Assembly: GCA_022508285.1 (NCBI GenBank)
Contig: JAFLVN010000005.1
Span: 1-64,000, forward strand
Direction: 5' to 3'
Source of the DNA: Clostridiales bacterium
GTDB lineage: Bacteria; Bacillota; Clostridia; Christensenellales; Borkfalkiaceae
DNA length: 64,000 nt
Position 1 is the stretch's first letter, and every line of letters starts with the position of its first letter. The position numbers were made by a program, and so were the translations under genes. The notes under the pieces are model-generated. The model made no database searches, was not told the DNA's origin, and saw nothing but the letters and a program-made list of their open reading frames with translations. This document shows, piece by piece, positions 1 to 64,000 of the stretch.

Positions 1-2
1 AA

Positions 3-161
3 GAAGAACGGAAAGCCAAAAACGCGACTTTCGGAACAAGTATACCGCGAAACGACCTGGCTAAGCTCAATACCTTTTTAAAGGCGAATAAGTTTACGAA
101 GATTGAGTTGGTCTACGCAGGTTGGCGGACTCTAGAATCACAACTTAATAATCCCGAATAA
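3..161 (+). CDS. 3' end of a CDS truncated by the window start (ends ...KLNTFLKANKFTKIELVYAGWRTLESQLNNPE*), hypothetical
   Basis: Open frame from base 3 to a TAA at 159-161, followed by aggagg; lies upstream of the integrase. Confidence 0.5.
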   Translation, partial: EERKAKNATFGTSIPRNDLAKLNTFLKANKFTKIELVYAGWRTLESQLNNPE

Positions 162-227
162 TTAAGGAGGAAAGTTTTGTGGTTCATATAGAACATAGCT
201 TCCGCACAAATAACACAACAAGGAGAA

Positions 228-1448
228 TTGACACAACAAACTAATACAACAAAGACGGACAATTCCATAGCGCTGTTGCTCGAATCGATGCAAAAGCAAA
301 ACGAACTATACGAGCAGGTGATAACGGGGTTGCTCCCTAAAACAAGCAAGAAGAAGGTTGGAAATCGTCGGAATGTGCTGAAATTCACAAAAAAGGAGAT
401 TTCACAGATGCCGGCAAAATATGCAGGTGCCTTTGCGGTGAACGAAATGGTTGTGTACTACCGCTTAAAAGATCGCGGTGTGTACGAAGCGAGATACCAT
501 AAAGGTGGAATACACATTGAAGTTTCATCCAAAGACGTCAAAGTTCTAAAAGAAAAATTTATCGAAAAACTAACTCACTACGAAGAAAGTCAAAAGCAAA
601 AAGAGCGTGACCCCAACGTCAAACTGTTCAAGGAGTACGCCGACGAGTGGCTTAATATCAAGCGCGTGACGACCAAGGAATCAACATACAGGGAATACGT
701 GCGAATGTTAGATAGAGACATACTGCCCGTGTTTGGCGAGATGCCCGTAACGGAAATCGACAGAAGCGCATTGCAGAACCATCTCTTAACCTACATTGAC
801 AGGGGCGTTCTGCGCATGGCACACAAGATTCACTTGATGCTCAAGTGTATCTTCGACATGATTGCGGATGACTACAACATTCCCTCGCCGATGAGAAAGG
901 TGGTCGTGCCGAATTACGAAAGCAAGCACGGCACGGCGTTTACCTACGAGGAGGAAAACAGGCTTGTCAATCATTGCCTTGCAAACCTCAAAAAAGACGC
1001 CTCTCACGCCTATCTCGTGCTCTTATACGCAGGACTGCGAAGAAGCGAGCTTGCGAGCATAAACGTCATTGACGGCACGTGGCTCGAATGCGAGACGAGC
1101 AAGGAGCGCATGGGCAAGAACGTTGTAAAGCGCAAGATACCGTTTACACCGATGATGAAGAAGGTGCTGCCGTATATCGACTTTGAAAAGGCGAGGCGGG
1201 CGAACCTGAACACATTGCAGACAACCTTGCGGCGACTCTGCCCGGGACACCATCCCCACGAGTTGCGGCATACGTTTATCAGCCGTTGCAAAGAAGCGGG
1301 AGTTACGAGCGAGGTCGTAAGCATTTGGGCGGGACATTCCCTAAGCGGCACGATTACGACGACGGTTTATACGCACTATTCGGAGGAGTTTCAACTGCGC
1401 GAGGCTGAAAAAGTTGACTATCTGAAGTTGGACATCGGGGGAAAATAA
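228..1448 (+). CDS. Tyrosine recombinase / phage-type integrase
   Basis: C-terminal HPHELRHTFISRCKEAGV...IWAGHSLSGTITTTVYTHY catalytic signature; TTG start after aggag. Confidence 0.93.
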   Translation: MTQQTNTTKTDNSIALLLESMQKQNELYEQVITGLLPKTSKKKVGNRRNVLKFTKKEISQMPAKYAGAFAVNEMVVYYRLKDRGVYEARYHKGGIHIEVSSKDVKVLKEKFIEKLTHYEESQKQKERDPNVKLFKEYADEWLNIKRVTTKESTYREYVRMLDRDILPVFGEMPVTEIDRSALQNHLLTYIDRGVLRMAHKIHLMLKCIFDMIADDYNIPSPMRKVVVPNYESKHGTAFTYEEENRLVNHCLANLKKDASHAYLVLLYAGLRRSELASINVIDGTWLECETSKERMGKNVVKRKIPFTPMMKKVLPYIDFEKARRANLNTLQTTLRRLCPGHHPHELRHTFISRCKEAGVTSEVVSIWAGHSLSGTITTTVYTHYSEEFQLREAEKVDYLKLDIGGK

Positions 1449-1453
1449 GGGTT

Positions 1454-1585
1454 TGTTCCCAAGGTTGTTCCCAAAAAAGGAAGAAAAACGAGGTGGTTTG
1501 CTACCACAAACCACCTCATATACCCCCGAAAATAAGCCTCAAAAAGACTATCTGTTCCCAAATCTGCTCCCAAATTGCTCCCAAA
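1454..1585 (+). promoter_or_regulatory. Two clusters of TG(T/C)TCCCAA repeats (1454, 1466; 1553, 1565, 1576) around a 10-bp-stem hairpin; candidate integrase arm-type sites
   Basis: Five near-identical 9-mers at 11-12 bp spacing between the int stop codon and the tRNA 3' end; hairpin AGGTGGTTTG-ctacca-CAAACCACCT at 1491-1516. Confidence 0.5.
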
Positions 1586-1666
1586 TCGGGAAAAAAAGTG
1601 GTTAAAATGACCTTATGGTGAGTCAAGCGTGTGGACAGAAATGAGTAAAGGTATCAAAATCAGCAT

Positions 1667-1707
1667 AAAAAAATGAGAGATATTTACATTTTTTGTAAAT
1701 ATCTCTC
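1667..1707 (-). terminator. Terminator of tRNA-Gln (minus strand)
   Basis: 14-bp perfect stem GAGAGATATTTACA/TGTAAATATCTCTC (1675-1707) followed on the minus strand by a T-run. Confidence 0.75.
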
Positions 1708-1711
1708 AAAA

Positions 1712-1786
1712 TGGCTGGGGCGAAGTGATTCGAACACCCGAATGACGGAGTCAGAGTCCGTTGCCTTACCGCTTGGCGACGCCCCA
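1712..1786 (-). tRNA. tRNA-Gln (anticodon CTG)
   Basis: Reverse complement TGGGGCGTCGCCAAGCGGTAAGGC AACGGACTCTGACTCCGT...GGTTCGAATC-type T-arm...CGCCCCAGCCA; encoded CCA. Confidence 0.95.
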
Positions 1787-1790
1787 ATAT
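1750..1790. repeat. 41-bp direct repeat, copy 1 (tRNA-Gln 5' half plus 4 bp)
   Basis: Identical to 4499-4539. Confidence 0.95.
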
Positions 1791-2016
1791 GCTGTTAACG
1801 AAGTGTATTATAGCACTGCTTGCGGAAAAAAACAAGCAATTTTAATACGCTTTGCAAAAATAGAAAAAGTTTTAGTACGCCAAAAGATAACCAAAAGGTT
1901 GCCGAATGTAAAACCGCGCAGACATTTGCCCGCGCGGCGCACTTTTTTAAAATTTTTCGATTTTTAGTGAGTAAAATCGACTCTTTATCCGTTATAATTA
2001 TAGTAGGAGGCTTAAA

Positions 2017-2568
2017 ATGAAAGATTGCGGTGTATCCGGACACCGTTTTCTGCAAGGAAATTCTACGGGACTTGAAGAACTCGTCAGCAACTACGGCGAT
2101 TCTCTCGTAAGGTTCGCATACTGTTTTCTCGGGGATTCTTTTACAGCGGAGGACGTCATGGAAGATGCGTTCGTAGCGCTCATCGCCAAACGAAAGACGT
2201 TTGAAACAAGAGCGCAGTGCAAGGCGTATCTTTTTAAAATTGCACGGAACAGGTGCATAGACGTTTTGCGCGCCCGAAAGTATACGATGCCTCTCAAAGA
2301 CGATATCCTAAACGTCCTTGATAGTTCCACCCCCGAGGATGATGTGTGCTTTTCGGACAGGAACAAAGTACTCTACCGCTGTATCCAGGCCCTCCCCGAT
2401 GGGTACCGCGGAGTGCTCGACCTTGTCTATTTCGAGGGCTTTTCCGTGGCGGAGACGGCGAAAATCTTACATAAAAGCAAAAAGCAGGTCTACAATCTCC
2501 TCTCCCGTGCAAAATCGCAACTAAAACAAGTTTTAATAATGGAAGGTATTGACGATGAAAACTTCTGA
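2017..2568 (+). CDS. Sigma-70 family (ECF-like) RNA polymerase sigma factor
   Basis: Sigma-70 region 2 (FAYCFLGDSFTAEDVMEDAFVAL) and region 4 (LPDGYRGVLDLVYFEGFSVAETAKILHKSKKQVYNLLSRAKSQLK). Confidence 0.9.
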   Translation: MKDCGVSGHRFLQGNSTGLEELVSNYGDSLVRFAYCFLGDSFTAEDVMEDAFVALIAKRKTFETRAQCKAYLFKIARNRCIDVLRARKYTMPLKDDILNVLDSSTPEDDVCFSDRNKVLYRCIQALPDGYRGVLDLVYFEGFSVAETAKILHKSKKQVYNLLSRAKSQLKQVLIMEGIDDENF

Positions 2569-4414
2569 AGAGCGCACACAGCACATTCTTGAAAAAACAA
2601 AAAAGCAGGAAGCTTTAAAACGCAGGAAAAGAGTAAAATGGATTTCCATCGCCTCGGGCGCTCTGGCACTGACTCTTGTGTTTGTATTTTCCTTCACTCT
2701 CTTCAACCCGTCTACGGAGACCGGCAACCCTAACGACTACGCCCTTTTGGCAGAAAAAATCGACGAAATCCGAAAGCGGTCCGACTCCGGCAACACCGAT
2801 CAAGATCCCAACGGTGGTAGCGATAGTCCTTCTTCAGATTGGTCTGGTGGAACAGGTCCGGCGGGCGATCAGTACGTCGAGGTGACGAACAATCAGGTCA
2901 GCGGCATTGTCGAGGCAGACGTCTTCAAGCGTAGTAACAACTATATTTTCTACCTCTGCTATGACTTCGGTAAGGATAAGTATGAAAACGGAGGCTGGGT
3001 GGACATCATTGCTCCGTACTATTTTCTCAGAGTGTATTCCATTGCAGGGAAAAACAGTGCGCTCGTCACCGAATTTAATATTCCAGCAGCGGAGGGATTC
3101 CGTTACGGTAGTTATTTCTCGTTTATTATGTACCTGAGTCAGGACTGCAGCACCATCACAATCACTGCCCCCTGCCGTGACATTGAACAGGACGTTTATT
3201 ATACCGAGGTCATCAGCATTGACGTCTCCAACCCGCGCGCGCCGAAAGAAATCGGGAGAACATACGTCTCTGGCATCTATAAATCCTCGCGCATGGTGGG
3301 CGAAACTCTGCTCCTTGCAACCAATTTCACTGTGAAATATAATTGCGACTTTAAAAATCCAGAAGACTACGTCCCAGCATACGGTGATTTAATGCAAAGG
3401 TCACTTTTAACGATGAAGGACATCTATCTGCCCGAGAATGCAAATACGGCGGAGTATACTGTGCTCGCCTCCATCAATGCAAAGACGCTCGCGATCAACG
3501 ATGCATCGGCACTCTTCTCCTACACGAGCGATATTTACGTCTCCGAAAACTATCTGTTCGCAACCTATACGGCAGACGTTGACACCGAAATCGCATTTTT
3601 CGACTATGATGAGGACAGCCTCAACTTCTGCGGCACGATCGCCGCAAAGGGCACGATCGTCAATCAGTACAGCATGGACGAATCCGATAACATTCTCCGC
3701 GTGTTTACGACGAGCTTAAACGACAACAATGAATGTGAATGCAACCTGCAATGCTTCGACCTCGACACCTTTGAATTGATTGCAAGCGTGGAGAACTTCT
3801 CCGATCCGAACGAAGAGATCATGAGCGTGCGCTTCTACGGCGATACCGCCTACGTCTGTACGGCGATATTTATCCGTGAAGAACACATTGTTAACGATCC
3901 CGTGTTTGAGTTCGATCTCTCCGATTATGACAATATCACCTGGAAGGACACAGGCACCATCCCCGGCTATTCCCTCTCCCTCGTGGGATTCACGGACGGA
4001 ACGCTCCTCGGCTTCGGCTATAACGACAGTGAGGACACCCTCAAGCTCGAACTTTACCGCACGGTTGCAGATTCGGTGGAGTCGGTCGCAGCGTATATTG
4101 CGCCCAATACTACCTTCCCGGACGATTTCAAAGCCTACTTTATCGATGCGGAGAACGGGCTCATCGGGCTGGGGATCAAGTACGAATATGAGCGCTTCCG
4201 CTACGTCGATCAGTATCTCCTGCTCCGCTATGACGCTGAAACGCAGTCGATTGAAGTTTTGTACACCTTCGAACTTTTCAGCGACGGTTATCCCAACGAC
4301 AGCACGGTCGTCATATACGGCGGGCATACCTATACAACAACATTGCGCGGATGCTTTATCGACGGATATTTCTATCTTATCGGAAAACACGATTTCCAAA
4401 TCCTTGAATTTTGA
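2555..4414 (+). CDS. Membrane-anchored C-terminal beta-propeller domain protein; possible cognate regulator of the sigma factor
   Basis: Cytoplasmic basic N-terminus, one TM helix (WISIASGALALTLVFVFSFTLF), large extracytoplasmic domain resembling the beta-propeller family of COG4880; start overlaps the sigma gene 3' end. Confidence 0.7.
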   Translation: MKTSEERTQHILEKTKKQEALKRRKRVKWISIASGALALTLVFVFSFTLFNPSTETGNPNDYALLAEKIDEIRKRSDSGNTDQDPNGGSDSPSSDWSGGTGPAGDQYVEVTNNQVSGIVEADVFKRSNNYIFYLCYDFGKDKYENGGWVDIIAPYYFLRVYSIAGKNSALVTEFNIPAAEGFRYGSYFSFIMYLSQDCSTITITAPCRDIEQDVYYTEVISIDVSNPRAPKEIGRTYVSGIYKSSRMVGETLLLATNFTVKYNCDFKNPEDYVPAYGDLMQRSLLTMKDIYLPENANTAEYTVLASINAKTLAINDASALFSYTSDIYVSENYLFATYTADVDTEIAFFDYDEDSLNFCGTIAAKGTIVNQYSMDESDNILRVFTTSLNDNNECECNLQCFDLDTFELIASVENFSDPNEEIMSVRFYGDTAYVCTAIFIREEHIVNDPVFEFDLSDYDNITWKDTGTIPGYSLSLVGFTDGTLLGFGYNDSEDTLKLELYRTVADSVESVAAYIAPNTTFPDDFKAYFIDAENGLIGLGIKYEYERFRYVDQYLLLRYDAETQSIEVLYTFELFSDGYPNDSTVVIYGGHTYTTTLRGCFIDGYFYLIGKHDFQILEF

Positions 4415-4437
4415 TAAGACGGCATGAGAAAAGAAAT

Positions 4438-4479
4438 ACAGCATATCGTATGCGAATGAAAACGCTGTCGATATGCTGT
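4438..4479 (+). terminator. Hairpin downstream of the beta-propeller gene
   Basis: ACAGCATATCG ... CGATATGCTGT 11-bp perfect stem followed by an AT-rich run. Confidence 0.45.
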
Positions 4480-4498
4480 TATTATTATAAGGTGGGAG

Positions 4499-4539
4499 GT
4501 CAGAGTCCGTTGCCTTACCGCTTGGCGACGCCCCAATAT
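4499..4539 (-). pseudogene. tRNA-Gln 5'-half relic (41-bp direct repeat, copy 2), with promoter-like sequence retained upstream
   Basis: Exact 41-bp match to 1750-1790; on the minus strand TTGTTT-N17-TATAAT upstream, as for the intact gene. Confidence 0.9.
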
Positions 4540-4693
4540 TGATTGATTACTCAACCATTATAATTGCAATCCACAAAAAAAACAAGCAATTTTTACTAAG
4601 TTTTTTAATTTTTTAGTTTATAAGTCAAAGCCCTCATTTTATTTGAGACACAAAGTATTTGACATATATCAGTCCATCATTTAAAATTAAGGT

Positions 4694-5263
4694 ATGGACA
4701 CCGAACAATTTAAAGAAAACGTTAAAAAGAACTCATACATAGTAGCTGGTTCGGAAATGCACATGCACATGCACGAAGCGGCGGAACGGGCAAGGCAAAT
4801 TACGGCGGAAATAAACAATTGCCCCCGCACTATGCCCGAAATACGCAAAATATTTGCAAAATTAATCGGGCGGGAAGTTGACGAGAGTTTCGGGCTATTC
4901 CCCCCATTCTACACCGATTACGGAATGAATATAAAGCTCGGCAAGCATGTTTTTATCAATACGTGCTGCTGTTTTCAGGATCAGGGCGGCATAGAGATTG
5001 GCGACAACGTGCAGATAGGTCATCAGACGGTGATTGCAACGCTCAACCACGACCTTAACCCCGATAAGCGTTGGGACATGGTTCCCGCACCCGTAAAGAT
5101 AGGAAACAATGTGTGGATAGGCGCTCACTCCACTATACTTTCGGGCGTATCAATCGGGGACAACTCCGTAATTGCCGCAGGTGCCGTTGTTACAAAGGAC
5201 GTCCCCCCGAACGTTGTAGTGGGCGGCGTTCCCGCAAAAATAATTAAGACTATTCAAAAATGA
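4694..5263 (+). CDS. Sugar O-acetyltransferase (Maa/LacA/NodL-type hexapeptide transferase)
   Basis: Left-handed beta-helix hexapeptides, [19 protein letters not shown]...[49 protein letters not shown]. Confidence 0.92.
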
Positions 5264-5757
5264 AAAGATTTTTAATTATATTATTGACATTCATTATGTC
5301 TGTGTTTCTTCTGCTTACCGTCGGTTGCGGCGCATCATGCGCACCCGATAACTCTGGCACAGACCAGGGACAGAACACTCCAAACGATGTAACGGAGATC
5401 ACGGAAATGTATATAACGGTAAACGGCAACAAGCTGAAAGTGACGCTTGAACAAAATTCTTCGGTGAACGCACTTGTTGAGCTTTTAAAGCAAGGGGATA
5501 TCACCTATACTGCGCACGCAAACAGCTTTGAAATATACGGCGATATAGGACACAGCCTTCCCACTAACAATACGCATATAACCTCTAAAACGGGCGACGT
5601 ATTGTTATGGGCGGGAAGCAATATCTATATATTCTTCGGAAACAATTCTTATTCGTATACAAGGATAGGCAAAATCAACGGATACTCCGCATCCGAGCTC
5701 CGCACACTTCTCGGCGCAGACCAAGGCAGCGTACAGGTTACAATCAGTCTGCAATAA
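5260..5757 (+). CDS. Lipoprotein with cyclophilin-like fold domain
   Basis: Lipobox [36 protein letters not shown]...[16 protein letters not shown] typical of cyclophilin-like proteins. Confidence 0.75.
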
Positions 5758-5777
5758 ATTTAAACGGATAAATAATT

Positions 5778-6530
5778 ATGAATAATGACATCAACGCCGG
5801 ACTAATATTTCTGAACGGCGACTATCTGATAAACGTTTCCATAATAGACCCTATTAAAAGAAATACCGCCGAAGTTCTTTACGCCTCGCACGAATGTGTG
5901 ATGATAAAGGATAAAATTTCGGGCGTTATAATGCTACAAACGGAGAATATCAAGCTTGCCGACAGGCTTTTGGACAATTTGCCTGAGGGCACCGATTTGG
6001 TTGTGGCGCACAACCCCGCTTTAGCCGACCTCGTGGAGCGCAAACTCGGCTTTGATAAGCGCATACCATGCTATCAGGGAGTATACCGCAATTCTCCCTT
6101 CAACCTTCCCCAAACCGACCTTGAAATACGACTGTTGCAGGAGAACGAGGCGGAAGCCGCAAGTCAAATGTATCATTTTACTATAGACGACGCATTAAGG
6201 CACATACGACTAGGTCTTGTTTACGGCGGCTTCGATAACGGCGAAATGGTAACTATGATAGGTTTGCACTATCAAGGTAGCATGGGCTTGCTGGAAGTAA
6301 AGGAAAATTGCCGCCGCAGAGGTTACGGTCAAATAATGGAAAAGTTTTTAATAAACAGTCTGCTTGAACATGGGAGAATCCCATACTGCCAGATTATCGA
6401 CGACAACGCCCCCTCCCTTGCCCTTCAGAGTAAGCTCGGGCTTGATATCAGCAAAAATAAACTGTTTTGGATGAGAAAGAAAAGACCGGACGAACAAGAA
6501 GAACATTCCTGCGCCTGCACTTCAAAGTAA
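5778..6530 (+). CDS. GNAT family N-acetyltransferase
   Basis: GLLEVKENCRRRGYGQIMEKFLIN...PYCQIIDDNAPSLALQSKLGL acetyl-CoA binding motif. Confidence 0.8.
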   Translation: MNNDINAGLIFLNGDYLINVSIIDPIKRNTAEVLYASHECVMIKDKISGVIMLQTENIKLADRLLDNLPEGTDLVVAHNPALADLVERKLGFDKRIPCYQGVYRNSPFNLPQTDLEIRLLQENEAEAASQMYHFTIDDALRHIRLGLVYGGFDNGEMVTMIGLHYQGSMGLLEVKENCRRRGYGQIMEKFLINSLLEHGRIPYCQIIDDNAPSLALQSKLGLDISKNKLFWMRKKRPDEQEEHSCACTSK

Positions 6531-6543
6531 ACTCATACATATA

Positions 6544-6577
6544 AAAATCCCTTTGCCGAATGGCAAAGGGATTTTTG
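6544..6577. terminator. Bidirectional terminator between convergent genes
   Basis: AAAATCCCTTTGCC-gaat-GGCAAAGGGATTTTT. Confidence 0.85.
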
Positions 6578-6592
6578 ATATCTGAATTTTAA

Positions 6593-7654
6593 TTATGCTT
6601 TGATTATGTCTACCCAGCCGTACTTATCCTTGTACTTGCCGCTCTGAATACCGGTGAGCTCATCGTAGAGCATTTTGCTGATTTCGCCCATCTCTCCGCC
6701 GTTGACGGTGTAGTCCTTGCCCTGATAGCCGAACTGACCTACGGGGGAAATTACGGCTGCCGTGCCCGTGCCGAATACTTCGGTAAGTGCACCGCTCTCT
6801 GCCGCTTCGGCAACCTTGCGGATATCGACTTTGCACTCGCGCACTCTGATGTGGTGAGCTTTTAAAAGCTGAATTGCGCTCCTCCTTGTGATGCCGGGCA
6901 GAATACTGCCGTCAAGCTCGGGGGTGTATACAACGCCGTTGATAACGAAGAAGATGTTCATTGCGCCCACTTCTTCAACATAGCGGTGATACTTAGCGTC
7001 CAGCCACATTGCCTGGTCGTAGCCCTCGGCTCTTGCAAGCTCGCCCGCCTTCATGCTGGCGGCGTAGTTACCTATAACCTTGTTGCCGCCCGTGCCGCCC
7101 TTTGCCGCACGCACGTAGTGCTCTTCAACGAGGAGCTTAACGGGTGCAAGTCCGTTTGCATAATATGCGCCGGCAGGTCCGACTATTACGAAGAAAGTAT
7201 AAGTCTTTGAAGCGTGAACGCCGAGAGCCGCCTCGGTTGCAATCATAGCCGGTCTTATGTACAGAGCCGTGCCCTCGTCTGAAGGAATCCAATCCTCCTC
7301 CAAAAGTACAAGCTGTTTGATTGCCTCGTAAACGAATTTTTTGTCGAACACGGGCATACACAGTCTTTCAGCCGAGTCGCACATTCTGTCGAGGTTGTCG
7401 CTTAAGCGGAACATACGGATTGTGCCATTCTTATTTTTATAAGCCTTAGCGCCCTCGAATATACCCTGCGCATAGTGTAAAACGGACGCCGAAGGGTCGA
7501 GCGAAAGAGGCTGATAGGGCTGAATGCGGGGGTTCTTCCACTCGCCGTTCTCGTACTCCATTATGAACATGTGGTCGGTGAAGTATTTGCCGAAACCGAG
7601 CGCACCCGTGGGCTTCTGCTTTTTATTTTCAGTCTTTATAATTTTAAGTTCCAT
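6593..7654 (-). CDS. ilvE: Branched-chain amino acid aminotransferase
   Basis: Class IV PLP aminotransferase, FGTGTAAVISPVG, EVGAMNIFFV. Confidence 0.93.
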   Translation of the reverse strand: MELKIIKTENKKQKPTGALGFGKYFTDHMFIMEYENGEWKNPRIQPYQPLSLDPSASVLHYAQGIFEGAKAYKNKNGTIRMFRLSDNLDRMCDSAERLCMPVFDKKFVYEAIKQLVLLEEDWIPSDEGTALYIRPAMIATEAALGVHASKTYTFFVIVGPAGAYYANGLAPVKLLVEEHYVRAAKGGTGGNKVIGNYAASMKAGELARAEGYDQAMWLDAKYHRYVEEVGAMNIFFVINGVVYTPELDGSILPGITRRSAIQLLKAHHIRVRECKVDIRKVAEAAESGALTEVFGTGTAAVISPVGQFGYQGKDYTVNGGEMGEISKMLYDELTGIQSGKYKDKYGWVDIIKA

Positions 7655-7668
7655 AATATCCCTCCGAT

Positions 7669-8868
7669 TTATTTCTTTAATTTGGCGATTTCCTTTTTGA
7701 ACATATCGCCCAGTCTGTGGATACCCAAGTCAATGCGTTCAACGCTTGAGTTGGAGAAGTTAAGGCGCATAGTGTTGAGTCCCGAACCGTCGGCATAGAA
7801 TACCTGACCCTGGATATACGCAACGTCGTGCTTGATTGCCTCGGGCGCAAGCTCAACCGTGTTGATGGGTGCATTGAATTCACCCCAAATGAACAAGCCG
7901 CCCTCCGCCTTTACGTACTTATATTCTTCGGGCATATATTTGTCGATAGCCGCAATCATGGCGTCTCTGCGCTCTCTGTATATAGGCAGAGCGTTTCTTA
8001 TATTTGCGGACAGTAGATTTCTCTTTAAATAAGTAGCAACTATAAGAAGAGAGAGATTTGAAGTAGTTACGTCTACGCCCTGCTTTGCGATTGCTATTTT
8101 GCGGATAACTTCGGCGTTACCTACCGCAACTCCCACTCTTAAACCGGGAGAGAGCACCTTTGAAAAGCTGGTGACGTAAACTACGTTGCCTGCCTTGTCG
8201 AAGCTCTTCATGCTGGGCACGGGAGTGCCGTCTAAACGGAGCTTGCTGTAGGGGTCGTCTTCAAGTACCATTACACCGTACTTTGCCGTGATTTCGGCAA
8301 TCTTTTTGCGGTTTTCAACGGTGTAGGTCTTGCCCGTGGGGTTGGAGAAGGTGGGTACGCAGTACAGCATTTTGGGCTTATACTTTTTGATTTTTGCTTC
8401 CAAATCTTCGAGTATAAGTCCGTTGTCGTCGGCGTCAACGCCTATGATTTTAGCCTGATAGGAGTCGAAAATCTGAATTGCCGTAAGGTAGGTAGGATTT
8501 TCAACGAGGACGCAATCGCCGGGGTTTACGAACACCTTTGTCATAAGGTCGATGCCCTGCTGTCCGCCGCTGATAACCTGTACATTTTCGGGTCCCATAC
8601 CCTCGATATTAACCGACCTGACGTAATCGATAAGCTGTTCGGTAAGCTCGGGGAAACCTTCTGTTTTGCCGTACTGCAAAACCTTTGTTGCATTGTCCCT
8701 GGAGAGCAATTCATACGCTATCTGCTGAACGTCCTTTTGAGGAAGCGTTTGGGTTGCGGGGAAGCCGCCTGCAAAAGAGATGATTTCCGGCCTTGTTAAA
8801 AGTTTTAAAATTTCTCTTGTAGCCGAGCCGTTCATCTTGCTCATTCTGTCGCTATAAATATAGTTCAT
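7669..8868 (-). CDS. PLP-dependent aminotransferase (2-aminoadipate / MocR-type class I/II)
   Basis: VYVTSFSKVLSPGLRVGVAVGNAEVI PLP-lysine motif; ISGGQQGIDL. Confidence 0.88.
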   Translation of the reverse strand: MNYIYSDRMSKMNGSATREILKLLTRPEIISFAGGFPATQTLPQKDVQQIAYELLSRDNATKVLQYGKTEGFPELTEQLIDYVRSVNIEGMGPENVQVISGGQQGIDLMTKVFVNPGDCVLVENPTYLTAIQIFDSYQAKIIGVDADDNGLILEDLEAKIKKYKPKMLYCVPTFSNPTGKTYTVENRKKIAEITAKYGVMVLEDDPYSKLRLDGTPVPSMKSFDKAGNVVYVTSFSKVLSPGLRVGVAVGNAEVIRKIAIAKQGVDVTTSNLSLLIVATYLKRNLLSANIRNALPIYRERRDAMIAAIDKYMPEEYKYVKAEGGLFIWGEFNAPINTVELAPEAIKHDVAYIQGQVFYADGSGLNTMRLNFSNSSVERIDLGIHRLGDMFKKEIAKLKK

Positions 8869-8899
8869 TATTTCACCTATACCTAAAATTTATTATTTA

Positions 8900-10207
8900 T
8901 CAGTCCTTGATAAGACCGAGTTCTTTTGCTTTTTGAGTGAGCTCGTCGCGGAACTTGGGATGAGCTATGGAGATTATAGCCTTTGCTCTGTCTGCAACCG
9001 AGAGTCCGCGAAGATTTACCACGCCGTATTCGGTTACGAGATAGTGCAAATCGTTGCGGGAGAGAGATACCGTTGCGCCCGGCTTGAGTTGTGGAACTAT
9101 GCGGCTTATCTCCACTCTTTCGTCGCCGTTGCCCGTGCGGACGTTAGCTGTGGAGTAGAGAGCGATAAACGCCCTGCCGCCCTTTGACATCTGAGCGCCG
9201 ATTGCCGTATCCATCTGACCGCCCGTGCCGCTGTACTGCTTTGAGCCTAAGCTTTCGCTGCAGCACTGACCGGTGAGGTCGACTTCCAAAGTGGTGTTGA
9301 TTGATACCTGGTTGTCGTTCTTAGCCAAAGTTTCGTATGCGTTGCAGTAGCTGCAATCCATTACGAGCACGTCGGGGTTGTTGTTTACGTATTCATAAAC
9401 CTTATCCGTACCGAGCACGATGCTGGTGACAATTTTGCCCTTGTGCAGGGTCTTTTTGCTGCCGTTTACAACTCCCTTCTTTGCAAGCTCGGCTATGCCG
9501 TCGCCAAGAAGCTCGGTGTGTATGCCCAAGTCCTTCTTTGTTTCAAGGAACTGAACGACCGAGTTGGGAATAGAGCCTATGCCGATTTGCAGACAGTCGC
9601 CGTCGTTTATGAACTTGGATATGTAGCCGCCTATCGTCTTGTCCTTTTCGTTGATGGGCGCGGTTTTATCCTGTACCATGGGGAAATCGACGGGAACGAA
9701 ATAGTCAACCTCGGACTCGTCTATAACTGCGTCACCGTAGGTAAAAGGCATGTTGGGGTTGACTTCCATTATGACCGTCTTTGCACGGCGCATAACTTCT
9801 CTGTCGTAAATGTTGCTTAAGCCTAACGAAATTTTTCCGTCCTTGTTGGGAGGCGTGCAGGTACCTACGAAAAGGTCGGGATCGCCGCCGGCGCAGATTG
9901 TTATTGCAGTCTTGCGAAGGTGCGTGGGCGTGTATGATACCGTTTTAAGGGTATTGTACGCATTGCGGGTGGGTCCCGAGAAGAATACGCTGTTAATCTT
10001 TATGTTGTTGCCGTATTCGGGGTTCTCGAGGAAGGGATACGACCTCATGGTAAGGCACATCCAAATGCTGAGGCCTCTGGGTTTATCGAGGATCTTGTGC
10101 AGATTGCTCATAAAGCCCTGGGGCTCTACCGTGGCGTCGCCCACCGCTATTTTATAGTTGTCTTTAACCAGCGCAAGCGCCTGGTCTATTGTGATTGTTT
10201 TTGCCAT
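8900..10207 (-). CDS. Acetyl-CoA hydrolase/CoA-transferase family protein (acyl-CoA:acetate transferase type)
   Basis: GDCLQIGIGSIPNSV, GGQMDTAIGAQMSKGGRAFIAL; typical length. Confidence 0.88.
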   Translation of the reverse strand: MAKTITIDQALALVKDNYKIAVGDATVEPQGFMSNLHKILDKPRGLSIWMCLTMRSYPFLENPEYGNNIKINSVFFSGPTRNAYNTLKTVSYTPTHLRKTAITICAGGDPDLFVGTCTPPNKDGKISLGLSNIYDREVMRRAKTVIMEVNPNMPFTYGDAVIDESEVDYFVPVDFPMVQDKTAPINEKDKTIGGYISKFINDGDCLQIGIGSIPNSVVQFLETKKDLGIHTELLGDGIAELAKKGVVNGSKKTLHKGKIVTSIVLGTDKVYEYVNNNPDVLVMDCSYCNAYETLAKNDNQVSINTTLEVDLTGQCCSESLGSKQYSGTGGQMDTAIGAQMSKGGRAFIALYSTANVRTGNGDERVEISRIVPQLKPGATVSLSRNDLHYLVTEYGVVNLRGLSVADRAKAIISIAHPKFRDELTQKAKELGLIKD

Positions 10208-10270
10208 TTATATCTCCTGATTAAATTGTTCTATTTCAGTAATTCTAAACCCTATTATTCTTTGTAATTC

Positions 10271-10392
10271 TAAACCGCAGAGATGCGAGCCAGACAAGGC
10301 GAACGAGTACCGACGCAGGGAGCGTACTATGCCGTACGTGACCAAGGCGGCACGGAGTTCAACACAGTATGGCGAAGCATATATGCGGTTTA
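10271..10392 (+). repeat. Structured dispersed repeat family R1, copy A (122 bp)
   Basis: TAAACCGCA...TGCGGTTTA ends; ATGC/GCAT, GCCA/TGGC, GAAC/GTTC, CGTAC/GTACG helices. Confidence 0.9.
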
Positions 10393-10396
10393 ATTT

Positions 10397-11752
10397 TTAT
10401 AGCATTAGGGCGAAGAGCGCATAAATCCAATGTGCGCAGAAGCCCGCTATAAGTCCGCCAAGCATATGGAACAGAATAGAGCTTACTGTGAGTTTGCGGA
10501 TACCCATGCTGTCCATCATTGAAACCCGTGTGGATAAGAATCCGCTCCAAAACATGCACATGGAGGTGAACACGGCAATTTCCGTTGCGGTGTACATGTT
10601 GTCACCGACAAGCTCTACCGCCGCTCCTGCGCTTCCGAGAGCGGTTATGGGTACGCTGATTGCCGAGGGATTATCAAAGCCGAACAGCCAGTTGAACACA
10701 ACCGAAAGCTTTTCGCCTATCCACGGAAGCAGAGCAACGCCCTCCTCCGCACCGCCGGTATAGCCGCCCGTCGGCATTCCGTTCGTCAAAAGCATTACGG
10801 TGTTTGCGATAATCAGTACGCCCGGAATTATAGCAAGTCCTATTTTAACGCCGCTTGCACCGCCCTCCAAAAGGCTGTCGAAGAACCTTTGAAGGAATCC
10901 GCCCGAACGCACCTCACGCTGCTTTAAGACGTCGTAATCGTGATCGGTGTGCGGGGTCGCCTCCTCGTCGCCGTATATCTTTTTCGCCCTGTAAAGCATT
11001 ATTCTGGTGGAGAATATACTCCCTATAACCGCACCTAAAACGCCTGCTACTATTGCAAGCCCCGTGGAGCCGTTGCCGACAATCGAAGTGCTTGCCAGCT
11101 TTATTATTACTATCAGTCCCATACCGAACGCCGTGCCTATGCTTGCAAGTCCGGCAAGCTGATATTTTTTGAAATATCTTCTGTATTTGGGGTCGTCCGT
11201 GAGCGTGAGCACGGCGGGGTTATCGGAAAGAAAAACCGAGAAAATTGCCATGGAAGTTGCGCCCGGCATACCGTAAATAGGTTTCATCAGAGGTGATAAA
11301 GCCTTGTTTGCGAGCGCAATTACACCGAATTCCGTTAAAACTGAGCCAAGCGCACCGACAATTACCGAAACACTTAAAAGATAAAAGCAAGTTTCCGTCA
11401 ATAATTTCATGGCGTTCGCAAATATGGTGTTCAGCATATTGCCGAAACCCATAATGCAGGCAATCGGCACGAATATAGCCAAAACCACACCAAGAGTAAC
11501 GAAACCCTCTATGCTGACAACCTTTTTAAGCACGAAATTCGGGTCGTTGTTTTCGATTTTTACCGTTTTATGCTCGACAACCTCTTTTTTTTGAGGAAGC
11601 GTTCCGGCTGCGTCTGTAATTCCGATTTCGGAATCGGCGCTCTCTTTATTTACTTTCGGGTCGGTCGGTTTTTTCTTCCTCATTAAAGTTCTCCAAATTA
11701 TCCGAGTATTAAAACGAAATAAAATGTCTTCGCCAAATAAATGAGAAGACAT
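10397..11752 (-). CDS. Nucleoside-recognition (Gate) domain membrane protein, YjiH-like
   Basis: Multi-TM protein with PGATSMAIFSVFLSDNPAVLTLTDDPKYRRYFKKYQLAGLASIGTAFGMGL; start residue uncertain. Confidence 0.65.
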   Translation of the reverse strand: MSSHLFGEDILFRFNTRIIWRTLMRKKKPTDPKVNKESADSEIGITDAAGTLPQKKEVVEHKTVKIENNDPNFVLKKVVSIEGFVTLGVVLAIFVPIACIMGFGNMLNTIFANAMKLLTETCFYLLSVSVIVGALGSVLTEFGVIALANKALSPLMKPIYGMPGATSMAIFSVFLSDNPAVLTLTDDPKYRRYFKKYQLAGLASIGTAFGMGLIVIIKLASTSIVGNGSTGLAIVAGVLGAVIGSIFSTRIMLYRAKKIYGDEEATPHTDHDYDVLKQREVRSGGFLQRFFDSLLEGGASGVKIGLAIIPGVLIIANTVMLLTNGMPTGGYTGGAEEGVALLPWIGEKLSVVFNWLFGFDNPSAISVPITALGSAGAAVELVGDNMYTATEIAVFTSMCMFWSGFLSTRVSMMDSMGIRKLTVSSILFHMLGGLIAGFCAHWIYALFALML

Positions 11753-11773
11753 TTTACTTTACGCTTTAATTAA

Positions 11774-12307
11774 TCAGATGAGCTTGCTCATGTACTCGTA
11801 GCCTGCTTTGAGACACTCGATATTTGCGGGAATAACCTTGGGTTTGCTCTCGAACACGTGTTCAACAGCTTGGGTTGCAGACTCCAAAGATATATCCTTA
11901 AATATAGGAAGCAGTGCGCCGAGCATATACACGTTAGCGCCCCTCTTGTTGATTGCCGCAGCTAACGTATCTACGGGGATTTCGTAGACCTTGCAATCCT
12001 TGCGGGTAGTCTTAATTTTAACTATGTCGGAGTTGGTTATTATTATTCCGCCCTTTTTAACGGTGCCTTCGAACTTAGTGAGCGAGGGCTCGTTGAAAGC
12101 TATTAAAATGTCGGGGGTGTCGATAACGGGTGCGGCAATCTCTTCTGCCGAGTAGATAACCGAGCAGTTAGCCGTACCACCGCGCATTTCGGGACCGTAG
12201 GAAGGAAGCCAGGATGTGTTCAGATTCTGCTCGATAGCCGAATAAGAAATAAACTTGCCGAGTGACAGAACGCCCTGTCCGCCGAATCCGCTTATTGTAA
12301 GTTTCAT
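11774..12307 (-). CDS. 2-oxoacid:ferredoxin oxidoreductase, gamma subunit
   Basis: MKLTISGFGGQGVLSLGKFISYSAIEQNLNTSWLPSYGPEMRGGTANCSVIYS; start trimmed from the supplied ORF. Confidence 0.93.
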   Translation of the reverse strand: MKLTISGFGGQGVLSLGKFISYSAIEQNLNTSWLPSYGPEMRGGTANCSVIYSAEEIAAPVIDTPDILIAFNEPSLTKFEGTVKKGGIIITNSDIVKIKTTRKDCKVYEIPVDTLAAAINKRGANVYMLGALLPIFKDISLESATQAVEHVFESKPKVIPANIECLKAGYEYMSKLI

Positions 12308-12308
12308 A

Positions 12309-13061
12309 TTAATTTCCCTCCTTCGTTGTGTCTTTATATACGCCGAGCGGGTAGAACTCACAGCCCTTGGTCTTTACGAATTCCATTGAATCGAGCGGGG
12401 TCATATGATAGTTCGTAGGGCAGTTTGCAAGTACTTCGATGAAGGATAAGCCCTTCTTTGCCATCTGGGTTTCGAATGCCTTTTTGATGGCTTTCTTTGC
12501 AGCGCGTACGTGGGGTACGTCGAACACCGCAACACGTTCGATGTATGCGGGACCGGTTAAGGTTGCAAGCATTTCGCTCATATGTACGGGGTTGCCGTAG
12601 ATTTTGGGGTCACGGCCGTTGGGGCAGGTCGTAGCCTTTTCGCCGGGCATCGTGGTGGGTGCCATCTGACCGCCGGTCATGCCGTAAATTCCGTTGTTGA
12701 TGAAGATTACGGTGATGTTTTCTCCTCTCATGCAGGCGTGTACGGTCTCTGCCATACCGATGGAAGCAAGGTCGCCGTCGCCCTGATACGAGAAGATAAT
12801 GTTATCGGGGTTTACTACCCTTCTTACGGCGCTGGCAACAGCGGGTGCTCTGCCGTGAGCCGCCTGATACATATCGCATTTGAAATAATTATATCCGAAT
12901 ACCGCACAACCTACGGGAACTACGCCGATTGCGTTATCCGTTTTGCCGAGCTCTTCCAAAACTTCGGCAATAAGTCTGTGAACGATACCGTGTGCGCAAC
13001 CCGGGCAATAATGCAGGTGCACGTCTGTGAGCATCTTAGGCTTTTCTGCTACTAACTTCAT
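12309..13061 (-). CDS. 2-oxoacid:ferredoxin oxidoreductase, beta (TPP-binding) subunit
   Basis: HYCPGCAHGIVHRLIAEVLEEL; GDGDLASIGMAETVHACMRGENITVIFINNGIYGMTGGQMAPTT. Confidence 0.94.
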   Translation of the reverse strand: MKLVAEKPKMLTDVHLHYCPGCAHGIVHRLIAEVLEELGKTDNAIGVVPVGCAVFGYNYFKCDMYQAAHGRAPAVASAVRRVVNPDNIIFSYQGDGDLASIGMAETVHACMRGENITVIFINNGIYGMTGGQMAPTTMPGEKATTCPNGRDPKIYGNPVHMSEMLATLTGPAYIERVAVFDVPHVRAAKKAIKKAFETQMAKKGLSFIEVLANCPTNYHMTPLDSMEFVKTKGCEFYPLGVYKDTTKEGN

Positions 13062-13063
13062 AA

Positions 13064-14119
13064 TTATTTGCCCTCCTTAACGTATTTTACCAAATCTGCG
13101 GGCATCATAATGTTGCCGCCGCAACGACCGTAGAACTCAACGGGCTTTTTGCCGTCTACCGCAAGACGAACGTCCTCTACCATCTGACCCATGCTCATTT
13201 CAACGGTTATAAACTTCTTAACGCCCTTCTTGCCTGCCGTCTTTGCGATTACGTCGGTGGGGAAAGGATAGAGCGTGATGGGTCGGATAAGACCTGCTTT
13301 AACGCCCTGTGCGCGGAGCTCTAAAACTGCCGATTTGCAGATACGAGCAACCGAGCCGTAAGCTACGAATACGATTTCCGCGTCCTCGTTATGATATTCT
13401 TCGAACTTAGTCTCGTTCTTTGCAATAACCGCATACTTTTCGAAGAGGCGGTGATTGAAAGCTTCGAGATCGTCGGGCTCGATACGAATGGAATTGATGA
13501 GCCTCTGCTTGCCGTCGGAATGTCCGCAAGCCGCCCAGCTGTCTTTATCGGGAAGTTTGCTTAAATCCTTCATGGGAGGGATTTCGGCAGTTTCCATCAT
13601 CTGACCGAGCATACCGTCGCCGATAATCATAACGGGGTTGCGGTATTTATCTGCAACGTCGAATGCGTTGTAGGTGATGTCAACAAATTCCTGAACGGTG
13701 CTGGGAGCGTAAACTATGCAGTGATAGTCGCCGTGACCGCCGCCCTTGGTTGCCTGGAAGTAGTCGCCCTGAGCGGGTGAAATGCCGCCGAGTCCGGGAC
13801 CGGAACGCATCATGTTTACGATAACGCAGGGAAGTTCCGCGCCTGCGATATAGCTGATGCCTTCCTGCTTTAAGCTGACGCCGGGGCTTGAGGAGCTGGT
13901 CATAGCTCTTGCGCCTGCGCCTGCTGCGCCGTAGACCATGTTGATAGCCGAAACTTCGCTTTCAGCCTGAATGAAAGCGCCGCCGACTTCAAAAAGTCTC
14001 CACGACATATATTCGGGTATTTCGTTCTGAGGCGTGATGGGATATCCGAAGAAATATCTGCAACCTGCCGCAACCGCAGCTTCGGCAATCGCCTCGTTGC
14101 CTTTCCAAAGTTTTTTCAT
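13064..14119 (-). CDS. vorB: 2-oxoacid:ferredoxin oxidoreductase, alpha subunit (VorB-like)
   Basis: KGNEAIAEAAVAAGCRYFFGYPITPQNEIPEYMSWRL; GARAMTSSSSPGVSLKQEGISYIAGAELP. Confidence 0.92.
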   Translation of the reverse strand: MKKLWKGNEAIAEAAVAAGCRYFFGYPITPQNEIPEYMSWRLFEVGGAFIQAESEVSAINMVYGAAGAGARAMTSSSSPGVSLKQEGISYIAGAELPCVIVNMMRSGPGLGGISPAQGDYFQATKGGGHGDYHCIVYAPSTVQEFVDITYNAFDVADKYRNPVMIIGDGMLGQMMETAEIPPMKDLSKLPDKDSWAACGHSDGKQRLINSIRIEPDDLEAFNHRLFEKYAVIAKNETKFEEYHNEDAEIVFVAYGSVARICKSAVLELRAQGVKAGLIRPITLYPFPTDVIAKTAGKKGVKKFITVEMSMGQMVEDVRLAVDGKKPVEFYGRCGGNIMMPADLVKYVKEGK

Positions 14120-14146
14120 CTTTTCTAATTCCTCCTATCTTTATAA

Positions 14147-14401
14147 TCAATCGCGATAAACGGTGATTACACTGTCGGGACACATAATTGCGCAGCTTGC
14201 GCAACCGATGCATTCGTCCATATTGTTACATTCCGCTACGTTATATCCTTTTGCATTTGTGCGCTTGGATAAAGCTAAAATTTGTTTCGGACAAGCGTTG
14301 ACGCATAAGCTGCAGCCTTTGCAATACTCTTCGCGGAACTCAACCTTTCCTTTTGCCATAAACAAGACCCCCTGAAATTTTTGGTGTTGCGACAAATTCA
14401 T
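14147..14401 (-). CDS. 2-oxoacid:ferredoxin oxidoreductase, delta (2x[4Fe-4S] ferredoxin) subunit
   Basis: CKGCSLCVNACP...CIGCASCAIMCP; probable start at 14359 (MAKGKVEFREEYC). Confidence 0.92.
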   Translation of the reverse strand: MNLSQHQKFQGVLFMAKGKVEFREEYCKGCSLCVNACPKQILALSKRTNAKGYNVAECNNMDECIGCASCAIMCPDSVITVYRD

Positions 14402-14549
14402 ACAAGAATCGTCTCGTTAATTTGTTCACACTTAAATAATAAGTTATAAAATTAATAAAGTCAATCAATTCTTGAAAAATTTTATTTATAAAAATATTTT
14501 CATATTTTTCCAAAGGCGCGTCACGCTAAAAATATTATATTATAACAAA

Positions 14550-14583
14550 AACCGCTTGATGAGTGGTAAGCTCGTCAAGCGGT
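14550..14583 (-). terminator. Terminator downstream of degV
   Basis: ACCGCTTGA...TCAAGCGGT stem followed by TTTTTT on the minus strand. Confidence 0.8.
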
Positions 14584-14631
14584 AAAGTTATAAAAATATT
14601 GGGGTTAAGCGTCACGCTTACGGAACGCTTG

Positions 14632-15567
14632 TTAAAATTCGTTGCGTTCGCTTTTGGAGAGATAGCCGAGTGCAAACGCACCGGGACCCACGTGCGAGCC
14701 GATGACCGGCCCCATTATGGAAACGTGCGGCTCAATGCCGAACTCCGAGCGCACGAATTCTTCGAGCTCCTTTGCAGGTCCTTCGTTGTCGGTATGAACA
14801 ATGAACAGGTAATTGTAATCGGGGTCGGGACCCTCCGTGCGCAGCTTATCCTTTATAAACGATATAGCCTTTTTAGACCCCTTGACCTTGGCAAGAGGGT
14901 AAAGCTTGCCCTCTTTATCGAAAGTGAGTATCGGCTTTATGTTGAGCATCGTACCGAATGCGGCAGCCGCCGCGGACACCCTGCCCCCCTTTTTGAGGTA
15001 CGTAAGGTCGTCCGCAACTATGTAGTGCTGAATATGCAGGCGGAGCGAGGTGCACAACTCGTGCGTTTCCTTGGCGGTTTTGCCCTCGTTGCGGCATTTG
15101 AGCGCAATTTGCACGAGCGCACCCTGACCCACCGTTGCCGTAAGCGGGTCAACCACGTAAACGTTGAACTTGGGATAGTCGGCTTTGACGTCAGCTGCAG
15201 CCTTTGCCGCCACGTCCTTCGTGGGTGATAGCCCCGAAGAAATCGTGAAGTGGACGACATCCTCCGCCCCCTCTTTTGCAAGCTTTAAAAAGTGATTGTA
15301 GTGCGCCTCGTAATTGAGCATTGACGTGCGTGAAAAAGCGCCGCCCCGCAGTTCGTTATAAAAATCCACGTATTGCTGATAGCAAGTGAAGTTATCCAAC
15401 CTGTCCTGCATTGTGCCGTCTTTCCCCTCCACGGTGAAGGTGAGCGACACGTGCTTTATATCGTTTTCGACAATAAAGTCGTGGTAGAGATCACAAGTGG
15501 AATCGGACGATAAAGTAAATTTATAATCCATAATTACTCTCCATTTTAATTGAACTGAGTATAACAC
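14632..15567 (-). CDS. DegV family protein (fatty-acid binding)
   Basis: DYKFTLSSDSTCDL...GPVIGSHVGPGAFALGYL; probable start 15531. Confidence 0.92.
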   Translation of the reverse strand: MLYSVQLKWRVIMDYKFTLSSDSTCDLYHDFIVENDIKHVSLTFTVEGKDGTMQDRLDNFTCYQQYVDFYNELRGGAFSRTSMLNYEAHYNHFLKLAKEGAEDVVHFTISSGLSPTKDVAAKAAADVKADYPKFNVYVVDPLTATVGQGALVQIALKCRNEGKTAKETHELCTSLRLHIQHYIVADDLTYLKKGGRVSAAAAAFGTMLNIKPILTFDKEGKLYPLAKVKGSKKAISFIKDKLRTEGPDPDYNYLFIVHTDNEGPAKELEEFVRSEFGIEPHVSIMGPVIGSHVGPGAFALGYLSKSERNEF

Positions 15568-15629
15568 ATATTTTTAAAAAGTGCAACTTTGTGATAAAAA
15601 ATACAAAAAATTAATTTTTGTTGTCTAAT

Positions 15630-16742
15630 CTATTCACGGTCGACAGTGATTACAAGCTCGTAATTTTCTGAAAATTGTAGCCTTTCACTTATTTTTTTCT
15701 TAATTTCCCCATCTGAAAGCTTGCACGAAAAGGGCACGCAGGCATCGAAAATAATCTTTGTTTTCAAGCCCCGCACAAGTCGCAGGTCGTGTATTTCCAA
15801 CCCATCTTCAAGCCCTGCAAGATTTTCCTTTACCTCTGCTTCTATCCGGCGAGCCTCGGTATCCTGCAAATCGACAGGGTCGAGGTGTGCGGTGAGATTT
15901 ACGCCGAACTCCGTTAAAACACCGCTTTCGAGCCCGTCTAAAACGGCGTGCGCTTCGAGTGCGGGAAGCCCCGCATCCATCTCCACGTGCGCCGTGGCAA
16001 AATACATGTCCCTGCCGTAGCCGAGAACCCGCAAATCGTGCACGCCTAAAACGTTACAACCCGAAAGCAGATACTCTTTGATATTTTTAACGAGTTGTTC
16101 ATCGGGCGCCTGTCCCAACAGCTTCGAGCCCATTTCAACGAGCAGCCGTATCCCCTGCACTGCAACAAACAGCGCAACGACGATGCCCATCCAGCCGTCC
16201 ACCGACACCCCCGCATAAAGCGAAACGAGAGCGCCGATTATTACGGCGGCGGTGGCTATACAGTCGCACAAGCTATCCGTTGCGGCGGCACGAAGAGCAT
16301 CGGATTGTAACTTTTTTGCCGATATGCGGTAGAATACGAACATTCCCGCCTTAACGGCTATTGAAAGCCCGAGCACTAAAAATACCACCCACGTGCCCGA
16401 AAACTCTGCGCCATCTATAATTTTAATTATCGACTCACGGAAAAGCTCCGCCGCCAAAAACAGCACAATAAAGCCGATTATCATGGAAGCGACGTATTCC
16501 GCACGGCGGTGACCGTAGGGATGCTCCTTGTCGGCGGGCTTTTCGGATATTTTAAAGGACACGAGAGCCACTGCACTGCTGCCGCAGTCGCTCAGGTTGT
16601 TGAAGCCGTCCGCCGCAACCGAAACAAGCCCGAATATAAGCCCCACGGCAATTTTGGAAGCGGCAAGCAGAATATTGCAGACGATGCCTATACCGCTTAC
16701 CGCCGCACCCGTGCGGGTGCGGTTTTTTGAATCGAGTGCCAT
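15630..16742 (-). CDS. Cation diffusion facilitator family transporter
   Basis: AVGLIFGLVSVAADGFNNLSDCGSSAVALVSFKISEKPADKEHPYGHRRAEYVASM; start trimmed to MALDSKN. Confidence 0.93.
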   Translation of the reverse strand: MALDSKNRTRTGAAVSGIGIVCNILLAASKIAVGLIFGLVSVAADGFNNLSDCGSSAVALVSFKISEKPADKEHPYGHRRAEYVASMIIGFIVLFLAAELFRESIIKIIDGAEFSGTWVVFLVLGLSIAVKAGMFVFYRISAKKLQSDALRAAATDSLCDCIATAAVIIGALVSLYAGVSVDGWMGIVVALFVAVQGIRLLVEMGSKLLGQAPDEQLVKNIKEYLLSGCNVLGVHDLRVLGYGRDMYFATAHVEMDAGLPALEAHAVLDGLESGVLTEFGVNLTAHLDPVDLQDTEARRIEAEVKENLAGLEDGLEIHDLRLVRGLKTKIIFDACVPFSCKLSDGEIKKKISERLQFSENYELVITVDRE

Positions 16743-16857
16743 ACAGCCATTATACGCAGGTCGCCCGAAAAAGTCAATGTGCGCAAGGTGGTTAAAAAGT
16801 TGTAAATTTAAATCTTTTGTAGTACAATATAAATCAATTCTGTTTAACGTCAAACAG

Positions 16858-16907
16858 GCGGTGCGTAGATGCGAGCAACAAAGTATTGCGAAGTATAAAC
16901 GCAGCGC
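16858..16907 (+). repeat. R1 family copy B (minimal 50-bp form without the distal arm)
   Basis: GCGGTGCGT-AG-ATGC-GA-GCAA-caaagta-TTGC-GAA-GTAT-AA-ACGCAGCGC; same helix order as the full copies. Confidence 0.8.
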
Positions 16908-16920
16908 TACGGGAGTAACA

Positions 16921-17664
16921 ATGGTTGAAGTCGTAGCTGCCCTTATTCGGGACAACGGCAAGTTTCTTATATGTCAGCGACCGGCGCACAAGGCACGTGG
17001 ACTATTATGGGAATTTGCAGGCGGAAAGATTGAAGAGGGCGAAAGAGGCGAAGATGCGCTTAAAAGAGAGTGCCGGGAAGAGCTCGGCATAGAGGTGAGC
17101 ACAGGGGAAATTTTTATTGAAGTCACCCACAAGTACCCCGATATATGCGTGCATTTAACGGTATACAATGCCCGAATTACAGAGGGTACGCCCCAGCTTT
17201 TGGAACACGCCGCACTCAAATGGATTACTCCGGAGGAGATTAAGTTTTATAACTTCTGCCCCGCCGACGACAAGATATTGAAAAAAATTTTAAAGGAACG
17301 CTTTGACGGCAGAGCCAAGAAAATTTTGGGCGGCAAGGGAGAACGCCTTGCGGGGAAACATCTTAAAAGGCACGGTTACAAAGTTTTGGAAACAAACTAC
17401 CGTACCCCCTTCTGCGAGGTGGATATAATTGCAAGGTGCGGAGATACGCTGTGCTTTTGCGAGGTGAAAACCAGACTTTCGGACAGCTTCGGTGCGCCGC
17501 ACGAAGCCGTAAACGTCGCAAAACAAAACCTGTATATCCGTGCGGCGCACTACTACTTTAAAAATAAAGAGCCCGACTGCAACGTGCGGTTTGATATAAT
17601 AGAGGTGTCGGGCGGCAAAATAAACCATATAGAAAACGCATTTTACGAAGGCATGCTTAAATGA
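16921..17664 (+). CDS. NUDIX (MutT-like) hydrolase fused to a YraN/UPF0102 endonuclease-like domain
   Basis: GGKIEEGERGEDALKRECREELGIE NUDIX box, then GERLAGKHLKRHGYKVLETNYRTPFCEVDIIARCGDTLCFCEVKTR in one frame; start trimmed to MVEVVAALI. Confidence 0.9.
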   Translation: MVEVVAALIRDNGKFLICQRPAHKARGLLWEFAGGKIEEGERGEDALKRECREELGIEVSTGEIFIEVTHKYPDICVHLTVYNARITEGTPQLLEHAALKWITPEEIKFYNFCPADDKILKKILKERFDGRAKKILGGKGERLAGKHLKRHGYKVLETNYRTPFCEVDIIARCGDTLCFCEVKTRLSDSFGAPHEAVNVAKQNLYIRAAHYYFKNKEPDCNVRFDIIEVSGGKINHIENAFYEGMLK

Positions 17665-19064
17665 AGAGAACTATCAACATGACCGAGAAGAAAGGACTGT
17701 TTTTAAGTCTGTGCATTTTTATTGCACCCTTGATGTTATCGGGCATACTACAACTTTTATATACGGCGAGCGACCTCATAATTTGCGGCTCGTTCGGGCC
17801 CGAACACTCTACGGGAGCAATTTCGGTTACAAGTCCGCTTATTAACATGATTGTCACATCCACTTTGGGACTGGCGACGGGCGCAAACGTGCTTATGGCA
17901 AAGTGCTTCGGCGCAAAGGATAAAGAAAAGGGTCAGCGTGTCGTTTATACTTCAATGGCGCTATCCCTCGTTTTGGGTATTGCAATCGGCGTGTTCGGCG
18001 CAGTGTGCTCACGCTACTTCCTTAAATGGATGGGCACTCACGGCGACATTATAGACTTGTCCACCGAATATCTCACAATATACTTTATAGGCGTGCCCTT
18101 TACCATGATTTACAACTTCGGTGCGGCGATAATGCGTGCGGTCGGCGACACTAAGCGCCCCTTCTACTTCCTCGCCCTTTCGGGAGTCGTAAACGTTTTA
18201 CTTAACCTGCTGTTTGTTATAGTATTCAGAATGGGCGTTGCCGGAGTTGCAATATGCACGGCAATTTCACAGTTCTGTGCGGCGACCATGGTAATTATAT
18301 CCATGCTGAAAAACAAAAGGGACTTTTACCGCTTCAAGCTGCGCAAACTGCGCTTTTATAAAAAGGAAACGGGCGAAATTATACGCATAGGTCTGCCTGC
18401 GGGATTGCAATCCTTTATATTCTCCTTTGCAAACCTTATGATTATGTCTAGCATAAACGAGCTCGGAGAAAAATACGGAGCTGCGGTTATCGACGGCAAC
18501 GGAGCATCCTCTTCGCTTGAGGGATTTGTGTACACGGCTATGAACAGCTGCGCACAGGGAGCGATGACCTTCGTATCGGCAAACTTCGGCGCACGCAAAA
18601 AATCAAACATCTCACGGGTCGTATTGTACACTTTAGCGCTCGTTATGATTGTGTGGGGAGTGCTTACGGCAGTAATTCTGCCGCTCGGGAAGCCCCTTTT
18701 AAAATTATACGTGAGCGACCCTCAGGCTATTGAAGAGGGAATGAAGCGGCTCGTCGCAATATCTATTACGTATTTTTTGTGCGGATTTATGGATACGTTC
18801 GCCTATTCGCTGCGGGCGATAGGTCACTCCACCCTGCCTGCCGTAGTGAGTGCGATAGGCGGATGCGGATTGCGCCTTTTATGGATATTCTTCTTTTTCC
18901 CCATCCCCTATTTCAACAATCTCTTATGGCTGGCAATCTCATACCCCATAACGTGGGTAATTACGACAGCCGTGCACTTTATCTGTTTTATCGTCCTGTT
19001 CAAAAAAATCGACTTCGACAATAAAGAGGTTACAATTTTCGAATATCCTCAAACGGAGCTCTGA
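17661..19064 (+). CDS. MATE family efflux transporter
   Basis: 12-TM protein, GSFGPEHSTGAISVTSPLINMIV, AAIMRAVGDTKRPFYFL. Confidence 0.93.
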   Translation: MKRTINMTEKKGLFLSLCIFIAPLMLSGILQLLYTASDLIICGSFGPEHSTGAISVTSPLINMIVTSTLGLATGANVLMAKCFGAKDKEKGQRVVYTSMALSLVLGIAIGVFGAVCSRYFLKWMGTHGDIIDLSTEYLTIYFIGVPFTMIYNFGAAIMRAVGDTKRPFYFLALSGVVNVLLNLLFVIVFRMGVAGVAICTAISQFCAATMVIISMLKNKRDFYRFKLRKLRFYKKETGEIIRIGLPAGLQSFIFSFANLMIMSSINELGEKYGAAVIDGNGASSSLEGFVYTAMNSCAQGAMTFVSANFGARKKSNISRVVLYTLALVMIVWGVLTAVILPLGKPLLKLYVSDPQAIEEGMKRLVAISITYFLCGFMDTFAYSLRAIGHSTLPAVVSAIGGCGLRLLWIFFFFPIPYFNNLLWLAISYPITWVITTAVHFICFIVLFKKIDFDNKEVTIFEYPQTEL

Positions 19065-19127
19065 AATTTAAAGTATAATATTGCATTGCCGCAATATCTT
19101 ATGATATAATATTATTCAAAGTAATTC

Positions 19128-19250
19128 TCGGTTGCAGAGATGCGAGCAAGACAAGGCGCGCAAGCATTTTTGACGGGGAGTTTACTTATTGTAAATGACC
19201 CTAAAAAAGCGCAATCGCAACACAGTATTGCGAAGTATATATGTGACCGA
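19128..19250 (+). repeat. R1 family copy C
   Basis: TCGGTTGCA...TGTGACCGA outer stem (two wobbles), ATGC/GTAT, GCAA/TTGC, TTTAC/GTAAA tip. Confidence 0.88.
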
Positions 19251-19271
19251 ACATAAAGGAGTGACTGAGAA

Positions 19272-19841
19272 ATGTTAGATTTGGTTTTGAATAAGCGGAA
19301 ACTATCCGTTAAGCTTTCGGTAAAGGCTACTATATCCGTACTGCTTGTAGTTATGGCTGTGGGTCTGCCGCAGATTGCGCATGCGGTCGGCGGAGTTAAG
19401 GCGGGCTCGGTGTGGATGCCCATGTATATGCCCGCTCTGCTTGCGGGAATACTACTCGGCTGGCAGTGGGGACTCGGCGTGGGAATTTTATCGCCCGTTA
19501 TAAGCTACGGCTTCACCACCCTTGCGCTCGGCTCGGCTATGCCCAACCTTCAAAGACTCCCCTATATGATTTTGGAAATCGGCGCATACGGACTTATTTC
19601 GGGACTTTTCTCCAAACAGGTACAAAAGACGCCCGCTCTCGCCTTCCCCGTAGTTATAGGCGCACAGCTTTCGGGCAGAGCAATTTATCTTATTTACAAC
19701 CTTATCGCAGGCAAGAGCTTTGCATATCTTTGGTCGTCCATTCAGACCAGCCTTGTAGGACTGTACGCTCAGGCAATACTCGTGCCCGCAATCGCAATAG
19801 TATTGTGCATGGTGTTGAAGCATGAACAAAAATCTGAATAG
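19272..19841 (+). CDS. ECF transporter S-component-like membrane protein
   Basis: VWMPMYMPALLAGILLGWQWGLGVGILSPVISYGF...PNLQRLPYMILEIGAYGLISGLF. Confidence 0.75.
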   Translation: MLDLVLNKRKLSVKLSVKATISVLLVVMAVGLPQIAHAVGGVKAGSVWMPMYMPALLAGILLGWQWGLGVGILSPVISYGFTTLALGSAMPNLQRLPYMILEIGAYGLISGLFSKQVQKTPALAFPVVIGAQLSGRAIYLIYNLIAGKSFAYLWSSIQTSLVGLYAQAILVPAIAIVLCMVLKHEQKSE

Positions 19842-20229
19842 AGCAAAACAGCTTTTAGACGGGGGAGCGTCGCTTGCGATAGTGGGCGGCGGCGGTGAGC
19901 TCACGTTCAACGAACACGGCGTAAAGACACTCCTGTCCCTGCAATCAGCGCTTGCGGGAGCGTCCGTTGCCGACAAGGTTGTGGGAAAGGCGGCTGCCAT
20001 GCTATTGGTTCGGGGCGGAGCGATTGAGGTGTACGCCGAAGTTGTATCCGAGCCCGCACTCGAAGTATTCAAAAGGCACGGCGTGCCCTGCGTTTTCGGC
20101 GAACTCGTGCCCAATATTATAAACCGCAATAAAACGGGTATATGTCCAATGGAACAGGCTGTACTCGATGAGAACGATATTGAAAAAGCCTACGGAATTT
20201 TAGTTGAAAAGACGGGCGGTGCAAGATGA
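19822..20229 (+). CDS. DUF1893 domain protein
   Basis: GVKTLLSLQSALAGASVADKVVGKAAAMLLVRGGAIEVYAEVVSEPALEVFKRHG. Confidence 0.8.
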   Translation: MNKNLNRAKQLLDGGASLAIVGGGGELTFNEHGVKTLLSLQSALAGASVADKVVGKAAAMLLVRGGAIEVYAEVVSEPALEVFKRHGVPCVFGELVPNIINRNKTGICPMEQAVLDENDIEKAYGILVEKTGGAR

Positions 20230-21338
20230 AAAAATTAGGATTCGGCTGTATGCGTCTGCCTGTTATAGACGGCGACCAGAGCAGGATTAATATTGAAGAA
20301 TTCAAAAAGATGGTAGACCTCTTCCAGAGCCGTGGGTTCAGCTATTACGACACGGCGTACGTGTACCACAACGGAAAGAGCGAGGAGGCAGTGCGCGAGG
20401 CGGTTGTAAAGAGATATCCCCGCAACGCTTTCACCGTGACTACCAAGATGCCCATGATGAAGGTCGAAACGGAGCAAGATTTAGTCCGCATCTTCGACGA
20501 ACAGCTTGAGCGGCTTGGCGTGGATTATATAGACTACTACTGGCTGCATGCGCTAAACGTAAAGCAGTACGAAAAGGTGCAAAGGCTGAAGGCGTTCGAG
20601 TTTATCTTAAAAAAGAAAGCCGAGGGCAAGATAAAGCACATAGGCTTTTCATTCCACGATACTCCCGAGCTTTTGGAAAAAATCCTTTCAGAGCACCCCG
20701 AAACGGAGTACGTGCAGTTGCAGATAAACTACATCGACTGGGATTCTCCCTCCATCTGCGGCAGGGAGTGCTACGAGATTGCAACCCGCCACAATAAGCC
20801 CGTAATCGTAATGGAACCCGTAAAGGGCGGCGCTCTTGCAAAAGTACCCGAAGCCGTTACAACAATGTTTAAAAATCACCGCCCCGATATGTCGGTTGCG
20901 AGCTGGGCGGTGAGATTTGCGGCAAGTCCCGAAAATATATTAACGGTGCTTTCGGGAATGTCGGATATGGAGCAGGTTGACGATAACACGGCATATATGC
21001 AGGATTTTAAGCCGCTCGATAGTGAGGAACAGGCGCTCGTTGCGCTTGCTACAAATGTTATAAACGACAGCACGGTTATCCCCTGCACGGCGTGCCGCTA
21101 CTGCGTGGACGGCTGTCCCAAAAAAATTGCTATACCCGACTTCTTCACCCTTTTCAACGAGCATAAACGTGTAAACGGCATGTCGGACGCTCCATACTAC
21201 TACAACAACGTATACGGCGCACGGGGCGGAAAGCCGAGCGAGTGCGTGCAGTGCGGCAAGTGCGAAAAGATATGCCCTCAGCACCTGCAGATACGTAATC
21301 ATTTAAAGGAAGTTACCGCAGCGTTTGAAACCAAGTGA
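20226..21338 (+). CDS. Aldo/keto reductase with C-terminal 4Fe-4S domain
   Basis: KKLGFGCMRLPV...YDTAYVYHNGKSEEAV; CTACRYCVDGCPKKI, CVQCGKCEKICPQ. Confidence 0.93.
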   Translation: MKKLGFGCMRLPVIDGDQSRINIEEFKKMVDLFQSRGFSYYDTAYVYHNGKSEEAVREAVVKRYPRNAFTVTTKMPMMKVETEQDLVRIFDEQLERLGVDYIDYYWLHALNVKQYEKVQRLKAFEFILKKKAEGKIKHIGFSFHDTPELLEKILSEHPETEYVQLQINYIDWDSPSICGRECYEIATRHNKPVIVMEPVKGGALAKVPEAVTTMFKNHRPDMSVASWAVRFAASPENILTVLSGMSDMEQVDDNTAYMQDFKPLDSEEQALVALATNVINDSTVIPCTACRYCVDGCPKKIAIPDFFTLFNEHKRVNGMSDAPYYYNNVYGARGGKPSECVQCGKCEKICPQHLQIRNHLKEVTAAFETK

Positions 21339-21393
21339 TTCCGCTTAAAAACAAAACCGCTTGACACATGAACACCATTTCGCCATACATAAT

Positions 21394-21440
21394 AGTCCAA
21401 AAAAATTGGACTGTCAAGTAATATACCAAAAAAATTGGTA
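21394..21440 (+). promoter_or_regulatory. Tandem operator: two CCAAAAAAATTGG palindromes upstream of the HTH gene
   Basis: AGTCCAA-AAAAA-TTGGACT (21394-21412) and TACCAA-AAAAA-TTGGTA (21424-21440). Confidence 0.6.
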
Positions 21441-21451
21441 AAAACAAATAT

Positions 21452-21652
21452 GTGAAAGAGATAAAATTTGCAGAAAATTTAAAACAGCTACGAACGTCGA
21501 AAGGACTGTACCAGCATGATCTCGCGCAAATGGTAGGCGTGGATAAACGCACAATTAGCGCATGGGAAAAAGGAGTAAGTCAACCGAGTTTGGAAATGAT
21601 TGCTAAGCTATGCGAAATTTTTGACGAGAGCTTTGACAATATGCTGACATAA
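21452..21652 (+). CDS. XRE-family HTH transcriptional regulator
   Basis: FAENLKQLRTSKGLYQHDLAQMVGVDKRTISAWEKGVSQPSLEMIAKLCEIFDESFDNMLT; GTG start. Confidence 0.92.
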   Translation: MKEIKFAENLKQLRTSKGLYQHDLAQMVGVDKRTISAWEKGVSQPSLEMIAKLCEIFDESFDNMLT

Positions 21653-21658
21653 AATAAG

Positions 21659-21684
21659 GGAGACGCTTGAACGGCGTCTCCTTT
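21659..21684 (+). terminator. Terminator downstream of the XRE gene
   Basis: GGAGACGC-ttgaacg-GCGTCTCC-TTTTT. Confidence 0.85.
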
Positions 21685-22194
21685 TTATATTTCTATTAAA
21701 AATCCTTTCTCTCTCAATTTGTTTTCAATTTCGTTTAACGCCTCTTCGCTGTCGGCGGAGACGGTGTGGTAGTGATAGCCGTCCGTAACGCTCATAAGCG
21801 GTTTGCTTGCGCCCGACACGAGCGAGCGGTACAGCTCCTCCACGTGGGTGCGGCTGTATAAGCCGAGCCTTGCCGAAATTTTGCCGTACAGGCGGTGGTT
21901 GACGGAGATATCCTCCACCCTGCCGCCCGCCTCGATTATAAGCACGCCCTCGTCCACAATCTCGGCAAAAGTATGGCGGCACTTGAATACACGGGTTGCA
22001 CGGACTTTGGTCGTGAGCACGTAGCCCCTATTCGTTGCCGTTACGTCGTAGCCGTTAGCCCGCAAAATGGCTATATCCTGCACTATAACCTGTCTTGAAA
22101 CGTTAAACCGTTCGGCAAGAACGCCCGCCGGCAGCGGATTTTCGGTGTTGCCCATAAGGCTTAAAATTTCTTCCCTGCGCTTTTCGGCTTTCAT
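21685..22194 (-). CDS. niaR: NiaR-type transcriptional repressor (HTH plus 3H domain)
   Basis: HTH_11 N-terminus plus ISVNHRLYGKISARLGLYSRTHVEEL...TDGYHYHTVSAD; linked to nadB and nadC. Confidence 0.85.
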   Translation of the reverse strand: MKAEKRREEILSLMGNTENPLPAGVLAERFNVSRQVIVQDIAILRANGYDVTATNRGYVLTTKVRATRVFKCRHTFAEIVDEGVLIIEAGGRVEDISVNHRLYGKISARLGLYSRTHVEELYRSLVSGASKPLMSVTDGYHYHTVSADSEEALNEIENKLREKGFLIEI

Positions 22195-23057
22195 TATTTC
22201 ACCGTAACGGGGTGCAGATTTTTAAGTGATAAATCGAGTATAGGCGCAGAATGGGTGAGCGCTCCGCTCGACACAAAATCCACACCCGTATCTATAATTT
22301 GCGCAATATTTTCCCGTGTGACGTTGCCGCTGCACTCGGTTAAGGCTCTGCCCCCTATCATTTTAACCGCCGCCTTCATATCCTCTTTAGACATGTTGTC
22401 GAGCATGATTATATCTGCGCCGGCTTCCAATGCCTCGGCAACCTGTTCGAGCGTTTCCGTTTCGACTTCTATTTTGCGAACGAACGATGCGTATTGCTTT
22501 GCTTTGAGCACAGCATTTTTAACGCCGCCCGCCGCACCTATGTGGTTGTCCTTTAAAAGTATTCCGTCCGAAAGGTTATAGCGGTGATTGCAGCCTCCGC
22601 CCACCTTTACGGCGTATTTCTCGAATATGCGCATGTTGGGGGTGGTTTTGCGGGTATCCAAAAGGCGGGTTTTACTGCCCTTTAAAAGGGATACCATCTG
22701 ATGCGTATAGGTTGCAATGCCGCTCATACGTTGCAGATAATTCAATGCCACCCGCTCACCCGAAAGGAGCACACGGATATCGCCGACTATTTCGGCTACG
22801 AGCTGACCTTTCTTGACTTCGTCACCGTCCTTTGCGTAAGCCTTAACCTGCGTGTTTGCGTCCAAAAGCTTAAATGTGCGCTCAAACACCCAAAGACCGC
22901 AGATTATGCCGTCTTGCTTGCATATGAGCTGAACTGTGCCGAGTTCATAGTCGGGCATGACCGAATTAGTGCTGACGTCCTCGTTGGAGATATCCTCTCT
23001 TAAAGCCATTTTTATAAGTTCGTCTGCGTTAAGAACGCCCGAAACGTGGTTTAACAT
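22194..23057 (-). CDS. nadC: Nicotinate-nucleotide diphosphorylase (carboxylating)
   Basis: EDISNEDVSTNSV...LNYLQRMSGIAT...LLDTRKTTPNMRIFEKYAVKVGGGCNHRYNLSDGILLKDNHI. Confidence 0.95.
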   Translation of the reverse strand: MLNHVSGVLNADELIKMALREDISNEDVSTNSVMPDYELGTVQLICKQDGIICGLWVFERTFKLLDANTQVKAYAKDGDEVKKGQLVAEIVGDIRVLLSGERVALNYLQRMSGIATYTHQMVSLLKGSKTRLLDTRKTTPNMRIFEKYAVKVGGGCNHRYNLSDGILLKDNHIGAAGGVKNAVLKAKQYASFVRKIEVETETLEQVAEALEAGADIIMLDNMSKEDMKAAVKMIGGRALTECSGNVTRENIAQIIDTGVDFVSSGALTHSAPILDLSLKNLHPVTVK

Positions 23058-24354
23058 TTTCCGCCTCCTTGATAGCTTTTCTTATTATTTCCTTGTAGCT
23101 CTCCAAAAGTATTTCGGGAGCTTGGTATTCCTCAAAATTTATGTTATTTACGGCATATTCCGCAGTCAAGCTGTCTGCAGGTGAGTATTCAGCCGCAATG
23201 CTTAAAGCCGCACGCTTGGCAAAAAGTAGGCTCTCCAAAAGTGAATTTGAAGCAAGTCTGTTTGCGCCGTGCACGCCGTTGCAACACGTTTCGCCAACAG
23301 CGTAAAGCCGCCGCATGGTCGTTTTGCCGTCTAAATCGCTACGTATTCCGCCCATAAAGTAGTGCTGTGCGGGGACTACGGGAATACACTCGGAAAAGAC
23401 GTCGTAGCCTTCTTCTTTGCACTTTTCTACGATTGAAGGGAAGTGCTCCCGCACTTCGTTTTCGGGGATTGTGCGCATGTCCAGCCACACGTAGTCCGTG
23501 CCGTCCTTTTCCATTTGCTTGTAGATTGCCGCCGTAACCACGTCACGGGGCTGAAGCTCGTCGGTGAAGCGCTTGTAGTTTTTATCAAGCAGCACCGCAC
23601 CCTCGCCTCGCACAGACTCGGAGATTAAAAAGCTCCTGCCGCCGCTACTTTTTGTGTACAGCGTTGTGGGGTGGATCTGAATATAATTTATGTTGTCTAC
23701 GGCAACGCCGTGCTTTAAACAGATTGCAATTCCGTCACCCGTCAAAAGACGGAAGTTGGTGGAATGTGTGAATACTCCCCCTATGCCGCCCGTCGCCATT
23801 ACAACGTAGTCGGAAAATACAGGCATAACCTTGCGGGTTTTGTTGTCCATTACGATTATCCCAAAACATTCGCCCTTTTCGGAAATTATATCGAGCATGG
23901 TCGTTTCGGGAATAATAGTCACGTTTTTAAGGCTTTGCGCCTTGCCAAGAAGCGTTGAAGTTATCTCCTCGCCCGTGCTGTCCTTGTGGAATAGAATACG
24001 GTTTTTGGAGTGACCGCCCTCCCGGGTGAATGCAAGCGAACCGTCTTGATTTTTTGCAAAGTTCACGCCGAGAGCAATGAGCTCGTCGCAGATCTCCTCT
24101 GAAGAGTTTATCATGCACTCGACGGCGGCGGGGTCGTTCTCGCCGTGCCCCGCACGCATGGTGTCGGAAAAGTAGCTTTCAAAGTCCTCCTCGCCCTGTC
24201 TGCGGCAAATGCCGCCCTGAGCAAGATAGCTGTCCGAGCGGTCGGGCGAGCCCTTGCAGATGACGGCAACCCTTTTATTTTCAGGCAGGTGCAGTGCGCA
24301 GTTTAGCCCCGCCACGCCCGTGCCTACAATTATTACGTCGTAAAAAGTTTTCAA
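23029..24354 (-). CDS. nadB: L-aspartate oxidase
   Basis: YDVIIVGTGVAGLNCALHL FAD motif; HPTTLY, GGIRSDLDGKTTMRRLYAVGETCCNGVHGANRLASNSLLE; likely TTG start at 24354. Confidence 0.93.
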   Translation of the reverse strand: MKTFYDVIIVGTGVAGLNCALHLPENKRVAVICKGSPDRSDSYLAQGGICRRQGEEDFESYFSDTMRAGHGENDPAAVECMINSSEEICDELIALGVNFAKNQDGSLAFTREGGHSKNRILFHKDSTGEEITSTLLGKAQSLKNVTIIPETTMLDIISEKGECFGIIVMDNKTRKVMPVFSDYVVMATGGIGGVFTHSTNFRLLTGDGIAICLKHGVAVDNINYIQIHPTTLYTKSSGGRSFLISESVRGEGAVLLDKNYKRFTDELQPRDVVTAAIYKQMEKDGTDYVWLDMRTIPENEVREHFPSIVEKCKEEGYDVFSECIPVVPAQHYFMGGIRSDLDGKTTMRRLYAVGETCCNGVHGANRLASNSLLESLLFAKRAALSIAAEYSPADSLTAEYAVNNINFEEYQAPEILLESYKEIIRKAIKEAENVKPRFGRS

Positions 24355-24389
24355 ACGTGTAGCTCCATAATCAAAGTCCGATGAAACGC

Positions 24390-24570
24390 TAAAACCGCAG
24401 AGATACGAGCAAGACAAGGCGCACGTGCGAGCTTGCGACGCTTTGTAGAAAATTTTTTAGGGTTAGTAAAAAATTTTCACAATGCATTTTGGAAGGAAGC
24501 GTACTTAGCGTACGTAACCTGAACAAAAGCGGAGTGCAACACAGTATTGCGAAGTATATATGCGGTTTTA
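24390..24570 (+). repeat. R1 family copy D (181 bp, expanded distal arm with an extra inverted repeat)
   Basis: TAAAACCGCA...TGCGGTTTTA; ATAC/GTAT, GCAA/TTGC, GCAC/GTGC, CGTAC/GTACG; insert GAAAATTTTTTA-gggttag-TAAAAAATTTTC. Confidence 0.88.
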
Positions 24571-24619
24571 ATAAGTTTACACAAAAACTTGACAGGTGTC
24601 AAGTCATATGTAAAGTTTT

Positions 24620-25435
24620 TTATAAATTTACAAAAATAAGAGCGCTCATGGATTCCAAAGCGTCCTTTGCCCCTTGGGGTATGGTAATGGAAACTCCGCC
24701 GTAGGTTATTGTGTCTTCTATTCGGGTGGTTATACCCTCTCTAACATAGTTTCTGACAGACTTGTAAATTTTTCCGTTTTTAAAAGAAATTTTTATAGAT
24801 ATTTCAAAATCTGCGGCTGCGCTTAAAGTTGCGGAATACACGTTGGTTTTGCTGTTATAGCTGAACAGACTGTAAAGTTCGCCAAGAGTGCCGCTTACTT
24901 CCTGTTTGTCGCCCGTTCCATTATATTTCGTCCTTATGATAGAACCCAATAAGCCGCTTACGTATTGTTCGAAGTTTTCCTTTGCCTCGTCTTGGGTGTC
25001 ATATTCATCGACGGCGGCATACCAGCCGTCGTCTTCATTATATTGGTAATTAATTAAAGTGCTATCCGAAACTTCAAAATAACTTATACCGCTATCTAAT
25101 GTGGGGTCGACGTTTCCGATTTGCTCGCTTTTTTCGGATTTGGAGTATGCTTTTAAACCTGCGCCGTCATAGCCGACTTCGACGATACTCGTCCTGGCGT
25201 AGTCCGCCGACTTATCGTAAATTTTTCCGGTAGACATTGTTTTCTGTACAAATTTATAATTTGTCGCTGCCACAGAGTCCTCGAAAGCTTTAATCCAGCT
25301 CTCCTCGCTTTTTACACTGCCGTCGCCGCTAATATTTTCCCTTCCGCCGCAACTGTTGCATGCCGAAAGCGCAAAGCACATTGTCAACGCCGTTGCTACT
25401 GCCGCTATTCCTGCAAAAATCCGTTTTTTGTTCAT
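24620..25435 (-). CDS. Lipoprotein, hypothetical
   Basis: Lipobox CFALSACNSCGG. Confidence 0.75.
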   Translation of the reverse strand: MNKKRIFAGIAAVATALTMCFALSACNSCGGRENISGDGSVKSEESWIKAFEDSVAATNYKFVQKTMSTGKIYDKSADYARTSIVEVGYDGAGLKAYSKSEKSEQIGNVDPTLDSGISYFEVSDSTLINYQYNEDDGWYAAVDEYDTQDEAKENFEQYVSGLLGSIIRTKYNGTGDKQEVSGTLGELYSLFSYNSKTNVYSATLSAAADFEISIKISFKNGKIYKSVRNYVREGITTRIEDTITYGGVSITIPQGAKDALESMSALIFVNL

Positions 25436-25604
25436 CTGTTAGCTCCTCTGTATCTAAAATGCACATTATATCAACTGCCTTATACGTTTGTCAAGGGCAG
25501 GGGTCGGCAAAAAGCATTTCGACAAAAACTCATAAAATAACAAGGCAATAAGTCCCCTTACACGCCATATAGTAGAGTGTAGCCACGTTTTAATTTGTTA
25601 CAAT

Positions 25605-26129
25605 GTGGCTAAGGAGATCATTATGAAAATTTCTCAAATTTTCGGCAAAAGGATTAAAAGCGCAGGGGGCAGAGAGGGCTACGTCGTGTCGGTGAACGCC
25701 GTGGGACTGTCCCTCTTTTTTGTGTGCGCAGACGAAGGCGAGCGGGAGTTTACGGTGGATATGCAGAGCGTTATAAGCCTCGGCGACAGCATATTGTACG
25801 ACGGCAAAGTGTGCGGCAAAAAAGCCGCCGCGCCCGTGCGGCTGGGGCGGGCGGGCTTTGATATGCGGGGAAATTATTTAGGAAACCTCGAGGACTTCAC
25901 CGTATTGGGTGGCAAGCTGAAAACAGCTAAAATCGGCAAAAAAAATTACCCCGCGGAGGGGCTGATTTTGGGGGACGTGATAATAGTAAAGGATTTGCGC
26001 CGATTAAAGAGCGACGTTGTAAAGGGCGGCACAACCCTCTTTAAAAAGGGTGCGTACGTTACCGACGACGTTCTATCAGAAGCCGCCACCGCAGGCGAAT
26101 ACGTGCAGACAACGCTGAAAACAATATAG
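25605..26129 (+). CDS. Protein with PRC-barrel-like repeats, hypothetical
   Basis: ISQIFGKRIKSAGGREGYVVSV...GRAGFDMRGNYLGNLEDFTV; probable start 25623 (MKISQIF). Confidence 0.55.
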   Translation: MAKEIIMKISQIFGKRIKSAGGREGYVVSVNAVGLSLFFVCADEGEREFTVDMQSVISLGDSILYDGKVCGKKAAAPVRLGRAGFDMRGNYLGNLEDFTVLGGKLKTAKIGKKNYPAEGLILGDVIIVKDLRRLKSDVVKGGTTLFKKGAYVTDDVLSEAATAGEYVQTTLKTI

Positions 26130-26132
26130 ATT

Positions 26133-26789
26133 TTAAATATTGTATTTTGCCATTAGTTTTAACAACGCATTGAAATTCTCGTTCAAAATTTCGCCTTCGG
26201 CGGGGGTAAGCGAGCCCTTGACTTTCATTACGGTGAAAGTGTTTTTCAGTTTTTCGAGCTCCTGCCTGTCCGTTTTGCCGATATTTTTTTCAAGTAGCTT
26301 GCCTGTTACGGCTAAGGCGTGGTCAAGCCGCACGTTGTTGCGGGCAGTTGCGGTGCCCGGTGCGGGACGAGAAGGTTTTTGAGCCGCAGGAGCGGACTTG
26401 GCGGGCGAAAGGGTCTGAGCGGGCAGAGCGGGTGCGGCACATGCCGCAACCTGTGCGGGCAGGGCTGGCGACTTACGCTTTTTTTTACGTGAGGCAGCAC
26501 AGAGCAATCCGTAGCCGAAATATCCGCATATCCAGAATATACACGCTATAAACGCCGCCTGCTCCACCTCGTTTACAGTTAAAAACAGGGCGAAAGTTAC
26601 CGCCGTATACGCATATAAAAGGCAAAGGTACGGTCTTTTAGAGGATGAACGCACGGCTGGCAGACAGAGGCACAGCGTCAATGCAAGTATAAAAATTGCA
26701 ATAAACGAGCCCCAGACGAGCCAAACAAGCGAGTCGAAGGATGCTTTTGCCGCCAAAGCGGTGATGTTGCGGGCGAGAGTTTCAAACAT
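26133..26789 (-). CDS. Hypothetical membrane protein
   Basis: N-terminal TM helices, Pro/Ala-rich linker, charged C-terminus. Confidence 0.6.
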   Translation of the reverse strand: MFETLARNITALAAKASFDSLVWLVWGSFIAIFILALTLCLCLPAVRSSSKRPYLCLLYAYTAVTFALFLTVNEVEQAAFIACIFWICGYFGYGLLCAASRKKKRKSPALPAQVAACAAPALPAQTLSPAKSAPAAQKPSRPAPGTATARNNVRLDHALAVTGKLLEKNIGKTDRQELEKLKNTFTVMKVKGSLTPAEGEILNENFNALLKLMAKYNI

Positions 26790-26861
26790 ATGCCTTAATT
26801 ATATCCCGATTACAAAAAAATAAAGCGGAGATTCTGTCGAATTTCCGCAGATTATAAAATA

Positions 26862-26959
26862 TTCGCTCAAGTCGTGCAGTAGCGCGACTTGTAGCGAGGT
26901 TGTTTCGGTCGTAATTTTCTTAACGGGCGAAATAAATCCGCCCTTGAAAATTTCGGCAT
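26862..26959. repeat. Two-copy structured repeat family R2, copy 1
   Basis: 52 bp (26908-26959) identical to 27834-27885, preceded by a hairpin CGCTCAAGTCG...CGACTTGtAGCG. Confidence 0.85.
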
Positions 26960-26983
26960 AAATTATTTATTAATTTTTTGTAG

Positions 26984-27784
26984 CTAATTCATTACAAAGA
27001 AGTTCAGTATAAGAAGTACTATGCCGAGGACGGTTAAAATTGCGCCCGTAACAATGCCAACCACCTTGCCGTTTACCTTATTTGCAAACAGCGACGAAAC
27101 TACCGCACCCAAAGTGGCTACAGGTGCGCAGATTGCAAGAACGTCCCACCGTTCAAGCAGGATATCCACTTCCGCCACGGCGTGCGCACCGAAGGCAACC
27201 AGTGCGGCTAAAGCCATTATAAAGGTGCTGGTTCCCACCGCTGTTCTTCGCTCCATGCCGAAGAATAAAGTAAAAACGAGCAGCATCATAAGTCCGCCGC
27301 CTGTGCCGACGTAACCTACTATAAGCCCTATGGCGAGCCCGAACAGCACAGAAAAAATTATTCCCTTTTTATCGAGTTTAGTGCCCTTGGGCACAAGGCG
27401 TTTACCTTGGGGGTCGGGCTGAATTAAAAAGCGTACGCCGATAAACACGCACAGCGCAAGCGAGAATGCGCTATTTATATGGTTGGGAATATAAAAAGCT
27501 ATTATCGTGCCGACAATGCACATGGTCAGCACGCAGACTATCATTATCCAACTGCGCTTTAAATCTATATTTTTATGCCGTATATATATCGCCGTGGAAA
27601 CGATAGACGCCAAAACGTCGGACGCGAGCGCTATCGCCACAGCCTGAAATTGCCCGCCGTCCACAGCGAACGTGGGGCAGAGCACTATTAATATTGGCAC
27701 CATAACTGCCGCTGCCGAGAGCCCTACGAGTCCCGTAGTTACTCCGGCACCCAATGCGGCTATTACATACCAGAAATATTCCAT
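26984..27784 (-). CDS. TauE/SafE family sulfite exporter / permease
   Basis: VIAALGAGVTTGLVGLSAAAVMVPIL...GLAIGLIVGYVGTGGGLMMLLVFTLFFGMERRTAVGTSTFIM; start trimmed to MEYFWYV. Confidence 0.9.
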   Translation of the reverse strand: MEYFWYVIAALGAGVTTGLVGLSAAAVMVPILIVLCPTFAVDGGQFQAVAIALASDVLASIVSTAIYIRHKNIDLKRSWIMIVCVLTMCIVGTIIAFYIPNHINSAFSLALCVFIGVRFLIQPDPQGKRLVPKGTKLDKKGIIFSVLFGLAIGLIVGYVGTGGGLMMLLVFTLFFGMERRTAVGTSTFIMALAALVAFGAHAVAEVDILLERWDVLAICAPVATLGAVVSSLFANKVNGKVVGIVTGAILTVLGIVLLILNFFVMN

Positions 27785-27793
27785 AAAATCCTT

Positions 27794-27885
27794 TTCGCTC
27801 AAATTGCAAGCAATTTGCAGCGAGGTTGCTGTTGTCGTAATTTTCTTAACGGGCGAAATAAATCCGCCCTTGAAAATTTCGGCAT
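27794..27885. repeat. R2 family copy 2
   Basis: CGCTCAAATTGC-aa-GCAATTTGcAGCG hairpin plus a 52-bp block identical to copy 1. Confidence 0.85.
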
Positions 27886-27893
27886 GATTCTTT

Positions 27894-30800
27894 TTAATTT
27901 AAATTAATTTGCGAGCGGGTGCGGATATTTATTATTGCCGCACCTATTTCCTTTTCGGGCACGTGCCAGATAATTGACACTGCCTTTTTGTAGAGTTCGA
28001 GCTGCTTTGAGTACGTTTCAAGGAGCTGCCCGTCCGTCTTTTTGGAGTACTTGTAGTCTATTATACGCACCCCGAAGTCCCCATGCGCTAAGAGGTCGAT
28101 TGCGCCCTGCACAAGGATATGGTCCTCAGCCACCGATTTGAGCACGTCGCACGCTTTAAGTCTGCATAAAAACTCCTGCTCACGGTAAAGCTCTGCGCCG
28201 TGAAGGTCGGCAAACACCGGCATATTGACTATTTCGCACAGCTCTTCGACATTCAAAAGCTGAGCTTGGGCTTGAGTTATTTTACCGCATTGCAAGAAGT
28301 TTGACAATTCTTTTTGGATACCGTCAAGCGATTTTACCGAAAAATCACAGAGTTCCAAAAATCTGTGGTACGCCGTGCCACGCTCCGCATCCGTTTCGCC
28401 ATCTCCGACAAACAGAGTGTGTTCGGCAAAATAGGGCTCGTCCTCGCGCATGCTCTTTAAAATAGCGGATGCAGAACTCTTTACGGGCAGCTCAACGCTG
28501 TCTGCGCGGGAATAGGGCTGCATGAAGCGTGCGGATATGGCTTTATACAGATTTTCGTCACGCTCGGCAAGATAGGTCACTTCTTCAGACTGTCTTTCTA
28601 TTTCACCCCTCTCGCACATGTCCTCGCAGGGGAACTTTTGCATGTCGAAGAGCTGAGAATACCGCTTTGCCGCAAGCGCACCCGCACGGCTGTATTCCTC
28701 TCTTTCCTCGGCTAAGATATGCAGTTTGCACATCGCTCGGGTGCACGCCACGTAAAAGAGATTGAGCTCGTTTTTAAGCTCCTCCCTGTCCGCACGCATT
28801 TTTACAAGCTTGCGCAAAATTGTGGGATATACGAGCATATTTTCGGGGTCGTAACACTTAGGCGCAAAGCCGTACTTTTCGTCGAAGGGCAGCTCGGAAT
28901 AGTCCATGCCCTTGAAAGTGCGGCAGATATCGGCAATTATGACCACGGGAAACTCCAACCCCTTTGCTGCGTGCATGGTCATAATTTTAATACTGTCGGA
29001 GGGCGCAGCCGTCGGCGCTTTTATATCGTATCCGCCCGATTTTATCTTTTCGAGAAAAGCCGAAAGGGTTAGCGCAGGTCCTTCGGCGGCAAGCTTTAAC
29101 ACGTTTTTAAGCTTTTCACCGCCGCCTGCGGAGTACGCTGCCTCCAGTCCGCTCTCCGCAAGGATATAATCTATGAGCTCGCCCGCAGACATAATTTCAG
29201 ACAAATCCCGCAACGTTTGCACCTTTTGCGAGAATGCGTTGAGCTTTTCGGCTATAAAACCTCTGCCCGCTTCCATATAAAGTTTAAAACACTGTCTGAA
29301 AGATATGCGCCCTTCTTTTTTAAAGGCTATGCGGATTGCCGCAAGCTCGTCTTCTGTAAATCCGCCCAAGGGGGAAAGCATTGCCGAAACGAGCGGAATA
29401 TCCTGCTCGGCGTTGTCTATGAGAGAGAGAATATCGAGCATCTGCCTTACCTCGGGCAGAGCGCAGATATTGCCCTCCTGCGCTCCCGAAACGGAGTAGC
29501 CCGCATCTTTGAGCGCACGGATTATGCCCTCGGCAGAGCCGCCCTTGTTTTTGCGGGTAAGTATGCAGATATCGCCGGGCTGGGTGTCGACGTATTCGCC
29601 CTTTTTGAGGTCGAAGTGCTTTGAATTTAACTCCCTCTCCACAAGCTGAAGTACGGCAAGTCCCTCCCGGGTGTGCGGGGCGTTGCGTCCGTCTTCCATT
29701 ACGGAATACACTCCCCGCTCCTCGGCTATCTTTTCATCTTTGCCGAATATATGTATTTCCGCCAAGCCGCAATCCTTAGGATACTTAGCTTCCGCAGTCA
29801 TTTTATGTCCTGCCGCATAGTCAAAGCCGCAGGCACGCTCCGTCATCACTTCGGAGAACATGGCGTTTACAAACATCAACACTTCTGCACAGCTTCTGAA
29901 ATTCCCCGAAAGCTTTAAAGCGGTTTGCGCTCCGCTCTCGAAATTTTTGAATTTATCGGAGAAGAATACCGACTTGCTGCCCCTGAAGCCGTAGATTGCC
30001 TGCTTGACGTCGCCGACGAGGAACACCTCCCGTCCGATTGCCGAAATAATCTCTTCCTGCACGGGGTTTACGTCCTGATATTCGTCAACGAATACGTAGC
30101 TGTATTTGGAATTTATCTCTTTTTTTAAATTTTCGTCCTGCAAAAGTTGCAGTGTCATGTGCTCCAAATCGTTGTAGTCAAGCTTATTCTCATCACGTTT
30201 GATTGCGGTATATTCCGTATCGAATTCCAAAAGCAGAGCCGAAAACGCAACGGCGGTTTTGCCGCTTTCCAAAAACAGTCTGCGCTCGGTTTGCTCGTCT
30301 GAAATACCGTCACGCACTGCGCCGAATCTCTTGGAAATATCGGCTTTGAATTCCTTGAATATCTCGCCCGCCTCTTTATCCTCATCGGGGTCTCGGGGCT
30401 TTGCCGTGACGGTAAAGGGAATTGCGGGTGCAAACACCCCGCCCGCCTTTGCCTCTTTAAGGGCTGCACGCATTTCGGCGAAAATCTTAGCGTACTTTTC
30501 GGCATTCTTCGTCCGGGGGAAGGCGGCTTCGAACTCGTCTACTTCCTCCTCCATAGCCGCATATTTTCCGGCAAAGAACTCAGAAAGCTCCGCACATATT
30601 GCCGAAAACCCCTCGTCGGTGTAGAGGTTTGCGCAAGTTTCAAGCATATTGCGGTAGTGCGCTACGTTACGCACGGAAGAGTAGCTTTCAAGCACAAGCC
30701 GCCGTAAGGCGTTGTCGCTCCGCTTCTTTGAAAAACGCTTTAAAAGGTGGATAAAATCGCTATCCTCTTGCTCGTACCGCCGCTCAAAAACATTGTCAAG

Positions 30801-31214
30801 GGCACGGGATTTTAAGTCTTTTGCAAGGGCGTCCTCGTCCGACATAATGTCGAACCCGCCGTCTATATTAAGTTGAAAAAAGTATGTACGCAAAAGGCGT
30901 GAACAGAATGAGTGTATTGTGGAGATATTTGCCGAAGGAATTTTGGAAATCTGCGCCTTTATGTGCGCAATTTTACTGCCGTCGGCGTTTTCCACCTTTT
31001 TTATGAGGGCGGTGCGCAATTTCTCCTTCATCTGCGCCGCCGCTTTTTTGGTAAAGGTTACGGCGAGTACTTCGTCGATATCCGCCCCTGCCTCTATCGC
31101 ACGGGTGAGCTTTTCTATCATTACGAAGGTCTTGCCGCTGCCCGCCGAGGCGGACACTATAACTTTACCGACGCTTTTGACAGCTTGGGACTGTTCTTTG
31201 GTTAAATCAGCCAT
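27894..31214 (-). CDS. addA: AddA: ATP-dependent helicase/nuclease subunit A
   Basis: VSASAGSGKTFVMIEKL, VFVDEYQDVNPVQEEI, MTMHAAKGLEFPVVIIAD, C-terminal GTAYHRFLELCD...IIDYKYSKK nuclease. Confidence 0.95.
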   Translation of the reverse strand: MADLTKEQSQAVKSVGKVIVSASAGSGKTFVMIEKLTRAIEAGADIDEVLAVTFTKKAAAQMKEKLRTALIKKVENADGSKIAHIKAQISKIPSANISTIHSFCSRLLRTYFFQLNIDGGFDIMSDEDALAKDLKSRALDNVFERRYEQEDSDFIHLLKRFSKKRSDNALRRLVLESYSSVRNVAHYRNMLETCANLYTDEGFSAICAELSEFFAGKYAAMEEEVDEFEAAFPRTKNAEKYAKIFAEMRAALKEAKAGGVFAPAIPFTVTAKPRDPDEDKEAGEIFKEFKADISKRFGAVRDGISDEQTERRLFLESGKTAVAFSALLLEFDTEYTAIKRDENKLDYNDLEHMTLQLLQDENLKKEINSKYSYVFVDEYQDVNPVQEEIISAIGREVFLVGDVKQAIYGFRGSKSVFFSDKFKNFESGAQTALKLSGNFRSCAEVLMFVNAMFSEVMTERACGFDYAAGHKMTAEAKYPKDCGLAEIHIFGKDEKIAEERGVYSVMEDGRNAPHTREGLAVLQLVERELNSKHFDLKKGEYVDTQPGDICILTRKNKGGSAEGIIRALKDAGYSVSGAQEGNICALPEVRQMLDILSLIDNAEQDIPLVSAMLSPLGGFTEDELAAIRIAFKKEGRISFRQCFKLYMEAGRGFIAEKLNAFSQKVQTLRDLSEIMSAGELIDYILAESGLEAAYSAGGGEKLKNVLKLAAEGPALTLSAFLEKIKSGGYDIKAPTAAPSDSIKIMTMHAAKGLEFPVVIIADICRTFKGMDYSELPFDEKYGFAPKCYDPENMLVYPTILRKLVKMRADREELKNELNLFYVACTRAMCKLHILAEEREEYSRAGALAAKRYSQLFDMQKFPCEDMCERGEIERQSEEVTYLAERDENLYKAISARFMQPYSRADSVELPVKSSASAILKSMREDEPYFAEHTLFVGDGETDAERGTAYHRFLELCDFSVKSLDGIQKELSNFLQCGKITQAQAQLLNVEELCEIVNMPVFADLHGAELYREQEFLCRLKACDVLKSVAEDHILVQGAIDLLAHGDFGVRIIDYKYSKKTDGQLLETYSKQLELYKKAVSIIWHVPEKEIGAAIINIRTRSQINLN

Positions 31215-34200
31215 TTCCGCCCTCCCCGCTATCCTTTACTATTTTTGCAATATCGGTACACTTTACGGACGGAGCCTTTCTCTCGCCGCCGTCAAGCCCT
31301 GCGGCAAAATTGCAACTGCCGCCCATTTTGCAGTATTTGCAGGTCTCCTCTGCGGGAGAAGGCGAAATATTGCCCGAAAGCATCTCCGCAGCGCCACGCT
31401 TCGCCACAAGCTTTGAATAACTTAAAAATGCGGCAAATTCCTCTCTTTCCATTGCCCCGTCAAGCTTTCTGCCGTTTAAATAGGCGTCGAAATATGCCGA
31501 CTTCTGCTTGGGTTGCAGGGTGGTATCCGAGGCGGAAACGACGTCCTCGCTGCCGTCCATAAAGCCTTGAAGACGGAACACGCCGTCCTCTTTATCACGG
31601 TATTCCACCGCCGCAGGAAAGTAGTATGCGCCCGCCGCTCTGCGCCCCTCGGACACCGCTAAAAGGTAAAGGGGCAGCTGCAATTTAGCGCCTGTGTAGT
31701 ATTTGGGGGCGGAGCACTCTATCGTACCTGTTTTATAGTCTATTATTCTGACCATATCCCCGCATTCGTCCACTCTGTCAATTCTGCCGAAAAGCTTTAA
31801 GTCGGGCGCAAGGCGAATTTCGCACTTGCTCTCTGCCGTGGACACCGAGAAGCGGGAATTTTTGAGCTGCTCGAACATGCCTGCCGAAACCTTAACGGCT
31901 TCCGCTTTAAGCTCGCCCGCAGTATATCTGCCGCTCTTAATATCGAGTAGCGACGAGTAGGGCGGCTTTTGAAGTTTTAAATCGGCAATTTCTTCCGCAC
32001 GTGCCTTTAGCGCAGGCATATCCGAAATCCCGTTGATTTCCCGTGCGAGCTCCTCTAAAACCGAGTGAATGAAGTTGCCCGTATCGACGGGGCGGACTAC
32101 GCCCTCTTCCCGCTCCTGAACTTTAAGTCCCTGCCGCATAAATCCGAGATATGGGCAAGAAAAATACGTTTCGAGCGCTGTGGGCGTTACGCTGTCGTAG
32201 CTGACGTAAAGCTGTCTGCCGCAGGATATGCGGGGGCGTACGGGGGATTTTAAAGCCGCATCCGCTTCCCTTTTGAATCCGCCGTCCGCAAGTGCCGAAT
32301 ACACCGCCGACATTGCTTCGGGGCGGTTTTTGAGTTTTAAAAGCTGTTTGATTGCGGGAAGCTTTTCGCTGGAATAATAGGGTATAGCCCTGCCCGTGCG
32401 CTCTATGCGCTTTAAGTCGGACACGGCGAGCTTTGCGCCCGAGGGCGACAAAAACGCCGCTGCGGCATAGGATATAATTTCGCTTGCGCCGCTCTCCTCG
32501 CCGTTCAGTCTGACGGGGTAGGAAAGATACAGATTTTCCCTGAAAGCGCAGATATTGAGCGCAACCGTCTCACGGCTTCTCAGATTCACCTGTCTTATTT
32601 TGGGTGACACGTTTAAGTTTACCTGCTCCAAAAGGGAGATTTCCCTGTCCGTTAAAAGGGCGGTATCTGCGCTTGCGCCGGGCACGTCGCCAGTAAGCGA
32701 CGCCGCAAAAACGACGTTTGAGCCGGTGTTTGCCGTGGCGGCAATATCCCCCACGAACACTGCGTCCGCCTTGGGGGGAATTAGCGATATTTCCATAGCG
32801 GTAAAGCCGCTTTTGAGAATTTTGACGATATCCTTTAACGACAGCCCCTCGGCAAGGCTCTCCGCCTCGGCAAGTACGCTTAAAACTCCGTCGAGGGCAC
32901 GTGCGCCGAAAGCGGCGTGCACGGGAAATCCGTCCTTGAACTTTTCTGAAAGGGTTTTAAGCTTTTCTGCCACCCCATACGCCTCTAAAAGGGTGCGTAA
33001 ACCCCCGAATATGCCGCCGATATTGCTTTTCGAAGTTAAAATTGCATAGCCCTTTAAAAATGTCTGCCGCACTCTTTCAACGGCAGATATGTCGAAATTA
33101 AAGTTGTCGAGTATTTCCTTTTTGGGCTCTCTGCGCACCCCTCCACGGAAATTTGCAAGCCGCAGTGCATAGTTGCGGAACATATCTTTATCCGCCCGCT
33201 CTGCGGGGAAAAAGGGAGATGATACAACCGCGTCCGTATCCTGCGGACGGCAGCCCGAAAGTGCGCAGTTGAGCCAAGCGAATATAAACGCACATAAGGG
33301 GTGCTCGGAAAGGGGAATGCGCCTGTCGGCATAGTAGGGTATGCGGTAGCGGGAGAACACCCGGGAAAGTCTCTTTTCACTTTCGGCTAAATTGGGCAGC
33401 ATCACGGAAATTTTTGCGTAGCGCTCTGCCTCGTCGATGACGTGCCGCTTTATACTTGCGGCTATGAACTCTATCTCTTCTTCTCCGTCGCACGCCTCGA
33501 ACACGTGTACACGGGAAGTCTTTTCCGCTGTCCTGTAAAAGCTTTCGGGGTTGAAAAGGGAGCGGCGCAGAATTTCCGCCTCCTTTAAAAGTTCGCCCCC
33601 CTCGTAAATATCCTCCGCCCCGCCGAACTCCGCCGCAGCGGCAAGAAAGGCGTGACGTGCCTCGTTTACGTATATATCCTCCCTTCCGCCTATGAACAGA
33701 CCTATTACGCTGTCCGCCGAAAGAAAGGCGGCCTTGGCGCACTCCGTTGTGGTGCGGGTGAACGCCTGAAAGCCTAAAAATATTACCGTTGCGCCACGGA
33801 TTGCAGGGCTTGCCTCTATTACGGGCGCAAGGCGGCGCAGGTAGCCGTTCCTGTCCTGCAATCCGCTCTCTTTGAGATAATTCATATATTCGCCGTATAT
33901 GATGGCAATATCCTTGAGCTTTCCGCCGAAAATTCCGCCCCGCTCGGCGGCTACGGAGATATCCTCAGCCGAAATGCCCGACGAATATAAAAGTGCGATA
34001 GTGTCGTACACGGTCTGTGCGGCGGACGGCGAAGAAAGCTGCTTAAATAGAGTCAGCTTGCCCCTGTTTCCCTCTATAATCCTTCTTACCGCCATTGCCG
34101 AGCCCTGCGCCGAGAGCACGTTCTGCGGCTTGCCGCACTCGGACGATAAAAAGCGCGCAAAGGTGAACACTGAGGTCAAAAAAGTACCTTCCACCGCTGC

Positions 34201-34344
34201 GCACACAGTGCGTTCGGCGGCAAGCGACAGCCTGTCCTCGCAGAAAACTACCGTGCGGAAACCTTTATCCTCGTTTTTCTTTACGATAATTTTAAGTTGT
34301 TCAAGCGCAACCGACAGAGCGGCGCAACTCACGGATTTTATCAT
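31207..34344 (-). CDS. addB: AddB: helicase-exonuclease subunit B
   Basis: Partner of addA; C-terminal PD-(D/E)XK RIDRVDECGDMVRIIDYKTG and CKYCKMGGSC cluster. Confidence 0.92.
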   Translation of the reverse strand: MIKSVSCAALSVALEQLKIIVKKNEDKGFRTVVFCEDRLSLAAERTVCAAVEGTFLTSVFTFARFLSSECGKPQNVLSAQGSAMAVRRIIEGNRGKLTLFKQLSSPSAAQTVYDTIALLYSSGISAEDISVAAERGGIFGGKLKDIAIIYGEYMNYLKESGLQDRNGYLRRLAPVIEASPAIRGATVIFLGFQAFTRTTTECAKAAFLSADSVIGLFIGGREDIYVNEARHAFLAAAAEFGGAEDIYEGGELLKEAEILRRSLFNPESFYRTAEKTSRVHVFEACDGEEEIEFIAASIKRHVIDEAERYAKISVMLPNLAESEKRLSRVFSRYRIPYYADRRIPLSEHPLCAFIFAWLNCALSGCRPQDTDAVVSSPFFPAERADKDMFRNYALRLANFRGGVRREPKKEILDNFNFDISAVERVRQTFLKGYAILTSKSNIGGIFGGLRTLLEAYGVAEKLKTLSEKFKDGFPVHAAFGARALDGVLSVLAEAESLAEGLSLKDIVKILKSGFTAMEISLIPPKADAVFVGDIAATANTGSNVVFAASLTGDVPGASADTALLTDREISLLEQVNLNVSPKIRQVNLRSRETVALNICAFRENLYLSYPVRLNGEESGASEIISYAAAAFLSPSGAKLAVSDLKRIERTGRAIPYYSSEKLPAIKQLLKLKNRPEAMSAVYSALADGGFKREADAALKSPVRPRISCGRQLYVSYDSVTPTALETYFSCPYLGFMRQGLKVQEREEGVVRPVDTGNFIHSVLEELAREINGISDMPALKARAEEIADLKLQKPPYSSLLDIKSGRYTAGELKAEAVKVSAGMFEQLKNSRFSVSTAESKCEIRLAPDLKLFGRIDRVDECGDMVRIIDYKTGTIECSAPKYYTGAKLQLPLYLLAVSEGRRAAGAYYFPAAVEYRDKEDGVFRLQGFMDGSEDVVSASDTTLQPKQKSAYFDAYLNGRKLDGAMEREEFAAFLSYSKLVAKRGAAEMLSGNISPSPAEETCKYCKMGGSCNFAAGLDGGERKAPSVKCTDIAKIVKDSGEGGNG

Positions 34345-34462
34345 ACATACCGATTATATCATAAACCGCACAGAAAATTAAATATTTTGGGGCATAAAAG
34401 TTTTTACAAAAAATTTTTTATATGGTATAATGACGCTGTAATATCTTATAATAGGTAATTTT

Positions 34463-35617
34463 ATGAAAAAGAAACTTGCAATTATCGGAGCGGTTGCCCT
34501 TGCGGGCGTGCTTGGCGTTATGGCGTCGGGTTGCTCAAATAATACGAGAAATTTGGCTTCGCTTGCCTCAAACTGGTATCAGAACCCGGACTTCGACAAG
34601 ATTCAGCCCACGTTTATCGGCGAGAGCAATGCCGAAAAGCTTACTTATAAGGTTACGCAGACCGAAGAGTCTACAAATACCGACTATTCGGTGGAGTATT
34701 CCGACGGCACTTACACGACGATATTTTACGCCAAGGAGCTGACGGCGGACACGCTTGCCGAAATAACCCGCACGGAGTGGCTTGAAGGCTATACCAAAAA
34801 GCACAGCTCACAGGGCAATATGAATCTCTATTACTACCGCACCGAGCTCACCATAGACTCCGTGACCTATACGTATGGAGATAAAACCGAGGATTTCGGC
34901 GAACAGAAAGTTATAACCGAGAGCTATTTTCTGCCCGTAGAGAACTACTTAAGACCTGTTTACAGCTATAGAGAAGTTAAAAGAGCCATTCCCGCAAGCC
35001 TCAAGGCAAGCTCGCTTAAAGAGTGTTACGTTGACGTAGATATGACGTATAAAAGCTTTTACAACGTTTCGGGCAACAAGGTTTACACAGAAATTAGCGG
35101 AAATTCAACGACAGACGGCAAAGAAAAAGACGAAAGCGGCACTTTTTCTGTCAGCGGACTCAACGGTTACGACAACTCTGTGTTCGACATGGCATATCTC
35201 GATATAGTCGTGCGTGCGATGAAAAACGTCTCCCGCTCGTTCAGCCAGGCGGTCACAGTATACACCCCCGGTCTGCAGCCGCGCGACTACACCCTTACAG
35301 GCGGCAGCACCGCACTCCTTTCCGACAAGGAAAAGTCTGATTCACAGCTTGAAGAAATTCAGGCGGTGCTCGAAGGAAAAGGGCTTTTCACCCCCAAGCC
35401 CGTAGACGAAAACGACCCCGAGAAAGGTATGACGACCTTAAAAACGGCTTCCGTGAGCGTAAACTACAACGCCGAAAGATATTCGGGAGTTTCGCAAAGG
35501 TATTGGTTTGCAATCGGCGATAACAACCAAACGAGAACGCTCATGGTCAAATACTCCGAGCCCCTTGCATATAACTGCGGCACGCTCGAATACGTGCTGA
35601 CGGGCATAGGCGAATAA
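34463..35617 (+). CDS. Lipoprotein, hypothetical
   Basis: Signal peptide and lipobox GVLGVMASGCSNN. Confidence 0.75.
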   Translation: MKKKLAIIGAVALAGVLGVMASGCSNNTRNLASLASNWYQNPDFDKIQPTFIGESNAEKLTYKVTQTEESTNTDYSVEYSDGTYTTIFYAKELTADTLAEITRTEWLEGYTKKHSSQGNMNLYYYRTELTIDSVTYTYGDKTEDFGEQKVITESYFLPVENYLRPVYSYREVKRAIPASLKASSLKECYVDVDMTYKSFYNVSGNKVYTEISGNSTTDGKEKDESGTFSVSGLNGYDNSVFDMAYLDIVVRAMKNVSRSFSQAVTVYTPGLQPRDYTLTGGSTALLSDKEKSDSQLEEIQAVLEGKGLFTPKPVDENDPEKGMTTLKTASVSVNYNAERYSGVSQRYWFAIGDNNQTRTLMVKYSEPLAYNCGTLEYVLTGIGE

Positions 35618-35634
35618 TTCAATACTGCATAATA

Positions 35635-35663
35635 AAAGCGCCCCTTTTCGGGGGCGCTTTTTG
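35635..35663. terminator. Bidirectional terminator
   Basis: AGCGCCCCttttcGGGGGCGCTTTTT. Confidence 0.85.
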
Positions 35664-35672
35664 TTATAATTA

Positions 35673-36644
35673 TTAACTTACAACGTTCTGCGGTTTGCCG
35701 TCAATATACGCCTTTAAATTTTCTGCCGAGACCTGCAAAAGGCGTATGCGGGCTTCCTGCGGAACCCAGGCAATGTGCGGGGTTATAATGCAGTTCTTTG
35801 CGCCGTATAAGGGATTATTTGCGCTCATGGGCTCGGCGGAGAGAACGTCTACGCCCGCGCCCGCAAGCTTGCCGCTATCGAGCGCCTTGCGCACGGCATA
35901 CTCGTCTATAACGCCGCCTCGGGCGGTATTAATTAAGATTGCGCCGTCCTTCATAAGCGATATGGTCTTTTTATTGATTAACTTTTCGGTTGCCGGCGTC
36001 TGAGGGCAATGGAGAGTAACTATATCGCTTACCCTTAGCATATCTTCGAGCGAAACCACCTTATAAGGGCAGTTCTGCGGCTTCGTGCGGGTGGAAATCA
36101 CCACGTTCATGCCGAACGCCGAGGCAATTTTTGCCACCGTCTTTCCTATGTTGCCGTAGCCTAAAATACCAAGCGTTTTGCCGTAAACTTCGTACGTACC
36201 CCAGGGGAAATAGGTGAAGGTCTTACTCTTTATCCAGTCGCCCGCCGCAACAGAGGCGGCGTACTCGGGAATTTTGCCGTACAGCGAAAGTATTAACGCG
36301 AACACGTGCTGTGCCACCGAATTTGTGGAATAGTTCGGCACATTGCACACGGTAACTCCCCTTTTGCGGCATGCCTCGATATCTATAACGTTGTAGCCGG
36401 TTGCAAACACGCCCACGTATCTGATTTTGGGACATGCGTCGAGGAAAGCCCCGTCTACGGGCACTTTATTAACTATAATTGCGTCGCAGTCCGCCGCAAG
36501 CGCAAGCAGCTCGTCTCTGGGGATTACGCCGAAATAGACGCACTCGCCAAGCTTTTCAAACTCTTCAAAACCCAGATCTCCGTTAGTTACGGAAGAATAA
36601 TCAATAGCAATTTTCATAGCAATATAATACCTCATCCGCCCCAA
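35673..36644 (-). CDS. D-2-hydroxyacid dehydrogenase
   Basis: KTLGILGYGNIGKTVAKIASAFGMNV; INTARGGVIDEYAVRKALDSGKLAGAGVDVLSAEP; probable start 36618. Confidence 0.93.
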   Translation of the reverse strand: MGRMRYYIAMKIAIDYSSVTNGDLGFEEFEKLGECVYFGVIPRDELLALAADCDAIIVNKVPVDGAFLDACPKIRYVGVFATGYNVIDIEACRKRGVTVCNVPNYSTNSVAQHVFALILSLYGKIPEYAASVAAGDWIKSKTFTYFPWGTYEVYGKTLGILGYGNIGKTVAKIASAFGMNVVISTRTKPQNCPYKVVSLEDMLRVSDIVTLHCPQTPATEKLINKKTISLMKDGAILINTARGGVIDEYAVRKALDSGKLAGAGVDVLSAEPMSANNPLYGAKNCIITPHIAWVPQEARIRLLQVSAENLKAYIDGKPQNVVS

Positions 36645-36709
36645 AAAAGCAATAAATTTTTACGGTATAAAATTTAAGCCCGCACTGAAAAGTGCGGGCT
36701 GTTTACTTT

Positions 36710-37381
36710 TTAATATACCCAAGCAGGTGATAAAACTACTTCATTATCTCCTACTAATCGATATTCTAAATCAGTTCCGTCTATAATCACATATTCACCC
36801 CATGCATAATTCATCCCGCCAATCGTTATTGTAAATATTCCCTCGCTTTGAGTGAATATTTCTTTGGGAATTGTTATTTCTTCGGAGTGATTGAATTCGT
36901 AATAATATAAATTGTTAGGCACGTCGTAAATAATATTTATACCGAATTCTTCAGACGTAAAGTCCTCTTGAACATTTCTTACAGTATAAAGATTATTCCT
37001 TGATTTATCTGCATAATAAATTTTGAACTCGGGAATATCAAAGTCATCAAATCCAACGTCTTTTCCAGACCGCAACGAGCCGAAAGATAAAGTTAATTTT
37101 ACTTCGTCAATATTGAAAGTCCTTTTATCGCTTTTATATGCTATGCTTGTAAGCCAACGCTGCTCACGACCTGAAACACCATTCAGCTGAAACTTGTATC
37201 CCCACTCCAGCTCCGGCTCGCTTGCGGGAGTTTCTGTATCTGCATCTGCAGTTGAATCCGCCGCTGAACCAGCGACGTGTACGGAAGCCAATAAGCCGAG
37301 GGTTAGCGCAATTACAAAAATACAGCAAGCCATAACGCAAATTAACCCGATTACAGGCTTTTTATCCGACTTCATATGCAA
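36710..37381 (-). CDS. Secreted/membrane-anchored hypothetical protein
   Basis: N-terminal TM/signal (VIGLICVMACCIFVIALTLGLLASVHVAGS). Confidence 0.6.
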   Translation of the reverse strand: MHMKSDKKPVIGLICVMACCIFVIALTLGLLASVHVAGSAADSTADADTETPASEPELEWGYKFQLNGVSGREQRWLTSIAYKSDKRTFNIDEVKLTLSFGSLRSGKDVGFDDFDIPEFKIYYADKSRNNLYTVRNVQEDFTSEEFGINIIYDVPNNLYYYEFNHSEEITIPKEIFTQSEGIFTITIGGMNYAWGEYVIIDGTDLEYRLVGDNEVVLSPAWVY

Positions 37382-37434
37382 TCCTCCTTTGGTTTTTTCA
37401 TTATATACTATATATTATGATTTTGCAATACCGT

Positions 37435-39519
37435 TTAGTAAATTTGTTTGCTCTGCCAACAAATTAAATCGTATTCCTTTGTGTCAAGCACTAAACACTC
37501 AAACGGTTTATCCACAGGCACGCAGGACTCTCTGTGATACTGTTCACCGTAATATTGATATAGATCGGTATATTCGTTAATTTGATAATTTAACGTTACG
37601 TGATAATCAAAGTATGTAAATGCGCTAATTATATTTATCTTTAAATATATAACCTCTTTATACTTTAAATTACAGGAGATTTTATAGTTTTTGTTTGTGC
37701 CCGAGTTATCGTCAGAAGCCAAAAAGTAGTTTTCATACTGATATAATTGGCTGTAGAGTTCAACTGCAGTATCCGTATATCCCTCAGAATAAAATGTGTA
37801 ATTCCCGGCAGTGGGAGCTATAAATCTAAACCATATGTATTTCTGTCCGTTTAGCATTACTCTTAAAGGCTTATCTTTCCCGATTTGCCATACTTCAACT
37901 GGCTTATATACTTGCTGTTTTTGAGTGATATACGGCCCGGTAATAATACCATTATAATCGTTTAACGCCTCAAGTGACCAATAAAAATATTGCCCCTCCG
38001 TGTCCAAAATCTGATTCCATTGGCTTTCGTTTAAAGTATAACTTTTATATATATAACGACTATTCTCAAAAATATCAACTGTGAAAATCAAATTATCGCT
38101 CGAATCATAAATTTTTAGTGCAATTTTATTATTAATATATCTAATTGCGCCACCACGTGTCCAAGAAAATTTTGGCAATGTGCCAAGAGTATTATCTGTA
38201 ATACTTAACTCCCTTTCAGCCATACCGTAGCAGGATAAATTTGCGCCTATTTCATCAATTAACTCGGGATGTTCATAATAGAATACGTCTATAAATGCTG
38301 AAAAGGTTTCAAAATATTTTGCAGTTGCGTCCCAAAAACCTTGGTATCCCAAAGCAATCGTGTCGTTTTCTTCAATATCGTCATCGAACAAATCCCAGAG
38401 TATCGCCATAATAGATTCTTCACACGCTTCCCCTAATCTGTTCGTACTTGTATTAATATCAATATTAAATTTATTGTAAGCAGTATATCTCGTATCTCCG
38501 ACCGTTTTTATATTGGTATCCAGCAGTTTTTCTTCTTCTACATAATACTTTTGTGCAAGCATACCAAAAACAGTAGGCCAGGATTCAGCCCATGCAAGAA
38601 TGGCGCCGTATTCTTTCCCGTAATCAAAACTTAAATCGTCCCTAATATCATGTTCGCCATTCACTATCCGGTTATAAGGCCCGACAGTCGAGATATGATG
38701 CCCGTACTCGTGCATTAACATATCCCATGAAGCATAAGAATTGGGAAGATTATAACCTTCCTTTTCATTATCTGCTATTCGAATCACCCTCTCATCCACA
38801 TAATAATAAGCATGGTCACCGGATGGGAAATAAACAGTTACGGCATGAGGCATTTTTTTATCCATTTTGTTTGCAAAATTGCGAGCGGTAAACATAGCTT
38901 GCGATATCTGAAATGCTTTACCCGCCGTTGTACTCATGTCTATTTCATCATCCAACGTATAAGTTTGACCTGGAGTCGCATTAAATCCGCTCGTTATAAT
39001 ATGACTATAACATTTTTGGGTTTTCTCATTTTTAATCTCTATATTATTATATCTGTCTACAGTATAAACAACAACAGATACAGATACTACACTACTACCC
39101 AAATATGTAATTGAACAAACATAGTCTCCTGAGTTATCTGTGTAAGTTGTTGATTGAGCATTTTCATCAATTTGTACCCTTACTCCAATAAGCGGATGTG
39201 ATTTCCCGTAGTCATCTTTCCACTTCAAATTACCTTTAATTGTTATTGGGGATCCTCCAACTATCATTGGTCTTATTTCTCTGTTACTGCTTAATCCTAT
39301 AGATACAGCTTTCGACTCGTTTTCAACAGGTTGAGGTCTTTCAATTTCATCTGAAGATATATTTACTTCTGCCGCTGAAGCGGTTGCAACTGAGTACATA
39401 CTTGTATCAGCACTTGCAACAATGCTTTTTTTACTTGATTTGCCTATAGCAAATGCTACGCAACACAGGCAAAATGCCAAAATAAATAAACAGATAATCA
39501 GTTTTTTGTTTTTAATCAT
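37435..39519 (-). CDS. Secreted putative zinc metallopeptidase with an N-terminal carboxypeptidase-regulatory-like domain
   Basis: Signal peptide; SWDMLMHEYGHHIS HExxH motif; GVRVQIDENAQSTTYTDNSGDYVCSI. Confidence 0.6.
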   Translation of the reverse strand: MIKNKKLIICLFILAFCLCCVAFAIGKSSKKSIVASADTSMYSVATASAAEVNISSDEIERPQPVENESKAVSIGLSSNREIRPMIVGGSPITIKGNLKWKDDYGKSHPLIGVRVQIDENAQSTTYTDNSGDYVCSITYLGSSVVSVSVVVYTVDRYNNIEIKNEKTQKCYSHIITSGFNATPGQTYTLDDEIDMSTTAGKAFQISQAMFTARNFANKMDKKMPHAVTVYFPSGDHAYYYVDERVIRIADNEKEGYNLPNSYASWDMLMHEYGHHISTVGPYNRIVNGEHDIRDDLSFDYGKEYGAILAWAESWPTVFGMLAQKYYVEEEKLLDTNIKTVGDTRYTAYNKFNIDINTSTNRLGEACEESIMAILWDLFDDDIEENDTIALGYQGFWDATAKYFETFSAFIDVFYYEHPELIDEIGANLSCYGMAERELSITDNTLGTLPKFSWTRGGAIRYINNKIALKIYDSSDNLIFTVDIFENSRYIYKSYTLNESQWNQILDTEGQYFYWSLEALNDYNGIITGPYITQKQQVYKPVEVWQIGKDKPLRVMLNGQKYIWFRFIAPTAGNYTFYSEGYTDTAVELYSQLYQYENYFLASDDNSGTNKNYKISCNLKYKEVIYLKINIISAFTYFDYHVTLNYQINEYTDLYQYYGEQYHRESCVPVDKPFECLVLDTKEYDLICWQSKQIY

Positions 39520-39588
39520 AAAACGTTCCTCACCTCATTTGTAATATAGACGGCTATGCTTTGCAAACTGTTACATATTTAATGCAAA

Positions 39589-39627
39589 AAGATTCTGCGG
39601 CGCAATTTTGCGCCGCAGAATCTTTTA
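39589..39627 (-). terminator. Terminator-like hairpin
   Basis: AGATTCTGCGGCGC-aatttt...GCGCCGCAGAATCTTTT. Confidence 0.8.
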
Positions 39628-39634
39628 AATTTGG

Positions 39635-40000
39635 TTATTTATTTTTATTTATGTAATGAGACATGGCGGCGAAGGTGGCGTCGGAGAGGACGTGCTCCAT
39701 TTCGCAGGCGTCGGAATCGGCGTCTGCTTTGTTTACGCCCAAAAGCTCTAAAAAGCGACGGATAGTGCAGTGCCTATCGTAAATTTTCTGCGCGTATTCC
39801 TCGCCTTTTTTGGTGAGGTATATGTGCATACCGTCGCACTCCACAAAGCCCGAGGCGGTGAGAATTTTAACCGCCTTTTGCACAGCGGGCTGGCTTACGC
39901 CCACACGCCGAGCCACGTCCACACGGTGGACGTACTCGCTTTCGTGAGATAGTAGCAATATATTTTCAAGGTAATCTTCGGTAGACTGATTACGTTTCAT
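39635..40000 (-). CDS. DtxR/MntR family metal-dependent transcriptional regulator
   Basis: STEDYLENILLLSHESEYVHRVDVARRVGVSQPAVQKAVKILTASGFVECDGMHIYLTKKGEEYA. Confidence 0.9.
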   Translation of the reverse strand: MKRNQSTEDYLENILLLSHESEYVHRVDVARRVGVSQPAVQKAVKILTASGFVECDGMHIYLTKKGEEYAQKIYDRHCTIRRFLELLGVNKADADSDACEMEHVLSDATFAAMSHYINKNK

Positions 40001-40040
40001 AGTTTTTCCCCACTGCCCATTAAATGCAATTGGCGGGAGC

Positions 40041-40334
40041 TCAATTGACGTCGTCGTCCGCTTCCTCGTCCTCTACCTCTTGCTGATAGAAGTCAAAGAC
40101 CTCCTGCAAAAGGTTGTCGTCCTCTATGGGCTCCAAAGTTTCTTCCTTTTCGTTGAGGCGGAATATAACCACCTCGTCCTCGGCGATTTCGTCGTTGGGC
40201 TCGGCGGCGAGAAGCAGAGTGTACTTCTCCCCCTTATACTCGGTGACGTCTAAAAGTTTGAATTTTATAACGTTTCCGTCGTCGTCGATAAGCTCTACTA
40301 TCTCTTCCTCTAATAACTCTTCTTCTTCGCTCAT
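40041..40334 (-). CDS. DUF1292 domain protein
   Basis: EEEIVELIDDDGNVIKFKLLDVTEYKGEKYTLLLAAEP...DEVVIFRL. Confidence 0.85.
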   Translation of the reverse strand: MSEEEELLEEEIVELIDDDGNVIKFKLLDVTEYKGEKYTLLLAAEPNDEIAEDEVVIFRLNEKEETLEPIEDDNLLQEVFDFYQQEVEDEEADDDVN

Positions 40335-40335
40335 A

Positions 40336-40761
40336 CTATACTCCTTTTTTGTTTATTTTCGCAAGATATCCGTCCAAAATGTTTGCTGCGGCGAGGGCGT
40401 CCACAAAATTTTTGCGCTTTTCTCGGCGCATGCCCTCTGAAATCAAAACCTCGTGTGCCATTTGAGTTGTAAACCGCTCGTCCTCGCACACCACGGGCAC
40501 GGGCGAAGCTTCGGAAAGCGCCTCGATAAACCGCCTTGTTTTAACCGTTTGCTCGGCTTCGCTACCGTCGAAATTGACGGGGAGTCCGCACACGACGGTC
40601 GTTGCGCCCTTGTCCTTAACAATTTTTAAAAGCGCATCTATATCGCTTTTAAAACCTTTGCGGAAGTACGTTTCCGAGGGCAGGGCGTATGTGTTGAACG
40701 GGTCGGAAATTGCAACGCCTATGCGCTTATCGCCTATGTCGAACGCCACGTATCTGTCCAT
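40336..40761 (-). CDS. ruvX: Holliday junction resolvase RuvX/YqgF
   Basis: YVAFDIGDKRIGVAISDPF...VVCGLPVNFDGSEAEQT; start trimmed to MDRYVAFD. Confidence 0.92.
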   Translation of the reverse strand: MDRYVAFDIGDKRIGVAISDPFNTYALPSETYFRKGFKSDIDALLKIVKDKGATTVVCGLPVNFDGSEAEQTVKTRRFIEALSEASPVPVVCEDERFTTQMAHEVLISEGMRREKRKNFVDALAAANILDGYLAKINKKGV

Positions 40762-40896
40762 GCGGACATTATAACACAAAACCAGCCCTATTTCAAGTGT
40801 TTCAGTCAATTAGTACGCAGATTAAAACTTTGCAGATACATATACAAAGTTTAATAAATAAAGCGAGGGCGCAAGCGCTCTCGCTTTACTCGGAAG

Positions 40897-41097
40897 TTAC
40901 TCGCCGGATTTAGCGGAGGACTTTTTCTCCTTGCCCGACTTTTCAAGCTGTTCGAGCTTGGCGTCGATATAATTTTCCGCTTTTTCCATGAGGTCTTCCT
41001 GATTCTTTTTAACAAGGTTCCTCAACTTGCAGTTGTTGGCGACAAGTATTGCGCCTGCCGCCATGCCGACTACCGCGCCTAAAATAAACTTTTCCAT
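40897..41097 (-). CDS. Small hypothetical protein with N-terminal TM
   Basis: MEKFILGAVVGMAAGAILVA..., charged tail, RBS present. Confidence 0.5.
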   Translation of the reverse strand: MEKFILGAVVGMAAGAILVANNCKLRNLVKKNQEDLMEKAENYIDAKLEQLEKSGKEKKSSAKSGE

Positions 41098-41173
41098 ATA
41101 ACTCCTTACAAGGGGCAGCGCCCCTTTATAAGTAGTTTGAGTAGCCGCAACCCGATATATACTGTAAATATTT

Positions 41174-41203
41174 GCCGAGAACCTCGGCAGGCGGGTATCT
41201 TAA
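41174..41203 (+). repeat. Short hairpin motif GCCGAG-aac-CTCGGC-AGGCGGGTATCTTAA (copy 1)
   Basis: Same layout as 45017-45046 on the minus strand. Confidence 0.6.
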
Positions 41204-41240
41204 ATGCCGTTGCTTTTGACGAGCTTCAACGCAAATCAAA

Positions 41241-41837
41241 CTAACGCATATTCTTTATCTGCAATTTAAGTAAAGCGTTTTCGTCAGTCAATCTTTTAAT
41301 GAGTGCGGTCAGCTTTTTGTTTTCGTCCTTTAAAGACTCGGCAAGACGGTCATACAGGCCGTTTATCTCCTCCTCCAAACGGGCACGGGCCTCATCGTGA
41401 CTGTCTAACCCGCACTCGCGCATGAGCTTTTCGATTTTTTCGGGCTGCTTGGTGAGTACGTTGCGGTACTTATTCTGATAGCGCAGCATGAGCTTGTCGT
41501 CCCCGCCCGAAAGGTTTAAAACGGCACGGCGGACGGAAAGTCCCTTTTGCTTCTGCATTATTATCTCACGCAGAATTTTATCCGTTTCATCCTCGGAAAA
41601 GGGGATAATCTTTTCTGCATGCAGATTTTTGCCACGCAGAATCTGCTTAACTCTGCTGTCGCCCGTGGCGCGCAAAAGCGCATAATAATAGTTCCTGACG
41701 CTGCCCTTGGCACGACCCGTCTTTTTTGCGTAGCCTTCAAAAAGTCCCGAAAGGGTCTGCCCACGCTTTCTGCCGTCGGCGATGTACTCTACAAGTCCCC
41801 TTGCTTCTTCTTCGGTGTAGCCGTTGATTTTATTCAT
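41241..41837 (-). CDS. Hypothetical protein with C-terminal coiled coil
   Basis: MNKINGYTEEEARGLVEYIADGRKRGQTLSGLFEGYAKKTGRAKGSVRNYYYALLR; start trimmed. Confidence 0.6.
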   Translation of the reverse strand: MNKINGYTEEEARGLVEYIADGRKRGQTLSGLFEGYAKKTGRAKGSVRNYYYALLRATGDSRVKQILRGKNLHAEKIIPFSEDETDKILREIIMQKQKGLSVRRAVLNLSGGDDKLMLRYQNKYRNVLTKQPEKIEKLMRECGLDSHDEARARLEEEINGLYDRLAESLKDENKKLTALIKRLTDENALLKLQIKNMR

Positions 41838-41900
41838 ATATGCCTCCTGATAGAGCATATATTGACATAATTTCGGAAAGCTATACATTAAATAATAGAA

Positions 41901-42824
41901 ATGAGAATATATTTTCTGTCCTGCACTCCCGCCATATTGAAGCTGAACGGAACGTATGCGGGCGGCGTGGATTTGTTTGAGCGGCACATTGACGCCGATT
42001 TGAGCGACTATATCCTCTGTGAAATCGTGCCCGGGGAAAATCTGCAGCCCGTGAACTTTTTTTTAAGCGCCGATCTATTGTCCTCTCCGCCCGACTTTAT
42101 GGACGTATATCTTTCGGAGGGCGACGCTCTAATCTATATCCGACGCTTCGAGAGCCGAGAAACACGGCTCAGCGTAATTTTTCAGACCCGCTTCGAGGGC
42201 AATCTTATAACGGTGTTTTCGCAGGGCGAGACGTACCTCTCTATCGAGGGCAAGGACTACTCCATAAACCCGATAGGCGGCAGATTTAAAAGTGTGCGGG
42301 CAGAGGAAAAGGCAATTGCCGGCTATCCCGTTTTAGCTCTGTACGGCGGCGACGGACTTATTATAATTTCGCACACGGGTGCGCAATTGTTTGCAAACGA
42401 GATAATTTTTGCCGAGTTCGGCACAACCTTTAAAGTCGGGGTGAAATTCGGGACGTGTACCGCCGCAGAGGCGCACTGCGAGTACTCCTATGACGGACAA
42501 AGGCTTACCCTCATAGCAAGTAAAACTGTGGAGAATCATCCGACGGACAGCCGCATTTTGCACTTTGCGTTCTTTGAAAGTTTGATGACTTTCGGCGATT
42601 TCACAAAATACCTCTCCCCCGAGCTTGCGCCTCGGGCGGGGGATTTAAAGGATTATCTGGGCAAGTTTACGGGCGTTACCGTGCCCACGGAAAAGTTTTA
42701 TAAATCCCACCCCGACGAACAGGCGGCGGGGCTTGTATATCCCGAGCGGGAAAACTTATTTATAATAAAATATTTTGCCGTCAAAATTAATGACGGCAAA
42801 ATAGACAATATTTATCCGGTTTAA
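41901..42824 (+). CDS. Hypothetical protein (307 aa)
   Basis: Long ORF with an ATG start, ending 14 bp before R1 copy E. Confidence 0.6.
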   Translation: MRIYFLSCTPAILKLNGTYAGGVDLFERHIDADLSDYILCEIVPGENLQPVNFFLSADLLSSPPDFMDVYLSEGDALIYIRRFESRETRLSVIFQTRFEGNLITVFSQGETYLSIEGKDYSINPIGGRFKSVRAEEKAIAGYPVLALYGGDGLIIISHTGAQLFANEIIFAEFGTTFKVGVKFGTCTAAEAHCEYSYDGQRLTLIASKTVENHPTDSRILHFAFFESLMTFGDFTKYLSPELAPRAGDLKDYLGKFTGVTVPTEKFYKSHPDEQAAGLVYPERENLFIIKYFAVKINDGKIDNIYPV

Positions 42825-42837
42825 TGCAAATTTAATG

Positions 42838-42958
42838 CAACCGCAGAGAAGCGAGCAAGACAAGGCGAACGAGTACCGTCCGCAGGGAGTGTACTTAATG
42901 GTACACGACCAAGGCGGCACGGAGTTCAACGCAGTATTGTGACGCTTATATGCGGTTG
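42838..42958 (+). repeat. R1 family copy E
   Basis: CAACCGCA...TGCGGTTG; AAGC/GCTT, GCAA/TTGT, GAAC/GTTC, TGTAC/GTACA. Confidence 0.9.
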
Positions 42959-42980
42959 GCGGGACCAAGCTGAAAGCGTA

Positions 42981-43433
42981 TTAGAGATACGCTTTCAGCT
43001 TGGTTTCAAAGCTTTCCTCTACGGCAATCAGGTCGCAGAGGAGTTTTTTTACTTCGGCGTCCATTACGTGCTCGCTCTCCGAAAGGGATGTTTTAAGGCA
43101 GGTTATACCGTTTACAGTGCCCTTTATCATCATTTCTGCGATATGGTTTGCCGAATTGTCTTTTGCTGTATCCATTTTTATTGCCGTCCACATCATAGCC
43201 TTCTTCATGGGATTGGGCTCTTTAAGGTCCAAGTCGTACCTTTTTGCAAGGTTTGCAGCCTCGCCGCAAATTCTTTCGTACTCCTCGTGCTCGCGGATGA
43301 TTTCACCCCTTATGCCGTCGTCCTCGACTTCGGGAAGTATGTCCGAAATAGAGGTTAAGGCAAGCTGTGCGTTGCGGTAAATTTCAGCGAGAATTTCGCT
43401 GTCTTTTTTTATATCTTTTCTGTTTTCTTCCAT
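42981..43433 (-). CDS. Hypothetical helical protein
   Basis: MEENRKDIKKDSEILAEIYRNAQLALTSISDILPEV..., RBS present. Confidence 0.6.
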   Translation of the reverse strand: MEENRKDIKKDSEILAEIYRNAQLALTSISDILPEVEDDGIRGEIIREHEEYERICGEAANLAKRYDLDLKEPNPMKKAMMWTAIKMDTAKDNSANHIAEMMIKGTVNGITCLKTSLSESEHVMDAEVKKLLCDLIAVEESFETKLKAYL

Positions 43434-43507
43434 AATTAGCGGTCTCCTTAACCATTATTATGGATAATAAGCCGAAATCTATTCGGAAACTCAGACAAAA
43501 ATGCTTG

Positions 43508-43637
43508 ACTTATATTGCCTTAATGTGTTAAATTATAATCCGAGCCGCTCGGAACGGGCTTTTTTAAGTGCGCCATGCGCCGCCTAATCCTTTGGATATA
43601 ACGTATCCGGCGAGACTGGTTAGAGGAGGTAAATTTA
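43508..43637 (+). promoter_or_regulatory. Promoter and putative L21 leader upstream of rplU
   Basis: TTGACT ... TTAAATTATAAT, then structured GC-rich leader before gaggaggta RBS. Confidence 0.5.
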
Positions 43638-44012
43638 ATGTACGCTATTTTTGAGAACGGTAGCAAGCAGTACAAGGCGAGCGTAGGCGACGTTGTTAAG
43701 GTTGAAAAGCTCAACGCCGAGGCAGGCGCTAAGGTGGAGTTCCCCGTTATTTTAACGGCTGACGAAAACGGAATTTGCGCAGGCGCCGATGTGGCAAGCT
43801 TAAAGGTTTGCGCCGAAGTGGTTTCTCACGGCAAGGAAAAGAAGATTATCGTCTTCAAGTACAAGGCTAAGAAAAACGAGAGAAAGAAGCAGGGTCACAG
43901 ACAGCCCTACACCATGGTCAAAGTAACGGCTATAGGCGAAGCAAAAGCACCCGCTGCAAAGAAGTCCGCCAAAGCCAAAAAAGCTGAAGCTGCCGAAGCT
44001 GCGGCAGAGTAA
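43638..44012 (+). CDS. rplU: 50S ribosomal protein L21 with Ala/Lys-rich C-terminal tail
   Basis: MYAIFENGSKQYKASVGDVVKVEKL...KKNERKKQGHRQPYTMVKV. Confidence 0.97.
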   Translation: MYAIFENGSKQYKASVGDVVKVEKLNAEAGAKVEFPVILTADENGICAGADVASLKVCAEVVSHGKEKKIIVFKYKAKKNERKKQGHRQPYTMVKVTAIGEAKAPAAKKSAKAKKAEAAEAAAE

Positions 44013-44033
44013 TTTTCAAGGAGGAATAAAATT

Positions 44034-44327
44034 ATGTTATTTTTACGTTTATTCGCCCATAAGAAAGGTACCGGCTCGTCGCACAACGGCAGAGACAGTA
44101 ACGCCAAGCGTTTGGGCATGAAGCGTGCCGACGGTCAGTTTGTGCTTGCGGGAAATATCCTTGTAAGACAGCGCGGCACCAAGTTCAAGCCCGGCAACAA
44201 CGTTGGTTTAGGCAAGGACGACACGCTCTTTGCACTTATCGACGGCGTTGTAAGGTTTGAAAGAGTGGGCAAGGACGGCAAGCAGGTTTCCATTTATCCC
44301 GTTGCTGAAACCAAAGTTGCTGAATAA
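44034..44327 (+). CDS. rpmA: 50S ribosomal protein L27
   Basis: [61 protein letters not shown]. Confidence 0.97.
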
Positions 44328-44336
44328 TTAAGTAAT

Positions 44337-44367
44337 AAAAGTGCGCTACGTTTAGCGCACTTTTTAT
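44337..44367 (+). terminator. Terminator downstream of rpmA
   Basis: AAGTGCGCTA-cgtt-TAGCGCACTTTTT. Confidence 0.9.
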
Positions 44368-44384
44368 CATTAAAGGAGTAAACA

Positions 44385-44879
44385 ATGTTACACATCTCCC
44401 CCCTTCAGGATAATTGCCTTGAGCAATTTGAAAAACTTTTTTGCGACTACTATAAGGAGCTCGGGTGCGAGGACGACTGCGAACACCTTTTAAAGGAGTA
44501 CATTATCCCCGACATGCTTGCGGGGCTTATTAAAATAGACGTTTTAAGAAGCGACGGAGTTCTGTCGGGATTCGTCATCTATCAGATTGACGATATCGAT
44601 AACGACTGGAACTTTAAAGAGGGCTGGGCGGATATCAGAGAAATTTACGTTGTCCCCTCCCTCCGCCGTTCGGGCGCGGGCACACTCCTACTTTACACCG
44701 CCGAAATGAAGTTGAGAGAGGCTGGTGCAAAAAGAAGCTACGCCCTGCCAGCCGAGGGCTCCGTGCCTTTCTTTGAAGCCTGCCGCTACAAAGCGACGGA
44801 CGAATATAACCCCGACCTCGACTGCAAGGTGTTTGTAAAAACCGACATTAATAATACTTGCGGCAAGCATTCTGCTTGA
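44385..44879 (+). CDS. GNAT family acetyltransferase
   Basis: IREIYVVPSLRRSGAGTLLLYTAEMKLREAGAKRSYALPAEGSVPFFEACRY. Confidence 0.8.
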   Translation: MLHISPLQDNCLEQFEKLFCDYYKELGCEDDCEHLLKEYIIPDMLAGLIKIDVLRSDGVLSGFVIYQIDDIDNDWNFKEGWADIREIYVVPSLRRSGAGTLLLYTAEMKLREAGAKRSYALPAEGSVPFFEACRYKATDEYNPDLDCKVFVKTDINNTCGKHSA

Positions 44880-44952
44880 CCATAGTTTCTTAATTGTTTT
44901 TCCGTGAATCTATAAGATCACAAATCAACATCAATTAAATATGTATTGAGAA

Positions 44953-44979
44953 AACCGCCGCAAATGCGGCGGTTTTTAT
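44953..44979 (+). terminator. Terminator-like hairpin
   Basis: AAACCGCCGC-aaat-GCGGCGGTTTTTA. Confidence 0.8.
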
Positions 44980-45016
44980 GTTTGATTAGAGTTTTGTAAG
45001 TCAAGCTGTTTAGTAA

Positions 45017-45046
45017 TTAAGATACCCGGCTGCGGAGTCACTCCGC
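45017..45046 (-). repeat. Short hairpin motif GCGGAG-tga-CTCCGC-AGCCGGGTATCTTAA (copy 2)
   Basis: Reverse-strand equivalent of 41174-41203 with a compensatory stem change. Confidence 0.6.
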
Positions 45047-46182
45047 TATGCGGCGACGGGGGCTTTTTTGCCCCTTCTATGCTCCTTTTTAATTTCCTTT
45101 TCGAGCTCGGCGCAAGCCTCTTTGAGCTCCTCGGGCGTTTCGGCAATCTCTATGCCGTCGAGAATGTTCTGAAGCTTGTATTCGTCGTTCATATACTTTA
45201 TAGTCTGGAAGCCTATTACCGTCGTCAGCGTGCCGTTGGTAAGTCCCTGCACGGAGCTATCCACGAGCGCAGCTATAGCCGAGCCCAAAAGGGGTATTCC
45301 CCTTACCGCTTCGCCCATTGTTTTTACCACGCCGTTGCCTATCTGCATACTGCCCAGCCCGTAGGCTATCAGGGCGTTCTGGATTACCCGAATAAAAATT
45401 TTAACGAGCTTTGAATCCGACGGGCGGAAGCCGTACAAAAATACCAAATCTTTTATAAGCTGCATATTTACGAGCACTACAAGCGCCGAGTCCACCGTGG
45501 AGGTCTGCGACAGCGCCGAGTACATAGCGGACTTTAAAGAGCTCTTAAATATGAGCTGTTTAGCCGACCTTTTAACCGAACCCGTGTACAGCGAGGTGAG
45601 GTTCATTTTAACCCCCTCCTCGTCGCCCGAGTGCAGAGATATGGCAAGCTTTCCAACCGTTTCCGAATCGTACCAGCCCACTCCGTCCACCTTTGCCGTG
45701 AGATCGATAATCTTTTTAGCGATATTGTGGCGGAGCTTTTTATTGTGCCGCTTTGCCTTGCTTGCCGTATAGGCGTTTACGTTGGTCACGAAATACCCAG
45801 TCTTTAAAATTTTTATAAGGGGCACTATAAACACGAATATGTATATTAAAAGACTGACCGCGCCCACGCCGTAGCCGATATATTCGTTGATTTCGTACAC
45901 TTTGAGGAATACCGACACCAATACGAACAGAAGGAATACACCGATTAACCCTGCCGCAAACCACAGAATAAATTTTGCACCCCGAACGTTTTCACGCTTT
46001 ACGTAACGCTGTTCGTATTCGTATATTGTCATTTTGGAGGGGTCGACTTTCTTTTTGCCCTTTTTATCATCCTCGGCATTACGTGATGCGATTATGCGGG
46101 CGTTAATCTCCTGCTGAACCGCCGCCTGATGGGCAACCTGTTCAACAGTCTTGCCATTTTTACCTTTTACTTTTTCAGCCAT
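45046..46182 (-). CDS. Membrane protein, DUF697/YcjF-like
   Basis: Two TM helices, then IRVIQNALIAYGLGSMQIGNGVVKTMGEAVRGIPLLGSAIAALVDSSVQGLTNGTLTTVIGFQTIKYM. Confidence 0.55.
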   Translation of the reverse strand: MAEKVKGKNGKTVEQVAHQAAVQQEINARIIASRNAEDDKKGKKKVDPSKMTIYEYEQRYVKRENVRGAKFILWFAAGLIGVFLLFVLVSVFLKVYEINEYIGYGVGAVSLLIYIFVFIVPLIKILKTGYFVTNVNAYTASKAKRHNKKLRHNIAKKIIDLTAKVDGVGWYDSETVGKLAISLHSGDEEGVKMNLTSLYTGSVKRSAKQLIFKSSLKSAMYSALSQTSTVDSALVVLVNMQLIKDLVFLYGFRPSDSKLVKIFIRVIQNALIAYGLGSMQIGNGVVKTMGEAVRGIPLLGSAIAALVDSSVQGLTNGTLTTVIGFQTIKYMNDEYKLQNILDGIEIAETPEELKEACAELEKEIKKEHRRGKKAPVAA

Positions 46183-46458
46183 AACTTTCTCCGTAAGTTC
46201 AAATGGATTAAATTATATTTCAATATATATTATACACCATAAATCACCGTTTGTAAAGCGCCGAAATTTTGGCAAAATATAACGTGCGGGCAATGATACA
46301 TTGCCCGCACGTTAATCTTTTTTTACCTTTTTTTGTAGCTCTTTTAAAAACTCTTTATCGCCTTCGGTGTACACTGACTTTTTATCTCGCTCAATCGCTT
46401 CCAAAAACCGTTTTTTAAACGATTTTTTACGGCGGCGGGCGCATTTTTTTATACACAC

Positions 46459-46626
46459 TCAACACTCCTCCGCTTTGAGTATAAATTTTTGTCCGTTGTA
46501 GAAATTAAACATTATAGAATGACTATCGGACGCGATTTCGCACTCAAAGTAATCGGGCAAAAGAATTTTAACTTCGTCAATCAAATCGCTTATAGCGATT
46601 TTTTCTTTTTCGGCAGTACCTTGCAT
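46459..46626 (-). CDS. Small hypothetical protein (55 aa), divergent from the tandem-HTH regulator
   Basis: MQGTAEKEKIAISDLIDEVKILLPDYFECEIAS...; start trimmed; promoter TTGCGA-N17-TATAAT on the minus strand. Confidence 0.6.
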   Translation of the reverse strand: MQGTAEKEKIAISDLIDEVKILLPDYFECEIASDSHSIMFNFYNGQKFILKAEEC

Positions 46627-46677
46627 ATAGACCTCCTTTGTAAATTTCACTTTGGTGCGCATCCTTTGTGTAATTAT

Positions 46678-46728
46678 ATTATACCAGCGAAATCTGTATT
46701 TCGCAAGGAAAAAATACAGTTTTCGCTG
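46678..46728. promoter_or_regulatory. Inverted-repeat operator overlapping the minus-strand promoter
   Basis: CAGCGAAATCTGTATTT (46685-46701) vs AAATACAGTTTTCGCTG (46712-46728), 17-bp arms with one mismatch; left arm lies in the spacer of TTGCGA-N17-TATAAT. Confidence 0.7.
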
Positions 46729-46760
46729 ATAATAATTTGTGGTAAAAGGTCTATTATTGT

Positions 46761-47201
46761 ATGAATTTGTCGAATTTCTCAAAAAGGCTTGACGAACTGA
46801 TAAAAGAGCATTATAAGACAATAACTCAATTCAGTTTGGAAATAAGTTGCAGTGAGGCAACTGTCAGCAGATATATTCAAGGCAAGTCTTACCCTACTGT
46901 TGATATAGCAGTCCGTATGGCTGATTATTTTAATTGTTCGGTAGATTTTCTGTTGGGTATTAAAGACGAAGAATTTGAAAAATTTGAATTTAAACCCTGT
47001 CCGCCCTTTGGTGAACGCTTTGTTGAGGTCTGCAAAGAAAAGCAAATTTCACGATATAAGTTACAACAATTAACAGAAATACCCGAATCTGTTATGCGGT
47101 ATTGGGTAAGGGGTAAAACTAAGCCGTCCATTGTTAACATTGTAAAAATAGCAGAAAAACTGAAAGTTTCCGTTGACTATCTGTTAGGCAGAGAAAAATA
47201 A
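46761..47201 (+). CDS. Transcriptional regulator with two tandem XRE-type HTH domains
   Basis: ITQFSLEISCSEATVSRYIQGKSYPTVDIAVRMADYFNCSVDFLLG and ISRYKLQQLTEIPESVMRYWVRGKTKPSIVNIVKIAEKLKVSVDYLLG. Confidence 0.92.
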   Translation: MNLSNFSKRLDELIKEHYKTITQFSLEISCSEATVSRYIQGKSYPTVDIAVRMADYFNCSVDFLLGIKDEEFEKFEFKPCPPFGERFVEVCKEKQISRYKLQQLTEIPESVMRYWVRGKTKPSIVNIVKIAEKLKVSVDYLLGREK

Positions 47202-47212
47202 GATATACGTTA

Positions 47213-47245
47213 AACCCGCCGAGGCGAATGCCTCGGCGGGTTATT
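47213..47245 (+). terminator. Terminator
   Basis: AACCCGCCGAGGC-gaat-GCCTCGGCGGGTTATTTTAT. Confidence 0.85.
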
Positions 47246-47280
47246 TTATAATTTTAACCTTATTATAAGCTCGGTCTATG

Positions 47281-47400
47281 CAACCGCAGAGAAGCAAGCA
47301 AGACAAGGCGAACGAGTACCACCGCAGGGAGCGTACTATGGCGTACGTGACCAAGGCGGCACGGAGTTCAACACAGTATTGCGCCGCTTATATGCGGTTG
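47281..47400 (+). repeat. R1 family copy F
   Basis: CAACCGCA...TGCGGTTG; AAGC/GCTT, GCAA/TTGC, GAAC/GTTC, CGTAC/GTACG. Confidence 0.9.
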
Positions 47401-47408
47401 GCGTGAGC

Positions 47409-49124
47409 TTAATACTTGTCTCTCTGATTATAGTGCGTATGCAGAAACTCATGCGACTTATGAGATAAAGGCTGACCGAAGAACTCTTTATACAGCATTT
47501 CTACTGCGGGAGTTTCGTGCGAGCAACGGTTGTCTCTCTTCTTGTCGCAGTTGTAGAGCGCCTTTGCACGGACTGCCTTTAAGTCGGTAGTGTTGCGGAT
47601 ATCGTCTGCAACGTAGGGCTGACCGCCGCCGTTGATACAGCCGCCGGGGCAAGCCATAACTTCTACAAAGGTGTAGTTCTTTTTGCCGCTCTTAATCTGC
47701 TCGAGTACCGTGCGTGCGTTGCCGAGTCCGTGAGCTACGGCTACCTTTACGGTTTGACCGCCTACGGTGTACTCAGCTTCCTTAACGCCCTTGGTGCCGC
47801 GGACTTTTTTGAACTCTATGGGAGCGCCCTCGCCGCCGAGCATGTGTGCCGCCGTACGGAGAGCCGCTTCCATAACGCCGCCCGTTGCGCCGAAGATTGC
47901 GCCTGCGCCGCTGGCGTTACCGAAGGGAGCGTCGTATGCGGAGTCTGCAAGGTTAGCGAAGTCGATGCCGGCTTCCTTAATCATCTTGGCAAGCTCACGG
48001 GTGGTGAGAGCCGCATCCGTGTAGTGACCGAGCTCATCGCGAGCAATTTCAAACTTCTTTGCCGTGCAGGGGATAACCGAAACAACGTAAAGATTTTCGG
48101 GCTTGATGTTCTGCTTCTGGCAGTAATACGTTTTAAGCAGAGCTGAGAACATTTCCTGAGGGGACTTGCAGGTTGAGAGGTTGGGAAGGAATTCGGGATA
48201 GTAGTGCTCCGCAAATTTTACCCAGCCGGGGCAGCAGCTTGTGAACATAGGAGTTTTGCCGCCCTTCATAAGTCTTTGAAGGAGCTCGTTTGCCTCTTCC
48301 ATAATGGTGAGGTCGGCGGTGATATCCATGTCGAAGCACTGAACGTTGCCGAGCTGCTTGATTGCCGAAATCATTTTGCCCTCTACGTTGGTACCTGCGG
48401 GCATACCGAACGCCTCGCCAAGGGTAGCCTTGATTGAGGGAGCGGTGAAGAATACAACCTGCTTTTCGGGGTTCTGGATTGCTTCCCAAACGTGTGCGGT
48501 TGCGCTCTTTTCATAGAGTGCGCCTACGGGGCAGGCAACTACGCACTGTCCGCAGTTGATGCAGGAAGTCTCTGCAAGCGACTTATCGAAAGGTGAACCG
48601 ATTACTTTTGCGTAACCTCTGTTCTTGGGTCCTATTACGCCTACGGTCTGCTTAGCGCAAGCGGCTACGCAGCGGGTGCACATTACGCACTTTGAGTTAT
48701 CGCGTACAACCGAGGGCGAAAGGTCGTCAATGCAGCCGTCGCCTTCGTCGGTGCCGAAATAATCCTCTTCTGCGTTGTATTCGAGTGCAAGCTTCTGAAG
48801 TTCGCAGTTTGTGGAGCGAACGCAGCTCAAGCACTTCTTTTTATGAGTGGAAAGAATAAGTTCGATAGTAGTCTTTCTGGACTTTCTTACCTTGGGGGTG
48901 TTGGTCTGCACTTCCATGCCCTCGGTTACGGGGTATACGCATGCGGCAACGAGACCTCTTGCGCCCGTAGCCTCTACAAGGCACATACGGCAAGAACCTA
49001 CGCACTGTACGTCCTTAAGGTAGCACAGCGTGGGAATATTTATGTTGGCAAGACGTGCCGCATCAAGAATTGTGGAACCTTCGGGTACGCTTACCTGAAT
49101 ACCGTTTATTTTAAGATTTATCAT
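47409..49124 (-). CDS. hydA: NADH-dependent [FeFe] hydrogenase catalytic subunit
   Basis: TSCCPGWVKFAEHYYPEFLPNLSTCKSPQEM (L1), MPCTAKK-like IPCTAKKFE (L2), MACPGGCINGGGQP (L3). Confidence 0.95.
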   Translation of the reverse strand: MINLKINGIQVSVPEGSTILDAARLANINIPTLCYLKDVQCVGSCRMCLVEATGARGLVAACVYPVTEGMEVQTNTPKVRKSRKTTIELILSTHKKKCLSCVRSTNCELQKLALEYNAEEDYFGTDEGDGCIDDLSPSVVRDNSKCVMCTRCVAACAKQTVGVIGPKNRGYAKVIGSPFDKSLAETSCINCGQCVVACPVGALYEKSATAHVWEAIQNPEKQVVFFTAPSIKATLGEAFGMPAGTNVEGKMISAIKQLGNVQCFDMDITADLTIMEEANELLQRLMKGGKTPMFTSCCPGWVKFAEHYYPEFLPNLSTCKSPQEMFSALLKTYYCQKQNIKPENLYVVSVIPCTAKKFEIARDELGHYTDAALTTRELAKMIKEAGIDFANLADSAYDAPFGNASGAGAIFGATGGVMEAALRTAAHMLGGEGAPIEFKKVRGTKGVKEAEYTVGGQTVKVAVAHGLGNARTVLEQIKSGKKNYTFVEVMACPGGCINGGGQPYVADDIRNTTDLKAVRAKALYNCDKKRDNRCSHETPAVEMLYKEFFGQPLSHKSHEFLHTHYNQRDKY

Positions 49125-49135
49125 TATTCGTTACC

Positions 49136-51028
49136 TCACTTCTTGGAAATTGCGCCGAACTTGCAGTTTTCGATACACTGTCCGCACTTGATGCACTTCG
49201 AAGTATCTATAACGTGCGCCTCTTTTACAGTGCCGGTGATTGCGCCTACGGGGCACTTTCTTGAGCACAGGGTGCAGCCCTTGCACTTTTCGGGGTCGAT
49301 ATAGTAGCTTAACAGCGACTTGCAGACGCCCGCAGGGCACTTTTTATCGTTGACGTGCGCCTCGTATTCGTTCATGAAGTGCTCGATCGTCGAAAGTACG
49401 GGGTTGGGTGCAGACTGTCCGAGCGCGCAGAGCGAAGAGCTCTTCATGTGCTGAGCGATCTCCTTGATTTTAACAAGGTCTTCGGGAGTGCCCTTGCCCT
49501 CGGTAATCTTTGTAAGGATTTCCAACATTCTCTTCGTGCCTATTCTGCAGGGAGTGCACTTGCCGCAGCTCTCGTCTGCCGTGAACTCAAGATAGAACTT
49601 GGCGATATCCACCATGCAGGTGTCTTCGTCCATAACGATAAGACCGCCCGAGCCCATCATCGAACCGATTGAAACGAGGTTATCGAAATCCATTTCGATA
49701 TCGATATATTTAGCGGGGATGCAGCCGCCCGAAGGACCGCCCGTCTGAGCTGCCTTGAACTTTTTGCCGCCGGGGATGCCGCCGCCGATATCGTTGATAA
49801 TTGTGCCGAGCTTGGTGCCCATGGGAACTTCCACGAGTCCGACGTTTGTAATCTTACCGCCGACTGCGAATACCTTTGTACCCTTGCTCTTTTCAGTACC
49901 GATAGACGAGAACCACTTGCTACCCTTCATAATTATAGGGTTGATATTTGCCCACGTTTCAACGTTGTTTAAAATAGTGGGTTTCTCGAAGAGACCCTTA
50001 ACGGCAGGGAAAGGAGGACGGGGACGGGGCTCGCCGCGCTTGCCTTCGATGGAAGCCATAAGAGCGGTTTCCTCGCCGCAGACGAATGCGCCTGCGCCCA
50101 AACGAAGGTCAAGGTCGAAGTCGAATCCGCTTCCCAGAATATTTTTGCCGAGCAAGCCGTACTTGCGTGCCTGCTTTATAGCTATTTTAAGTCTTTCAAC
50201 TGCGATAGGATACTCTGCACGAACGTATATGTAACCCTGGTGAGCGCCGATTGCATAACCTGCAATGGTCATTGCTTCGATTACGCAGTGAGGGTCGCCC
50301 TCGAGTACGGAACGGTCCATGAATGCGCCGGGGTCGCCCTCGTCGGCGTTGCAGCAAACATACTTGATATCGCCCTTGGAAGCTTTTGCAAACTGCCACT
50401 TTCTACCGGTGGGGAAGCCTGCGCCGCCACGACCACGGAGTCCCGAAGCGAGAACTTCGTTTATAACGTCGTCGGGAGTCATTTCGGTGAGGACTTTTGC
50501 AAGCGCCGAATAGTCGCCGGCAGCGATTGCCTCGTTGATATCCTCGGCAGCGATAACGCCGCAGTTGCGGAGAGCTATTCTGAGCTGGTGCTTATAGAAA
50601 GGAATTTCCGCAAAGGGGATAACCGAGCCGTCTGCATGTACGGTTTCGGCGTAAAGGAGTTCCTTTACGATTTCGCCGCCCTTTACAAGGTGCTTTTCGG
50701 CAACCGTTTTAGCGTGCTCGGGGGTCATCTGCGAATAGAACACACCCTCGGGATAAACTATCATTATGGGGCCGAGAGCGCAGAGGCCGAAGCAGCCCGT
50801 TTTAACGATGAGAACGTCGTCGATTCCGAGCTGTTTGAAGCTCTTTTCAAGCTGCTCGATTATTTCGAGCGAGTGCGAAGAAGTACAACCCGTACCGCCG
50901 CACACAAGCACCTGCTTTCTGTAGCCGGTGTTCCCCGCAAGTTTTTCTGCCTGTTCGCGCACGATGCGGCGAACGTTTATAAGGTCCGCTTTTTCAGCGG
51001 CAATTTTCTTTAACTGTTCACAAGTCAT
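49136..51028 (-). CDS. hydB: NuoF-like NADH-binding hydrogenase subunit
   Basis: GLRGRGGAGFPTGRKW; DEGDPGAFMDRSVLEGDPH; ESCGKCTPCRIGTKRM; C-terminal 2x[4Fe-4S]. Confidence 0.95.
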   Translation of the reverse strand: MTCEQLKKIAAEKADLINVRRIVREQAEKLAGNTGYRKQVLVCGGTGCTSSHSLEIIEQLEKSFKQLGIDDVLIVKTGCFGLCALGPIMIVYPEGVFYSQMTPEHAKTVAEKHLVKGGEIVKELLYAETVHADGSVIPFAEIPFYKHQLRIALRNCGVIAAEDINEAIAAGDYSALAKVLTEMTPDDVINEVLASGLRGRGGAGFPTGRKWQFAKASKGDIKYVCCNADEGDPGAFMDRSVLEGDPHCVIEAMTIAGYAIGAHQGYIYVRAEYPIAVERLKIAIKQARKYGLLGKNILGSGFDFDLDLRLGAGAFVCGEETALMASIEGKRGEPRPRPPFPAVKGLFEKPTILNNVETWANINPIIMKGSKWFSSIGTEKSKGTKVFAVGGKITNVGLVEVPMGTKLGTIINDIGGGIPGGKKFKAAQTGGPSGGCIPAKYIDIEMDFDNLVSIGSMMGSGGLIVMDEDTCMVDIAKFYLEFTADESCGKCTPCRIGTKRMLEILTKITEGKGTPEDLVKIKEIAQHMKSSSLCALGQSAPNPVLSTIEHFMNEYEAHVNDKKCPAGVCKSLLSYYIDPEKCKGCTLCSRKCPVGAITGTVKEAHVIDTSKCIKCGQCIENCKFGAISKK

Positions 51029-51041
51029 TTTTCTTTCCCCC

Positions 51042-51530
51042 TCAATCCTTCATGTACTTTTCGAGAATACCGGGGACGTCTTTTGCGGTAAGTTTACCGT
51101 AAACTTCGCCGTCGACAATCATGACGGGCGCAAGTCCGCAGGCGCCTACGCAACGGCAGCTCTCGATGGAGAATTTTCTGTCGGGCGTGCACTCGCCGCA
51201 GCGAATGCCAAGCTTACTTTCAACCGCCTCCAGAAGTTTATCCGAGCCCTTAACGTAGCATGCGGTGCCGAGGCAGATGCTTACGTTGTGCTTGCCCTTG
51301 GGGCTAAGCGAGAACTGGGAATAGAAAGTGGCCACTCCGAACACTTCGGCAAGAGAAACGTTAAGCCCTTCGGCTATAACAGTTTGAACTTCGATGGGCA
51401 GATATCCGTAGATGTTCTGCGCCTCGTGAAGAACGGGCATAAGTGCGCCCGCCTTGCCGCGGTGTTTGTCAATACAGCTTTTCAGGGCGGCAGCCTGTTC
51501 AGGCGTGCCCTCAAAGGTTATTTCTGACAT
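51042..51530 (-). CDS. hydC: NuoE-like [2Fe-2S] hydrogenase subunit
   Basis: GVATFYSQFSLSPKGKHNVSICLGTACYVKGSDKLLEAVESKLGI...VGACGLAPVMIVDGEVYGKL. Confidence 0.95.
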   Translation of the reverse strand: MSEITFEGTPEQAAALKSCIDKHRGKAGALMPVLHEAQNIYGYLPIEVQTVIAEGLNVSLAEVFGVATFYSQFSLSPKGKHNVSICLGTACYVKGSDKLLEAVESKLGIRCGECTPDRKFSIESCRCVGACGLAPVMIVDGEVYGKLTAKDVPGILEKYMKD

Positions 51531-51771
51531 TATTCACTCCTATAAAATAAATATTTTAGTCAACGTATATTATAACAGACCATTTATAAAAATACAATGG
51601 TTTTTCCGCAAAAAATAACAAAATATATACACAATTTTTTGGCAACGATTGATAATTCTTCCTGCCGACAGAAAACGGACTCCGCAGAGCGCATTTTGCG
51701 CTCTGCGGAGTTTAACGTATTAAAAAATCAGAGAGTGAATGAATGTGTAAGTTGTTTTATTTTCGGAGGAG

Positions 51772-51924
51772 CTACTCGTCTTTCTTGCATTTATCGCAGG
51801 CGGAGCACCCCTCGCAGCCGCATCCACAGCCCTTATGTTTTACCTTGCGCCATATTATAACGCCGACGGCGGCAACCACCGCAACGGACACCAAAACTAT
51901 AACGGCTATATCTACCGCACCCAT
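51772..51924 (-). CDS. FeoB-associated Cys-rich membrane protein (50 aa; absent from the supplied ORF track)
   Basis: Manual translation MGAVDIAVIVLVSVAVVAAVGVIIWRKVKHKGCGCGCEGCSACDKCKKDE*, immediately downstream of feoB. Confidence 0.85.
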   Translation of the reverse strand: MGAVDIAVIVLVSVAVVAAVGVIIWRKVKHKGCGCGCEGCSACDKCKKDE

Positions 51925-51925
51925 A

Positions 51926-54208
51926 TTACTTCCTCTTTCTGCGGAAAATTGCGCATATATCGAATTTTCCGAGATTTCTTAAAATTATCAGCGTTGTCAC
52001 TACTGCTGCAACAGCCAACCAGATGAACAGCGTCCACCACCAGCTGCCCACCGTATATATTATACTTGAAACGGTATACGAAGTTGCTACCCAGAACAAA
52101 ACCGTCCACTTGAACTTGCCCTTGGGAAGCTCCGCCTTAGCCGTGGCGCACGCCGCAAAGCAGGGGATTGTGGTCATGTTGAAGGCGATAAAGGCTATCA
52201 GAGCTGGGATTGTTATGCCCGTGTTCTGTATCATTATCACGGCTTCCTCTATGCCTTCGTCGGTGCCTTCAAAACCCGCCACTATGCATGCTGCGAGAGT
52301 CGCAAAGGTGGCTATTACGTTTTCTTTGGCGATAAGACCGGTGATTGCGGCAACCGCAAACACCCAACCCCAAGAGCCGAGCTGCGAGCCGAAGCCCAAT
52401 GGAGTGAACAGAGGTTGAATTAATTTGCCTACGGAAGCTAAAATCGAGTCCTCCATAGTCAACACTTCGCCAAATCTGCCGACCTTTTCGCCGTCGATAA
52501 ACTTCCAGTCCCAGGTTATGCTGGAAAGTAGCCATATAATTACCGTTGAAGCAAATATAATCGTAAACGCTTTCTTTATAAAGTGTTTGGTTTTATCCCA
52601 CAGGTGCAGCATCAGATTTTTGGAGCCGGGGAGATGATAGGCTGGCAACTCCATTATAAACGGAGGCGTTTCGCCCTTTAAGGTGGTATTGCGCATAAGC
52701 AACACTGCAATTATTGCCGTGCACACGCCCAAAACGTACATACCGAACGTTATAACGTCTGCGTTACCTACTCCGAATGCAGTTACTATGCCGCCCGCAA
52801 TGGCAGTGAGTATGGGAAGTTTTGCCCCGCACGAGAAGAAAGGAATTACTCTTATGGTTGCAGTCCTCTCCTTATCGTCGGCAAGAGTTCTCGTATTGAC
52901 CGTTGCGGGAAGGGAACAGCCGAAGCCCATAATCATGGGCATAAACGCCCTGCCCGAAAGCCCGAAGCGGCGGAAAATTCTATCGAGTACAAAGGCAATT
53001 CTTGCCATGTAGCCCGAGTCTTCGAGTATAGAGAAGAATAAGAACAACAAAAGTATCTGAGGCAGGAAGCCCAAAACTGCAAATATACCGCTCAAAATAC
53101 CGTCGCCTACAAGCCCCGTCGCCCATGCCGCGGCTCCGCCGTTCTCCATAGCCCCAACAATAACGTCAAGAAGCGAGCCGGTTGCAGCGTCTAATGCGTT
53201 AAAAAGAATTACGCCCGGTGAGAACACCGCCCCGTCGTAGAACACGGCAAGCGTTTGGGCAGCCCCGCCGCTGAGCCCAAGCTCCTCCACCGTGGGGAGG
53301 GGCGTACCCGCCGCATTCGCTATTGCGCCTATGTAAAACAGGTCTTCCGAGAACGTAAGGTGGAAAATAGCAAAGAGTACAACGACAAATATGGGAATAG
53401 CCCATATGCGGTGGGTTAAAACTCTGTCGATTTTGTCGGATTTCGTGAGCGCCTCCCTGTTGGCTTTCACTTTTGCCGTGGCGAGGTTTGAAGATATGTA
53501 TTTATATCTCTCGTCGGCGATTACCGCCTCCATGTCGGCACCCTTCGCCGCCTTTTCGAGCGCAGCTTTCGCTCCCTTCCTTTCAAGCTCTATTTCGTCG
53601 CTTTCAAGAAGTTTTATCGCATGGAACAGCGGTGACGACACGCCGTCCGCCTCGTAATACGCCCGAGCGACGGCTATTTCGCTTTTCAATGCGCTATCGA
53701 GAACAGTTGCGCCTTTGCGTGTTCCGGGCATTGCCGCAGCACGCTCCATGAGCTGTTTTATTCCCGAGCTCTTCAACGCCGAAATGGCAACCACAGGCAC
53801 GCCGAGCGCCTCTTCAAGAGCCTTTGCGTCAACCTTGTCGCCCACCTTTTCCACCTCGTCCATCATGTTGAGGGCGATAATCACGGGTACGTCCATTTCA
53901 AGGAGCTGTGTCGTGAGGTACAGGTTTCTTTCGAGATTTGTAGCGTCAACTATGTTTATTATGCCGTAGGGCTTTTCGTCGAGAATATAGTTTCGGGATA
54001 TGACTTCCTCGGGGGTGTAGGGTGAAAGGGAATATATTCCGGGCAAATCGACGATTGCCACATGTTCCTTGCCGCCCTTGTACACTCCCTCCTTTTTATC
54101 GACGGTTACACCCGGCCAGTTGCCGACGTGCGCCGTCGAACCCGTAAGGGCGTTGAATAGCGTTGTCTTTCCGCAGTTGGGATTTCCCGCAAGTGCAAAA
54201 GTTTTCAT
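51926..54208 (-). CDS. feoB: Ferrous iron transport protein B
   Basis: ALAGNPNCGKTTLFNALTG...VGNWPGVTVDKKEG G-protein motifs and multi-TM Gate domains. Confidence 0.97.
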   Translation of the reverse strand: MKTFALAGNPNCGKTTLFNALTGSTAHVGNWPGVTVDKKEGVYKGGKEHVAIVDLPGIYSLSPYTPEEVISRNYILDEKPYGIINIVDATNLERNLYLTTQLLEMDVPVIIALNMMDEVEKVGDKVDAKALEEALGVPVVAISALKSSGIKQLMERAAAMPGTRKGATVLDSALKSEIAVARAYYEADGVSSPLFHAIKLLESDEIELERKGAKAALEKAAKGADMEAVIADERYKYISSNLATAKVKANREALTKSDKIDRVLTHRIWAIPIFVVVLFAIFHLTFSEDLFYIGAIANAAGTPLPTVEELGLSGGAAQTLAVFYDGAVFSPGVILFNALDAATGSLLDVIVGAMENGGAAAWATGLVGDGILSGIFAVLGFLPQILLLFLFFSILEDSGYMARIAFVLDRIFRRFGLSGRAFMPMIMGFGCSLPATVNTRTLADDKERTATIRVIPFFSCGAKLPILTAIAGGIVTAFGVGNADVITFGMYVLGVCTAIIAVLLMRNTTLKGETPPFIMELPAYHLPGSKNLMLHLWDKTKHFIKKAFTIIFASTVIIWLLSSITWDWKFIDGEKVGRFGEVLTMEDSILASVGKLIQPLFTPLGFGSQLGSWGWVFAVAAITGLIAKENVIATFATLAACIVAGFEGTDEGIEEAVIMIQNTGITIPALIAFIAFNMTTIPCFAACATAKAELPKGKFKWTVLFWVATSYTVSSIIYTVGSWWWTLFIWLAVAAVVTTLIILRNLGKFDICAIFRRKRK

Positions 54209-54438
54209 TTAAGTTCAACCTCCACGCACGCCGCCTCTCCTTTACGGAGCGTGAGCTCGTATCCGCGTATAGTAATTTCGATAGGGTCGCCCAAAGGCGC
54301 TTTTTTGCGCATCGTAAGCTCCGCACCGGGAGTCACCCCCATGTCGAAGAGCCTTCGGCGGATTCTGCCTTCGCCCGATACGCCCGTTATTTTACCGCTC
54401 TCTCCAACGGTAAAATCGCTCAGTAATTTTACTGCCAT
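54205..54438 (-). CDS. feoA: FeoA domain protein
   Basis: ITGVSGEGRIRRRLFDMGVTPGAELTMRKKAPLGDPIEITIRGYELTLRKGEA. Confidence 0.92.
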   Translation of the reverse strand: MAVKLLSDFTVGESGKITGVSGEGRIRRRLFDMGVTPGAELTMRKKAPLGDPIEITIRGYELTLRKGEAACVEVELK

Positions 54439-54521
54439 AAAAACTCCTTATTTGAAACTTAACCTTGGTTTATATTTTAGCCGTAAATTTACGGCGGTCT
54501 GAGCCGCCGTAAAAAACTTTT

Positions 54522-54734
54522 TTACGCAACCAGAATTTTGCCTGCAAGCGTTCTGTCTAAACAGAGCCTGCCTTCCTTCACAATGACAATCACGTTGCCG
54601 CCCGTGGAGGAAATAAGTGTAATTTTGCCTCCCTCGCATATGCCGAGTTCGTGCAGGTGCTTTTTAATTTTGTCTTCCGCCGCCACTTTTCTGACTAAAA
54701 GCTCACGTCCGGCGGGCGCTATAGCTATGGGCAT
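54522..54734 (-). CDS. feoA: FeoA domain protein (second copy)
   Basis: KKHLHELGICEGGKITLISSTGGNVIVIVKEGRLCLDRTLAGKILV. Confidence 0.85.
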   Translation of the reverse strand: MPIAIAPAGRELLVRKVAAEDKIKKHLHELGICEGGKITLISSTGGNVIVIVKEGRLCLDRTLAGKILVA

Positions 54735-54855
54735 TAGACACCTCTAAAAATTAATCAAGGTTTATTTTCATAACTCATTATATCACAATTTATCTGATTG
54801 TCAAGCAAAAAATAACCAAAGTTAAGTTTTTCTGAAAAAATTTTTTACAATACAA

Positions 54856-54884
54856 AAAGGCAGGTCGGATGCCTGCCTTTTTAG
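54856..54884 (-). terminator. Terminator-like hairpin
   Basis: AAAAAGGCAGG-tcggatg-CCTGCCTTTTT. Confidence 0.8.
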
Positions 54885-54911
54885 TAATACGGTTTTATAA
54901 AAATTTTAATT

Positions 54912-55538
54912 TTATAAAATTTCGAGGGTGGCTTTATAGATTTCGTCCGCTTGCTTTTGAGCGGCTTTTACCATCTCTTCGCCTTTTGTGCGGAATTCAT
55001 TTGCTTTTGCTTCGTCCTTAACTCCACCCAAATTTATAAGCACGTTGAGCCAAGCACCCTTCATGCAGGTAATCAGATTGAGGGCGGAAACGCCTAAATC
55101 GCTTGCCGCATTGGTGTTGGAATGTCCTATCAGGGCTTTTGAATATTGCAAAGCTTCAAGGCAAAGCTTCATCGTTTCGAACGGAACCTGGGTTGCGACC
55201 AAGGTTGCGTCTGCAATTGCCTTTGAGCGAGCCGCCTTTTCTTCGTCCGTTTCCTTGGGAAGCTTAAAAGCCGCCGAAACAAGATTAAACGCTTCGGTGT
55301 CTTTATCTACCTGTTGTAAGAGTGCATCTTTGAGCTTTGAAGCTTTTACGGCGACCTCCGCACACAGTTCCTGGTCGTCGGGATATTTCTTTTTGCCTAT
55401 GGTAAGACCTGCCACCATGGAGACAAGCGCCGCTCCCTGCGCTCCGCAGAGTGCGCTGGCGCTGCCGCCGCCGGGTGCGGGTGCGTCCGAATTCAACAAG
55501 TCTAAATATGAAGTGACGGTCATGTCTACTAATTTCAT
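54912..55538 (-). CDS. Cyclodeaminase/cyclohydrolase family protein (formimidotetrahydrofolate cyclodeaminase-like)
   Basis: SDAPAPGGGSASALCGAQGAALVSMVAGLT; adjacent to the hut genes. Confidence 0.9.
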   Translation of the reverse strand: MKLVDMTVTSYLDLLNSDAPAPGGGSASALCGAQGAALVSMVAGLTIGKKKYPDDQELCAEVAVKASKLKDALLQQVDKDTEAFNLVSAAFKLPKETDEEKAARSKAIADATLVATQVPFETMKLCLEALQYSKALIGHSNTNAASDLGVSALNLITCMKGAWLNVLINLGGVKDEAKANEFRTKGEEMVKAAQKQADEIYKATLEIL

Positions 55539-56773
55539 GCTATTATTTCTCCTTTTTTGATTACTGTTTTAACCTGGTTACTGCCGAAGCGGTAGCATAT
55601 CATCTCAAAATTGGGCGCATCCCATAATACAAGGTCTGCTTGCTTGCCCACCTCGATACTGCCTATCGAATCTCCCCTGTTTATTGCACAAGCCGCATTG
55701 AGCGTGACGGCAGAAAGTATTTCTTCGGGAAGCATACGGTATTTGAGATATCCGAGGTTGATTGCAAACTGCAAATTGAGCGAAGGACAGGAGCCCGGAT
55801 TGAAGTCTGAAGCTATCGCCACGGGAATACCCTTTTCGATCATTTGCCTTGCGGGGGCATAGGTTTTGTTCAGATAGAAGGAAGTTGCGGGAAGGAGCGC
55901 CGCCGTAACGCCCCCCTTTGCCATACTGTCTATTCCCTGCCCGTCGGTTGCGATAAGGTGCTCGGCTGAAATCGCTTTGAGCTCTCCCGCAAGCACCGCT
56001 CCACCTATCGCCTCGATTTCGTCGGCGTGGATTTTGCTTTTAAAACCGAGTTTTTGCGCCGAGAGCAACATTTTTCTGCTCTGCTCTACGTCGAACACCG
56101 AGTCCTCGCAAAAGACGTCGCAAAACTCTGCAAGATTTTGTTTTTTTACTTCGGGCAAAACGACGTCGCAAAGATAATTTATGTATTCGTCGGGCTTGCC
56201 TTTGTACTCGGGCGGAATTGCGTGCGCCCCCAAAAAGGTAGAAACCACGTCCATCGGGGTTTCTTCGTTCAGCCTTTTGTTTACACGGAGCTGTTTGAGT
56301 TCGTCGTTTAGGTTGAGCCCGTATCCGCTCTTGGATTCTACGGTGGTAACTCCGTTCAAGAGCATTTCTTTGATAAATCCTTTGCTCTTTTCAAAGAGTT
56401 CGTCCTCGCTCATCTCACGGGTATGGCGTACGGTATCCAAAATTCCGCCGCCCGCTTTGAGAATATCCAAATACGTTGCGCCGCGGAGTTTTAAAGGTAT
56501 CTCGTTGTGCCTCCACCCCCCGAAAACAAGGTGCGTGTGGCAATCGACAAGCCCGGGAGTTACCAAGCAGTTCTGAGCGTCGATAACTTTGCAGTCACTT
56601 GACAATTTTTCGGGGAGCTCGCCGTCCCTGTAGATTGCGGCAATTTTTCCGTTTTCTATAAGGACAGCCGCATTATTGAGTTTGGCATTTTGCGCCTGCC
56701 CGCTTCCCTTAAGACTGCTTTTGCCTATCGGCGTTTGAAGCACGCCGATATTTTTTATCAAAATATTCTTCAT
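55535..56773 (-). CDS. hutI: Imidazolonepropionase
   Basis: LVTPGLVDCHTHLVFGGWRHNEI...KSGYGLNLNDELKQLRV...ASDFNPGSCPSLNLQFA. Confidence 0.96.
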   Translation of the reverse strand: MKNILIKNIGVLQTPIGKSSLKGSGQAQNAKLNNAAVLIENGKIAAIYRDGELPEKLSSDCKVIDAQNCLVTPGLVDCHTHLVFGGWRHNEIPLKLRGATYLDILKAGGGILDTVRHTREMSEDELFEKSKGFIKEMLLNGVTTVESKSGYGLNLNDELKQLRVNKRLNEETPMDVVSTFLGAHAIPPEYKGKPDEYINYLCDVVLPEVKKQNLAEFCDVFCEDSVFDVEQSRKMLLSAQKLGFKSKIHADEIEAIGGAVLAGELKAISAEHLIATDGQGIDSMAKGGVTAALLPATSFYLNKTYAPARQMIEKGIPVAIASDFNPGSCPSLNLQFAINLGYLKYRMLPEEILSAVTLNAACAINRGDSIGSIEVGKQADLVLWDAPNFEMICYRFGSNQVKTVIKKGEIIA

Positions 56774-56779
56774 CTTAAA

Positions 56780-57676
56780 TTATAAAATGTGGTTTTCTAA
56801 TACTTGCTTGTCGAAATCAAATTGTTCTATCTGCAAATAGTATTCTGCCGAATCGATAAGCGCCTGCATGGGCGTGAGTCCTATTATTTCCGTTCCTATT
56901 ACGTGCACTCCCCAACGTGCTGCCTCGGCTTTTGTGAGTTCGAGAACACGGTATAAGGGAGTTTTGTGGAAGTTGGTCATATTGATGGAAACCTGCGCCA
57001 CGTTTCTTTCTTCAAGCATAACTCCGAGCGCTTTAACGCAATCGAAGCCACCGCTGCTGCGACGAAGTATTTTTGCTATTTTGCTTGCAATTTCTACGTC
57101 TGAAGTGGAGAGGTTTATGTTGAAAGCAACGAGGGGCATACGCGCGCCCACTGCAACAACGCCCGCAGTAGGGTTGATTGTTCTGCCGCCAAAGTCGGGC
57201 TCCCATTCGGGTTCCTTTACCTTTTGAGCCATTCCCTCGAACTGGCCCTTTCTGATTGCCGCAAGATTTACTCTGTGGGGAGCGCTTGCCGAATCCTCGT
57301 ATAAGAATACGGGGATTTTTGCCTCTTCCCAAACCCTCTTTGCAACCTTTTTGGAGAGCTCGACAGCTTCGGCAACTTCCATTTCCTTAATGGGGATAAA
57401 GGGAATTACGTCGACGGCGCCCATTCTGGGGTGCTCGCCCTGGTGTTTATTGAGGTCGATGAGCTCAGCCGCCTTTTTTGCCACGCCTACCGCCGCCTCG
57501 GCTACGCCTTCGGGATTGCCCAAAAAGGTTATTACGGTGCGGTTGTGGGAGGCGTCGCTGCTGTAATCGAGCAGGGTTACGCCCTTTACCGCTCTTACCT
57601 GGTCTATTACAGCCTCTATTATCTTAGTGTTTCTACCCTCGCTTATGTTGGGTACGCATTCAACTATTTTTGCCAT
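56780..57676 (-). CDS. ftcD: Glutamate formimidoyltransferase
   Basis: MAKIVECVPNISEGRNTKIIEAVIDQV...HQGEHPRMGAVDVIPFIPI; start trimmed. Confidence 0.95.
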   Translation of the reverse strand: MAKIVECVPNISEGRNTKIIEAVIDQVRAVKGVTLLDYSSDASHNRTVITFLGNPEGVAEAAVGVAKKAAELIDLNKHQGEHPRMGAVDVIPFIPIKEMEVAEAVELSKKVAKRVWEEAKIPVFLYEDSASAPHRVNLAAIRKGQFEGMAQKVKEPEWEPDFGGRTINPTAGVVAVGARMPLVAFNINLSTSDVEIASKIAKILRRSSGGFDCVKALGVMLEERNVAQVSINMTNFHKTPLYRVLELTKAEAARWGVHVIGTEIIGLTPMQALIDSAEYYLQIEQFDFDKQVLENHIL

Positions 57677-57911
57677 TTTAATATTCTCCTTTTCTAAAAA
57701 ATTTCGTTCTTGAGGCGACCGATATTTTTTCGATTTTGGGAGGCTCTGCCTCCCTGCCCGCAATCTTAGTCGCCCTAATATTATATAATTGCGGGCATTC
57801 CCTCCGCTGAGGCGCATGTGTGCGCAAATTGGGTTGTGCTGCGCAAAAGCGTGGTTTTGCTTGCACCGTTAATTATTTACAAAATTACTTTATGTAATTA
57901 AATAAATCGTA

Positions 57912-59933
57912 TTATTTTAAATTTTTTGTTAAACGTTCGATGAGCTCGTCCGAAACAAGATAGGGTATAGTGACGTGCGCTTCTTTTCCATACTTTTTAT
58001 TGTAATCAATGACCGTTTCAATCGAGTGCTCGTTTCTTGCCCAGTTGCGGCGGGCAACGCCACCCATAACGTCCCACATCATTGCGCTCTTTATAATTTC
58101 GTCCACTCTCTCGCTTCCGTCAAGAATAAGTCCGAAACCGCCGTTAATCGACTTACCTATTCCCACGCCGCCTCCGTTGTGGAGAGCGCAGAGGCTCATT
58201 CCCCTTGCGGCGTTTCCGGCAAAGCACTGCGTTGCCATATCCGCCATAACGTTGCTGCCGTCCTTTATGTTGGAGGTCTCCCTGAAAGGAGAGTCCGTGC
58301 CCGATACGTCGTGGTGGTCGCGCCCTAACATAACTGGACCGATTTCGCCCTTTCTTACAAGCTCGTTGAATTTAAGGGCTATGCGTGTTCTGCCCTCCGC
58401 ATCCTGATATAAAATTCTTGCCTGCGTTCCCACGACGAGCTTATTTTTCTCGGCGTCCTTTATCCAGATGTAGTTATCCCTGTCTTGGAAGCGTCTGTTG
58501 GGGTCGATGCAATCCATTGCCGCTTTATCGGTCTTGCGCAAATCCTCCGCTTTGCCCGAAAGACATACCCAGCGGAAAGGACCGTAGCCGTAGTCAAACA
58601 GCATAGGACCCATAATATCCTCGACGTAAGAGGGGAATATAAATCCGTCCTTTTCGTCTATACCGTTTTTGGAAATCTCTTTAACGCCGCTGTCGTATAT
58701 GGCTTTCATAAAGGAATTGCCGTAGTCGAAGAAATAAGTTCCTTTCTTTGTAAGGCGGCAAATTACTTCAAAGTGCTTTCTTAGAGACTCGTTTACCTTT
58801 TTGATAAAGCCCTGTCTGTCGTCGTGCAGCATCTGCGTACGCTGCTCGAATGTGAGACCCTGCGGGCAATAGCCGCCGTTGTATGCGTTGTGGCAGGAGG
58901 TCTGATCGGATAAGAGATCTATTTTGAAGTTGATTTTGTCGGCGTACTCTAGTAAATCGACTATATTGCCGTGGTAAGCTATCGAAATGGTAGTTTTATC
59001 TTTAATATTTTTCTTGGCAATCTCAAAGACTTCGGCAAGGTTATCGCTTATTACGTTTACCCAGCCCTGATTGTATCTTGTCTGTATTCTCGAAAGGTCG
59101 ACTTCGGCAAAAATACCGACGGCGTTTGCAATATTTGCGGCTTTGGGCTGAGCTCCGCTCATTCCGCCCAAGCCCGAAGAAACGAATGTCCGCCCCTGCA
59201 AATCCCCTTTTTCGGAAATTCCCAAAAATTTTCTTCCCGCACCGAGAATGGTGTTGAAAGTTCCGTGAACTATTCCCTGAGGTCCTATGTACATCCAGCC
59301 GCCGGCAGTCATCTGTCCGTAGTTTGCAACGCCCATCTGTTCGGCTATTTCCCAATCGTCCATATTGTCGAACATGCCGACCATCAGTGCGTTGGTTATT
59401 ATTACCCTAGGAGCGGAGGGTTTAGAAGGGAATAGTCCCAAAGGATGACCCGATTCTATTACCAAGGTCTGATTTTCGGTCAGCTCTTCGAGATATTTTT
59501 TTATAAGGCGGTACTGCAACCAGTTCTGACAGGGCTGACCCGTTTCGCCGTAGGTTACGAGCTCGTAGGGATAGAGCGCAATCTCGAAATCGAGATTGTT
59601 GTCTATCATAACCTGAAAAGCCTTGCCCTCTATGCACTTGCCCTTGTATTCGTCGATGGGCTTGCCGTATATTCTGCCCTGCGGTCTATAGCGGTAAGCG
59701 TAAATCCTGCCCCTCGTTTTAAGCTCCTCCAAAAACTCGGGAGCGAGCTTTTCGTGAAGCTCCTCGGGAACATATCGGAGAGCGTTTCTCAAAGCCAACT
59801 CTGTCTGCGCCTTGGTTAAACGGTATCCCCTGTCGGGCGCACGGCGTTTATCTGCTTCGAACGTAGGATATTCAGGCAGTATGTTGTCCAGTTTTATTGT
59901 CATTGCCCCGCTTATATCTCTGTTGTTTATCAT
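57912..59933 (-). CDS. hutU: Urocanate hydratase
   Basis: QTLVIESGHPLGLFPSKPSAPRVIITNALMVG; TAGGWMYIGPQGIVHGTFNTI; SSGLGGMSGAQPKA. Confidence 0.96.
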   Translation of the reverse strand: MINNRDISGAMTIKLDNILPEYPTFEADKRRAPDRGYRLTKAQTELALRNALRYVPEELHEKLAPEFLEELKTRGRIYAYRYRPQGRIYGKPIDEYKGKCIEGKAFQVMIDNNLDFEIALYPYELVTYGETGQPCQNWLQYRLIKKYLEELTENQTLVIESGHPLGLFPSKPSAPRVIITNALMVGMFDNMDDWEIAEQMGVANYGQMTAGGWMYIGPQGIVHGTFNTILGAGRKFLGISEKGDLQGRTFVSSGLGGMSGAQPKAANIANAVGIFAEVDLSRIQTRYNQGWVNVISDNLAEVFEIAKKNIKDKTTISIAYHGNIVDLLEYADKINFKIDLLSDQTSCHNAYNGGYCPQGLTFEQRTQMLHDDRQGFIKKVNESLRKHFEVICRLTKKGTYFFDYGNSFMKAIYDSGVKEISKNGIDEKDGFIFPSYVEDIMGPMLFDYGYGPFRWVCLSGKAEDLRKTDKAAMDCIDPNRRFQDRDNYIWIKDAEKNKLVVGTQARILYQDAEGRTRIALKFNELVRKGEIGPVMLGRDHHDVSGTDSPFRETSNIKDGSNVMADMATQCFAGNAARGMSLCALHNGGGVGIGKSINGGFGLILDGSERVDEIIKSAMMWDVMGGVARRNWARNEHSIETVIDYNKKYGKEAHVTIPYLVSDELIERLTKNLK

Positions 59934-59945
59934 ATTTTATACTCC

Positions 59946-61472
59946 TCAAAATAATTTTCCGCAGACTTTTTCGGCAACCTTTACTATTTCGTTTGCCTTT
60001 ATCATCTTGTCGAATTTTACCAGCTCGTAATGCATAACGATATCCTCTTCCACCGGCTTAACGCTCTTTGCGATATAATCGTATACCGCTTTTGTCGTTG
60101 AAGATAAATTTTCCTTCCCCCTCAAATACAGCGACTGGTATGCCGTGAAGAGCTCTATTCCCAAAACTTTCTGGCTGTTGTCCAAAATCATTTTTGCAGT
60201 TCTCGCAGCCGTTGTTCCCATGCTCACATGATCTTCCTGATTTGCGGAAGAAGGTATGGAATCGACGCTTGCAGGGTGTGCGTAAATTTTGTTTTCGGAA
60301 ACCATAGACGCCGCAGAATACTGCGCAATCATAAAGCCCGAGTTTACGCCGCTGTGCTTTGTCAAAAATGCGGGAAGTCCGTTTGAAAGCTGGGGATTTA
60401 CCATGCGCTCTATGCGCCGCTCGGATACGTTTGCGTATTCGGAAAGGGCGATTTTCAAAAAGTCGAACGCAAGGGCCATAGGCTGTCCGTGGAAGTTGCC
60501 GCCCGAGATTACCTCGTCGTCATCTGGGAATATTATGGGGTTATCGGTGACGGCGTTGATTTCTCTTGTAACCGCCTCCCATACGTAATCTATGGCGTCT
60601 CTGCTTGCGCCGTGAATCTGCGGCATACAGCGGATAGTGTATGCGTCCTGCACTTTATTCGGATTGGTATCAAATGCAAGCTTGCTGTCTTTTAAAATGT
60701 TTAAAAGATTTTTTGCGACGTCCTTTTGTCCCTTATGTCCCCGCACGTCGTGAATTTTGTGGTCGAACGCCTTTTTGATTCCCAGCTGTGCCTCGCAAGT
60801 CATTGCGCCTATGATATCGGCAGTCTTTGCAAGATTTCTTGCGTCGTACGTAGCTAAACATCCTATCGCAGTCATAATCTGCGTGCCGTTGATTAAGGCA
60901 AGCCCCTCTTTTGCGGCAAGTTCTATCGTGGGAATTTTGGCCTTTTCCATGGCCTGTTTTCCGGTGAGAATCTCGCCCTTGTATTCGGCATGTCCCTCTC
61001 CCAACATGACCAAAACTATATGAGAGAGCGGCGCTAAATCTCCGCTTGCGCCCAAACTTCCCTTTTCGGGAATCTGCGGATGAACGCCTGCGTTTATCAT
61101 ATCTACCATAGTTTGAAGGGTTGAAAGCCTTATTCCGCTGTTTCCACGGCTTAAAGCATTGCATCTGAGCAGCATTGCCGCCCTTACCGCATCGGTCGGA
61201 AGAGGATTGCCCATTCCGCAGGAATGGCTTATAATTAGATTTTTCTGCAAGGGTTTTGTGTCTTCTTCCGAAATAAAAATATCCGAAAACTTACCAAAAC
61301 CTGTGGTAAGGCCGTAAATTATGGCTTTTTCGGATAATTTTTTGTCAACGTAATCTCTTGCTTTTTTTACAGCGGATTTTGCTTCTTCCGAAAGGCAAAC
61401 CTTCGCGCCTTCGCGGGCTACTGCAACAACCTGTTCGATAGTTAAATCTCTACCGTTTAATACAACTTCCAT
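59946..61472 (-). CDS. hutH: Histidine ammonia-lyase
   Basis: YGLTTGFGKFSD; GSLGASGDLAPLSHIVLVMLGEG (MIO ASG); QEDHVSMGTTAARTA. Confidence 0.97.
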   Translation of the reverse strand: MEVVLNGRDLTIEQVVAVAREGAKVCLSEEAKSAVKKARDYVDKKLSEKAIIYGLTTGFGKFSDIFISEEDTKPLQKNLIISHSCGMGNPLPTDAVRAAMLLRCNALSRGNSGIRLSTLQTMVDMINAGVHPQIPEKGSLGASGDLAPLSHIVLVMLGEGHAEYKGEILTGKQAMEKAKIPTIELAAKEGLALINGTQIMTAIGCLATYDARNLAKTADIIGAMTCEAQLGIKKAFDHKIHDVRGHKGQKDVAKNLLNILKDSKLAFDTNPNKVQDAYTIRCMPQIHGASRDAIDYVWEAVTREINAVTDNPIIFPDDDEVISGGNFHGQPMALAFDFLKIALSEYANVSERRIERMVNPQLSNGLPAFLTKHSGVNSGFMIAQYSAASMVSENKIYAHPASVDSIPSSANQEDHVSMGTTAARTAKMILDNSQKVLGIELFTAYQSLYLRGKENLSSTTKAVYDYIAKSVKPVEEDIVMHYELVKFDKMIKANEIVKVAEKVCGKLF

Positions 61473-61598
61473 ATTTTATCTCCATTATGAAAAAATACAA
61501 TAATATTATAACACAAGCCGTTTTGCTTTTCAACAGTTTTTGGCATAATTATAAAAATGAAAAACAACCCCCTAAAATTGCGGAGATTGTTTTTAGAA

Positions 61599-61636
61599 TG
61601 GTGCACCCGAATGGATTACCACTCGGGTTAACTGCG
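61599..61636 (-). pseudogene. tRNA-Arg 3'-end relic
   Basis: tggtgcacccgaatgga, identical to the 3' end of the intact tRNA-Arg (61665-61681), then diverges. Confidence 0.7.
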
Positions 61637-61664
61637 TCCGCCGCCCTTGCGGGCGGCGGCGTTT

Positions 61665-61741
61665 TGGTGCACCCGAATGGATTCGAACCATCGGCACCGA
61701 GCGTCGGAGGCTCGTGCTCTATCCAACTGAGCTACGGGTGC
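61665..61741 (-). tRNA. tRNA-Arg (anticodon CCG)
   Basis: Reverse complement GCACCCGTAGCTCAGTTGGATAGAGCACGAGCCTCCGACGCTCGGTGCCGATGGTTCGAATCCATTCGGGTGCACCA. Confidence 0.96.
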
Positions 61742-61764
61742 AAATAGATTAACTTGGTATTTTT

Positions 61765-61833
61765 GGTGCGGCGTAAGGCTGCGCCTTCGGTACGACGGAG
61801 GCTCGTGCTCTATCCATCTAAGCTACGGATACA
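61765..61833 (-). pseudogene. Degenerate tRNA-Arg copy (5' half conserved to the anticodon)
   Basis: Reverse complement GTATCCGTAGCTTAGATGGATAGAGCACGAGCCTCCG... ending in GCACCA; 3' half does not fold as a T-arm. Confidence 0.7.
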
Positions 61834-61979
61834 TACGCACATTATAACATATTGAAATTAGCTTTGCAATTATTTTTATTTTGTGTTATAATAATTAGCG
61901 AAATGCTTCCGCTGTCAAGTATCTTATATTCATTAATTCTTGGCTTGCAAGAGCACTCATCAACAAAAAGGAGTACGGA

Positions 61980-63059
61980 ATGTCGAAAAAGACGGTTGTC
62001 GTGGGAATGAGCGGCGGAGTGGATTCGTCCGTCGCCGCATACCTATTAAAACAGCAGGGCTACAACGTAATAGGTCTTTTTATGATGAACTGGGAAGAGA
62101 CCGACCCTTCGGGCGCATGCACTGCCGACAGCGACTATGCCGACGTTGCGAGAGTGTGCTCCACGCTCGGCATACCCTATTACAGCGTGAACTTTGCAAA
62201 GGAGTATCAAGACAGGGTATTTAAGTACTTCCTTGAAGAATACTCTGCGGGCAGAACGCCCAACCCCGACGTGCTGTGCAACAGAGAGATTAAATTCGGA
62301 CCTTTCCGTGAGTACGCTCTCAATATGGGTGCGGACTATATTGCCACGGGACACTACTGCAAGGTTGAACACGCATCGGGAAAAACCCGACTTTTAAAGG
62401 CAAAGGATCAATCAAAGGATCAGACCTACTTTTTAAACCAGGTGCGGGAAGAACAGCTCAAAGAAACGCTCTTCCCCCTTGCCGATTTGGACAAGGCGGA
62501 AGTACGCAACATTGCCGTGCGCGAGCACCTCTCCACCGCAAAAAAGAAGGACAGTACTGGAATATGCTTTATTGGCGAGCGAAACTTCCGTAAATTTTTA
62601 CAGGAATACCTGCCCGCTCAACCCGGGAAAATAGTCACCCTTGGCGGCGAAGTCGTGGGCGGGCACATAGGGCTTATGTACTACACCCTGGGGCAGCGCA
62701 AGGGGCTTGACCTCGGCGGACGGCACGGCGAGGACGGCAGATGGTTTGTGGTTAAAAAGGATTTGAAGAATAATATCCTTTACGTTTCCCACGGCGACGA
62801 AAGCCCCCTCTACTCCCTCTCTTGCAGGGTGAAAAACCTCAATTGGATAGGGTATATCCCCGAACGAACGTTTTTTTGCAATGCGAAATTCCGCTACCGC
62901 CAACCCGAGCAGGGCGTTAAAGTCACGCTTGAAGAAAACGGCTGCGCCCTTGTGGAATTTGACAAACCCCAACGGGCTGTAACCGAAGGACAGTACGCGG
63001 TTTTCTACGACGACGTCGCCTGCCTCGGAGGTGGGGTTATTGACGAGGTTATATTTTAA
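61980..63059 (+). CDS. mnmA: tRNA 2-thiouridine synthesizing enzyme MnmA
   Basis: [29 protein letters not shown]...[16 protein letters not shown]...[16 protein letters not shown]. Confidence 0.97.
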
Positions 63060-63093
63060 GTTTGATTAAACGGAACGTTTAAAACGAATAGCG

Positions 63094-63126
63094 GCGGCGC
63101 AAAAAAATTGCGCCGCCACCATTTTT
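63094..63126 (+). terminator. Terminator downstream of mnmA
   Basis: GGCGGCGCAA-aaaaa-TTGCGCCGCC...TTTTTT. Confidence 0.85.
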
Positions 63127-63201
63127 TGGAGAAGAATTTAACCGTTTTGCGGTTAAATATAGTGTAGTCCGTCTATGTAAGTCCGTTTAAGTATATAAAT
63201 T

Positions 63202-64000
63202 TTAATCTTCGACTATTTTAATTTTTACTTTAATATTTACAAGTTGCTGCATAGAGCCGTCTGACCACCCGTTTGTGATTATTGAAGCAGCATTAAAGCA
63301 AAGACCTGTTAGCCCTTCAGACAAAGTTACTTCTTTGACATAATAGCTCCCTTCCATCTCATCAAAAAATGAAAATGAATGTATCCATGTATGAGATTCC
63401 GTATTATCGTAAATAGCTGCTCCTGTGTTGCAAGTTATTCTTACTTTTTTGCCTGTAAGCGAAGGGTCAATAGATATTGCTATGTAATCATTAGCCAAAT
63501 TGGGATTGCGCGTAGGCACTTCGATTTCCACACCGTCGGTTAATGTGGGTGCAACAAAGTCAATTAATTTTACAGATAAGGACATTGCCGAATCGGTTAA
63601 ATTATTTAATTTCAGAGAGGAAACGCTGTCCTTAACAAGCACAACGCACGTGTAGCCCGCTTTGTCCGAATTAAGGGTGCTGTACATATCGTAATAAAAG
63701 TCTTCGTTACCGTCTTTGCCGGTTAATGCAAGAGTTTCCTGTGCAACTTCTTCGGAAGTTTTTGCCACGAGATAGTATGTGCCGTCTTCTACTCCGTCTA
63801 AAGAAAGATCAACGGACTTGCCTGCGGCAATTTTCATTCTACCGTAATTTTTAACTGCGGGTTCTTCCTCGCCGCCCTTTATGTTGAGGTCGCTCTTAAC
63901 CCAACCGTCTTCTTCCTTTGTCCATACATCGCCGCTTTCAAGGTCGAGATACATGTCGCCTTTGTTTCCTTCATCTGCGAAGGGTTCGCCGTAGCCGTAG
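63202..64000 (-). CDS. 5'-truncated CDS, secreted/surface hypothetical protein
   Basis: Frame stays open to the window end (…YGYGEPFADEGNKGDMYLDLESGDVWTKEEDGWV…), so the true start lies beyond base 64000. Confidence 0.7.
   Translation of the reverse strand, partial: YGYGEPFADEGNKGDMYLDLESGDVWTKEEDGWVKSDLNIKGGEEEPAVKNYGRMKIAAGKSVDLSLDGVEDGTYYLVAKTSEEVAQETLALTGKDGNEDFYYDMYSTLNSDKAGYTCVVLVKDSVSSLKLNNLTDSAMSLSVKLIDFVAPTLTDGVEIEVPTRNPNLANDYIAISIDPSLTGKKVRITCNTGAAIYDNTESHTWIHSFSFFDEMEGSYYVKEVTLSEGLTGLCFNAASIITNGWSDGSMQQLVNIKVKIKIVED

Follow-up and report, generated by a model that had tools for sequence, protein, structure and literature searches.

A probable CIME-type cassette in the anticodon loop of a tRNA-Gln gene duplicates the 5′ half of the tRNA and carries no integrase

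The window analysed here, a stretch of 64,000 nucleotides that starts with base 1 of contig C45 of a Clostridiales bacterium (genome G000), raises the question of how one half of a tRNA gene came to be repeated on the far side of two protein genes with no integrase among them. ARAGORN placed an intact tRNA-Gln(CTG) gene on the minus strand at 1712-1786, with a terminator hairpin on the same strand at 1674-1708. The 5′ half of this gene, together with 4 bp upstream of it (1750-1790, minus strand), recurs at 4499-4539 on the same strand as an exact repeat (41/41 identical positions, spacing 2,749 bp), which stops at the 3′ edge of the anticodon loop, since the loop CTCTGAC occupies 1756-1750. 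The exact identity, these limits and the duplication of the 5′ rather than the 3′ half had been described in an earlier note on this DNA, and all three were recovered, the limits being in agreement with the ARAGORN gene (1786-1712). No further copy of the 5′ half alone was found in the rest of the G000 assembly. The locus holds a regenerated tRNA gene and a displaced fragment, with the identity ending at a crossover subsite, and the duplicated half is the 5′ one instead of the 3′ half whose duplication marks ordinary 3′-half islands. In the reading developed below, the intact gene would be a composite of a 3′ half (1712-1749, minus strand) that adjoins an integrase element and a 5′ half (1750-1786, minus strand) that is the cassette's copy, the fragment at 4499-4539 being the relic of the original gene.

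Similarity between the two copies extends past the 41 bp in the form of a diverged promoter, a feature absent from the earlier note. A putative tRNA promoter on the minus strand (-35 TTGTTT, 17 nt, -10 TATAAT) lies beside the intact gene at 1807-1835 and again beside the relic at 4557-4585, with the TATAAT boxes at 1807-1812 and 4557-4562 and the TTGTTT boxes at 1830-1835 and 4580-4585; both are consensus matches. An 18-bp exact repeat, in register with the first, covers 1826-1843 and 4576-4593. The inner promoter would have come from the cassette, and the outer one would be the displaced promoter of the original tRNA gene.

The DNA between the repeats encodes, on the plus strand, an ECF-type sigma-70 factor of 183 aa (2017-2568; Sigma70_r2 and r4_2) and a membrane-anchored beta-propeller protein (2555-4414; PF09826 Beta_propel), and the two genes overlap, the propeller ATG lying at 2555 and the sigma stop at 2568. 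These domain matches agree with the content given in the earlier note, and no integrase gene, as would be expected of an autonomous island in the Islander sense, was found within 1750-4498. Among the 94 genomes of the genus, the sigma/propeller genes were present in eight and nowhere else directly beside tRNA-Gln, which contradicts the possibility, raised in the same note, that all relatives carry them at this site. Propeller genes were located 18-20 kb upstream of tRNA-Gln in G068, G073 and G104; neither window proteins nor a sigma gene had a match in the intervening DNA, and the position of these propeller genes was therefore taken as a coincidence. Neither protein matched the defence families of PADLOC, and no direct counterpart was found in the literature on beta-propeller/ECF/anti-sigma pairs.

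A genus-wide search of tRNA regions in the 94 genomes, with one genome per species compared, revealed a single other clear copy of the 5′ half alone away from a contig end. It belongs to G061 (record JAIDIR010000011.1, Clostridia bacterium SC0331_S16_2, labelled as a metagenome assembly), where the order of features is that of G000: intact tRNA, promoter, left end (LE), cargo, right end (RE), loop, 5′ half and second promoter. The cargo of G061 is unrelated to that of G000 and comprises a 160-aa integrase C-terminus, a small ORF, an ImmA/IrrE-like protease (PF06114) and an XRE-type regulator. The best matches of the integrase C-terminus (~55-60%) were integrases encoded beside tRNA-Gln; since this remnant is closest to tRNA-Gln-type integrases, the cassette family probably descends from, or captured, an integrase-bearing element. 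The HTH regulator and the protease (L100:5242-6141) match the CapH/CapP models of PADLOC, and the cassette holds no CBASS genes. To the left of the intact tRNA of G061 and just downstream of it (L100:7360-7420), an apparent degenerate second tRNA 3′ half with a terminator hairpin was also observed.

In G023 and G088, sister species of G061, the intact tRNA directly adjoins the sequence that flanks the G061 relic on its right, the flanks being 92% identical over 2.4-3.9 kb. The empty site that the earlier note had proposed to look for in relatives was in this way found for the G061 insertion, and the second intact tRNA-Gln in tandem that it had considered as an alternative is absent from both genomes. 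Because G023 and G088 have an empty site, the G061 unit can be read as a precise 2,299-bp loop-to-loop insertion; because G061 shares its anatomy and ends, the G000 unit, of 2,749 bp, is best assigned to the same family. This empty-site evidence concerns the G061 insertion, the comparison set of one genome per species being without a close relative of G000, and the assemblies of both G000 and G061 are fragmented.

The shared ends were then defined. The left end (1791-1913) includes tandem CCAAAAGGTWRCC repeats, and the tandem direct repeats CCAAAAGATAACC / CCAAAAGGTTGCC at 1880-1903 (plus strand) are candidate arm-type sites of an integrase. The right end (4431-4498) consists of a hairpin and GGTGGGAG abutting the loop. 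Identity between the G000 and G061 cassettes was about 80% for LE and 77% for RE without the loop, in comparison with 60% for the native flanks on the right and 73% for a single coding gene. Both genomes retain the RE hairpin (fold z-scores of -5.5 and -5.3), its upper stem showing a double change from C-G to U-A, and the hairpin is followed on the minus strand by a U-rich stretch; a simple terminator scan did not call it as a terminator. As judged from its sequence, the hairpin with the U-rich stretch could end transcripts from the displaced promoter. A third CCAAAAGGTWRCC-type site lies near RE in G061, and the CCAAAAGGTWRCC repeats could serve as arms for an integrase other than the resident one.

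Only two RE junctions were found across the 94 genus genomes and 399 family genomes, and a search of the GTDB collection with the RE junction returned G061 as the sole match. Outside the genus, the LE and RE patterns had no match in IMG/VR, and phage and plasmid searches with cassette-end queries gave matches confined to the tRNA part of the query. A weak match to the RE pattern in G068 was discarded, as its loop differs. Related promoters in G006, G084 and G097, considered as additional family members, had neither LE repeats nor a second 5′ half in the stretches read, and were therefore treated as native variants. In G059 the LE repeat motif lies beside tRNA-Gln with neither RE nor relic, at an indel relative to the sister species G058, so part of LE may be captured chromosomal sequence. 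The insert of G059 relative to G058 (L159:122-1974) starts with this motif and encodes a 493-aa XRE-domain membrane protein; it is a possible remnant of the cassette family.

On the other side of the tRNA gene, the window carries the tyrosine integrase that the earlier note had placed just outside the cassette (228-1448, plus strand). It belongs to a tRNA-Gln clade and looks intact, with the motifs GLRRSEL, HELRHT, AGHS and VYTHYS all present and in order and with matches to phage-integrase SAM-like, central and catalytic domains. Arm-like repeats TGTTCCCAA / CTCCCAAAT (1454-1590, plus strand) lie between this gene and the tRNA 3′ end. Relatives of this integrase, the nearest of them 71-77% identical, are found 3′ of tRNA-Gln and in the same orientation in many members of the genus.

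The tRNA-Gln(CTG) genes of the genus come in two alleles with strictly linked halves, GGGGC...GACGC and GGGGT...GACAC (30 C/G and 12 T/A). The G allele is the one present in the cassette of G000, and the A allele the one in that of G061; in both genomes the copy in the cassette is identical to the displaced relic and agrees with the host allele. Such lasting identity and tracking of the host allele would be unexpected for a relic inherited dead from an ancestor, and the insertions therefore appear recent and separate. In G105 a copy of the 3′ half (the equivalent of window positions 1712-1756) lies 25 kb from a full tRNA. These two sites (G105:C5:28239-28317 and 53305-53349; L112, L113) delimit a canonical 25-kb island on the 3′ side of tRNA-Gln, and the duplicated stretch includes the tRNA terminator, mirroring the promoter duplication of the 5′ cassettes. 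The 3′-half repeats (1712-1756 equivalents) and the 5′-half repeats (1750-1790) overlap solely in GTCAGAG, the seven loop bases, and for this reason the loop (1750-1756, CTCTGAC, minus strand), a putative 7-bp crossover, is the likely exchange region for both kinds of island. The anticodon loop has been described as a 7-bp overlap region (PMC8371274). Contig breaks at or near tRNA-Gln, base 1 of the window among them, are frequent in the genus, a pattern to be expected where populations vary in island content.

Three IMG/VR contigs (3300025013_000002, 3300025309_000054 and 3300025012_000288; L176-L178) were found to resemble the cassette in having a free 5′-half tRNA-Gln attachment site on the minus strand (L176:4067-4096, L177:4838-4867 and L178:5264-5293), with no 3′ half or tRNA gene and with the site bordered by GTCAGAG. 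On the tRNA strand it is preceded by a promoter-like sequence that resembles TTGACA-18-TAAAAT, as read by eye. A tyrosine integrase of 412 aa is encoded next to the site in L177 and L178, and L177 also carries a portal gene. These two phage contigs differ from the cassette in being autonomous, the end sequences of the contigs are unlike those of the cassette, and the L177 and L178 integrases showed no detectable relationship to that of the window. Attachment to the 5′ half of the same tRNA, the element providing the upstream sequence, has thus also arisen elsewhere.

These data make it probable that 1750-4498 is a 2,749-bp CIME-type element inserted in the tRNA-Gln(CTG) loop through exchange by a tyrosine recombinase. 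The anatomy of the locus, the conserved ends and the empty sites of the sister insertion carry this conclusion, to which the recombinase mechanism, the activity of the promoters and terminator, and the mobility of the G000 copy are added as what they suggest. The cassette has att-like ends on both sides and neither integration nor transfer genes, as CIMEs do. The unit would be laid out as [loop, tRNA 5′ half, tRNA promoter, left end], cargo and [right-end hairpin], and its attachment site as [RE]-GTCAGAG-[tRNA 5′ half, tRNA promoter, LE], in an orientation that would be the mirror of that of ordinary tRNA islands. Integration would split the host tRNA gene, keeping the host 3′ half and exchanging the 5′ half and promoter for those of the element, so that the original 5′ half and promoter would have been moved out to 4499-4585. 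The RE hairpin would then probably stop transcription from the displaced promoter, if that promoter is active. A 3′-type element would have to supply a 3′ half, whereas a 5′-type element would have to supply a 5′ half and a promoter. The family would move with differing cargo, a sigma factor and a beta-propeller in G000 and an XRE regulator, an ImmA/IrrE-like protease and an integrase remnant in G061, and the G000 member may have lost its integrase or be supplied with one in trans. More tentatively, we suggest a helper-dependent family of 5′-side tRNA-Gln cassettes, with a spare 5′ half, a promoter, an insulating hairpin and swappable cargo, for which tyrosine integrases, those of 3′-side islands for example, might act in trans, one tRNA being built from two mobile elements.

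Other origins of the repeat were weighed against this one. The most serious of them, although still unlikely, is that a larger unit, from an unseen 3′-half copy to the left of the contig start up to 4498, and comprising the entire tRNA with the integrase element on one side and the cassette on the other, was moved by the 228-1448 integrase. The integrase element does directly adjoin the tRNA, and accretion and co-transfer of CIMEs and ICEs have been described (PMC5704250), but no convincing arm-like CTCCCAAAT repeats of this integrase were found in the cassette ends, and G061 has no integrase in the 152 bp to the left of its tRNA, a weak argument since the contig ends there. The earlier note's proposal of one unit of a tandem island holds in the sense of a 3′-side integrase element and a 5′-type cassette abutting at one tRNA. 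Its alternative of an integron-like passenger, read here as a gene cassette taken up through the integrase next to it, fits the position of an integrase outside and a short cargo unit inside, and is nevertheless hardly credible: the repeats are tRNA halves, neither an attC-like site nor an integron-type integrase was found, the resident integrase is of phage/ICE type, from a clade found 3′ of tRNA-Gln across the genus, with scores against Xer/integron models far below the cut-offs, and there is one cassette only. What stands of the origin given in that note is the loop-site insertion with duplication of the 5′ half, well supported by the sister insertion and its two empty sites.

A tandem duplication of tRNA-Gln, the outer copy later losing its 3′ half and the sigma and propeller genes being ordinary chromosomal genes in between, is conceivable in a genus where two tRNA-Gln matches occur head to tail (G041:C1:6405-6572). 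We consider it very improbable, as the break falls at the identical loop base in two species and beside the same non-tRNA sequence, RE, and the pair of cargo genes elsewhere is never directly beside tRNA-Gln; the single tRNA without insert in the sisters of G061 largely refutes it. An assembly artefact, in which the 41-bp repeat let the assembler join a free circle or the DNA of another strain into an empty site, seems equally improbable. The assembly is fragmented and many contigs of the genus end inside tRNA-Gln, but an ordinary sequencing read is longer than 41 bp, the architecture is identical in two different genomes, and a free circle with such a junction would itself demonstrate mobility.

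Elements that keep att sites after the loss of integration and transfer genes are known as CIMEs (PMC5704250; PMC3146451). The cassette shares with them, including the Dehalococcoides ssrA islands that lack an integration module (PMC3146451), the att-like ends, the absence of integrase and transfer genes and the proximity, at one and the same RNA gene, of an element with an integrase. The Dehalococcoides example duplicates a 3′ end, whereas the cassette duplicates a 5′ half and promoter and is separated from the integrase by the tRNA. Attachment of the 5′ type is real and already known: in the Islander survey, 159 of 3,919 islands had a 5′ tDNA fragment (PMC4383910), displaced as here upstream of a regenerated tRNA, and the anticodon loop is a known crossover subsite. 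That survey required an integrase inside the island, which the cassette lacks, so integrase-less units were invisible to it. The pTN3-like archaeal integrases also use a tRNA 5′ half, an arrangement described as rarely encountered in bacteria (PMC8371274), and in both cases the recombinant tRNA takes the promoter of the element; in the archaeal elements this is the promoter of the integrase, and here a tRNA-type promoter in a bacterial unit without integrase. What is new is the combination of features: a 5′-half cassette family without integrase, whose ends are conserved while its cargo changes, set against a 3′-side integrase element at one tRNA.

Nearly all mapped tRNA islands restore the 3′ half of the gene, about 4% restoring the 5′ half in the Islander survey. 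Whether an integrase is able to recombine a mirror-image site can be tested cleanly on the cassette. If mobile, cassettes of this kind put a tRNA gene under a mobile-element promoter, and they may carry regulators, such as the ECF sigma factor and membrane propeller of this genome, between species.
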